Source of the DNA: a bacterium
GTDB lineage: Bacteria > JAMCPX01
Direction: 5' to 3'
Length of the DNA: 37,986 nucleotides
NCBI GenBank assembly: GCA_021792615.1
Contig: JAJYUJ010000024.1
Coordinates: forward strand, 1 to 37,986
Part shown: piece by piece, positions 1-37,986 of the stretch
How the letters are laid out: every line of letters starts with the position of its first letter
Numbering within the stretch: position 1 is the stretch's first letter
Made by a program: the position numbers and the translations under genes
Notes under the pieces: generated by a model
What the model was told of the DNA's origin: nothing
Database searches by the model: none
The model's input: only the letters and a program-made list of their open reading frames with translations

Positions 1-93
1 CTAACGGGGTGAACATACAGAGGACTGAAATCTCGTTTCTCTATGGAAATGTATAGATATCAGGTGGATCGCGGGATTGAGCGAATAAGTAAA

Positions 94-158
94 CCTCCTT
101 ATTGCATTTATTGGTTTAATTCGTAAACACCATTTTGAACAATTGAAGCCTCCTTATT
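94..158. repeat. Two direct copies of CCTCCTTATT in the 3' flank of the permease gene
   Basis: The stretch before the first gene holds no supportable coding region. It contains two exact 10-bp copies of CCTCCTTATT, at 94-103 and 149-158. On the minus strand they read AATAAGGAGG, which resembles a strong ribosome-binding site, but no open frame of useful length follows either copy. The spacing of 55 nt and lack of any stem make a terminator unlikely. Meaning unknown. Confidence 0.4.
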
Positions 159-178
159 CCCCGATAGTATTTTTCGGA

Positions 179-1429
179 TTAAAGCACTTTCAGGAAGAAC
201 CAGTAAACGGTAACGTTCACAATGGTGAGCGGGATACCTGCCTTTGCAAATTCAAAAAACGTCAAAGTCTCTTTTGATTTTTTTTCCGCAGTCTGTATGA
301 TGATGATGTTGCTCGCCGCGCCAAGGATGAGCAGGTTGCCTGCAACCGTGCTCCCTGCGGCAAGTGCTGCCAGTACCTTCGATGATGCCCCTGCGTGCAT
401 GAGTACCGGAAGGTAAAGCGCTACCATCGGTACGTTGGAAATAAGCTGACTGAGCAGGACGCTGATTCCCAGCACGGAGTGAATGGATGTTATGCTGCTG
501 GTGCCGCTTCCGGCGTAGCTCTGAAAGAAGCCGGTCAGCCACACGCTCTTCATGAGAACGAACATCGCCGCAAAAAATATGAGGGTATACCAATCAACTT
601 TGTTTATGATTTTGGATCTTTTCGTGCTGAATATAAGAATGGGTAAACACCCGATAAGTGCAATATAGGTTACGTTGAAATCGAATCCGGCGTGAAGCAG
701 GGATAGTATTATTTTTAAAACAGCAAGGAGGATTACCAGGATAAGGGAATATTTCGAAAGTGTCGCAAGCCCCTTATCTTTGAGCGGTTCATAGATATGC
801 TGTAACTTGTTGCCATGAAACTCTTTTTTATAGAGTATCTTCAGTATCCAATACGCGGCGAACAGATTGATGATCGTCGGCAAAAAAAGATATTTGAAAA
901 ATGGTATAAACGGGTTTTGAAGATTTCCGTTTATGGATATGAGAAGGTTCTGCGGGTTTCCTATCGGGCTCATGACACTGCCTGTTGTTATGGCAAAGGC
1001 GAGCGTCAGGAGCAATACCTTTGGATTTATCTTGTGCTTTTTTGCAAGCAGGATCATCAGGGGAGTTCCTATGATGGCGAGTGTATCGTTCATGAGGAGC
1101 GCTGAAGCGAACCCCATAAAAAACAATATTCTTACTATGAGGCTATCCATCGATGGAGCGTCCCTGAATAACCGGTACGAAAGGCGGGAGATATAGCCGC
1201 TTTCTTCAAGTGCAGCACCTATCACAAACATGCCGAACAAGAACAGAAGGACATCAATATTTATGGCTTTCCATGCCGTTGCAAAGGGAATGCTTTTCGT
1301 CAGCAGGACAACGATTGCACCCAGGAGCATGATCTGCCAGATCTCGAATCGAATATTGCCGACCTGCCGTATTGCTATCAATAGAAAAACAAGGGCTAAA
1401 ACTATTATGGGGACCGGTAGAGGTTCCAT
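179..1429 (-). CDS. SLC13/ArsB/CitMHS-type anion or ion permease
   Basis: This 416-residue integral membrane protein has about ten to twelve hydrophobic segments spread over its whole length. It belongs to the ion-transporter superfamily that includes ArsB, NhaD, CitMHS and the SLC13 carriers. Family-like features are the stretch SVMSPIGNPQNLL in the first half and AGNLLILGAASNIII in the second, which match the paired re-entrant hairpin motifs (SNxxT/GNPQN type) of inverted-repeat transporters. The substrate cannot be read from sequence; dicarboxylate, citrate, arsenite or sodium/proton exchange are all possible. The gene follows thiD after only 5 nt and has no clear Shine-Dalgarno sequence, so it is probably the last gene of the dus operon and may be translated by coupling. 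Placement beside thiD might hint at a pathway link, but that is a guess. Confidence 0.8.
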   Translation of the reverse strand: MEPLPVPIIVLALVFLLIAIRQVGNIRFEIWQIMLLGAIVVLLTKSIPFATAWKAINIDVLLFLFGMFVIGAALEESGYISRLSYRLFRDAPSMDSLIVRILFFMGFASALLMNDTLAIIGTPLMILLAKKHKINPKVLLLTLAFAITTGSVMSPIGNPQNLLISINGNLQNPFIPFFKYLFLPTIINLFAAYWILKILYKKEFHGNKLQHIYEPLKDKGLATLSKYSLILVILLAVLKIILSLLHAGFDFNVTYIALIGCLPILIFSTKRSKIINKVDWYTLIFFAAMFVLMKSVWLTGFFQSYAGSGTSSITSIHSVLGISVLLSQLISNVPMVALYLPVLMHAGASSKVLAALAAGSTVAGNLLILGAASNIIIIQTAEKKSKETLTFFEFAKAGIPLTIVNVTVYWFFLKVL

Positions 1430-1434
1430 GTCTA

Positions 1435-2226
1435 CTAATTTATTTTATTAATCATGTGCGGCATTCCGACGAGCCGGTGCAACGATGGAGAAACCCGGCG
1501 GCTGTTTTTTATTGCAGCGAGGGTGAACAGCTTTGCTTTATTTACCGCCGCGGGCTTATCATATCCCTTTATAAGGTATGCGGTTATTGCTGAAGACAGG
1601 ATGCATCCGGTTCCGTGGACATCTTTATTCAACGCCTTTGCCTCGAAGAAAATATGCCGTTTCGCGTCCATATACAGGTCGAGTCCCTTTTGAACAAAAT
1701 GTCCGCCTTTTATAACCACTGCTTCCGCACCCTTATCAAGGAAATATTTTGCCGAAAGCATCATATCATCCTTATTCTTTATTTCTACACCCGATAGTAC
1801 GGATGCCTCAGGTATATTCGGTGTGACGAGAGTGCAAAAGGGAAGCAGAGCGTTGATGGCATATTTTATATCTCCCCGGGAGAGGGAAGTACCCCCTGAG
1901 GATGAGAGAACCGGATCGAGAACGACGTTCTTTAACCTGTACCGGTATATGGTTTCCTGGATGAGATTTACCGTTTTTCCGGTGGAGAGCATGCCGATCT
2001 TCACACCGTGTACACGGCTGTTCCCGAGTAAAATACCGAGCTGCCCCCTCAATACTGAAGGTGTTACCGGTGTTATGCTGTTTACCGTGTCGGTATTTTC
2101 TTCGACGATGGCTGTGGGTACGGCAAAGGCATAGATGCCGATTGCCGAAAAAACCTTAAGGTCCATAAGAAGTCCTGCACCGGCGGAAGGATCGAATCCG
2201 GCTATGATTAAACCGTTTTTCATCAT
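1435..2226 (-). CDS. thiD: Hydroxymethylpyrimidine/phosphomethylpyrimidine kinase
   Basis: ThiD phosphorylates 4-amino-5-hydroxymethyl-2-methylpyrimidine and then its monophosphate to the pyrophosphate used in thiamine synthesis. The 263-residue length is typical of a stand-alone ThiD. The N-terminus has the substrate-binding GFDPSAGAGLLMDLK motif (residues about 10-24), and the C-terminal half has the ribokinase-superfamily signature VHGTGCILSSAI, whose Cys and neighbouring glycines form the anion hole. KGGHF lies before it, as in characterised enzymes. The start overlaps the stop of the upstream regulator gene in an ATGA arrangement; there are two consecutive Met codons, so the start could be 3 nt further in. 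No other thiamine gene and no TPP riboswitch is visible, so the enzyme may serve salvage of the pyrimidine. Confidence 0.93.
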   Translation of the reverse strand: MMKNGLIIAGFDPSAGAGLLMDLKVFSAIGIYAFAVPTAIVEENTDTVNSITPVTPSVLRGQLGILLGNSRVHGVKIGMLSTGKTVNLIQETIYRYRLKNVVLDPVLSSSGGTSLSRGDIKYAINALLPFCTLVTPNIPEASVLSGVEIKNKDDMMLSAKYFLDKGAEAVVIKGGHFVQKGLDLYMDAKRHIFFEAKALNKDVHGTGCILSSAITAYLIKGYDKPAAVNKAKLFTLAAIKNSRRVSPSLHRLVGMPHMINKIN

Positions 2227-2903
2227 TGTTTCTTTATGCTCAGCTTCATCATTTTTGCTTTTAAGGTATTTCTGTTTATGCCCAGCAGCAGGGACGCCTT
2301 TACCTGGTTGTTATTGGAAAGCTTCAGTGCTGTTTCGATAAAAGATTTTTCTATTATCGGCATGACGATCGAGTAAAGGTTGACTATCTTTTTGTGGGTG
2401 TGTTTCGAAAATAATATGGCTAATTTTTTCTTTATCAATTCGTCGAGCCCGAGGTTTTCTATATCCGTATCTGCAACCTGGACGTCCGCATCTTTATTGT
2501 TCATGAGGTGCCCATTCTGATTTATCTCCCGGTGGAGTTTTACGACATAGATCGCCCGCTTTAAGCAAGTCTCTGCAGTAACGGGATTCAAGGGTTTCTG
2601 AAGTATGTCGAACATGCCGTTATTGATAAGTTTTGTGGAGAGTATTCCCTTGTTTCTCGGTATGATTCCTATAATGACTATATCGCTTTTTATTTTTAAT
2701 ATTTGTTCTATGGTTTCTGCCAGATCTATCGAGCTGCCCGTTATATCTATGAAGATTAATCTGTAGATCTTCTTATGGATGAGCTCAAAAGCCAATTTCA
2801 TCTTTTTTACAACGCGCATATTCAAACCGTTTTTTCTTATCACCTTTAATAAGATGGCGGGGGGATCGTCGTTTGAGAATATCAGTGCCTTTGTCCTATA
2901 CAT
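2223..2903 (-). CDS. Response-regulator-like protein with C-terminal Fis-type helix-turn-helix
   Basis: About 226 residues. The N-terminal 120 or so residues look like a CheY-type receiver: an acidic pair in SNDDPP near residues 12-13, a candidate phospho-accepting Asp in LIFIDITG and the conserved Lys in LQKPLN. The switch Thr/Ser position reads IGIIP, so the output switch may be altered. After a linker of low conservation, the last 45 residues (FIETALKLSNNNQVKASLLLG onward) form a Fis-type HTH as in NtrC or RegA/ActR. There is no AAA+ domain, so it is a RegA-like rather than an NtrC-like regulator. I chose the internal ATG at 2903 because it has a GAGG ribosome site 7 nt upstream and overlaps the dus stop by 8 nt. 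No histidine kinase is nearby, so the partner is unknown. Confidence 0.72.
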   Translation of the reverse strand: MYRTKALIFSNDDPPAILLKVIRKNGLNMRVVKKMKLAFELIHKKIYRLIFIDITGSSIDLAETIEQILKIKSDIVIIGIIPRNKGILSTKLINNGMFDILQKPLNPVTAETCLKRAIYVVKLHREINQNGHLMNNKDADVQVADTDIENLGLDELIKKKLAILFSKHTHKKIVNLYSIVMPIIEKSFIETALKLSNNNQVKASLLLGINRNTLKAKMMKLSIKKQ

Positions 2904-3900
2904 TGCCTGCCTCAAGGAAACGGTCAAAAAAACTGTCTATTAAATGTATGAGCGGTTCCAGACCTTCCATGGTAACCGCCGCAGCCCTGAAATCGGAGCT
3001 ATATTTTGCTCCCGTCAGTGGAGAGACCGGCCCGCCTTTCGAGTAATGTACCAGATGCTTGCGAAAAAGTTTGATGCCTTTTTGTTCACCGTAAAACGCG
3101 CTCATCATACGTATATGTTTTATCATGATATCCCTGATAGTTGAAAGTGCCGGTAAAACGTATGTCCCTTTCTGCAGGTAGTCAACGATCATCTGAAATA
3201 GCCACGGGTTGCCGATTGCACCTCTGCCTATCATGACGCCAGCGCATCCCGATTGATCTATCATGGATTTTGCATCAAGGGGTGAGAGTATATCGCCGTT
3301 ACCGATGACCGGTATTCTGGATATCTTCACGGCATCTATAAGGCTCTGCATGTCGATCCCCTTTTTAAAGCCCTGAGTTTTTGTCCTGAGATGTATCGCT
3401 ATTGCATCAACGCCGTTTTCATTGGCAATATCTACGACCTGGAGTACATTTTTCGAAACCTCATCCCATCCTATCCTGGTTTTGACGGTAAACGGGATTG
3501 TTATTGCCTTTCTCATCTCGATGAGAATCTCTCTGAGTAACTCAGGTTTCTTCAACAGCGCCGCACCGGAGCCATTTGCTACGACATTGCGTGCCGGACA
3601 TCCGAGATTAAGGTCGATGATATCAGCCCCTCCATCTCTTGCTATTTGTGATGCACGGACCAGGGTATCTATGTTGTTTCCGAGGAGCTGGACGGCTACC
3701 GGTTTTTCTTCGGGGGTGTGCTCCATCAGCATCTTCGTTTTTTTGTTACCCCTGACCAGGGCTTCTGCGCTTATCAGTTCCGTATAGACAAGACCTGCAC
3801 CCGTGCTCCTGACAATCCTTCTGTACGGGCTGTCCGTATATCCGGCAATGGGCGCCATTACGTAAGGTTGTTTTATTTCTATCGTACCGATTTTTAACAT
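2896..3900 (-). CDS. dus: tRNA-dihydrouridine synthase, DusB-like
   Basis: This flavoenzyme reduces uridine to dihydrouridine in the tRNA D-loop using FMN and NADPH. The 334-residue protein has the FMN-binding start VMAPIAGYTDSPYRR (residues 14-28), the catalytic Cys101 in DLNLGCPARNVV, and later GNGDI and GVMIGRGAIGNPW phosphate-binding motifs of the TIM barrel. The frame stays open to 4035, but homology begins at MLKIGTIEIKQPYVMAPI, so I place the start at 3900. No Shine-Dalgarno sequence precedes this ATG, and a candidate promoter ends 13 nt before it, so the mRNA may be nearly leaderless. It is first in an operon with a Fis-domain regulator, thiD and a permease. The dus-then-Fis-domain order recalls the dusB-fis operon of gammaproteobacteria. 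Confidence 0.93.
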   Translation of the reverse strand: MLKIGTIEIKQPYVMAPIAGYTDSPYRRIVRSTGAGLVYTELISAEALVRGNKKTKMLMEHTPEEKPVAVQLLGNNIDTLVRASQIARDGGADIIDLNLGCPARNVVANGSGAALLKKPELLREILIEMRKAITIPFTVKTRIGWDEVSKNVLQVVDIANENGVDAIAIHLRTKTQGFKKGIDMQSLIDAVKISRIPVIGNGDILSPLDAKSMIDQSGCAGVMIGRGAIGNPWLFQMIVDYLQKGTYVLPALSTIRDIMIKHIRMMSAFYGEQKGIKLFRKHLVHYSKGGPVSPLTGAKYSSDFRAAAVTMEGLEPLIHLIDSFFDRFLEAGNV

Positions 3901-3913
3901 AAAGATGAAGGTT

Positions 3914-3942
3914 ATACTATGTATAAAAGGTACGATTGGCAA
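3914..3942 (-). promoter_or_regulatory. Candidate sigma-70 promoter for the dus operon
   Basis: On the minus strand TTGCCA (3942-3937) is separated by 17 nt from TAGTAT (3919-3914). Five of six bases match the -35 consensus and four of six the -10. The -10 ends 13 nt before the dus start codon, giving a leader of about 6 nt without a ribosome site. It diverges from the fadL-type promoter 30-90 bp away. Confidence 0.45.
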
Positions 3943-3973
3943 TAAATTAATTCGAAGCTTCCGATCTAAATGT

Positions 3974-4002
3974 TTGACAACTATTCCGGTGGAGTTTATA
4001 CT
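3974..4002 (+). promoter_or_regulatory. Near-consensus sigma-70 promoter of the fadL-like gene
   Basis: TTGACA (3974-3979), a 17-nt spacer and TATACT (3997-4002) match the housekeeping consensus at 11 of 12 positions. Transcription should start near 4009 and leave a leader of about 90 nt before the outer-membrane protein gene. No obvious operator overlaps it, so strong, mostly constitutive expression is expected. Confidence 0.8.
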
Positions 4003-4098
4003 GCTTATCAGTAGCGTGCATACATTGGAGCTCACGTCAAAAATGTTTTTGTCTTTGCTTTGGCAGAATCTTAATTAAAGAAAGAAAGGATGAAATCC

Positions 4099-5427
4099 AT
4101 GATAAAAAAGATGCTGATCTTTACCGTCGGTATGATACTCGGTTACGGTGCTTATGCAAACGCGAGTGTTTTTGATATGTTCGGGGTGGACGCAACGGGT
4201 ATCGCCATGGGGAATGCACGGACAGCTTCAGCAAATGATTGGACAGCCACCTATTATAATCCTGCTGGCATCACCCAGACGAAAGAATCGGAGGGAGTGA
4301 ACTTCCTTATCGCGGTTAATCATCTCTCGGTAAAGCCTTTTGGTTCAGGATTGCAAAATAATGACAATAAAGATATTGAAGGCATTTCCGTAGGTATGAC
4401 GCATACTTTTATAGAAGATTTTATCCACGTCGGCATAGCGTTCTACACGCCTTTGGGTGATACGCAGCAGCAAATAACCCATTATGCAAATGCGAACGAG
4501 GCGTTTCTTACCAATAAACTGTATTTCGAATTCCTTGAGAATACCACGGAACAGCAGATCATACTTCCGACGATAGCCTTCAAGGTTCTGCCGTTCCTGT
4601 CCATCGGGGGAGGGATTTCCCTGTTCATTAAATCGATGACTTATTCGTATGAATATTTCCCAAACCCGCTCAACCAGTCACAATGGTATATGAACCTGAA
4701 CAATACCCAGCAATATACCTACGTGGCGAACCTCGGTATTCTGTTCCATCCGTCCGATCGTTTCAAGGTCGGTTTTTCCTATATGAGTGCGGATGATTTC
4801 CCGATTGTCGGCGCGGCCTATGTTCATCTGAATGCCTCGGGATTGCCTATTGCAAGCAACTTTACGCAAACCATAGATACAATCTTATTTTACTCGCCGG
4901 CACACGCTTCTCTCGGAGTCATGTTCAAGCCCATGGATAATCTTGAACTGAATGGCGATCTTACCTGGGTTGGCTGGTCGAGTTATATCAATAACCATGA
5001 TGTCACACCCCAACAGGAATCTTATACCGATCCCTCTACCGGGGTTACCTACGCAGGGCAGTCTTTCAATGACATTTACATACCGAAACTGGGCGTAGCC
5101 TACAAACCCGTAGAAACCGTGTGCGTTATGGCCGGTTATGAGTATCAGCCAACGCCGGTACCACCCCAGATGAGAACGACAAATTATGTGGACAATGTTA
5201 AAAATATCCTGTCAACAGGTGTCAGTTATATCATGCCGTACAATGACGGGCATATCCATTTTACCATGGACTTTCAGGGCATCATACTTGGCGACAGAAC
5301 AACCCGTAAAGTAGTAGCCATCGATGCAGATCCGAATACCCCCGGTGTTCAAAACCCCGGCTATCCCGGCTATGAGAGCAAAGGGTACATTTATGATACG
5401 GGATTCGCAATAAGCTATGAGTATTAG
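4099..5427 (+). CDS. Outer-membrane FadL/TodX (OmpP1) family channel
   Basis: This family forms 14-stranded outer-membrane barrels that pass long-chain fatty acids, aromatic hydrocarbons or other hydrophobic molecules. The protein is about 442 residues, the usual size. It starts with a signal peptide (KKMLIFTVGMILGYGAYANAS, probably cut after YANA) and then has the N-terminal hatch-type segment with the family motif YYNPAGIT near residue 55. The rest alternates polar and hydrophobic residues as a beta barrel does and ends in the aromatic FAISYEY terminus recognised by BamA. The ATG at 4099 is preferred over 4090 because AAGGA at 4086-4090 lies 8 nt before it and would overlap the earlier ATG. 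It lies near fadA-fadN, which supports a fatty-acid substrate, but they are separate transcription units and the substrate is inferred. Confidence 0.88.
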   Translation: MIKKMLIFTVGMILGYGAYANASVFDMFGVDATGIAMGNARTASANDWTATYYNPAGITQTKESEGVNFLIAVNHLSVKPFGSGLQNNDNKDIEGISVGMTHTFIEDFIHVGIAFYTPLGDTQQQITHYANANEAFLTNKLYFEFLENTTEQQIILPTIAFKVLPFLSIGGGISLFIKSMTYSYEYFPNPLNQSQWYMNLNNTQQYTYVANLGILFHPSDRFKVGFSYMSADDFPIVGAAYVHLNASGLPIASNFTQTIDTILFYSPAHASLGVMFKPMDNLELNGDLTWVGWSSYINNHDVTPQQESYTDPSTGVTYAGQSFNDIYIPKLGVAYKPVETVCVMAGYEYQPTPVPPQMRTTNYVDNVKNILSTGVSYIMPYNDGHIHFTMDFQGIILGDRTTRKVVAIDADPNTPGVQNPGYPGYESKGYIYDTGFAISYEY

Positions 5428-6106
5428 CAGTCATGGAGAAGAGGAAACAAAACCGGGTATTCGGGGAGTTTACCTTAGGCATGAACGGCTTATCATTGCT
5501 GTATTCCTTGTAATCTTTCTTTCCTGCAGTTTTTACTATGTAGATTGGCACAACCACCTGCTCTGGAAAGAAGGGGTGAAATTCTATAGCCTGACTACAA
5601 GGATAGACCGGGCTATCCCCTTTACACCTGCTTGGGTCTGGGTATACTTGCTGTATTATCCTTTTTGTTTTATGCCGCTATTTTTACTGAATAATATAGA
5701 TACCTTCAGAAGGGTGGCAGGGGCATATCTCATGGAGTTTATCATAGCCTTCATCGTTTTTCTGTCTTTCCCCGTACGGATGATACGGCCTGTTGTTGTT
5801 CCGGATACATTGAGTACAAAGATGGTCGGCATCATTTACCGGATAGATCCCGGATTCAATGTATTTCCAAGCCTTCATGTTGCAAATTCCCTGCTTGTTG
5901 CTTTGATATTTTATCGCTACAATAAACCTCTTGGTATATTCTTTCTGCTCATTGCCTGTTTGATCGCAGTGTCGACACTGTATGTAAAACAGCACTATGT
6001 CGTCGACGTCGTTACGGGCATTCTTGATACGGCTCTCGTTTATCCTTTGATCTTTTGGGGACACAGACCCGAAAGGAATAAAAAAGCACTCCAGCCGTCT
6101 GCCTGA
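5417..6106 (+). CDS. PAP2-superfamily membrane phosphatase (Aur1/inositol-phosphotransferase-like)
   Basis: A 229-residue membrane protein with about six hydrophobic helices. The type-2 phosphatidic acid phosphatase core is visible: PSLHV at residues 151-155 (motif C2, the conserved Ser and acid His) and S186...H193...D197 in STLYVKQHYVVDV (motif C3, nucleophile His). Motif C1 (KxxxxxxRP) is only partly kept, as RMIRP near 121-125. That pattern and the STLYxKQHY segment resemble the Aur1/PAP2_3 branch. Members remove or transfer phosphate on lipids such as phosphatidate, undecaprenyl pyrophosphate or lipid A. Its ATG overlaps the end of the fadL-like gene by 11 bp, so the two are translationally coupled and probably act in the same envelope lipid process. 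Confidence 0.85.
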   Translation: MSISSHGEEETKPGIRGVYLRHERLIIAVFLVIFLSCSFYYVDWHNHLLWKEGVKFYSLTTRIDRAIPFTPAWVWVYLLYYPFCFMPLFLLNNIDTFRRVAGAYLMEFIIAFIVFLSFPVRMIRPVVVPDTLSTKMVGIIYRIDPGFNVFPSLHVANSLLVALIFYRYNKPLGIFFLLIACLIAVSTLYVKQHYVVDVVTGILDTALVYPLIFWGHRPERNKKALQPSA

Positions 6107-6139
6107 AAAACAATATTTTAAAATATATCTTGACTTGTA

Positions 6140-6145
6140 TACAAT
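6140..6145 (+). promoter_or_regulatory. Possible -10 box of the fadA-fadN operon
   Basis: TACAAT at 6140-6145 is a good -10 match, but the corresponding -35 (TTTAAA region, 6117-6122) is weak. TTGACT at 6130-6135 is an alternative -35, though no good -10 sits 17 nt after it. TTGTATACAA at 6135-6144 is a perfect 10-bp palindrome. With the -10 at 6140, the operator at 6159-6178 would lie just downstream of the start site and could block transcription. Confidence 0.3.
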
Positions 6146-6158
6146 GCTGTGTTTTTGT

Positions 6159-6178
6159 ATGAATGAATAATCATTCAT
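6159..6178. promoter_or_regulatory. FadR (TetR-family)-type operator upstream of fadA
   Basis: The sequence ATGAATGAATAATCATTCAT is a perfect inverted repeat with 8-bp arms and a 4-nt centre. Its inner 18 bp fit the TGAATGANTANTCATTCA box known for the TetR-family FadR (YsiA) of Bacillus, which represses beta-oxidation genes and is released by long-chain acyl-CoA. It lies between the putative promoter and the fadA ribosome site. No TetR-family gene is in the window, so the regulator must be encoded elsewhere. Confidence 0.72.
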
Positions 6179-6191
6179 TATGGAGGTAGGT

Positions 6192-7412
6192 ATGAAAGAC
6201 AGTGGAAGAGATGCTGTGATAGTGTCAGCAGTACGGCTGCCGATAGGCAGGGCAAAGAAAGGCTCTTTTGCAAAAACAAGGCCTGACGATCTGTTTGCCA
6301 CTGCAATAAAAGCTGCCTTGAAAAGATTACCCAAATTTGATTACAAGCAGATAGAAGATGTCCTCTGCGGTTCTGCCTTTCCTGAGGCGGAAGAGGGCAT
6401 GAATGTTGCCAGGGTAGCAAGTATCCTTGCTGGCTTACCTGTCGAAGTACCGGGGACGACCATAAACAGATTTTGCGGTTCTGCAATGACCGCCCTTCAT
6501 AAAGCTACCTATGAGATCATGGGAGGGGCAGGCGATATCTTTATCGTCGGAGGTACCGAGAGCATGACCATGATACCGATGACCAGTAATAAGCCGTCTC
6601 CCAATATTAAATTTGTACAGGACGGTTCAACATTGCCGAATGTATATATATCCATGGGTGAAACTGCCGAGAATGTTATAGACAGATACGAAAAGAAGTA
6701 CGATCTCAGCCGTGTAAAACTCGACACGTTTTCCTACAATTCACATAAAAAAGCGGTTGCTGCTCAGGAGTCAGGCAGGTTCAAGGATGAAATCGCACCG
6801 GTTGTGGTCAATACGTCAACCGGCGATATAGAATTGTATGACGGCGGCAAGATTGCAAAAGGATGGATGCTTGTCGATAAAGACGATTGCCCCAGGGCAG
6901 ATACAACGGTTGAGGCATTGGGAAAATTAAAGCCGGTATTCAGGGCAAAGGGCAGGGTAACGGCAGGTAATTCATCACCAACGAATGACGGCGCAAGCGT
7001 CATGGTTCTTATGGCATCATCGAAAGCAAAAGAGCTCGGGATTAAACCTTTAGCAAAGATTCGCGCAACGGCAGTGAGAGCATTAGAGCCTGAGGTCATG
7101 GGATTAGGACCTATATATTCAACACAGCGTATTCTTGAGAGGGCAAAAATGACCGTCAAGGATATACAGCTTTTTGAGATAAACGAGGCCTTTGCATCTC
7201 AATCAATCGTAAGCATAGAAGAGCTCGGTATTAACCCGGACATCGTAAATGTGAACGGTGGAGCTATAGCTCTCGGACATCCCCTCGGCATTTCAGGTGT
7301 CAGAATACTGACGACACTGCTTTACGAAATGACGAAAAGGAATTTGAACACGGGTCTTGGCACCATGTGTATAGGCGGGGGGCAGGGTATAGCAACAATT
7401 ATTGAACGGTAA
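6192..7412 (+). CDS. fadA: Acetyl-CoA acyltransferase (3-ketoacyl-CoA thiolase)
   Basis: This thiolase performs the last step of beta-oxidation, cleaving 3-ketoacyl-CoA with CoA to acetyl-CoA and a shortened acyl-CoA. The 406-residue protein has the nucleophilic Cys95 in [11 protein letters not shown], His363 in [14 protein letters not shown], and the acid/base Cys393 in TMCIGGGQG. The NEAFASQS segment is also typical. An upstream in-frame ATG exists at 6180, but the ATG at 6192 is preceded by GGAGG at a good distance. It is first in a two-gene operon with fadN; the same pair order in a FadR-controlled unit is known for fadN-fadA-fadE of Bacillus, though gene order differs. A biosynthetic thiolase role is possible, but the neighbour makes degradation, or reversible beta-oxidation in a syntroph, more likely. 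Confidence 0.93.
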
Positions 7413-7431
7413 ATTTACAGGAGGAATTGTT

Positions 7432-9843
7432 ATGAGTTATCAGATAAAAAGAGTAACGATTATAGGTTCGGGCGTCATGGGCTCCGGTATTGCCGCTCAT
7501 CTTGCAAATGCGGGTATACCTTCATACATACTTGATATAGTACCGAAAGAGCTTACCGAGGATGAAAAAAAGGCCGGATTGACCCTCAAAGACCCGCAGG
7601 TAAGAAACCGGCTTGCACTCGCAGGTATTGAACATGTCAGAAAAGGAAAGCCGGCACTGATATATTCACAGAAAGACATAGCATACATAACTCCGGGAAA
7701 TATGGAAGACAATCTTGATTTTATAACCCAGTCTGACTGGATTATAGAGGTAGTTACAGAAAGGCTTGATATCAAGAAAAAGGTTTTCGATCAGGTAGAC
7801 AAGTACAGAAAACAGGGCTCAATAACGAGTTCCAATACATCGGGCATCAAACTCAAGGATATGGCAGAAGGAAGGAGCAAGGATTTCAAAGAGCATTTTA
7901 TGATTACGCATTTCTTCAACCCGGTCCGGTATATGAAACTGCTTGAATTTATCGTTGGCGATGAAACGAAACAGGAAATGGTTTCTTTTATGCAGGAATT
8001 TGCCGAAAACGTGCTCGGTAAAGGGGTTGTTTACGGCAAAGATACGCCAAACTTTATAGCGAACAGGGTCGGAGTATTCTCCATGCTTGATACGATGAAG
8101 GTCATGGTAGAAGATAAATACGGCATAGACGAGGTCGATGCTATCGTCGGCAAGCCGATGGGCAGGCCGGGCAGCGCAGCGTTTGGTACGGGTGACCTTG
8201 TAGGTCTTGATACGCTGTATCACGTATCGAATAATGTCTATGAAAATACACCCAACGATGAAAAGAGAGACGTATTTAAGGTACCAGAATTCATAGAAAA
8301 AATGGTGAAACAGGGCTGGCTCGGGGATAAATCCGGACAGGGTTTCTATAAAAAAATTAAAGATGAAAAGGGCAAAAAGAAACTGGTACTGGATTATAAC
8401 ACCATGGAGTACAAAGATTCTCAGAAATACAAGTTCGACTCACTCACCATGGCAAAGAATGCTGAAACCCCGGAAGAGAAGATAAAGATTCTTGCATCCA
8501 GTGATGACAGAGCTGCAAAGTTTGCATGGAAGGTAACGAAAGATACCCTCGTCTACGCAGCGAACAGGATACCCGAAATAGCGGATGATATCGTCAATGT
8601 AGACAATGCAATGAAATGGGGATTTAACTGGGCACTCGGTCCGTTTGAGACATGGGATGCTATAGGTCTTGCCGGATCTGTGGAAAAAATGGAAAAAGAA
8701 GGAATAAAGATTTCCGATAATGTAAAGAAGGTATTGGAAAAGGGATACGGCAGATTTTACCTCGATGTCAAAGGCGAGAAGTTTTACTTCGATTTCAAGA
8801 CGGGGACATATCAGCCGATCGTAAAAAGAAACAACGTAATTTCACTTGAAAGCCTCAAGAAAAAGGGCATGATTTTGAAAGAAAACGGCAGCGCACGTCT
8901 CATCGATATCGGTGACGGCGTAATCTGTGTGGAATTCAATTCCAAGATGAACGCCATCGATGATGATTTGATAGCTATGATCAACAACGGAGTAGACATG
9001 CTCGAGTCAAGACGGGACATTGTCGGCATGGTACTCGGCAATGAAGGCGAAACCTTCAGTGCCGGTGCGAATATCTTTTTAATCCTCATGGCTGCACAGA
9101 ACAAAGAATGGAAGTCGCTGGAAGGTGCTATAGACGGTTTACACAATGCAAATATGAGAATGAAATATGCAACCAAGCCTATCGTAGCTGCGCCGTTCAA
9201 TATGGCACTTGGCGGTGGATGTGAGGTAAGTATGCATACGCATAAAATAAGGGCATACGCAGAGCTTTACATGGGGCTTGTCGAAGTCGGTGTTGGTGTT
9301 ATACCGGCCGGTGGAGGCACAAAGGAGCTTTACGTAAGGGCACTGGGAGACAATGTCGTCAAGCCTGACCCGATTAAAGCTGCAATACACACCTTTGAGA
9401 CGATAGGAATGGCAAAGGTTTCCATGAGTGCAAAAGAAGCTTCCGAATTATACGGCTTCCTCAGACCGACGGATCAGATTACCCTGAACAAGGATAATTT
9501 AATCTATGATGCAAAACAAACCGTTTTGGCAATGGTCAAGGAAGGCTTTAAACCATTAAGACCGAGGACCGACATTGTTGTTGCAGGAAGAGAAGCTCTG
9601 GCAACATTAAGACTCGGGGCTCGAAATTTAAGACTTGGTGGTTATATTAGTGAGTACGATGAGTTTGTAGCGGATAAACTTATAAATGTTATAGGCGGCG
9701 GTGATGTTACACCAGGTACGGTTGTAGATGAACAAAGGTTGCTCGACCTGGAGAAAGAAGCGTTTTTAAGCCTGTGTGGTGAGCAGAAGACGCAGGACAG
9801 AATACAATACATGTTGATGAATAATAAACCCCTCCGCAACTAA
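7432..9843 (+). CDS. fadN: 3-hydroxyacyl-CoA dehydrogenase / enoyl-CoA hydratase, FadN type
   Basis: A bifunctional beta-oxidation enzyme of 803 residues. The order is dehydrogenase first: Rossmann motif VTIIGSGVMGSG at residues 8-19, then the 3HCDH NAD domain with NTSGIKL and HFFNPVRYMKLLE, and a C-terminal 3HCDH helical domain with TPNFIANRVGVF. The enoyl-CoA hydratase/isomerase domain follows at about 490-700, with SAGANIFLI (oxyanion hole) and MALGGGCEVSMH, then GVGVIPAGGGTKEL. This order matches Bacillus FadN and is opposite to E. coli FadB. An AGGAGG site precedes the ATG at 7432; the frame is open 30 nt further up and overlaps fadA, but lacks a site there. A terminator hairpin follows, closing the operon. 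It should work with the thiolase; an acyl-CoA dehydrogenase is not in view. Confidence 0.94.
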   Translation: MSYQIKRVTIIGSGVMGSGIAAHLANAGIPSYILDIVPKELTEDEKKAGLTLKDPQVRNRLALAGIEHVRKGKPALIYSQKDIAYITPGNMEDNLDFITQSDWIIEVVTERLDIKKKVFDQVDKYRKQGSITSSNTSGIKLKDMAEGRSKDFKEHFMITHFFNPVRYMKLLEFIVGDETKQEMVSFMQEFAENVLGKGVVYGKDTPNFIANRVGVFSMLDTMKVMVEDKYGIDEVDAIVGKPMGRPGSAAFGTGDLVGLDTLYHVSNNVYENTPNDEKRDVFKVPEFIEKMVKQGWLGDKSGQGFYKKIKDEKGKKKLVLDYNTMEYKDSQKYKFDSLTMAKNAETPEEKIKILASSDDRAAKFAWKVTKDTLVYAANRIPEIADDIVNVDNAMKWGFNWALGPFETWDAIGLAGSVEKMEKEGIKISDNVKKVLEKGYGRFYLDVKGEKFYFDFKTGTYQPIVKRNNVISLESLKKKGMILKENGSARLIDIGDGVICVEFNSKMNAIDDDLIAMINNGVDMLESRRDIVGMVLGNEGETFSAGANIFLILMAAQNKEWKSLEGAIDGLHNANMRMKYATKPIVAAPFNMALGGGCEVSMHTHKIRAYAELYMGLVEVGVGVIPAGGGTKELYVRALGDNVVKPDPIKAAIHTFETIGMAKVSMSAKEASELYGFLRPTDQITLNKDNLIYDAKQTVLAMVKEGFKPLRPRTDIVVAGREALATLRLGARNLRLGGYISEYDEFVADKLINVIGGGDVTPGTVVDEQRLLDLEKEAFLSLCGEQKTQDRIQYMLMNNKPLRN

Positions 9844-9848
9844 AAAAC

Positions 9849-9912
9849 GGTGCAGATCTCGGTCCCCTCCGGAGGTCTGCACCACCCCTCTCTTATTTTG
9901 TAATCTTTTTAA
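9849..9912 (+). terminator. Hairpin terminator after fadN
   Basis: GGTGCAGATCTC (9849-9860) pairs with GAGGTCTGCACC (9872-9883) in a 12-bp stem with one G-T wobble and an 11-nt loop. A T-rich but interrupted tract follows (to about 9910). It is correctly placed 6 nt after the fadN stop and before resB. Confidence 0.65.
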
Positions 9913-9939
9913 TTGACAATTGATGAGTCACTGTATAAG
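9913..9939 (+). promoter_or_regulatory. Possible promoter for resB-ccsA
   Basis: TTGACA at 9913-9918 is a perfect -35, followed after 15 nt by TATAAG at 9934-9939. The spacer is shorter than ideal. The start codon lies 70 nt downstream, in an A-rich leader that has only a weak ribosome site. Confidence 0.35.
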
Positions 9940-10009
9940 TTGTTTTTCGTGTTGATTGTTAAGGTAGAATTATTTTTAAATTATAGAACGGAAAAGAGAA
10001 AAAAACACT

Positions 10010-11353
10010 ATGGATAAAATATTGGACAGGATCTGGAGATTTTTTAGTTCCGTAAAGCTTGCGATTGTGCTGATACTCCTCATCATTGCTACGGCTATTA
10101 TCGGAACGGTGATACAGCAGGGCCTTCCCGATGAGGCATATATTCAGCATTATGGAACAGCTACCTTTAATATTCTGAATTCAATAGACATCTTCGATAT
10201 GTACCACTCGTGGTGGTTTGAGCTGTTGCTTTTAACATTCATCGTGAATGTGATCGTTTGTACATGGGAAAGACTCCCTGCGATCTTTAAAATGTTCTCA
10301 AATCCAAAGCTGAAACTGCCTCTGGAAAAAATGAACGCATTCAAGGAAAAAGAAACCATATCCTATAGCGGAGCGAGGGATGCCTTCATTAAAAATTTAA
10401 TACAGAAACTCAGAGAAATATACAAAGCTCCTATTCATAATGAAGCAAAAGAAGGGGATTACCTTTATCTCGAGAAAGGCCGTGTTGCGCGGTTTGGACC
10501 GTACGTAACCCATATCAGCCTTATCATAATTTTTGTCGGTGTTTTAATCGGGTCTTTTTTTGGTTTTGAGGGATATCTTAACCTTGTTCCGGGAGAAAGC
10601 TCATCTATAGTCAGAACAATTCGTGGAAATAAAAAAATTACACTTCCATTTTCAATCCAGTGTAATCACTTTAAGGTCGAATTTTACAAATCCGGCATTC
10701 CGAAGGCTTACAAAAGCGATCTCAGTATCATTTCGGACGGCAACATAACGGCCAGAAAAGTAATAGATGTGAACAAGCCCTTGACGTACAAGGGTATTAC
10801 CATTTATCAGGCGTCATACGGTCAGGCAGGCGCAAGTAGTTTTAATCTTGTATTACAGAATGGACGGAAAGGGAAAAGTGACGTTTCTCTTAACCTGAAT
10901 CAGCAGTACAAGATTACCGATGATTCCTCTATTGCCGTACTTGATTACACGCAGAATTACCAAGGGTTTGGTCCAACCATTTTGCTCGGTGTTTATAAAG
11001 GCCAAAAACTTGTCAATACTTCCATATACCTCCAGAAATATCCCAATTTCCATGGTGCGGAAACAGTTGACGGGTATAAGATAAAATTTGTCAAGGCTGA
11101 TGAGAGTTTTTATACGGGCTTGCAGGTTGCCAAGGATCCTGGAGCCCCATATGTGGCTGCCGGTGCCATTATACTGATCCTCGGACTTATTATGTCATTT
11201 TTCAGCTACCGGCGTAGAATATGGATATTTATTCCTGATGATACGTCTAACAACACATTCACGATTGCAGGTGTTGCAGACAGGAATAAGTATTCCTTCG
11301 AAATAGAATTTGAGAAGATTGTAAATGAGATCAAGAAAGGGGTCATAAAATGA
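10010..11353 (+). CDS. resB: ResB/Ccs1-like cytochrome c biogenesis protein
   Basis: ResB (Ccs1) together with CcsA forms the System II complex that carries heme across the membrane and attaches it to apocytochromes c. This 447-residue protein has three N-terminal-half membrane helices (about residues 17-38, 66-85 and 165-190), a large soluble domain outside the cytoplasmic membrane and a last helix near 380-400 followed by a short basic tail. The N-terminal FFSSVKLAIVLILL and IGTVIQQ segments are typical of the family. The stop codon overlaps the start of ccsA in an ATGA arrangement, which fits the obligate complex. Its presence implies that the organism makes c-type cytochromes, although no apocytochrome gene lies in this window. 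Confidence 0.9.
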   Translation: MDKILDRIWRFFSSVKLAIVLILLIIATAIIGTVIQQGLPDEAYIQHYGTATFNILNSIDIFDMYHSWWFELLLLTFIVNVIVCTWERLPAIFKMFSNPKLKLPLEKMNAFKEKETISYSGARDAFIKNLIQKLREIYKAPIHNEAKEGDYLYLEKGRVARFGPYVTHISLIIIFVGVLIGSFFGFEGYLNLVPGESSSIVRTIRGNKKITLPFSIQCNHFKVEFYKSGIPKAYKSDLSIISDGNITARKVIDVNKPLTYKGITIYQASYGQAGASSFNLVLQNGRKGKSDVSLNLNQQYKITDDSSIAVLDYTQNYQGFGPTILLGVYKGQKLVNTSIYLQKYPNFHGAETVDGYKIKFVKADESFYTGLQVAKDPGAPYVAAGAIILILGLIMSFFSYRRRIWIFIPDDTSNNTFTIAGVADRNKYSFEIEFEKIVNEIKKGVIK

Positions 11354-12213
11354 TAAATATGAGTCAACAGACAAATACCTTATTGTTAGGCATAGCTACC
11401 TTTGTGTATGTTGGGGCGATGTTTCTTTATTTATTCGGGCTTGTTTTTAAAAAGAAATTCCTCGATATATCGGGTTTTGTTGTTTTTGTGGGGGCTTTTT
11501 TGATTGAGACAGCAGGTTTGATTGCAAGGTGGATTGAATCGTATCATCTTGATTACGGACATATTCCGATAACAAACCTCTACGAATCCCTCATCTTCCT
11601 TTCATGGACCATAGCGCTGACCTATATAGTAGTAGACCTTAAATACAAGATAAGAAAGCTCGGATTTCCCGTTTCTCTTACCGCTTTTATATTTATGGCG
11701 TACGCATCTTTTTCTCCCGATGTTAGCAGCAGGATAGAGCCTCTTGTACCGGCTTTAAAGAGCAACTGGCTTGTATTCCATGTTATAACAAGCTTTTTTG
11801 GTTACGCATTCTTTGCACTTGCATTCGGCGCATCCGTATTTTACTTAATTAGTGATTGGTACACGAAGCACACAAACGGAAAGGTACTCTCCTACCTGCC
11901 TTCAACCAAAGTTCTTGATGAAATAAGTTATAAGCTTATCATTATAGGCGAGATCTTGCTTGCAATCGGTATCATTACCGGTGCAGCATGGGCTGATTAT
12001 GCGTGGGGCAGATACTGGAGCTGGGATCCCAAGGAAACCTGGTCTTTAATCACGTTTCTGATTTATGTGGTTTATCTGCACCTCAGATATTCATGGGGAT
12101 GGCACGGCAGGGCTGCGGCAATTTTTGCAATCGTCGGTTTTGCTTTTGTTCTCTTCACCTATCTTGGTGTAAATCTTGTTCTCTCCGGTTTACACAGCTA
12201 CGGGAGAACCTGA
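11350..12213 (+). CDS. ccsA: CcsA/ResC heme-handling cytochrome c assembly protein
   Basis: The catalytic partner of ResB in System II cytochrome c assembly. The 287-residue polytopic membrane protein (about eight helices) carries the tryptophan-rich WWD motif WGRYWSWDPKETW at residues 219-231, which holds heme in the heme-handling family. His residues before and after it (VFHVITSFFGYA and the LHLRYSWGWHGR segment) are in the places of the heme ligands known for this family. It begins within the resB stop codon. A second Met three codons in is a possible alternative start. Size and motif separate it from the larger CcmF. Confidence 0.92.
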   Translation: MINMSQQTNTLLLGIATFVYVGAMFLYLFGLVFKKKFLDISGFVVFVGAFLIETAGLIARWIESYHLDYGHIPITNLYESLIFLSWTIALTYIVVDLKYKIRKLGFPVSLTAFIFMAYASFSPDVSSRIEPLVPALKSNWLVFHVITSFFGYAFFALAFGASVFYLISDWYTKHTNGKVLSYLPSTKVLDEISYKLIIIGEILLAIGIITGAAWADYAWGRYWSWDPKETWSLITFLIYVVYLHLRYSWGWHGRAAAIFAIVGFAFVLFTYLGVNLVLSGLHSYGRT

Positions 12214-12241
12214 TTTAGACAGGGCGCCCTAGCCTTGAACT

Positions 12242-13531
12242 ATGAAAATACTTATAGCGAGCGATTTTGATGGGACGATAAACAAAAAGGATCTCGGAGA
12301 AGAATTCGGCAAAATAATCGAAAGCTATTCCGACCTCAAGGAAAAGTTTATCAACAATAATCTGAGCGTTCCCGATGTTTACAGAAAGTTACTCGATGTC
12401 GAAGGTATGTCCTTTAACCTTATCAGAGATTTTTATGTAAATCAGGCGATTATCGATGAACACTTCATCCCTTTTTTAGGTTTTATCAAGAGCAAGGAAG
12501 TTGCTCATATCATCATAAGCGATGGTTTCGATCTGCTGATAGAGGAAACCCTCAGACACCACGGTGTAACGGATGCTCTCTGCATATTTGCCAACAGTAT
12601 GAGGGCTAACGGCAACAAAGTACTCATGGATTTTCCTTTCCGGGACAATGATTGTGTCTTTTCCGGGGTATGCAAAAAGAGAATATTAAGGGCATTGAAG
12701 CCTTATTTTGACAGGATTATTTACATAGGGAACGGCTATTCTGATATAGATGCTGTGCCGGAGGCGGATATCGTATTTGCAAGGTCGATACTGAAATCAT
12801 TCTGCAATGAAAACAAAATACCGTCCTTCTGGTACGCCAATTACGGTGATATCGTAACAAGGCTCAACCGCGCATACAAGGGTATTATATTCGATCTGGA
12901 CGGTACGCTTATCGACTCTTTTTCTGCAATATACGAGAGCTTTAATTATACAATGGAGAAGCTTGGTTTACCGCAGTATGCATACGAAGATGTTTTAAAA
13001 ACAATCGGGCTTCCTCTCGAAGATGTTATGGCAGGTATTCATGGGGTTGATGACGCTGCTTACGCGGTGCGTATGTTTCGATCGCATTATGAAGAGATCT
13101 ATCTTGATAAAACGACACTGCTCCAGGGTGTGCAGCAGGTAGTCGAAAAGCTTTACCATGACGGTTACCGTATGGCGGTCTCAACCAATAAACTTGGAAA
13201 GTATTCCCGTTCTCTTCTTGAACATCTGGGCATAGGAAAATATTTCAAAACTATTGTCGGCATCGGGGACGGATTGAGGAATAAGCCATATCCCGATACG
13301 ATTGAAAAAATACAGTCTGAGTTTGGACTACCGAAGGATGAGGTTGTTTATATCGGCGATTCTCTCATCGATGCCCAGGCAGCGGCCAATGCAGGCGTTC
13401 ACTTTATTGGTATTGCGACGGGTCCGGTACCGTTTTCCGAGCTGACCGGTGCCAAAGCAGAGGTAATCCTCGATAACTTTACCAGAATCCCTGTTTATCT
13501 CAACCCGCTCAACGAAGAAACTCAAGATTAA
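12242..13531 (+). CDS. Tandem HAD-superfamily phosphatase (MtnX-like plus Gph-like domains)
   Basis: The 429-residue protein is two complete HAD phosphohydrolases in one chain. The N-terminal unit (1 to about 205) has DFDGT at 8-12, motif II Ser93 in ISDG, and GNGYSD at 163-168; it resembles the MtnX/phosphoserine-phosphatase branch. The C-terminal unit (about 212-425) has DLDGT at 218-222, STNK at 314-317, Lys348 and GDSLID at 372-377; it resembles phosphoglycolate phosphatase (Gph). All catalytic Asp residues are kept in both halves, so both should be active. The substrates cannot be told from sequence. The gene lies 28 nt after ccsA without a Shine-Dalgarno site and may be read from the same transcript; a 10-bp palindrome AGGGCGCCCT sits in the gap. 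Confidence 0.85.
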   Translation: MKILIASDFDGTINKKDLGEEFGKIIESYSDLKEKFINNNLSVPDVYRKLLDVEGMSFNLIRDFYVNQAIIDEHFIPFLGFIKSKEVAHIIISDGFDLLIEETLRHHGVTDALCIFANSMRANGNKVLMDFPFRDNDCVFSGVCKKRILRALKPYFDRIIYIGNGYSDIDAVPEADIVFARSILKSFCNENKIPSFWYANYGDIVTRLNRAYKGIIFDLDGTLIDSFSAIYESFNYTMEKLGLPQYAYEDVLKTIGLPLEDVMAGIHGVDDAAYAVRMFRSHYEEIYLDKTTLLQGVQQVVEKLYHDGYRMAVSTNKLGKYSRSLLEHLGIGKYFKTIVGIGDGLRNKPYPDTIEKIQSEFGLPKDEVVYIGDSLIDAQAAANAGVHFIGIATGPVPFSELTGAKAEVILDNFTRIPVYLNPLNEETQD

Positions 13532-13586
13532 AAATGAAATTCTAGCTATTGAATCTTTAATCTTTAATTTTTAATTTCCCCCTGAT

Positions 13587-13614
13587 TTGACATCCCCTTT
13601 TTTAGTGATAAAAT
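13587..13614 (+). promoter_or_regulatory. Promoter of the SNF2 helicase gene
   Basis: TTGACA (13587-13592), a 16-nt spacer and TAAAAT (13609-13614). The -10 ends 12 nt before the start codon, so transcription should begin about 6 nt upstream of ATG. No ribosome site is present between them, which points to a near-leaderless mRNA. Confidence 0.62.
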
Positions 13615-13626
13615 GCATTATTTGAT

Positions 13627-16344
13627 ATGATAGCTTCTACATTCAAAACGATAACACAAGAACAAATTCAAGAGGTTGTTACACGGGAAATATGGCAGAG
13701 GGGATACCGTTATTTCAGGCGGAATGCTGTGTTGTCTTTAAATCACAATGATTCCAATATCACGGCCTCGGTTCGGGGAACGGCAACCTATCCTTATCAT
13801 GTGCATATTGTCGAGTCTAACCATCAGATATCCTCTATGAACTGCACCTGCCCTTACTCATCGAGATGGGGCTGGGTATGCAAGCATACCGTTGCCGTAC
13901 TGCTCGCATGGATCAATCAAAGGGATGCATTTCTGCATCCATTTTTCCCGGAGCATTCGGGGCAAGGTATAAAAGAATATTCCCAATCTGGCGTTGTTCC
14001 GTTAAAGCCTTTAAATCCTTTGTATGGTATTGTATCCTCATGGTTCCCGCTGTCCGAATACATAAAAGCGTACGTTGATCTCGAAGACGGAGGGCCCAAA
14101 TTGAAACTCACGCTGATTTCTGAAATAAACAAAAGGACCGCAGTCCTGATAGTGCCTGAGGATGAAAGCCCCGATATGCTGCAAAGGCTGCGGGGGATCG
14201 GTGGCGTGAGTTTTTCCGAGAAGGCTGGAAAAACCGCGTTGATACGTCATAAGGTGTCTCATGAACTTTTTGCTGATTACGATAAACAAGGGAGGTTGGT
14301 GCTTACGCCGGGTTATAGAATAAAGGACGAACAGGGAAAACAAACATTTGTTGCGCAGGATGAGCCGGGTTATGCACGTATCAATGACCGGTGGCTGTGG
14401 GCCAACAATACGTTTGTCATGATAGAACAAATTCCCGAAGAATTCGATCCATTCTTTCACGGCAAAAAACCTCTTCTCTATACCGGCACGGATATCGTTA
14501 ATTTCTTTACCTATTCGATGCCTGCGCTGGAACATAAAAAGGGTTTTGTTCCGTCGGAACGCATACAAAACACCCGGATACTGCCGGAACCACAGCTTCA
14601 AAGGGTCAGCGTGCATGAGAGCGGCGATTGGATTTACCTTGCCCCTTATTATGAAACAGCCGGCACCGCTTTTAGCCTCGATGAACTTATTGGACAGAGA
14701 AACAAAGATGGATTTATAGAAAAGGACGATAACTGGGTTTATGTGCCGGATAGTCTTGTAAAAAGATGGAAGGACATTGGGGACAGGGAGGGCGGCAGGA
14801 TTAAAGTTTCGAGATTAACGTATACAAGATTGAGAGCCGAGATAAACAGCAGTGTTCCGGTAGAGGAACCTTTACAAGTGAATCATTTTTATTCGATCCT
14901 GAACCGCATAACCGGGATTTCGGATGCTCCGCCTCTGTCTGCTATGAACGGGAACTTAAGGGACTATCAGAAATCTGGATACGACTGGCTGTATTTTTTA
15001 TATAAGAATCAGCTCAATGGTGTGCTTGCGGATGAGATGGGGCTTGGCAAGACACATCAGACCATGGCTCTCCTCTCATCGATCTACGGAAATGGTACGT
15101 CTTTGCCTTCCATCATCGTGGTCCCGACATCCGTCATGGATCACTGGGAGTCTAAACTAAGGGAGTATTTGCCCTGGATCGTGATTAACCGGTATTACGA
15201 AAAAGATCGTTCACTTGCGGTTGTTCAACCGTATCATCTGCTGCTGACCACATATACCATTCTATCACACGACATCGAAGTATTATCGAAACAGGAATGG
15301 GAATACGTTGTACTCGATGAAGCGCAAAAGATAAAAAATTATACGACGAAGGCATACAAATCTGCCAAGCTTCTGCGTGCCCGGCACAAGCTTGCCCTGA
15401 CCGGTACACCCATCGAGAACAGACTCACAGAGTTGTGGTCGATCTTTGATTTCCTCCTGCCCGGCTATCTCGGATCCCTTAAAAAATTCACGCAGGATTA
15501 TGACACACCGATAACAAGGCAAGATGATACGGAAAAGACGAAGGTATTGAAGAAGGTCATACATCCGTTCAAATTGAGAAGATTGAAATCAGATGTTCTG
15601 GATGATCTGCCTTCCAAGATCGAGGATGTCCGTTATTGTACGCTCGCACCATACCAGGTAGCCCTTTACAAAGGCCTTATCGATGCGAGAGGGAAGGCGC
15701 TTATTGAAAGGCTCGTCGATGAATCGAAACCTGTAGCTTATCTGCACATTTTCGCCCTGATAACAAAGCTGAAACGGCTTTGCGATCATCCCGTGCTTGT
15801 TACAAAAGACCGGAACAATGTCTACACCTCCGGCAAGTTCGAATTATTCAAAGAGATCATGGAGGAGGCTATAGATTCCGGCGAGAAGATCGTCGTGTTC
15901 AGCCAGTATCTTGAAATGATGACTCTTATAGAACAGTGGTTGAAAACCAAGCACATAGTTTTTTCGTCCCTGCGAGGTTCTACGCACAACCGCGCAGGGG
16001 TGATAAAGAGATTCCAGGACGATGCTGACTGCAGGGTGTTTGTCGGCAGCCTCATGGCAGGCGGTCTCGGTATAGATTTGACCTCGGCATCCGTAGTCAT
16101 TCACTATGACCGCTGGTGGAATGCCGCGCGGGAGGATCAAGCAACGGACAGGGTCCATAGGATAGGGCAGAAAAAGAGTGTTCAGGTCTTTAAGCTCATC
16201 ACCCGCGGGACAATCGAGGAGAAAATAAATACCATGATAAAACAAAAATCATCGCTCATGAACAGCGTTGTAGAGAGCGACGATGCTGTTCTTAAAAAAT
16301 TGTCAAGGACTGAACTCATAGAACTCCTTCAATTACCCCGGTAA
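13627..16344 (+). CDS. SNF2/RapA-family DNA translocase with SWIM zinc finger
   Basis: A 905-residue ATP-dependent DNA translocase. The N-terminus has a SWIM zinc finger (C73-x-C75-x9-C85-x-H87), thought to bind DNA or protein. A middle region of unknown fold follows, as in bacterial SNF2 proteins with an N-terminal accessory domain. The helicase core has DEMGLGKT at 469-476 (Walker A, K475), DEAQ at 564-567 (motif II), LTGTPIENRLTELWSIFDFL (motif III region) and a C-terminal RecA lobe ending in DQATDRVHRIGQ with the arginines near 842-845 (motif VI). Bacterial relatives are named HepA/RapA-like or YwqA; roles in DNA repair, transcription recycling or defence have been proposed, none provable here. 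No restriction or defence partner is adjacent. The start has a promoter 12 nt upstream and no Shine-Dalgarno sequence. Confidence 0.92.
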   Translation: MIASTFKTITQEQIQEVVTREIWQRGYRYFRRNAVLSLNHNDSNITASVRGTATYPYHVHIVESNHQISSMNCTCPYSSRWGWVCKHTVAVLLAWINQRDAFLHPFFPEHSGQGIKEYSQSGVVPLKPLNPLYGIVSSWFPLSEYIKAYVDLEDGGPKLKLTLISEINKRTAVLIVPEDESPDMLQRLRGIGGVSFSEKAGKTALIRHKVSHELFADYDKQGRLVLTPGYRIKDEQGKQTFVAQDEPGYARINDRWLWANNTFVMIEQIPEEFDPFFHGKKPLLYTGTDIVNFFTYSMPALEHKKGFVPSERIQNTRILPEPQLQRVSVHESGDWIYLAPYYETAGTAFSLDELIGQRNKDGFIEKDDNWVYVPDSLVKRWKDIGDREGGRIKVSRLTYTRLRAEINSSVPVEEPLQVNHFYSILNRITGISDAPPLSAMNGNLRDYQKSGYDWLYFLYKNQLNGVLADEMGLGKTHQTMALLSSIYGNGTSLPSIIVVPTSVMDHWESKLREYLPWIVINRYYEKDRSLAVVQPYHLLLTTYTILSHDIEVLSKQEWEYVVLDEAQKIKNYTTKAYKSAKLLRARHKLALTGTPIENRLTELWSIFDFLLPGYLGSLKKFTQDYDTPITRQDDTEKTKVLKKVIHPFKLRRLKSDVLDDLPSKIEDVRYCTLAPYQVALYKGLIDARGKALIERLVDESKPVAYLHIFALITKLKRLCDHPVLVTKDRNNVYTSGKFELFKEIMEEAIDSGEKIVVFSQYLEMMTLIEQWLKTKHIVFSSLRGSTHNRAGVIKRFQDDADCRVFVGSLMAGGLGIDLTSASVVIHYDRWWNAAREDQATDRVHRIGQKKSVQVFKLITRGTIEEKINTMIKQKSSLMNSVVESDDAVLKKLSRTELIELLQLPR

Positions 16345-16577
16345 ACCCGGAATATGCAATTCGGAGAATACCTTTATTTAACGCGCTACTCTTCCCTGCC
16401 GGGGAGGGGTACTCCATCCCTCATAGAATAAACTGCCTTATTTTTTAAATGCATTTTGGGTCAAACAGACCTCTTCTTACTCATAAAGGTGATGGGCACA
16501 GCATGCGTTTTTAGTGTAATAAAACATCTTGATACATTTTGATCCGGGCATATCTTATTTATCAGGGAGCTGATAGT
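16345..16577. other. Intergenic region between the SNF2 gene and the MmgE/PrpD gene
   Basis: No coding sequence is visible. A GC-rich hairpin (CTTCCC 16391-16396 with GGGGAG 16401-16406, loop TGCC) may end the helicase transcript but has no T-run. TTGATA (16530-16535), 16 nt, TATCTT (16552-16557) is a weak promoter candidate for the next gene, with its start close to the ribosome site CAGGGAG at 16563-16569. Confidence 0.35.
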
Positions 16578-17939
16578 ATGACCTATGCAGAAAAGCTTGC
16601 AGACTTCGTTATAAAGGCGTCTTACAGCGATCTTTCGCCGTCAGCGGTGGATGCACTCAAGGTAAGGGTCCTTGATGCGATTGGTTGTGCAATCGGGGCG
16701 ATAGGTGCGGCACCGTTAGTGGCCATAGCCGGACAGAATGAAGATTTTGGCGGCAGGGGAGTATGTACGACAATCGGAGGAGCTGCTACGTCTCCGGACA
16801 GGGCTGCATTTTACAATAGCGCTCTTATACGCTATCTGGATTTCAACGACAGCTATCTTGCAAAAGGTGAAACCTGCCATCCCAGCGATAACCTCGGTGC
16901 ACTCCTTGCGGGTGCAGAATATTCCGGTGCTGACGGTAAAACCCTCCTGACGTCTCTTGCTGTAGCTTATCAGGTGCAGTGCAGGCTGAGCGATGTCGCC
17001 CCGGTAAGGGCAAAGGGGTTCGATCATACAACACAGGGTTCATACGCTTTGGCTGCGGGTATTTCAAAGGCACTGGGGCTCGATCCGGGAAGAACAGCGA
17101 ATGCAATAGCCATAAGCGGCACAGCGTTCAACGCCCTGCGGGTTACACGCACAGGCACTCTTTCGAATTGGAAAGGCCTTGCATACCCGAACACTGCATT
17201 CTGTGTAACAAACGCTGTTTTTCTCGCCATGCGGGGCATTACCGGCCCCCCCGAGGTATTCGAGGGTAATAAAGGGTTCATGGACGCGATCGCCGGCAGG
17301 TTCGAGATTGACTGGACAAAGGAGGACCTGGAACGCGTAACAAAGACCATTGTCAAGCGTTACAATGCGGAGATCCATTCGCAATCGATCCTTGAAGGGG
17401 TCCTGGAGCTGAAGCGCGAACACGGTTTTGCACCGGAGGATATAAAAGCGATAGAGATACAGACCTTTGATGTTGCCTATAACATTATCGGCGGAGGTGA
17501 GGAAGGCGATAAACACCTTGTCGCAATAAAAGAACAGGCCGACCATAGTATACCCTACCTTGTTGCAGCAGCAATACTCGATAATGAGGTCATGCCGGCA
17601 CAGTTCGCACCCGGGCGCATACAACGCAGCGATATACAGGCACTTCTGAAGAAGGTCAGCGTCAATCCTTCTCAGTCATACAGCAGCAGTTTCCCGGAGC
17701 AGATGCCGTGCTTGATAAGGGTGGAACTGACGGACGGAAGCGTGCTTGTGAAGGAGAAAAAAGATTACGAGGGCTTCCATACGAAGCCGATGAAGTGGGA
17801 AACTATTTTAGAGAAGTTTGGCAGGCTTTCGGATGGCCGCATAGAAGCATCTCTCCGGAATGATATCATTGATTCGGTGGGCAGACTCGAGTCCATAAAG
17901 GTCAAAGACCTTATGAGCCTGCTCGCGAAGGCAGGATAG
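16578..17939 (+). CDS. MmgE/PrpD family protein (2-methylcitrate dehydratase / cis-aconitate decarboxylase fold)
   Basis: The 453-residue protein belongs to the all-helical MmgE/PrpD family, whose known members include 2-methylcitrate dehydratase, cis-aconitate decarboxylase and iminodisuccinate epimerase. Family features include ALKVRVLDAIGCAIGAIGA near the start, the segment YLDFNDSYLAKGETCHPSDNLGALLA (Asp and His of the active site), and SQSILEGVLELKREHG with the conserved His/Ser environment preceding it (YNAEIHSQS). The ATG at 16578 has CAGGGAG 8 nt upstream, so the earlier in-frame Met at 16539 is not used. It is followed after 16 nt by a ComA-like gene with a strong ribosome site, so they form an operon. 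No prpB/prpC genes are present, so a methylcitrate-cycle role is doubtful and the real substrate is open. Confidence 0.88.
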   Translation: MTYAEKLADFVIKASYSDLSPSAVDALKVRVLDAIGCAIGAIGAAPLVAIAGQNEDFGGRGVCTTIGGAATSPDRAAFYNSALIRYLDFNDSYLAKGETCHPSDNLGALLAGAEYSGADGKTLLTSLAVAYQVQCRLSDVAPVRAKGFDHTTQGSYALAAGISKALGLDPGRTANAIAISGTAFNALRVTRTGTLSNWKGLAYPNTAFCVTNAVFLAMRGITGPPEVFEGNKGFMDAIAGRFEIDWTKEDLERVTKTIVKRYNAEIHSQSILEGVLELKREHGFAPEDIKAIEIQTFDVAYNIIGGGEEGDKHLVAIKEQADHSIPYLVAAAILDNEVMPAQFAPGRIQRSDIQALLKKVSVNPSQSYSSSFPEQMPCLIRVELTDGSVLVKEKKDYEGFHTKPMKWETILEKFGRLSDGRIEASLRNDIIDSVGRLESIKVKDLMSLLAKAG

Positions 17940-17955
17940 AAAGGAGGAATAAAAC

Positions 17956-18792
17956 ATGTCACACGCAGAAGAGCAAGAAAGAGGTTTTCAGTTTATCAGG
18001 ATGAACGATCTGCCGGAAAAGCCGAGGAAAACAGGGGTGACAGAAATACGCGGCCCTTACTACACCCCTATGGGTAAACGCTATCTCGAGGATGTCCTTG
18101 AAACCATGGGAGCGTATGTAGATATACTCAAATTTGCAGGCGGCTCTTTCAGCCTGATGCCGAAGAAGGCAGTGAAAGATATCGTCGATATCTGCCACAA
18201 GTACGATGTTAAGGTAGATACCGGCGGTTTCATGGAGTATGTGGTAACTCAGGGACCCGATGCCGTGGCGAAGTATATACAGGAATGCAAGAGCCTCGGT
18301 TTTGATATCATCGAGGTTTCGAGCGGGTTTATAACAATACCCACAGACGACTGGCTCAGGCTCATAGAAAAGGTCAAAAAGGCAGGGTTAAAGGTAAAAC
18401 CGGAGATTGGAATACAGTTTGGCGCTGGAGGTGCAACGACCGCGGAAGAGCTGGAAGCGGAGGGCACCCGCGACCCGGCGCACGCAATAGAGCAGGCAAA
18501 AAAATTCCTGGATGCAGGAGCGTATATGATCATGATAGAGTCTGAGGGTATCACCGAGAACGTAAAAACGTGGAGAACCGATGTCCCGCCTCAATTCGTG
18601 AATGCACTGGGTGTTGAGAACGTGATGTTCGAGGCAGCAGACCCCGAAGTATTTGCATGGTACATCAAGAATTATGGTGCAGAAGTGAATGTTTTTGTGG
18701 ACCACAGCCAGATTGTTCAACTGCAGTGTTTGAGGTCCGGGATCTGGGGGACTATGAGTCTGTGGGGCAGGGTAGTAACGTATAAAGGTTAA
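17956..18792 (+). CDS. Phosphosulfolactate synthase (ComA) family protein
   Basis: A 278-residue TIM-barrel protein of the ComA family. In methanogens ComA adds sulfite to phosphoenolpyruvate to make (2R)-phospho-3-sulfolactate for coenzyme M; the family also contains plant heat-stress-associated Hsa32 proteins of different function. Family segments seen here are LKFAGGSFSLMP, VDTGGFMEYV, GFDIIEVSSGFITIP, KPEIGIQFGAGGATTAEEL, YMIMIESEGI and FVDHSQIVQLQCLR. AGGAGG precedes the start, which is the second gene of an operon with an MmgE/PrpD protein. No comB or comC is nearby. The pair may instead add or remove a nucleophile on an unsaturated acid; that is inference. The downstream neighbour is convergent, 14 bp away. 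Confidence 0.86.
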   Translation: MSHAEEQERGFQFIRMNDLPEKPRKTGVTEIRGPYYTPMGKRYLEDVLETMGAYVDILKFAGGSFSLMPKKAVKDIVDICHKYDVKVDTGGFMEYVVTQGPDAVAKYIQECKSLGFDIIEVSSGFITIPTDDWLRLIEKVKKAGLKVKPEIGIQFGAGGATTAEELEAEGTRDPAHAIEQAKKFLDAGAYMIMIESEGITENVKTWRTDVPPQFVNALGVENVMFEAADPEVFAWYIKNYGAEVNVFVDHSQIVQLQCLRSGIWGTMSLWGRVVTYKG

Positions 18793-18806
18793 CCTGGGGG
18801 GAAAAC

Positions 18807-20462
18807 TTATTCCTCCATCTGGAAATATTGTTTGAGCCTTTTGCGAATCGGCTGGGGTATGGGCACGTCAAGGTCTATGAGCCGCGCTTCATATTTCCTG
18901 AACGATTCGAAGTGCCGCGATGTTTTGACCAGGGTTGTAATAACGTCTCTCATGGACGCTTCCATCTCTTTGCGGTAAGCCTCCTTGCTGTCCAGCATGG
19001 CCTCGTAGCTTCGTATGATCCGGTGGTGTACGGGCCTGCATATAGCCCTGTAAAAAATGAACCTGCCTGTTACCGTCGATTGGAAATCCTCTTCTAAAAT
19101 AGCCTTCTCGACATCTTTGAGATTTATGGCATCGACGACTTCAACCTGGTACTGATCGCTTCCGAGTTCTTTGAGTATGCGGCTGAACTCCCCAATTTTT
19201 TCTTCAACCCTGTCGTCTGCATCATGACCGGACGGTGTATCGATGTAGTAAACAACGATGTCGATATCCGATCCCTTTTCTGCCATGCCAAACAGCGTCG
19301 AGCCCACGAGGTCAAAGGCGATGGGAGTTCCTTTTTCCTCCATGATCAATGCCACTTTTTTTAAGAATTTTATCCGTTCGTTCGTTTCCCTCGATTCGTA
19401 ATGCCGGAAGAAATGTTTTACGGCGTTGAAGAGTTTTATCTCCTCAACATGGGTTACCGGAACGGCACGGGACAGTTTGTCATGCACATTATTCTGAAGC
19501 CCTTTATACCTCGCTTCGTCGAGTACGACTTGTCTGAGCTTGTCGCCATCCGGTATGTAGTCCACGATATCGTACGGCCGGTACTCTTCAACGCGTTTGA
19601 GAACAACCTTCTGTACCACCTTGGCTTCTATGGATATTTTGGCATAATAGCCTCCGTCCATAAATTTACCCTCGATGGTTTCTACAGCCCCGAAGTTTGA
19701 CGGGTTTATGTAAAACGTTTTATTATCATATTGGCACCCGAAGTTCTCATGGATATGGCCGCTCAAAACAACGAGAGGGTGTGTTTCTTCTATTACACGG
19801 GCGATACCGAGGCTCCCTACGGAACCGAACGATGCTACGTGATCCAGATGGCCATAGGGCGGCTGATGACATACGAGAATATCGGGTTTTGACTGAGAAA
19901 AGAAATCGTACGGTTCCGAGTAACTTTGTGATTCTATGAATTTTGTCATCCCTTGTTCCGGGATGCCGGCTGTTCTCATGTTGGCACCGCCGTACCCCCC
20001 TATCTTTAAACCTTCTATCTCTATGACCTTTTTGTGGATCTCCCTGCCGGACAACGATGTGAGGGACAGGTCCATGTCATAATTGCCCGGCAGCACTATT
20101 ATCGGAGCCTTTCTGACCATGGAAAACATGGTTTCCATTTTTTTATATTTTTCTTTCATGACGTCGAGCGCACGGTCGGACAGCCTCAGGTATTCTTCTG
20201 CCTTGCTTTTTAATTCTTCCGGCAATCCTTCCTTTAATCGGGAGCGTACATACTCCTCAATTTGCATGCCGGGTGCGTCTTTTTGTCGCATGATGTGGAA
20301 TGTATCCTGCAGTTCGAGGAACCTCATGCCCGTTGTTGGTGAGTAAAAGGGGGAGTAGATAAGGTCACCGCTGACGATGTACAAATCCGCAAAGGTCACC
20401 TCAAGGAGTTTTTCCACGTGAGCGCGCGCGCCATGAACATCTGTTATATAAATTATTTCCAT
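18807..20462 (-). CDS. Metallophosphoesterase fused to a minimal nucleotidyltransferase domain
   Basis: The 551-residue protein joins two domains. The N-terminal 1 to about 290 is a calcineurin-like phosphoesterase: D8-x-H10, GD 32-33, GNYD 126-129 (Tyr replaces the usual His of GNHD), H199 in CHQPP and GHIH 235-238. Between the first motifs lies a helical insertion (about 50-115). After a linker, residues about 345-500 form a Pol-beta-type nucleotidyltransferase with GS at 387-388 and GSDIDIVV at 397-404, the metal-binding Asp pair. A helical tail follows. A phosphodiesterase plus a nucleotidyltransferase in one chain suggests making and removing a nucleotidyl group, or a tRNA/nucleotide repair role. 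The gene is alone, convergent with comA-like, and has a promoter whose -10 lies 6 nt from the ATG. Confidence 0.8.
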   Translation of the reverse strand: MEIIYITDVHGARAHVEKLLEVTFADLYIVSGDLIYSPFYSPTTGMRFLELQDTFHIMRQKDAPGMQIEEYVRSRLKEGLPEELKSKAEEYLRLSDRALDVMKEKYKKMETMFSMVRKAPIIVLPGNYDMDLSLTSLSGREIHKKVIEIEGLKIGGYGGANMRTAGIPEQGMTKFIESQSYSEPYDFFSQSKPDILVCHQPPYGHLDHVASFGSVGSLGIARVIEETHPLVVLSGHIHENFGCQYDNKTFYINPSNFGAVETIEGKFMDGGYYAKISIEAKVVQKVVLKRVEEYRPYDIVDYIPDGDKLRQVVLDEARYKGLQNNVHDKLSRAVPVTHVEEIKLFNAVKHFFRHYESRETNERIKFLKKVALIMEEKGTPIAFDLVGSTLFGMAEKGSDIDIVVYYIDTPSGHDADDRVEEKIGEFSRILKELGSDQYQVEVVDAINLKDVEKAILEEDFQSTVTGRFIFYRAICRPVHHRIIRSYEAMLDSKEAYRKEMEASMRDVITTLVKTSRHFESFRKYEARLIDLDVPIPQPIRKRLKQYFQMEE

Positions 20463-20468
20463 AACGTT

Positions 20469-20496
20469 ATTATAATTACCTTCAAGAATAGTTCAA
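20469..20496 (-). promoter_or_regulatory. Promoter of the phosphoesterase-nucleotidyltransferase gene (leaderless type)
   Basis: On the minus strand TTGAAC (20496-20491), a 16-nt spacer, and a perfect TATAAT (20474-20469). Only 6 nt separate the -10 from the start codon, so transcription should begin at the A of ATG. No ribosome site can exist; translation must start on a leaderless message. Confidence 0.68.
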
Positions 20497-20561
20497 CCGA
20501 AAAACGCCGGCTGTATAATGATACAGGAAAAGGGGAGTGATGCGAAGAGGAAAAACTAAAA

Positions 20562-20650
20562 CGGAGAGGGTGGGATTCGAACCCACGGTCCCGATTGCTC
20601 GGGACACACGCTCTCCAGGCGTGCTCCTTCAACCACTCGGACACCTCTCC
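20562..20650 (-). tRNA. tRNA-Ser (anticodon GGA)
   Basis: An 89-nt class II tRNA. The acceptor strands GGAGAGG and CCTCTCC pair over 7 bp, with G as discriminator base. The anticodon loop CTGGAGA carries GGA, which reads UCC and UCU serine codons. The long variable arm CCCGAGCAATCGGG and the T-arm with GGGTTCGAATCCC are clear. CCA is not encoded. A T-rich tract (TTTTAGTTTTT) follows on the minus strand and could end transcription. Confidence 0.97.
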
Positions 20651-20664
20651 TCATAAGAAAAAAT

Positions 20665-20693
20665 ACCTTAGCATTATTGAATATAATATTCAA
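20665..20693 (-). promoter_or_regulatory. Candidate promoter for tRNA-Ser with an overlapping palindrome
   Basis: TTGAAT (20693-20688), 17 nt, TAAGGT (20670-20665) on the minus strand, ending 14 nt before the tRNA 5' end. The -35 lies within a perfect 17-bp odd palindrome at 20677-20693 (TTGAATAT, A, ATATTCAA), which may be an operator or simply AT-rich chance. Confidence 0.45.
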
Positions 20694-20830
20694 ACTAAAT
20701 ATGCGGTAACCCGGAAACATGAACTCTATGACTTATATATTCCATACAGACGAAGAATCCAAACCATTTAGGACGTGGTTCTTCAAATTTCTGTTGCGAT
20801 GTGCTACCATAAAATAAATTTGGAGGCACT

Positions 20831-21373
20831 ATGACAGAATTTAATCAGTTCTATCCATGCGTGGTCCCGCTTATAGGATCACGGTATGAAGGGAAATCGA
20901 ATTTTATGCCTGCCGCATGGCAGACCGGTTTGTCAAAAGCTCCCATGACGTATTGCGTATCCATAGCACCGAAGCGGTATACGCATTCGTTAATCAAGTC
21001 ATCAGGAGTATTTTCGGTCAATTTTATCGATTTCAAATATTTAAAGCTTCTCGTACAGCTCGGAAGTGCCAGCGGCAGGGATATCGACAAGATCAAGGAT
21101 TCGGGCATTGAGCTTAAACAATCTGTAAAACTGGATGTCCCTGTTTTTAAATATGCGTATGCAGCGTATGAATGTTCTGTTCAGGAGACAATAAAAGCAG
21201 GGGATCACGACCTGTTTATCGGCTCAATCATCTACATACATGAGACAGATGAGATACGTAATGGATCAGGGACAATAGATTATCATGCGGTAAAACCTAT
21301 TTTATACCTCGGGAAAGATACCTATGCAGCAATGGATCCCTCAAGCGTTATTACTATCAAAAGAGATAGATGA
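20831..21373 (+). CDS. Flavin reductase-like (FMN-binding split barrel) protein
   Basis: A 180-residue protein of the flavin reductase/DIM6-NTAB family, which binds FMN in a split-barrel dimer and either reduces flavin with NAD(P)H or works as a flavoredoxin. The N-terminal region has the pattern CVVPLIGSRYEGKSNFMPAAW, followed by MTYCVSIAPKRYTHSLI and FSVNFIDFKYL, which match the conserved FMN-binding strand order (N-x-M/T near residue 22, S/T-N-F later). A GGAGG site stands before the ATG. In anaerobes such proteins are often flavoredoxins in sulfur or aromatic metabolism; here no partner gene is adjacent. It is convergent with the kinase gene, 49 bp apart. Confidence 0.85.
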   Translation: MTEFNQFYPCVVPLIGSRYEGKSNFMPAAWQTGLSKAPMTYCVSIAPKRYTHSLIKSSGVFSVNFIDFKYLKLLVQLGSASGRDIDKIKDSGIELKQSVKLDVPVFKYAYAAYECSVQETIKAGDHDLFIGSIIYIHETDEIRNGSGTIDYHAVKPILYLGKDTYAAMDPSSVITIKRDR

Positions 21374-21422
21374 TAAAAACCATTAAATCGGTTAGATACA
21401 ATCAAAGACTATATTTAATCTA

Positions 21423-22466
21423 TTATTCTGCAGGTGGTATTCTTTCTATTACCTCTGCTAAGATTTCCAGGGAAGGATCTGAATTATAAGACAGTGCAAG
21501 CCTTTTCACGCGCTGGAGCAGGCGGGGTATGTATTGCATAAATTTGTCATTACCTTTCACGAGTTTTATGTACCTGAACCTGCCGGCCGCCTTCAACATG
21601 CGTTGGATGCATACCAATGTAAAGATATCTTTGAAGCCCGCAGCAGCATACGGGCTGTTAGCAAGGTAGTATTCAACCATTTGATCGACGAAATCGTCGG
21701 GAAGGTCAACATAAGCGTCCCTTAATAGGGAGGCAAGGTCATAGTGCGGGGCTCCTATCAGGGCATCCTGAAAGTCAATCGTATAGAGTTGTCCTTGAAA
21801 ATTGAGCAGGTTCCTCGAGTGATAATCCCTGTGTACAAATATGGCCGAGTACCTTTCAAAGAGTACCGACAATCTGTGAAACAATCTCTGGAGCTTCGAC
21901 AGGATATTGTGCGGCAGCCCGGCGCCTGCTTTCGTAATGCCGTACTCTATAAAATGATCAAACTCAAAATCATAAAGATTGCTGTTAAACCTGTTTAACC
22001 TTGCATAGCACCACGGAGGTATCTGTTCCTCCTTGATCTGGAAGCGTATCATCATATCTATTGCCTGTTTATAAAGCTCTGCTGAAAGTCCTCGATTGTT
22101 TATGCTATCGCCGAGCAGGTCGTCTCCGAGATCCTCGAGTATCAGTATGCCTTCTTTATCATCATGATAATGCATGGCAGGCACCTTTACACCCAGCTGG
22201 GTAAGATACCTGTGGATGTTTATGAAAGGAAGCTCGTTGAAATCCTTTGCATGCGTAGCAATCTCTTCTGAAACAATGGCTTTATCCGACGCTGCGTTTA
22301 CCATGACAATATAGCTCTTGTCGTTCTCGAGATAGCACCGGTAATAGCTGCGGTTTGATGCATCACCCGGGAGTTTTCTCATGGAAAGAACGCGCGTCAA
22401 TCCCGCTTGTTCAAAAACGGATAATATCCTTTTTTCTGTTGCTTCAAAATCGTTTTCCTTCGGCAT
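21423..22466 (-). CDS. Aminoglycoside-phosphotransferase-fold sugar kinase, AmgK-like
   Basis: About 347 residues with the APH/choline-kinase fold. The nucleotide-binding segment LPGDASNRSYYRC (residues 32-44) is the start typical of AmgK, the anomeric kinase for MurNAc and GlcNAc in peptidoglycan recycling. The catalytic loop is HRDYHSRN at 212-219 and the metal-binding Asp is in IDFQDALIGAPHYDLASLL at 230-248. The ATG at 22466 is preferred to 22475 because GGGA lies 9 nt before it and a promoter starts transcription near 22481. AmgK genes usually sit next to the nucleotidyltransferase MurU, which is absent here, so recycling of MurNAc is only a likely guess. Confidence 0.8.
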   Translation of the reverse strand: MPKENDFEATEKRILSVFEQAGLTRVLSMRKLPGDASNRSYYRCYLENDKSYIVMVNAASDKAIVSEEIATHAKDFNELPFINIHRYLTQLGVKVPAMHYHDDKEGILILEDLGDDLLGDSINNRGLSAELYKQAIDMMIRFQIKEEQIPPWCYARLNRFNSNLYDFEFDHFIEYGITKAGAGLPHNILSKLQRLFHRLSVLFERYSAIFVHRDYHSRNLLNFQGQLYTIDFQDALIGAPHYDLASLLRDAYVDLPDDFVDQMVEYYLANSPYAAAGFKDIFTLVCIQRMLKAAGRFRYIKLVKGNDKFMQYIPRLLQRVKRLALSYNSDPSLEILAEVIERIPPAE

Positions 22467-22487
22467 TTTTATCATTCCCGGTTTTGG

Positions 22488-22517
22488 ATTCTATGATATG
22501 GCTTCGTCCTATGTCAA
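22488..22517 (-). promoter_or_regulatory. Promoter of the AmgK-like kinase gene
   Basis: TTGACA (22517-22512), 18-nt spacer, TAGAAT (22493-22488) on the minus strand. Transcription should begin near 22481, leaving a leader of about 6 or 15 nt depending on which ATG is used. Confidence 0.6.
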
Positions 22518-22614
22518 TATAAACCCAAAAATCACAAAACGGTCCTTTGTTTGTTGGTTCGCCCAAAAAAAGAGTTTGAAACTAAGCTGGGGAAAACACG
22601 GATTTCGCGTTCAA

Positions 22615-22652
22615 TAAAAAATGCAGGGTTAGGGAAGGCCCTATCCCTGCAT
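22615..22652 (-). terminator. Strong intrinsic terminator after the lipoprotein gene
   Basis: On the minus strand ATGCAGGG-A-TAGGG pairs with CCCTA-A-CCCTGCAT (13 bp with one A-A mismatch, 4-nt loop) and is followed directly by a run of T residues (22621 down to about 22615). It starts 19 nt beyond the lipoprotein stop codon. Confidence 0.88.
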
Positions 22653-22670
22653 GTCAATCTCGATTAAAAT

Positions 22671-23567
22671 TTAATCACAGGGGTTCAATGTGATCTGTTT
22701 GCCGTTCAGCAATGCAACATCGCTGCACAGGCTGTTCGACACATAGGACAGATCGTAGGTGCCTATTATGCTATTATCGCTGTCCCTTGTCAGGGTGATG
22801 TTCAGAGAGCCGTTTACGGGATGACAACAGCCTGCCCCCAGGGTGATATTTGATGCGCTGACTGCCGCGGTAACTTTGGCAAGTTCGTGATCAACCGTTC
22901 CGCTGCCATTCAATATACGCTGGGTTACGGTAGTGCCTGAGACAGTATCAGAATACGTAAAATTCAGAGAGATGAGATGATGCATGAGCATCCTGCCAAC
23001 GGGGGATAATGCTATACGCTCTTCATTCACGCTCACCGTCCTTGTTGCGGCCGATAAAGTAGTGCCTGACCAGGAAAACGTTTTCATGACATCGGTTGTA
23101 CCGCTTATTGACAGCGATGCACCGTCCCACCTGGTCCTTACAATTGCTTGTTGTGCATCAATGGTTTCCGATGTGATTTTACCGGTCGTTGAATCTGTAA
23201 ACAGCGTAACGGTCATACTGATTGTTCCGGATGTCGTTACTGCGGCAAATCCATCGGTAGGTACACAACCATTACCGAAGTCGATCAGCACCGTATACGT
23301 AGAAGGATTTTGTCTAATAAGAGTTGGCTTAATCTGAGGACATGATGAACTGGCCCCCAGGGCATCCAAACTCAATATGCTAACGCCCGCCTGGCTGTTT
23401 CCAACAGATGAAATGGCAATCGCATCACCGGCCGATGAACTTACGGATCCCTCCGTTGTTTGATTGATAGACGTTGTATCAAGCCCCGTTGTTTGTTTCC
23501 CGCACCCTGTCATTTGAAAACCGACAAACCCTAAAACCGCAATAACCGTTAGAACTTTTTTTAACAT
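22671..23567 (-). CDS. Predicted exported lipoprotein of unknown function
   Basis: I do not recognise the family. The 298-residue protein has a lipoprotein signal: positively charged start, hydrophobic stretch and lipobox QMTGC with the lipid-bearing Cys22. The mature part is Ser/Thr-rich and beta-rich, like a secreted beta-sandwich. It has several Cys residues, including a CysCys pair in LGAGCCHPVNG and others in SSCPQ, NGCVP, SLCSD and LNPCD at the very end, so disulfides or metal binding are possible. AGGAGG precedes the ATG at 8 nt. A GGAACTT-type ECF promoter lies just upstream, and a strong terminator follows. It is therefore its own transcript, probably controlled by the sigma factor encoded 1.3 kb upstream in the same cluster. 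Confidence 0.75.
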   Translation of the reverse strand: MLKKVLTVIAVLGFVGFQMTGCGKQTTGLDTTSINQTTEGSVSSSAGDAIAISSVGNSQAGVSILSLDALGASSSCPQIKPTLIRQNPSTYTVLIDFGNGCVPTDGFAAVTTSGTISMTVTLFTDSTTGKITSETIDAQQAIVRTRWDGASLSISGTTDVMKTFSWSGTTLSAATRTVSVNEERIALSPVGRMLMHHLISLNFTYSDTVSGTTVTQRILNGSGTVDHELAKVTAAVSASNITLGAGCCHPVNGSLNITLTRDSDNSIIGTYDLSYVSNSLCSDVALLNGKQITLNPCD

Positions 23568-23591
23568 ATTCGTTACCTCCTGTTTTATTTA

Positions 23592-23619
23592 TTCAACAGG
23601 TGAAGCGAGAAAAAGTTCC
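23592..23619 (-). promoter_or_regulatory. Candidate ECF-sigma promoter of the lipoprotein gene
   Basis: GGAACTT (23619-23613), 16 nt, TTGAA (23596-23592) on the minus strand. The -35 is identical to the one before the sigma gene and to the RpoE-type GGAACTT element. The predicted start near 23585 leaves room for the AGGAGG site at 23581-23576. Confidence 0.5.
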
Positions 23620-23643
23620 GGTACCATTGCACAGTCTCCACGC

Positions 23644-24153
23644 TTATGGCTTTTTCCGGAGCCTTTCTCTGGTGATGCCCCTCAGCTTTTCTCTCTGTTC
23701 CGGGGTCAGGCCTTTCCAGATAAGGTATTTCCTTCTGAGCATCTCCTTTTGCCGGGGAGACAGAGATCGGTATATCTCATAATTTCTGAGGATCATCTGC
23801 CTTCTGGCAGGAGGCAGCTTCAGCCAGCGTTCATAGGAATGAACTATCAACCGTTTTTTTTCTTCAGGCAAGCTCTGGAATAATCGATAGTTCTTCAAAA
23901 TACTATCGCGCTGCTGCTGCGGCATGGATTTGAACAGCATATAATTGTGCATAATCCGTTCCTGCTTCTGTTCCGGCAAAGACTCCCAGCGTTTATACAT
24001 CCGTCTTAATTCCTGTCTCTTTTCGGGACTTAACTGCTCCCACCGGCTTTGTGCGTCCCGAGTTGCGGTGCTTGTTATAACAGTTCCGGCAAGCACCTGT
24101 GATGACAGCATCATACATGCAGAGATAAACAATAAATATTTTAAATATTTCAT
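23644..24153 (-). CDS. Exported DUF3106 protein with seven 18-residue repeats
   Basis: The 169-residue protein has a signal peptide (cut probably after SSQVLA, residue 22). Residues 37-162 are seven back-to-back repeats of exactly 18 residues, for example RWESLPEQKQERIMHNYM and LFKSMPQQQRDSILKNYR, with the pattern aromatic-x-x-Leu-Pro/Ser-x-x-x-(R/K)-x-x-Ile/Leu-x-x-x-Tyr. This is the DUF3106 type of sequence; the function of that family is not known. Each unit should make a helix with a Pro-led cap, giving an elongated basic rod in the periplasm. AGGAGG precedes the ATG, which overlaps the stop of the small exported protein by 4 bp, so it is the last gene of the sigma/anti-sigma operon. Confidence 0.85.
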   Translation of the reverse strand: MKYLKYLLFISACMMLSSQVLAGTVITSTATRDAQSRWEQLSPEKRQELRRMYKRWESLPEQKQERIMHNYMLFKSMPQQQRDSILKNYRLFQSLPEEKKRLIVHSYERWLKLPPARRQMILRNYEIYRSLSPRQKEMLRRKYLIWKGLTPEQREKLRGITRERLRKKP

Positions 24154-24386
24154 TTTTTGTCCTCCTGTTCGAAAACATTCATGTGCTCGTACATGTCCAT
24201 ATGTTCATACATGCTCATATTCTCAAGTATATCGAGGTGCTTCAAAATTTCCTTATCTTCGTTCGACCGTTGCCGTTCTATCGCCGGTGTGGTTTGGGTG
24301 ACTGCAGTCGTACCGGTGATCGGCGATGCATGGAGTATAAAGGGCAAGCCAAAGCCCATAAACAGAAGCAAAGAATAAAATCTCAT
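24150..24386 (-). CDS. Small exported protein with Met/His hexapeptide repeats
   Basis: A 78-residue protein that I do not recognise as a named family. Residues 1-20 are a signal peptide (cut likely after LHA). After a Thr-rich linker, residues 45-74 are five hexads: KEILKH, LDILEN, MSMYEH, MDMYEH, MNVFEQ. Consensus M-D-M-Y-E-H puts Met at positions 1 and 3 and His at 6. The same hexads stand in the periplasmic tail of the anti-sigma factor encoded just upstream. Start and stop codons overlap those of both neighbours by 4 bp, so expression is coupled. Met/His-rich periplasmic repeats often bind Cu(I) or Ag(I); a protein-protein contact between the two repeat regions is the other reading. Confidence 0.78.
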   Translation of the reverse strand: MRFYSLLLFMGFGLPFILHASPITGTTAVTQTTPAIERQRSNEDKEILKHLDILENMSMYEHMDMYEHMNVFEQEDKK

Positions 24387-24904
24387 TTTACCACTCCGGA
24401 ATTGTTCCCTGTATCCCGATCTACCGTCATGACCTCTTTCATGTGTTCTATCATATCCATGTGCTCATAGAGGTCCATATGCCGGTACATATCCATGGAC
24501 GCAAACATCGTTTCAGACTGTCGGGCGTTGTGGCCATGTCTTTTTATACCGAAGGTCAGGGTAATTGCTGCTATAACAATAAAAACGGATGACAGGATAT
24601 AGACCCATGCATGCGGGTGCGCCTTTGCACTCCGCCTGTTTTGCATTGCCGGACTCCCGCTGTTTATTATCGCACTGTCAATCTTCTGTTTCAGACTGTC
24701 CGGAGGCATAAGAGACGGCACTGCCTTTATCGTTCGATCGAGACGCAGCAGTTGTTCCAGATACGCCTTTGCCTCAGGGCATTGCTCAAGCAGACGTATG
24801 ACCTTCGTCCGGGTCACCCTGTCCAATGCACCATCACTGTAGGCTGAGATCCACCTTTTGGAAAAGTAAACCCGGATGCTACATAGCAGCGTTTTTATAT
24901 TCAT
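24383..24904 (-). CDS. Membrane anti-sigma-factor-like protein with degenerate zinc domain and Met/His tail
   Basis: About 173 residues. The N-terminal 60 residues (WISAYSDGALDRVTRTKVIRLLEQCPEAKAYLEQLL in two steps) match the helical anti-sigma fold of zf-HC2 proteins, but the zinc ligands HxxxCxxC are missing except for the one Cys. One membrane helix lies at about 100-120. The tail outside the membrane has hexads MDMYRH, MDLYEH, MDMIEH from residue 137, the same repeat as in the next gene. The ATG at 24904 is preferred over 24913 because GGGAG lies 10 nt before it. It overlaps the end of the sigma gene, the usual position of the cognate anti-sigma factor. I infer that it holds the sigma factor until a periplasmic signal reaches the tail. 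Confidence 0.8.
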   Translation of the reverse strand: MNIKTLLCSIRVYFSKRWISAYSDGALDRVTRTKVIRLLEQCPEAKAYLEQLLRLDRTIKAVPSLMPPDSLKQKIDSAIINSGSPAMQNRRSAKAHPHAWVYILSSVFIVIAAITLTFGIKRHGHNARQSETMFASMDMYRHMDLYEHMDMIEHMKEVMTVDRDTGNNSGVVK

Positions 24905-25424
24905 GTAATACATTCTCCCTTGCCCTGCTTAAGAGCGATTTGACGGCCTTTTCGCTGACCTGCAGTACTGCGGCTATTTCCTGATAGTCCATACCCTCAT
25001 AACTTCTCAGGAGCAGTGCCGTCCTTTGATTCTCAGGCAGGTTGCCGATAATCTTTAATAGGTTTTGTTCCATATTTCCAAACACAGCATGTTCTTCCGT
25101 CGATAGCGTGTTGTCCTGCGCCGAATTGTCGTCAAACATCTCCGCATGCCGTGTTTTATGATGCTCGTTTATGGCGAGGTTCGTTGCAATGGTGAAGAGC
25201 CATGTCGAGAACCTTGCCGTTGGCTCATAGCTTTTTGCTGACGTATACATTCTTACAAATACCTCCTGCGTAACATCCTCGGATGAATACCTGTTGCCAA
25301 GGTACCGGAATATGTAGTTGTAGATGCGGATTTTGAACCTGGCGTAGAGTTCATCAAATGCAGCCCTATCGCCGTTTTTAAGCCTGAGCATTGTTTTTGT
25401 ATCTTCATCCATCTCATCTCTCAT
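24879..25424 (-). CDS. ECF (sigma-70 family group 4) RNA polymerase sigma factor
   Basis: A 181-residue RpoE-like sigma factor. Region 2 spans about 18-88, with FDELYARFKIRIYNYIFRYL, the DVTQEVFVRMY core-binding segment and ARFSTWLFTIATNLA. Region 4 spans about 125-175, with LPENQRTALLLRSYEGMDYQ and EIAAVLQVSEKAVKSLLSRAR as the helix-turn-helix that reads the -35 box. No region 3 is present, as in all ECF factors. An alternative start is the Met at 25412, which would fit the predicted transcription start better. The gene is preceded by a GGAACTT-type promoter that it may recognise itself, and followed by an overlapping anti-sigma gene. The signal it answers to is not known. Confidence 0.93.
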   Translation of the reverse strand: MRDEMDEDTKTMLRLKNGDRAAFDELYARFKIRIYNYIFRYLGNRYSSEDVTQEVFVRMYTSAKSYEPTARFSTWLFTIATNLAINEHHKTRHAEMFDDNSAQDNTLSTEEHAVFGNMEQNLLKIIGNLPENQRTALLLRSYEGMDYQEIAAVLQVSEKAVKSLLSRARENVLHEYKNAAM

Positions 25425-25427
25425 ATT

Positions 25428-25455
25428 TTAAACCACGCAAACTGAAAAAAGTTCC
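25428..25455 (-). promoter_or_regulatory. Candidate autoregulated ECF-sigma promoter
   Basis: GGAACTT (25455-25449), 16 nt, TTTAA (25432-25428) on the minus strand, beginning 5 nt after the stop of the outer-membrane protein gene. It has the same -35 and spacing as the promoter of the lipoprotein gene. The start site would fall at about 25421, inside the first ATG, favouring the Met codon at 25412. Confidence 0.5.
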
Positions 25456-25460
25456 GAATT

Positions 25461-26903
25461 TTACCATTTAATATCGGCGCCGAACAATACCTGGTATATA
25501 CTCGATATTGCGTAGCCTTGAAAAAAAGCCCCGGGCGAGAAATAATCTATTTCAAACGGCAGGGAAAGATACCTGTTCAACAAGTAAGTAAAGGTGAAGT
25601 CCGTTTCGAAGCCGTATGCCTTGTCCGTTATTTCAGGATAGAGGAGAACAGGGGTAAGGGTGAAGTCTATGTATTTTACCGGATATACATCTATGATCCC
25701 TCCATAAGCGACGTCGCCAAGACCCCTTCTTCCGGCCATCGACAGGGTACCGGTGTTAATGTTCTGATTGATGCCTCCGTTGAAAAATAAAGACGATTCC
25801 GTATTGTAGGGAAAAATTGCAATAAAACTATCCAGTGTACCCTGCTTTAAGATAGCCTGTGCAGGTGTTTTGTCTCCCGACGACAGATTAAAAAATATGC
25901 CGACGGTTGCTTTGTCCCCTATGTGATATTTTATTTTTGCATCCGCAACGTATCCGTAGGTATGAAAATGCCTCTCGAATGGTGCGGAAGAATCGAAACA
26001 ATTGTTTCCCTGTATACTGCCGCTGCCCATTTCGAGTATACCGGTCAGATTTATTTCAAAAGAACCGAAGTATCTGTCTCCGGTAATACCCGTCCAGTTG
26101 ACAGAACTTTCCGAGGAATGGATTGGTCCTCCGTTAGCATATTCCTGCTGAAGACACAGAAGGATACGTGCCGCCCTTATTTTCCCGTATTTACCGACAA
26201 GGGCATCGTATTCGGTACGGTTGAAGAGTGTAGAATAAATGATATTGTTCAGCATCGGTGCAAGTGTATTGTCCGTGTCTTCGAAGTTCGAATAGAATAC
26301 TGTAATATATTCGAACAATGAAAAATTATAACTGAGTTCCGCATCATAGAACATGCTTGTCCTCGAAGGATCGTAAAGCTTGTATGGTTCAACCTTGACC
26401 GCATTGAATTCAAAGGAGAGCGGAATATCGAGCGCATCGGTCATATCATAATCAAAGGTCAACGACGGCTGGTAGTTGTCGAAGAGGAGGCGGGAACCGC
26501 CGACGATCTCTCTTTCTCCGGCATAAAAATTGGTCGATTCATCGGGACTAAAATTAACATACGCCTGGCGGATAAAGTAGGTGTCATTAAAATAATCGTT
26601 CTCAGTTTCAACACCGTAAAGTTCGAGGCTGTTCTGTGAGAACGTTCTTGGAGATAATTCGCCCGAATATAATTCGAATGCTGCATTAAACCATTCGCCC
26701 TGAGCAAGATAAAGCTGCGGCATAAGGTATGCTGCTGCAAAACCTGCATCGGGATATTTGACACCGGGATTGAGGAGCGACAGGTTCTGTCCTGTCTGGT
26801 ATCTCAGGCTTACAGCCCCGGTTGAAGCCGCAGAGAAGGCATAGACATTCGTTGTAACAATTTCTATGAAAAGTAAAATCAAGAGGCCTGATTTAATCCG
26901 CAT
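25461..26903 (-). CDS. Predicted outer-membrane beta-barrel protein
   Basis: I do not recognise a named family. The 480-residue protein has a signal peptide (MRIKSGLLILLFIEIVTTNV, cut after VYA near residue 22) and a mature part of alternating aromatic/polar strands (for example YFIRQAYVNFSPD, FYAGEREIVGGSRLLFDNY, FEINLTGILEMGSG), ending in FGADIKW with a terminal aromatic residue. The features GEREIVGGSRLLFDN and the overall layout resemble AlgE-like (alginate export) porins. It stands directly upstream of the sigma gene (36-nt gap to 25424) and could be cotranscribed with it, but the ECF promoter between them allows separate control. A sigma-70-type promoter ends 9 nt before its ATG and there is no ribosome site. 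Confidence 0.8.
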   Translation of the reverse strand: MRIKSGLLILLFIEIVTTNVYAFSAASTGAVSLRYQTGQNLSLLNPGVKYPDAGFAAAYLMPQLYLAQGEWFNAAFELYSGELSPRTFSQNSLELYGVETENDYFNDTYFIRQAYVNFSPDESTNFYAGEREIVGGSRLLFDNYQPSLTFDYDMTDALDIPLSFEFNAVKVEPYKLYDPSRTSMFYDAELSYNFSLFEYITVFYSNFEDTDNTLAPMLNNIIYSTLFNRTEYDALVGKYGKIRAARILLCLQQEYANGGPIHSSESSVNWTGITGDRYFGSFEINLTGILEMGSGSIQGNNCFDSSAPFERHFHTYGYVADAKIKYHIGDKATVGIFFNLSSGDKTPAQAILKQGTLDSFIAIFPYNTESSLFFNGGINQNINTGTLSMAGRRGLGDVAYGGIIDVYPVKYIDFTLTPVLLYPEITDKAYGFETDFTFTYLLNRYLSLPFEIDYFSPGAFFQGYAISSIYQVLFGADIKW

Positions 26904-26912
26904 TGGTGTTTA

Positions 26913-26939
26913 ATTATAACAATTTCACGCTCTGTTCAA
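26913..26939 (-). promoter_or_regulatory. Promoter of the outer-membrane barrel gene (near-leaderless)
   Basis: TTGAAC (26939-26934), a short 15-nt spacer, TATAAT (26918-26913) on the minus strand. The perfect -10 ends 9 nt before the ATG, with no ribosome site between. It lies in the 44-nt gap after mutL. Confidence 0.5.
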
Positions 26940-26947
26940 TTGATTTA

Positions 26948-28753
26948 TTATCGTCTGTGAAAAAATTTTTCAATCTCTGCTTTTGGCAGGAGGAACACGA
27001 ACGGCCTTCCGTGAGGGCAGTTGAGAGGTATGCCGAGCTGGTCGAGCTGCCCGAAAAGCGCCCGTATCTTCTCAACGGGCAGAAAATCACCTGCTCTCGC
27101 TGCGCTCTTACAGGCTACGTCTGCCATAATCCTGTAGAGAGGGTCTGTTTTCTGATCCGCGGTGAGTTCCGTATGACTTGTTCCATCCGTACGCATGCTG
27201 TTGTCGATAAGCTCAATTAAGGACAACGGGGAAAACACCGTACCGGCGGGTATTGCTCGTACCGTCACGCTGTTGCGTCCGGTTGTTAGCTCATAGCCTA
27301 TGGTACGCAGGGTGTCCTGTACATCCGCAAGGACGCTCGTTCTGTTTTCGTTCAAAAATATCTCCTGCGGTACGGTCAGAAATTGAGACTGCCTCTGTCT
27401 TACCCGTGAGTTTTTTAGAAGCTGTTCGAACAGGATCCTTTCGTGCATTGCATGCTGATCTATCAAAACCATACTGTCCGGAGACGATGCAACGATGTAG
27501 GTTGCGTTGAATTGTGCATGGATATCCAAAGCCGAGAATTCTCCCTTTTGTATGATGGTCTGCTGATCGTCTGCCGCAGAATTCATGGAAACGCCCGGTT
27601 TTGCGCCGTAGGGGGTAGAAAAGATACGGGTCTTTTTCGATGTACCATATCCGGTAGAGGTTGTGCTGCCGTGCAGAAACGACGTTCTATATGACTCAAC
27701 TGATTCTTTTATCTCTTCTTTGAATCTGTTTTTATCCATCCCGGGATCAGGAGATGCGTATACAATGGCTCTTTTATTGATCGAATCCCTTATTGCATTT
27801 CGAATAGCATCATAGACCATTGATTTATCGGCGAACTTTACAGCGGTTTTCGTAGGGTTAATGTTCACATCGACGAAATTATGGGGCAGGAACAGATTAA
27901 TGACAGCAACGGGATACCGGCCTTTTTGAAGCGCTGTTGAGTATGCGTTTGTGATACTGAAATTGAGTGATTTATCCATGATATATCTCCCGTTCACGAA
28001 CACGTACATCAACCGTGAGGAATTCGTGGTATAATCAGGATCTGATATATATCCGTCGACCTTTATAATACCGTTATCAAAAGATACGTCATATAACTTG
28101 TTCTTCAGTCCCTGATCGATTCGCAATATTGTCCTGGCTTCAAGCGGGGCCGGCTGGATAGTAAAGACCTCTTTCCCGTTATTCATGACCCGTATGCCTG
28201 CATTTTTATATCCAAACACAAACCTGTCTATAACATCCAGACACGCACGGTATTCGGACTGAGCAGAACCGAGGAACTTTTTTCTTACCGGTGTGTTGAA
28301 AAAGAGGTTTGATACGGTTACCGTTGTCCCTGCATCATGAGCCGTTTTCGATGTGTTCACGACATCGCCGCCCCTCACGTGAATAATCGTGCCGGTGTCC
28401 TCTCGTTTGTGCCGGGTCACAATCTCCAACTCGGAGATGACGCCGATACTGTAGAGCGCTTCCCCTCTGAAACCGAGTGTGGAAATATCATAAAGCTCGT
28501 TTTCCGTGTGGAGCTTGCTCGTCGTATGCCGTTGTACCGCAAGCCTGGCATCTTCGGACAGCATGCCCTGGCCGTTATCCTCAATGCGTATCAGGTCTAT
28601 GCCGCCGTTTTTGAGCTCGATATTGATAGTGGTCGCACCTGCGTCTATAGCATTCTCCATGAGTTCTTTTACAATGGATGCAGGCCTTTCTATCACTTCG
28701 CCCGCAGCTATTTTGCTGACCAGTTCATCGGATAGTTTATTTATGATCCCCAT
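26948..28753 (-). CDS. mutL: DNA mismatch repair protein MutL
   Basis: MutL couples mismatch recognition by MutS to strand incision. The 601-residue protein has the GHKL ATPase at the N-terminus: INKLSDELVSKIAAGEVIERP, the Mg-binding Asn/Asp motif ELMENAIDAGAT, IEDNGQGM and TLGFRGEALYSI, then the NINPTKTAVKF segment that carries the conserved lysine of the transducer domain. A variable linker runs from about 330 to 410. The C-terminal dimerisation domain has VLIDQHAMHERILFEQLL and ends in ACKSAARAGD...CPHGRPFVF. The QHAMHERI segment resembles DQHAxxER, and CPHGRP is a metal-site motif of MutL endonucleases; the full DQHAx2Ex4E motif reads DQHAMHERILFE, so endonuclease activity is likely. mutS is not in the window. 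Confidence 0.96.
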   Translation of the reverse strand: MGIINKLSDELVSKIAAGEVIERPASIVKELMENAIDAGATTINIELKNGGIDLIRIEDNGQGMLSEDARLAVQRHTTSKLHTENELYDISTLGFRGEALYSIGVISELEIVTRHKREDTGTIIHVRGGDVVNTSKTAHDAGTTVTVSNLFFNTPVRKKFLGSAQSEYRACLDVIDRFVFGYKNAGIRVMNNGKEVFTIQPAPLEARTILRIDQGLKNKLYDVSFDNGIIKVDGYISDPDYTTNSSRLMYVFVNGRYIMDKSLNFSITNAYSTALQKGRYPVAVINLFLPHNFVDVNINPTKTAVKFADKSMVYDAIRNAIRDSINKRAIVYASPDPGMDKNRFKEEIKESVESYRTSFLHGSTTSTGYGTSKKTRIFSTPYGAKPGVSMNSAADDQQTIIQKGEFSALDIHAQFNATYIVASSPDSMVLIDQHAMHERILFEQLLKNSRVRQRQSQFLTVPQEIFLNENRTSVLADVQDTLRTIGYELTTGRNSVTVRAIPAGTVFSPLSLIELIDNSMRTDGTSHTELTADQKTDPLYRIMADVACKSAARAGDFLPVEKIRALFGQLDQLGIPLNCPHGRPFVFLLPKAEIEKFFHRR

Positions 28754-28825
28754 GGGGCTGATTGTTTTCCTTCCGGCACAATGTCTTATCCATTCTCTGT
28801 TCCCTTAACCGTTTTATTGGTTTGG

Positions 28826-28854
28826 AGTATAGACCGTAAAAAATATTATTTCAA
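28826..28854 (-). promoter_or_regulatory. Promoter of mutL
   Basis: TTGAAA (28854-28849), 17-nt spacer, TATACT (28831-28826) on the minus strand. Transcription should start near 28819 and leave a leader of about 66 nt. It is back to back with the uracil-DNA glycosylase promoter. Confidence 0.68.
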
Positions 28855-28862
28855 TTGTTCTG

Positions 28863-28890
28863 TTGTAATTTTAAACGGACGTGCTAATAT
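28863..28890 (+). promoter_or_regulatory. Promoter of the uracil-DNA glycosylase gene
   Basis: TTGTAA (28863-28868), 16-nt spacer, TAATAT (28885-28890). The start near 28897 gives a leader of about 40 nt. AGGGG in the leader is rather far (about 14 nt) from the ATG. Confidence 0.55.
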
Positions 28891-28936
28891 CCGGTTCATG
28901 GTTTATGGACAGAGAACAGGGGAAAAATAAGTTTAT

Positions 28937-29647
28937 ATGAAGGCACATATTGAATCACTGGTCGAATATATGCACTACCTGAAAGAACTCGGGTACGATG
29001 GATTTCCTCTGCCTGCCCAGCCTGTTAAAGAACGCAGCACCGGTTTTGAGGTTGCAGATGACAATAAAAAGTTATCGATAGAAAACATCAGACTCGCAGT
29101 CGAGGAATGCCGGAAATGCAAGCTGGCGAATACCAGGACGCATGCGGTGCCGGGAGAAGGCGATTATAACACGGACCTTATGTTCATCGGTGAAGCACCG
29201 GGTTATGATGAAGACCAGCAGGGCAGGCCTTTTGTAGGAAGGGCCGGCAAGCTGCTCACCGATATTATCAAAGCCATGGGCATGACCCGGGAAGAGGTGT
29301 TCATAGCAAACGTCATAAAATGCAGGCCTCCTGACAACAGGGAGCCGATGAACGATGAAATAACGGCATGCTCGCCGTACCTCTTTCACCAGATAGCCAT
29401 CATAAAGCCAAAGGTTATCGTCACACTCGGCAGGTATTCATCGGTTACCGTCCTCGGGCTTCAAGAACAAATGAAAATGTCCGATTTGCGCGGGCGGTTT
29501 TTTACCTTCCAGGGCATAAAGGTCATGCCGACGTATCACCCGGCATATCTCTTGCGTAACGAAAAGGACAAAAAACTTGTTTGGAACGATATGAAGCTTG
29601 TATTACAGGAGCTCGGAAAGCCGGTTCCGGTCAATAAACCCCGTTAG
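28937..29647 (+). CDS. Family 4 uracil-DNA glycosylase (iron-sulfur)
   Basis: This enzyme removes uracil from DNA. The 236-residue protein has motif 1 GEAPGYDEDQQGRPFVGRAG (residues 85-104) and motif 3 HPAYLLRN near the C-terminus. Four cysteines at 58, 61, 129 and 145 (CRKC; NVIKCRPPDNR; TACSPYL) are the [4Fe-4S] ligands of family 4 glycosylases. The N-terminal 45 residues (with YLKELGYDGFPLP) are an extension seen in many anaerobe homologues. It is transcribed divergently from mutL, so two DNA repair functions share one promoter region. Family 4 enzymes are frequent in thermophiles and anaerobes. Confidence 0.94.
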   Translation: MKAHIESLVEYMHYLKELGYDGFPLPAQPVKERSTGFEVADDNKKLSIENIRLAVEECRKCKLANTRTHAVPGEGDYNTDLMFIGEAPGYDEDQQGRPFVGRAGKLLTDIIKAMGMTREEVFIANVIKCRPPDNREPMNDEITACSPYLFHQIAIIKPKVIVTLGRYSSVTVLGLQEQMKMSDLRGRFFTFQGIKVMPTYHPAYLLRNEKDKKLVWNDMKLVLQELGKPVPVNKPR

Positions 29648-29760
29648 GAACGTCATGATAGTATTGAGGTCATAGGTCTCACTATGAAGCGTCCGCCTGC
29701 AGGCTCGCAGACTTCCTCGAGCTTTGATATTACTCTTGAAAGAATCATTTTGTCCCGGTA

Positions 29761-29797
29761 TTGATTCCTGGCCGATCCTGTATTAAATTTTTATAAT
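29761..29797 (+). promoter_or_regulatory. Possible promoter for the aconitase operon
   Basis: TTGATT (29761-29766), 16 nt, TTAAAT (29783-29788); a perfect TATAAT at 29792-29797 follows but has no -35 at the right distance. The 207-nt gap after the glycosylase gene also contains the palindrome GCCTGCAGGC near 29694-29704, of no clear role. Confidence 0.35.
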
Positions 29798-29854
29798 CGT
29801 ACCTCATGTTATCTCTGCGGTGGAGCAAGAAAATTGTCAGAAAGGGGTTTTTAA

Positions 29855-31783
29855 ATGAAAGAAAATCTCGTCATGAAAATTTTTAAGTCACATCTGGTTG
29901 AAGGGACATTGGAGCAAGGCAAGGATATAGGGCTGCGGGTGGATGAGACCCTGCTTCAGGATGCAACGGGTACCATGGCAGCACTGCAGTTCGAGGCAAT
30001 GGGCATACCAAAGGTAAAGGTAAGAAAGGCCTTTGCATTCGTGGACCATAATATGCTGCAGACCGGCTTTCAAAACGCGGACGATCACAGGTTCCTCCAG
30101 ACCTTTTCCAACAAGTACGGGGTATATTTTTCGAAGCCAGGCAACGGTATATGCCATCAGGTCTATCTTGAGAGGTTCTCAAAGCCTGGTACCGTTTTAC
30201 TTGGTGCAGACAGTCACACACCGAATGCAGGCGCCACAGGCATGATAGCGATAGGAGCCGGAGGTCTTGATGTTGCCGTTGCAATGGCAGGCATGCCATA
30301 CTACACAAAGATGCCCGCTGTTGTGCAGGTAAAGCTGAGCGGCAGGCTCAAGCCATGGGTAGCGTCGAAGGATATCATGTTTGAGCTTTTGCGCAGGCTT
30401 ACGGTCAAGGGCGGCGTTGGAAAGATCTTCGAGTTCACAGGAGACGGTGTCAAAACCCTGTCTGTTCCCGAGCGGGCAACCATAGCGAACCTCGGTGCAG
30501 AGCTTGGTGCTACAACGTCCATCTTCCCGTCCGATCAAAGGGTACAAGAATATTACAAACTTCAGAAAAGACCTAAAGATTTCAAGCCGCTCGCAGCGGA
30601 TCCAGATGCTGGGTACGACGAGGTTATAGAAATAGCTCTCGATAAGCTTGCGCCCATGGTCGCAAGGCCGTCCATGCCCGACAAAGTGGTCCCGGTATCG
30701 GAAGAAGAGGGCAAGGACGTAAGGCAGGTATGCATAGGGAGCTGCAACAATTCCTCGTTCGACGACCTTATGCTTGTCGGCGCACTTTTAAAAGGTAAAA
30801 AAGTTCATCCCGATGTTAACCTCACCATTACGCCGGGTTCAAAGCAGGTTTTTGAGATGATCGCTGCGTCGGGTGCTTTACAGCATATGATAAGTGCAGG
30901 TGCAAGGATACTCGAAGCTGCATGCGGACCGTGTATCGGTATGGGACAGGCTCCTCCTTCTGGTTCTGTTTCAGTAAGAACAATGAACCGGAATTTCCTT
31001 GGCAGAAGCGGTACGCCGGACGACAGGGTTTATCTTGCAAGCCCGTATGTTGCGACAGCATGTGCGTTAAAAGGGAAGATATATGATCCGAGAAAGATTG
31101 GAGCAAAGCCTCCTATCATACAGAAAACAAAGAGTTTTATTGTAGATGACAGTAATATCATCAAGCCGTCTGTAAAATCGGACAAGGTTGTCGTGGAAAA
31201 AGGACCGAACATAAAACCTCTGCCGTTACGGGGTGAACTTGATGATGCAATAACATCGGTTGTTCTTATCAAGGTCGGTGATAATATAACGACGGATCAT
31301 ATCATGCCTGCCGGTGCGCGGGTGCTGCCGTTCAGGTCAAACATACCGGCAATATCGGATTTTGTTTTTTACAACATAGATCCGGAATTCCCGAAACGTG
31401 CCAAGCAGTCAGGCGGGGGTGTTATCGTCGGTGGCAGTAATTACGGTCAGGGATCAAGCAGGGAACACGCTGCACTTGCTCCCATGTTTCTCGGTGTAAA
31501 GGCTGTCATAGCAAAATCCTATGCACGGATACACCGTTCGAATCTCATCAACTTCGGCATACTTCCTTTGATCATAAAGGATCAGGATGCATTTACTTCG
31601 ATCGAACAGGGCGATACAATCGCTCTGGAAAATATACGGGAGCATGTGGCAAAAGACGATCGTATGAATGTTACCCTGAAAGACAAGAACAAAACGATAG
31701 AAGTGTATCTCGATACGAACGCACGGGAGAGGAAGATTTTGCTTTCGGGCGGTCTTCTCAACATGATAAAACAGGAGGCGTGA
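29855..31783 (+). CDS. acn: Aconitate hydratase, Aquifex type
   Basis: Aconitase interconverts citrate and isocitrate through cis-aconitate. At 642 residues this is the short form related to LeuC/LeuD, often called Aquifex-type, rather than the about 900-residue AcnA. The cluster cysteines are C293 (VCIGSCNNSS) and C357 and C360 (AACGPCIGMG), ligands of the [4Fe-4S] centre. LLGADSHTPNAGATG and the C-terminal swivel domain with DHIMPAGARVLPFRSN and GSNYGQGSSREHAAL are also present. The first ATG has AAAGGGG 7 nt before it. It starts a run of six closely spaced genes ending with a 2-oxoglutarate:ferredoxin oxidoreductase, which suggests a citrate-to-succinyl-CoA segment. A homoaconitase role is less likely because no lysine or leucine pathway gene is nearby. 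Confidence 0.93.
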   Translation: MKENLVMKIFKSHLVEGTLEQGKDIGLRVDETLLQDATGTMAALQFEAMGIPKVKVRKAFAFVDHNMLQTGFQNADDHRFLQTFSNKYGVYFSKPGNGICHQVYLERFSKPGTVLLGADSHTPNAGATGMIAIGAGGLDVAVAMAGMPYYTKMPAVVQVKLSGRLKPWVASKDIMFELLRRLTVKGGVGKIFEFTGDGVKTLSVPERATIANLGAELGATTSIFPSDQRVQEYYKLQKRPKDFKPLAADPDAGYDEVIEIALDKLAPMVARPSMPDKVVPVSEEEGKDVRQVCIGSCNNSSFDDLMLVGALLKGKKVHPDVNLTITPGSKQVFEMIAASGALQHMISAGARILEAACGPCIGMGQAPPSGSVSVRTMNRNFLGRSGTPDDRVYLASPYVATACALKGKIYDPRKIGAKPPIIQKTKSFIVDDSNIIKPSVKSDKVVVEKGPNIKPLPLRGELDDAITSVVLIKVGDNITTDHIMPAGARVLPFRSNIPAISDFVFYNIDPEFPKRAKQSGGGVIVGGSNYGQGSSREHAALAPMFLGVKAVIAKSYARIHRSNLINFGILPLIIKDQDAFTSIEQGDTIALENIREHVAKDDRMNVTLKDKNKTIEVYLDTNARERKILLSGGLLNMIKQEA

Positions 31784-31785
31784 AT

Positions 31786-32088
31786 ATGGCACAATGGTAT
31801 AAAATATCCTGCAATAGCTGTGGTTATAGCAATGAACTTATTACCGGCTCGTCCGTAACGGCAGAGAGTCTCAAGGATTTAAACGAGGACTCTGCCGACT
31901 TCAAGATCTTCGAATGCAAAAATGACCACGAGCTTTTTACAATAGATGTGCACGGCAATGACTTCGATAACAAATGTCCTGTGTGCGGTGCCGGAATAAC
32001 GGAAATAAGCATCGGAGAAATTGATGGACATGCATGTCCAAAATGTGATAACAGAACGCTAAAGATCGATCCTGTAGTACACATTTAA
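31786..32088 (+). CDS. Small zinc-ribbon protein of unknown function
   Basis: A roughly 100-residue soluble protein. The frame is open from a GTG at 31780, but the ATG at 31786 has AGGAGG 7 nt upstream. It has a C-terminal double CxxC zinc ribbon (KCPVCGAGIT and ACPKCDNRTL) and another CxxC near the N-terminus (SCNSCGYSN), plus a lone FECKNDHEL Cys-His segment. No catalytic motif is visible. It follows acn by 2 nt and precedes a GltD-like flavoprotein, so it may be a partner or regulator of the iron-sulfur enzymes around it. I do not recognise a named family. Confidence 0.8.
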   Translation: MAQWYKISCNSCGYSNELITGSSVTAESLKDLNEDSADFKIFECKNDHELFTIDVHGNDFDNKCPVCGAGITEISIGEIDGHACPKCDNRTLKIDPVVHI

Positions 32089-32103
32089 AAAGGGAACGGA
32101 GAA

Positions 32104-32181
32104 GACCCCACCTTAATCCTCTCCTAAAAGGAGAGGAGATTTTGACCCCTTCCCCTATTAGGGGAAGGAAGGGATGGGGTC
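32104..32181. repeat. Nested palindromic element (REP/MITE-like)
   Basis: An outer inverted repeat GACCCCA (32104-32110) and TGGGGTC (32175-32181) encloses two hairpins. The first has 9-bp arms (TCCTCTCCT, AAA, AGGAGAGGA; 32117-32137). The second has 10-bp arms (CCTTCCCCTA, T, TAGGGGAAGG; 32148-32168). The whole could fold into a three-way or cruciform RNA/DNA. This layout is that of dispersed palindromic elements found in many copies in intergenic DNA. Confidence 0.72.
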
Positions 32182-32245
32182 TTAGGTATTTACACCTTTA
32201 TTGCGGCTATGGAGCCGGGTTAGAGAGAAAGCGGGGACCTGAAGT

Positions 32246-34039
32246 ATGAAGGAAGAGAAAACATATCTTTCGTCCGAGAGGGAATCATTCGATCATCTGA
32301 CGGCAGCTCGCCGAGTCGAGAGGACCGTCTTCTTCTCGACCAATAAAAAGGATTTTGCATGGATGCGGGAAAATGTTCCGTGTCAGACAGCATGCCCGGC
32401 GTCAACAAACATTCCCGGTTATATTTATACCGATTATCAGGAAAGGTACGGCAGGTCTTACGAGATTAACCGGTCGGTGAATATTCTGCCCGGTGTTCTC
32501 GGCAGAATCTGTTCTCGGCCGTGCGAACTCTCATGCAGGCATGGATGGCCGGGATTCGGCGAATCTGTTGCAATATGTCATTTGAAAAGGGTTGCAAGTG
32601 ATTTTAAGCCGGAAGGGCATCGCATAGAGGAGTCCATGTTCGGTCCTTCGGGCAAAAAAATCGCAGTCGTAGGATCCGGGCCGGCAGGTCTCGGCGCTGC
32701 TCATGACCTTGCCATCTTTGGTCATCAGGTAACAATCTATGAGGCACTTGAGCGTCCCGGGGGCATGCTCAGGTACGGTATACCGGAATTCAGGCTCCCG
32801 CGAAACATACTCGATATCGAGATCTCGAATATTCTGAGACTGGGCGTTGACCTGCGTGCGGGTGTGCGGGTCGGCAAGGATATCAAGCTCGAAGAACTTA
32901 CGAAGGGGTATGATGCAGTACTTCTTACGGCTGGTACCTACAGTCCGAACAAGCTTGGTATAAAAGGCGAAACCGTCGAGCACGTATACTCGGGCCTTGA
33001 CTTTATGATGGATGCGAATTCCGGCAAGGATATCTTCGTCGGCAGTAAGGTCCTCGTTGTCGGCGGCGGGTATACAGCCATGGACTGTGCAAGGACATCG
33101 CTTCGGCTTGGTGCAAAAAGGGTGATCATAAACATACTGACGACCGAAGATTACATTACGGTAAACAGGGAAGAACTCAACGAAGTAAAGACCGAGAATG
33201 TGGAGATACGGGGACTTGTGTCCATCGAGCAGATCGAACGTTCCGGCAGTAACCTCAATGTCAAATTCAGGAGGAACAGGCTCGGGGGATACAGCGAAAA
33301 GGGTGAAAGGCTTGCGGTGCCGATAAAGGATTCCGATTTCACGGATGAAGCGGATGCCGTAATCTATGCAATAGGCCAGAGGCCTGAAACAAACTTTGCA
33401 AAGGGCGTGATCAAGCTTGAAAAAAACAGCATGATACCGTTTGACCGGTCGAACTCTGCAACGGAGGTAAAGGGGCTTTTTGTTGCAGGTGATTTTGGGA
33501 CCGGTGCATCAACGGTCATAGAATCGATAGCATCGGGACGCAGCGCTGCCTGGTCAATCGACAGATACCTTATGGACAGAACGCGGAGGAAAAAGGTCGT
33601 ACGGTTCGAAAAATACTCGGAAAAGCAGCGGGAAAGGGCGTGGGATTTCATACCGCGGCAGGTAATGCCGACGCTTCCGGTAAAAGAACGAGTCGATCAG
33701 CTTGAAGTGGAACTCGGATTGAACAGGACTCTTGGCAAAGAGGAGTCAAAGAGATGCTACCTGTGCTCTCTGAAATTCGAAATCGACGTAACGAGGTGCA
33801 TATACTGCAGGTACTGCATGGATGTTTGCCCGACAAACTGCATCCATACGACAAAAGATGTTGTGACCGAAGAGGATGGGAAGCAAAAACTTCTCGTAAC
33901 GGACAAGTGGAACGAGGTAAGCGCCATTGTTATCGACAACAACAACTGCATACGGTGCGGTAATTGTAAGAAGGTGTGTCCGGTAGAGTGCATAGACGTT
34001 GTCAAATCCGAACTTATTGAGCAGGATGTAGAGGCTTAG
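32246..34039 (+). CDS. GltD-like NAD(P)-linked FAD oxidoreductase with C-terminal 2[4Fe-4S] ferredoxin domain
   Basis: A 597-residue flavoprotein. The N-terminal Fer4_20 domain (about 40-120) has Cys residues at 46, 50, 89, 93, 97 and 111, as in the small subunit of glutamate synthase. FAD is bound at GSGPAGLG (143-150), and a second dinucleotide fold with VVGGGYTAMD (near 270) takes NAD(P)H. The C-terminus adds two [4Fe-4S] ferredoxin motifs: CIYCRYCMDVCP (from about 518) and CIRCGNCKKVCP (from about 568), with CYLCS before them. GGGGA lies before the ATG. It has no GltB partner here and sits next to korAB. A similar GltD-like subunit (KorC/BzdV) links 2-oxoglutarate oxidoreductase to NADP in anaerobic aromatic degraders, so I infer electron transfer between ferredoxin or KorAB and NAD(P). 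Confidence 0.88.
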   Translation: MKEEKTYLSSERESFDHLTAARRVERTVFFSTNKKDFAWMRENVPCQTACPASTNIPGYIYTDYQERYGRSYEINRSVNILPGVLGRICSRPCELSCRHGWPGFGESVAICHLKRVASDFKPEGHRIEESMFGPSGKKIAVVGSGPAGLGAAHDLAIFGHQVTIYEALERPGGMLRYGIPEFRLPRNILDIEISNILRLGVDLRAGVRVGKDIKLEELTKGYDAVLLTAGTYSPNKLGIKGETVEHVYSGLDFMMDANSGKDIFVGSKVLVVGGGYTAMDCARTSLRLGAKRVIINILTTEDYITVNREELNEVKTENVEIRGLVSIEQIERSGSNLNVKFRRNRLGGYSEKGERLAVPIKDSDFTDEADAVIYAIGQRPETNFAKGVIKLEKNSMIPFDRSNSATEVKGLFVAGDFGTGASTVIESIASGRSAAWSIDRYLMDRTRRKKVVRFEKYSEKQRERAWDFIPRQVMPTLPVKERVDQLEVELGLNRTLGKEESKRCYLCSLKFEIDVTRCIYCRYCMDVCPTNCIHTTKDVVTEEDGKQKLLVTDKWNEVSAIVIDNNNCIRCGNCKKVCPVECIDVVKSELIEQDVEA

Positions 34040-34041
34040 AC

Positions 34042-35076
34042 GTGCTGAAAAAATCCTTAAAATATGTTATCATAGGTGACGGGCATGCAGGGAACAGCGC
34101 TGCAGAGACCCTGAGAAAAGGAAATCCCGGTTCTGAGATAGTCATCATATCTTCCAAACCAACGCATTACTTCGATCACAGTCTTCTCGCAACTTTTTTG
34201 CTCGATAAGAAAGATATAACATCTCTGTATGTTTATCCGTATACATGGTACAAGGAAAACAATATCAGATTAAGACTTAATCAGACCATTACAAAGGTTA
34301 TTCCTGATAAACACGAGCTTATTCTCGCGCATAACGAACGCGTGTATTACGATAGATTGCTGATAGCATCCGGTGCAAAACCAAAATTACCTGAATCCCT
34401 GTCACGGTATAAAAATCTGCTAACCGTATTTACGGATGCTGTTGACGCAATGAAACTCAGGGAAAGGCTTGGAACATTCAAGCACGTAACGATGGTTGGA
34501 GGAGACTGCATAGGACTTCATCTTGCTGGTGCCATGTTAAAGCTCGGAAAATCAGTTACTTTCGTACTGAATGAATATAATTTCTGGCCTCTTGAGTTTG
34601 ATGAAACAGTAAAGAGTAAGCTTATAGGATGCCTGAAAAAGAAGCATATCGAGGTCGTTGCAGATGATATGACGACAGAGATTGTAAGAGACGGTACAGG
34701 GCTTAACGTTATGACCAAAAACGGTAAGATCATAAAGACAGACCTTGCATTTCTTACCTCGGGTATGGTCCCGAATATAGATTTCCTTGACGGCAGTGGT
34801 ATCGATGTCCAGACAGGTATCCTCGTAGACGAATACATGCATACCAGCGCACAGGATATCTGGGCTGCAGGGGAGTGTGCCACCGTTTATTATCCGGAAT
34901 TGAAGGATTACCGTCAGACAACCGGGGAGATCAACGCGAAGGCGCTCGGGAATATATCGGCAAGAAACATGCTTGATGAAAAAAAAGTGGTAAGCCTTGC
35001 GGAACCCGGCAAGATAACAATAGAAGGTGAAGACTTTATTACCTACGGGTGGAAAGGATTCTCAATTGACATTTAA
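34042..35076 (+). CDS. FAD-dependent pyridine nucleotide-disulfide oxidoreductase, NirB/rubredoxin-reductase-like
   Basis: A 344-residue class I flavoprotein. The N-terminal FAD site is VIIGDGHAGNSAAETL (residues 9-24), with the following acidic/Ser stretch IVIISSKP; the NAD(P) site is VTMVGGDCIGLHLAGAML (near 152-169); and the C-terminal FAD site DIWAAGECATVYYP. There is no CxxxxC redox disulfide, so it is of the NirB N-terminal, rubredoxin reductase or ferredoxin reductase type. It starts with GTG, preceded by GAGG at 7 nt, only 2 nt after the previous gene, and overlaps the next gene. With its neighbours it probably passes electrons to or from the 2-oxoacid oxidoreductase; the direct partner is unknown. 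Confidence 0.86.
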   Translation: MLKKSLKYVIIGDGHAGNSAAETLRKGNPGSEIVIISSKPTHYFDHSLLATFLLDKKDITSLYVYPYTWYKENNIRLRLNQTITKVIPDKHELILAHNERVYYDRLLIASGAKPKLPESLSRYKNLLTVFTDAVDAMKLRERLGTFKHVTMVGGDCIGLHLAGAMLKLGKSVTFVLNEYNFWPLEFDETVKSKLIGCLKKKHIEVVADDMTTEIVRDGTGLNVMTKNGKIIKTDLAFLTSGMVPNIDFLDGSGIDVQTGILVDEYMHTSAQDIWAAGECATVYYPELKDYRQTTGEINAKALGNISARNMLDEKKVVSLAEPGKITIEGEDFITYGWKGFSIDI

Positions 35077-36922
35077 AAGAAGCCTGACAATCGAAATATG
35101 CGGCAGCTCGGGAGACAGGTCCCTTGCAGCTGGAGAAATACTGATCAGGACCCTTTCTGATATCGGGTACCATGTTATATCGTTCGATGCCTATCCTGCG
35201 GAGATCCGTGGCTTCGGGAAAACCGTAGCGCACATGAGGGTAGGGAGGGAGTTCATGCTCAGCCTGAGCAGCAAGGTGGACATACTCGTGTCGTTGAATG
35301 ACCGGTATGCGATCGAGCAATTAAAAAATTTAAATGACGAAGGTGTGGTCATATTCGATAACCGGCCACGTGATATTACGTATGAGGTTTTACAACAGAA
35401 TGAGGATGAAACAGATAAACACCATCTGGGACCCGGCGTCTATAAAGATGAAGAAGGATGGAAAGAGATTACAAGCGAGCAGGTGAGTATTGCAGGTCAT
35501 CTCGGCCCCGGCATGTATCTCTACGGAGTACCCCTTTACCAGTTGAGCCAGAAAACAACGAATGAATCCAGATCGAGAAACATCGTTGTCCTCGGCTCTG
35601 TCGCCGCATTGTTCAACATACCGAAAAATGAATTTATCAATAACCTTACTGCGAAGCTCGGGAAAAAAGATAAAAGCGTGGATTCAGTTGTTGCCGCATT
35701 CGAAGAAGGCTACAACTATGTGCGTGAGAATGTTGTCAAACTTGATCCCTACAATTTTGAACGGTTGTCCGTGGACAGGAAGGGCTACAAACTGATGGAC
35801 GGCAACAAGGCAGTTGCACAGGGGGCGATTGATGCTGGCTGCAAGTTGTATGCAGGCTATCCGATTACCCCTGCAACAAAGATCATGGAGGTATTGTTTG
35901 CAGAATTGCCGAAACGCGGTGGTGTCGTTGTACAGACCGAGGATGAGATCTCTGCAATCGGGCACGTGACCGGCGCCGGATTTGCAGGTGTCCGTGCCAT
36001 GACCGCGACCTCGGGACCCGGTTTCTGCCTCATGACCGAGTTTATCGGATACAATGTCATGTCGGAAAACCCCGTTGTCATCGTCGACAGTCAGAGGGGC
36101 GGTCCTGCAACGGGCCTGCCGACAAAAACAGAGCAATCCGATCTGAACCATGCATTGTTCGGGGGAAACGGAGATACACCAAGGATTGTCGTAGCACCGA
36201 CCAGCGTGAAAGAGTGCTATCAATGGACGGCAGAGGCATTTTATCTTGCGGAAAAATACCAGATGCCTGTTATAATTCTGATTGATCTGTTTTTATCATT
36301 GTCCGTCAGAAATGTTGAGCTCGACCCGCTGCCGGATTACAAAAAGGGCAGCAACAAAGTACCGTCACAGGAAGATATGAAACTCTATCTCCGCCAAAAA
36401 ATGACGGATGACGGCGTATCACCGCGCGCGCTTCCCGGACAGGAAAACGGGTATCAGGTCGTTTCAGGCCTTGAGCAGAATGAGTACGGCACGCCTGTTT
36501 ACGACGAGTATTCTCATACGGCAATGACGCAAAAAAGGTTCAGAAAAATACAAACTGCCCTTGACAACGATGTTCCATTGCCGGAGAGAATCGGGCATAA
36601 GGGCAGGGTAAAGCTTGGTGTTATATCGTGGGGCTCGACAGCCGGAGCGGTCGCAGATGCTGTCGATAGTGTTCTCAAGGAAGGTAAAAGTGTGGCAATG
36701 CTCAAGCTGATCGTGATAAATCCACTCAAGGAAAAAGAAATCCAGACATTTTTGGATGACTGTGAAAAGGTACTGGTGCCGGAACTTAATTATCAGGGAC
36801 AGTTTGCAAACTGGCTTGCGATACATTTTCAGAAAAAATTCTTCAGATACAACAAGGTTGCAACAAGGCCGATAACGCATGACGAGATAGAGGCGGAAAT
36901 TAACAGGCTTTTAAAGGAATAA
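35066..36922 (+). CDS. korA: 2-oxoglutarate:ferredoxin oxidoreductase, fused gamma-alpha subunit
   Basis: The catalytic thiamine-diphosphate enzyme splits 2-oxoglutarate plus CoA to succinyl-CoA and CO2 with ferredoxin reduction, or runs in reverse. About 618 residues: an N-terminal gamma domain (about 5-185), the pyrimidine-binding alpha domain with AGYPITPATKIMEV (YPITP near 265-269) and ISAIGHVTGAGFAGVRAMT, then GGPATGLPTKTEQSDL, the pattern of 2-oxoglutarate-type KorA, and the C-terminal domain. The frame is open from a GTG at 35027, but TTG at 35066 has AAAGGA 7 nt before it and starts where homology begins, so I choose TTG; it overlaps the previous gene by 11 bp. korB follows after 3 nt. 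The fused form needs no separate gamma gene; no delta ferredoxin gene is adjacent. Confidence 0.9.
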   Translation: MTFKRSLTIEICGSSGDRSLAAGEILIRTLSDIGYHVISFDAYPAEIRGFGKTVAHMRVGREFMLSLSSKVDILVSLNDRYAIEQLKNLNDEGVVIFDNRPRDITYEVLQQNEDETDKHHLGPGVYKDEEGWKEITSEQVSIAGHLGPGMYLYGVPLYQLSQKTTNESRSRNIVVLGSVAALFNIPKNEFINNLTAKLGKKDKSVDSVVAAFEEGYNYVRENVVKLDPYNFERLSVDRKGYKLMDGNKAVAQGAIDAGCKLYAGYPITPATKIMEVLFAELPKRGGVVVQTEDEISAIGHVTGAGFAGVRAMTATSGPGFCLMTEFIGYNVMSENPVVIVDSQRGGPATGLPTKTEQSDLNHALFGGNGDTPRIVVAPTSVKECYQWTAEAFYLAEKYQMPVIILIDLFLSLSVRNVELDPLPDYKKGSNKVPSQEDMKLYLRQKMTDDGVSPRALPGQENGYQVVSGLEQNEYGTPVYDEYSHTAMTQKRFRKIQTALDNDVPLPERIGHKGRVKLGVISWGSTAGAVADAVDSVLKEGKSVAMLKLIVINPLKEKEIQTFLDDCEKVLVPELNYQGQFANWLAIHFQKKFFRYNKVATRPITHDEIEAEINRLLKE

Positions 36923-36925
36923 ACT

Positions 36926-37741
36926 ATGGATCCATATGTAAAACCAGAGGTATATTATCCAGACGAGGACATACAGAAAGTAAAGGAAAAGGGAGTACTC
37001 CAGTACAGGTCCGAGAGGCTTCCGACCTGGTGTCCCGGATGCGGTTATTTCGGCATAGAAACCGCATTGACGAATGGTCTGGGTAACCTCGGCATAAAGC
37101 CGAAAGACCTGATCGTGATTTCCGGTATCGGATGCGTGGGAAGGTACCCGTTTTTTATACGGGGATACGGCATGCATACGCTTCACGGAAGGGCGCTGCC
37201 CGTAGCATCGGGTGCAAAGCTTGCGAGGCCGGAACTGACCGTCCTTGCATTGGTGGGTGATGGAGACGGACTCGGCATAGGTGCCGGCCACCTGCCTCAT
37301 ACGATACGCAGGAATCCCGATATAACGTGCGTTCTTTTTGATAATGCCATCTACGGACTGACAAAAGGACAGACAAGCCCTATGACCCCGCAGCATCAGG
37401 TGACACGATCGCACCCTCTGGGAAACCCGGATCCAAAAATGAATCCTGTGCTTCTTGCGCTCTCGTATGGTGCGGGATTTGTTGCAAGAGGGTTTGCCGG
37501 AGCTCCCGATGAAATGCAGGTTTTGTTTGAACAGGGCATAAAACACAAAGGTTTCTCTTTTATTCACATCATGAGCCCGTGCGTCACGTTTGATAAGGTC
37601 AATTATCTTTATGACAACCTGAGAAGCTGGGTGCGGCCTCTGCCGCCGGGGTATGATAACGCGAACCTTGATAAGGCGTTTGACGTTGCAAGGGGCACAG
37701 AACTTTATACAGGGATTATTTACAACAATAAAATTGGTTAA
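36926..37741 (+). CDS. korB: 2-oxoglutarate:ferredoxin oxidoreductase, beta subunit
   Basis: The 271-residue beta subunit binds thiamine diphosphate and one [4Fe-4S] cluster. The cluster ligands begin with TWCPGCGYFG (residues about 29-38), continue with GIGCVGR near 72, and a distal Cys (MSPCVTF) near 214. The TPP/Mg motif is GDGDGLGIGAGHLPHTIRRN followed by DNAIYGLTKGQTSP, both typical. It lacks the separate ferredoxin domain. AAAGGA precedes the ATG, which lies 3 nt after korA, so both subunits are made together. Sequence cannot fully exclude another 2-oxoacid, but the KTEQSDL feature of the alpha subunit favours 2-oxoglutarate. A long minus-strand open frame across this gene is a shadow. 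Confidence 0.92.
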   Translation: MDPYVKPEVYYPDEDIQKVKEKGVLQYRSERLPTWCPGCGYFGIETALTNGLGNLGIKPKDLIVISGIGCVGRYPFFIRGYGMHTLHGRALPVASGAKLARPELTVLALVGDGDGLGIGAGHLPHTIRRNPDITCVLFDNAIYGLTKGQTSPMTPQHQVTRSHPLGNPDPKMNPVLLALSYGAGFVARGFAGAPDEMQVLFEQGIKHKGFSFIHIMSPCVTFDKVNYLYDNLRSWVRPLPPGYDNANLDKAFDVARGTELYTGIIYNNKIG

Positions 37742-37772
37742 CCCGTAGAAACACCTGCAATCTCTGCAGTAA

Positions 37773-37797
37773 TTTGTCAAAATTACAATATTTGTCA
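37773..37797 (+). repeat. Two TTTGTCA direct repeats upstream of the last gene
   Basis: TTTGTCA stands at 37773-37779 and again at 37791-37797, an 18-nt period, followed by a related TTGTCT at 37800-37805. They lie 50-70 bp upstream of a promoter and may be activator or repressor sites. Confidence 0.35.
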
Positions 37798-37828
37798 CAT
37801 TGTCTGTTCGGTTATCAACAAAAGCAGT

Positions 37829-37922
37829 TCTTTTTCAACAACTTGACAATTATAAATCTGGCATGCTATTAGCAAAAATTATTTTATAAACAGGGTAGTT
37901 AAAAAAGAATTGTTGAAAAAGA
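37829..37922. repeat. 13-bp inverted repeat flanking the terminal promoter
   Basis: TCTTTTTCAACAA (37829-37841) and its exact reverse complement TTGTTGAAAAAGA (37910-37922) enclose 68 bp that hold the candidate promoter. One arm is upstream of the -35 and the other in the leader, a layout suited to looping by a dimeric regulator. Confidence 0.6.
37843..37873 (+). promoter_or_regulatory. Promoter before the last gene: sigma-70 or sigma-54 type
   Basis: TTGACA (37843-37848), 18 nt, TATTAG (37867-37872) is a fair sigma-70 promoter. The same DNA also reads as a sigma-54 site: TGGCATG with GG at 37860-37861 and GC at 37872-37873, exactly 10 nt apart, with one mismatch in the -12 element. Sequence alone does not decide between them. 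Confidence 0.5.
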
Positions 37923-37959
37923 GTTTAAATATAAACAGAGGAGAGGATTCGATAAAATT

Positions 37960-37986
37960 ATGAATGTGACAAAAAAATTGACTCTG
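37960..37986 (+). CDS. Start of a gene cut by the window end
   Basis: ATG at 37960 opens a frame of nine codons (MNVTKKLTL) to the end of the window. GAGGAGAGG at 37938-37946 lies 13 nt upstream, a long but usable distance; GTG at 37966 is an alternative start, though farther from that site. The basic then hydrophobic beginning could be an export signal, but too little is seen to name it. Confidence 0.5.

Follow-up and report, generated by a model that had tools for sequence, protein, structure and literature searches.

Results

Gene content of the locus

The genes analysed here all lie on the minus strand of the window, by which we mean the whole stretch of 37,986 nucleotides under study, and their transcription order is barrel, sigma factor, anti-sigma factor, small exported protein and DUF3106 protein. 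The first gene (25461..26903) encodes an outer-membrane beta-barrel-like protein and invariably sits directly before sigma in the bacterial family; in the domain profile search its match to Alginate_exp (0.0024) is below the cutoff. This position is kept in all seven family members whose assembled region extends that far. The next gene (24879..25424) encodes an ECF sigma factor, as it carries region 2 and region 4.2 domains only (Sigma70_r2, PF04542, 7.2e-17; Sigma70_r4_2, PF08281, 1e-18).

The third open reading frame (24383..24913) encodes a membrane-bound anti-sigma factor with a cytoplasmic anti-sigma domain, one transmembrane segment and a periplasmic tail. Its start is likely at 24904, the second Met, where the relatives begin, in agreement with the start given in the preliminary description of this DNA. 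Its domain is of the RsiW/RsrA type, with profile matches in the PDB to RsiW (2.9e-8), RsrA (4.5e-5) and ChrR (0.0027) and a match to the NF052375 anti-sigma model (1.4e-6) that is below that model's cutoff, and the structure model places the transmembrane segment in a long helix (residues 102-144). The H-x3-C-x2-C site of zinc-binding zf-HC2 anti-sigma factors is absent from the window protein, which reads LLEQCPEA, with a single Cys left, versus HLxxCxxC in distant homologues. The HxxxCxxC zinc site is lost in the anti-sigma factors of this family and kept by most distant homologues of the same module.

Downstream lies the gene for a small exported protein of 78 amino acids (24150..24386). 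Its N-terminus looks, on inspection by eye, like a signal peptide, and the protein is conserved in every family member that has this region. It overlaps both of its neighbours by 4 nt, and the anti-sigma factor, the small protein and the DUF3106 protein are probably translated together. The DUF3106 protein (23644..24153; PF11304, 4.7e-21) is exported, consists of basic 18-residue repeats and is a clear member of its family, scoring 75.7 bits with a cutoff of 24.3. Beyond it, an exported lipoprotein-like protein (22671..23567) is a predicted target of the sigma factor, on the strength of a promoter motif upstream and of synteny.

Two proteins of the operon share a hexad repeat

The anti-sigma tail contains three hexads, MDMYRH, MDLYEH and MDMIEH (residues 140-157; 24443..24496), and the small protein four, LDILEN, MSMYEH, MDMYEH and MNVFEQ, contiguous and in register (residues 51-74; 24165..24236). 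The preliminary description had proposed that both proteins carry the same six-residue repeat, and the repeat is real. Shuffling the last 62 residues equalled the observed chain in 0.16% of trials for the anti-sigma factor and in 0 of 5000 for the small protein, and a genome-wide search with the anti-sigma query picks up the small ORF through the repeat, with E values of 0.0015 in the window genome and 2e-4 in G004 and the same weak match in G002, G003, G006 and G008. Because the codons of the units differ synonymously (TAT/TAC, GAA/GAG, CAT/CAC), the pattern is not a fresh DNA duplication and appears to be old and maintained at the protein level. Membership in the LED repeat family (PF20854) is not supported, with 17.9 bits versus a cutoff of 59. 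The same description had counted three weaker units in the small protein; two of them are clean, while the third, probably KEILKH, has Lys at position 1.

Hydrophobic residues in the hexads recur with a period of 3.0 (a peak at 120 degrees and not at 100), unlike those of a plain amphipathic helix or a heptad coiled coil. The structure model of the anti-sigma factor makes its tail helical with a low pLDDT of about 58. Met at positions 1 and 3 and His at position 6 had been read as a regular ladder of soft-metal ligands. In its strict form this ladder breaks down within the window itself, as position 3 of anti-sigma unit 2 is Leu, and in the small protein units 1 and 4 are each missing the His together with one Met or both.

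The repeat is conserved in the family, its putative ligands largely are not

Eight related genomes (G001-G008) were compared. The cluster is present in seven of them, with no clear match in G001, a fragmented assembly, and the gene order from the barrel to DUF3106 is constant wherever the contigs reach. As the contig of G003 ends within the anti-sigma gene, the comparison comprises seven tails, that of the window included, and eight small proteins. The shared repeat is conserved across the whole family, which points to a common partner or to a mutual interaction, as first supposed. In the tails, hexad position 1 is M, I or L and position 3 is M or L; the His of unit 1 changes to N or R, and those of units 2 and 3 do not vary among the seven sequenced members. 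In the small proteins, the unit-2 His is replaced by Q or D in 3 of 8 members and the unit-3 His by Y in 6 of 8. Met positions vary among M, L, I, V and F, and the G005 small protein (LDMFRN INVYKD FNLYRY INVFDQ) is without nearly all Met and His in units 2-4. At the level of the sequences, then, the family hexads keep hydrophobicity and not the putative ligands, two tail His excepted; Met and His vary among relatives with much of the freedom that would speak against a soft-metal ladder.

The repeat extends beyond the family and is linked to DUF3106

Of 290 diverse genomes, 36 carry DUF3106, as do 56 of 247 genomes from the phylum to which one of those 36 belongs. Distant loci show the same arrangement upstream of DUF3106, with anti-sigma tails such as LELIENYELIQDLELLEN, IDVLEQLDLLQDLELLQDLDLLQD and MEVLENMELLEQMEMLEV and small proteins such as EIIDNLDILLDYELIDKLDLIENYDIL. 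The three hexads align ungapped and in one register in 25 anti-sigma factors of several bacterial families, and the small proteins of 22 loci have a common EDxEII-x-x-LD-x-LE start plus hexads. Outside the family the six positions are occupied by L/M, D/E, L, L/I, E/Q and N/D/E, giving LDLLEN-like units. The combination of Met at position 1 or 3 with His at position 6 occurs in 21 of 50 units in the family versus 0 of 147 in distant loci, and the full set M1-M3-H6 in 14 of 50 versus 0 of 147. The repeat therefore lacks the conserved Met/His ligand pairs that would mark a SilE-like metal binder, and a conserved metal ladder as the general function of the repeat was rejected on the residue exchanges within the family and in distant relatives. 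The anti-sigma factors of some distant loci (L078, L071 and L076) themselves bear the EExII-x-NLE start that otherwise characterises the small protein, so that the two look like variants of a single segment.

The gene that consistently accompanies the repeat, overlooked in the preliminary description, is DUF3106. A profile of the small protein matched in 18 of the 290 genomes, all of them carrying DUF3106, and in 17 of these the match is beside DUF3106 (within about 1.3 kb, same strand). Twelve of the 18 had supplied rows of the profile; among the six that had not, five have the match beside DUF3106. When an acidic hexad pair plus a hydrophobic segment was required, acidic hexads were counted in 112 of 2909 ORFs in DUF3106 loci (duplicates included) and in 0 of 782 ORFs in the 24 DUF3106-free loci retrieved around other ECF or anti-sigma relatives. 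At least one hexad protein occurs in 51 of 76 usable distinct DUF3106 loci under a strict automatic rule, a lower bound, since the rule overlooks visible cases such as the small proteins of L004, L006 and L007; in the loci outside these 51, the tails are degenerate or absent. In many loci a hexad anti-sigma factor runs straight into DUF3106 with no small protein between them (for example L105, L117, L122, L125 and L127), and among the DUF3106 loci examined none clearly has the small protein without a hexad tail. The anti-sigma tail and DUF3106 therefore form the constant core, and the small protein is an accessory that resembles the anti-sigma tail.

The DUF3106 protein is predicted to be a basic solenoid

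Copies of the DUF3106 motif are spaced exactly 18 residues apart (221 pairs at this spacing, the next multiples being 36 and 54), with a repeat consensus of about LPPEERxRLRRRYRRWKS. The model of the window protein (pLDDT 92.6) predicts an alpha-solenoid with one helix per repeat, the helices starting near residues 43, 61, 79, 97, 115, 133 and 151, and no solved structure matches it in a Foldseek search of the PDB (best E 2.0). All 73 loci compared have a net positive repeat region, with +2.8 charges per 18 residues versus about -4 for the hexads. This opposite charge is not specific evidence for docking, and covariation of charge between DUF3106 and tail across loci is not significant (rho -0.23, p 0.21). 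Three hexads span 18 residues, the length of one DUF3106 repeat, a match that is suggestive only.

A promoter motif points to autoregulation and to further targets

A predicted ECF promoter, GGAACTTT-N14-GTTTAA, lies 31 nt before the sigma gene (25428..25455, minus strand), and each of the seven family members with this region has the motif GGAACTTT-N14-GTTNAA, with at most one mismatch, 31-35 nt ahead of sigma. We take this motif to have the form of an ECF promoter, and by it the sigma factor probably autoregulates its own operon. Exact copies number 14 in nine genomes versus 2 for the reversed control. Allowing one mismatch adds many sites, about as many as the reversed control gives, and such sites were used only before genes that were already implicated.

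A predicted promoter of the same type (23592..23619, minus strand) precedes the lipoprotein gene; the window genome and five relatives have the motif, with at most two mismatches, 48-53 nt ahead of this gene. Two further genes outside the window belong to the predicted regulon. One encodes an exported protein of 85 residues (L158:1561-1815, G000:C23); the window genome, G001 and G002 have the motif 57-60 nt before it, G008 has a weaker one and G004 none. The other encodes a ZraP-like exported protein (L169:1551-1979, G000:C56), with the motif 50 nt upstream in G000 and G004. G001 and G006 each have a one-mismatch copy where it would be expected, and G007 has a variant whose spacer is one base shorter. 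The ZraP-like assignment is a weak one (NF008584, E 0.03) and draws in part on the pattern of the helical segment. Met, His and Cys abound in the tail of this protein (GMRHGMMGQGM...MMSCPC), which is kept in G004 and largely in G007.

Discussion

We propose that this operon encodes an autoregulated envelope-stress module of the RseA/RseB kind, in which the anti-sigma tail docks on the DUF3106 protein and the small protein acts as a soluble copy of the tail; we put the probability of this reading at roughly 0.55. It builds on the observed gene content, its conservation, the linkage to DUF3106, the opposite charges and the promoter motif, and a predicted regulon of exported proteins, one of them ZraP-like, is in keeping with it. 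The hexad, [LM][DE][LM][LIYF][EQ][NHD], would be an acidic-hydrophobic docking motif in the periplasmic tail, and its most likely partner would be the neighbouring basic alpha-solenoid. Docked on the tail, DUF3106 may guard the anti-sigma factor as RseB guards RseA. Envelope stress, or more free hexad protein, would then pull DUF3106 off the tail, upon which the anti-sigma factor would be lost and sigma released. The Met, Tyr and His at hexad positions are, in this reading, the family's version of the Leu/Ile and Asn/Asp found elsewhere and not a conserved metal site. The linkage to DUF3106 also fits a situation in which both hexad proteins bind another partner, for example a membrane protease.

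A different possibility is that the family has added soft-metal sensing to the module, its Met/His hexads binding Cu(I) or Ag(I) and the small protein buffering or donating the metal as an extra input. The Met content of the anti-sigma hexads is about fourfold that of distant homologues (0.23 vs 0.06) and that of the small protein nearly threefold (0.17 vs 0.06), an excess greater than in the cytoplasmic domain (0.033 vs 0.020); two tail His are invariant in the seven relatives, and M3-x-x-H6 has the spacing of the MX2H pattern that binds Ag+ in SilE peptides (PMC10080550). The Met-, His- and Cys-rich tail of the ZraP-like predicted target is the reason for keeping a metal or oxidant role in the family as a rival. 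However, within the family Met is swapped for Leu, Ile or Val and His for N, Q, D or Y, to the point that G005 has a small protein nearly devoid of ligands in units 2-4; distant versions of the same module have no Met/His pair, and among the genes behind the promoter motif none for copper or silver efflux was found. Taken together, we regard this explanation as unlikely. Given the two invariant His and the composition of the predicted target, a lineage-specific tuning to metal or oxidant is possible.

It could also be that tail and small protein zip onto each other directly and DUF3106 acts separately. Both bear the same repeat, and their Met content correlates across 25 loci (rho 0.60, p 0.0016), a correlation that is mostly shared ancestry because it is weak outside the family (rho 0.42, p 0.08). 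Met covariation between the partners was thus discarded as evidence, being driven by one family. Both segments are acidic (about -4 per 18 residues) and would repel each other, and many loci have the tail without the small protein, with none clearly the reverse, so we consider direct pairing quite improbable. A mutual coiled coil in particular was rejected on the like charge and the period of 3, which is ill-suited to a classical coiled coil.

Regulated proteolysis is the usual route by which membrane-bound anti-sigma factors are inactivated, as with RseA and DegS. The hexad tail may accordingly be imagined as the recognition site of a membrane protease, with the small protein as a competing substrate and DUF3106 as an unrelated chaperone of the same regulon. 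A competing substrate encoded in the same operon would provide feedback, but the near-exclusive physical linkage of the hexads to DUF3106 is left unexplained, and we give this reading little credence. The least probable of the alternatives is that the hexad Met (and Tyr/His) are oxidised by hypochlorite or similar agents, altering docking: Met enrichment is strongest in the exported hexads and the exported Met-rich peptides MrpX and BcrX offer an ECF-controlled precedent (PMC8315932), but no gene for a methionine sulfoxide reductase was seen either next to the cluster or behind the motif, and the small protein is poor in Met to an extent that differs between family members, as G005 shows.

Pairs of ECF sigma and anti-sigma factors, and exported third components, are already known kinds, and the proposed module can be placed among them. 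With RseA-RseB of the sigma-E system it shares an autoregulated ECF operon with a membrane-bound anti-sigma factor and an exported protein that would guard the periplasmic part of that factor. It differs in that the guard would be a basic 18-residue-repeat solenoid lacking a PDB fold match and homology to RseB, and in that the tail is a short repeat with an extra soluble copy. No gene of the operon matches the RseB families of Pfam, and the likeness is one of functional analogy only. The CnrYXH system for Ni/Co in Cupriavidus likewise combines an ECF sigma factor, a membrane-bound anti-sigma factor and a third periplasmic regulator in one operon. Here, however, no sensor of the CnrX/Metal_resist fold was detected in the operon, DUF3106 matching Metal_resist (PF13801) only below the cutoff (E 0.27) and Foldseek returning no CnrX/CpxP fold, and the ZraP-like protein is a predicted target instead. 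A kinship of DUF3106 with CpxP, Spy and CnrX was rejected, the hints being weak (CpxP 0.094 in addition to Metal_resist) and no fold matching.

The M-x-x-H spacing within MDMYEH recalls SilE and other Met/His silver sponges. Unlike in those, the ligands are not conserved among relatives, the repeat is a hydrophobic LDLLEN elsewhere, and no sil or cus genes were seen at the window locus. The SigF-NrsF-MrpX and BcrS-AbcS-BcrX systems are ECF systems too and include an exported peptide of Met-rich repeats. In these it is the target peptide that bears the Met-rich MXKDX repeat, with no repeat-sharing anti-sigma factor described in the part of that report consulted (PMC8315932), and the window locus has no MsrPQ.

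The claim that no described ECF system has such a shared repeat fits the open-access literature searched, in which we found no hexad shared by an anti-sigma factor and its neighbour and tied to DUF3106; the repeat itself is not unique to the window locus. DUF3106 (PF11304) is a common family of no described function, and neither it nor DUF3619 is mentioned in the open-access literature searched, an absence that is weak evidence. Finding one repeat in both the anti-sigma tail and a small exported protein next to DUF3106 yields a specific and cheap binding hypothesis that applies to the class as a whole, and the comparison of relatives corrects the tempting metal-ladder reading, which is mostly wrong. 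Tentatively, we speculate that these loci, spread over several bacterial families, may represent an undescribed class of ECF sensing, in which the DUF3106 solenoid would read a three-hexad tail, a diffusible copy encoded between the two would titrate the reader, and in this family the repeat would have been re-tuned with Met, Tyr and His to make docking respond to a soft metal or an oxidant.

With the promoter motif, a first set of targets of the sigma factor can be predicted. A perfect copy of the motif also lies inside mutL (window 28273-28300, plus strand), on the opposite strand and with no obvious gene start behind it; it is either a chance occurrence or an antisense promoter. Further copies recur in a conserved coding stretch resembling the glycyl-tRNA synthetase beta subunit (L156, L161, G000:C13 and G003:C340), probably as a coincidence of coding constraint.
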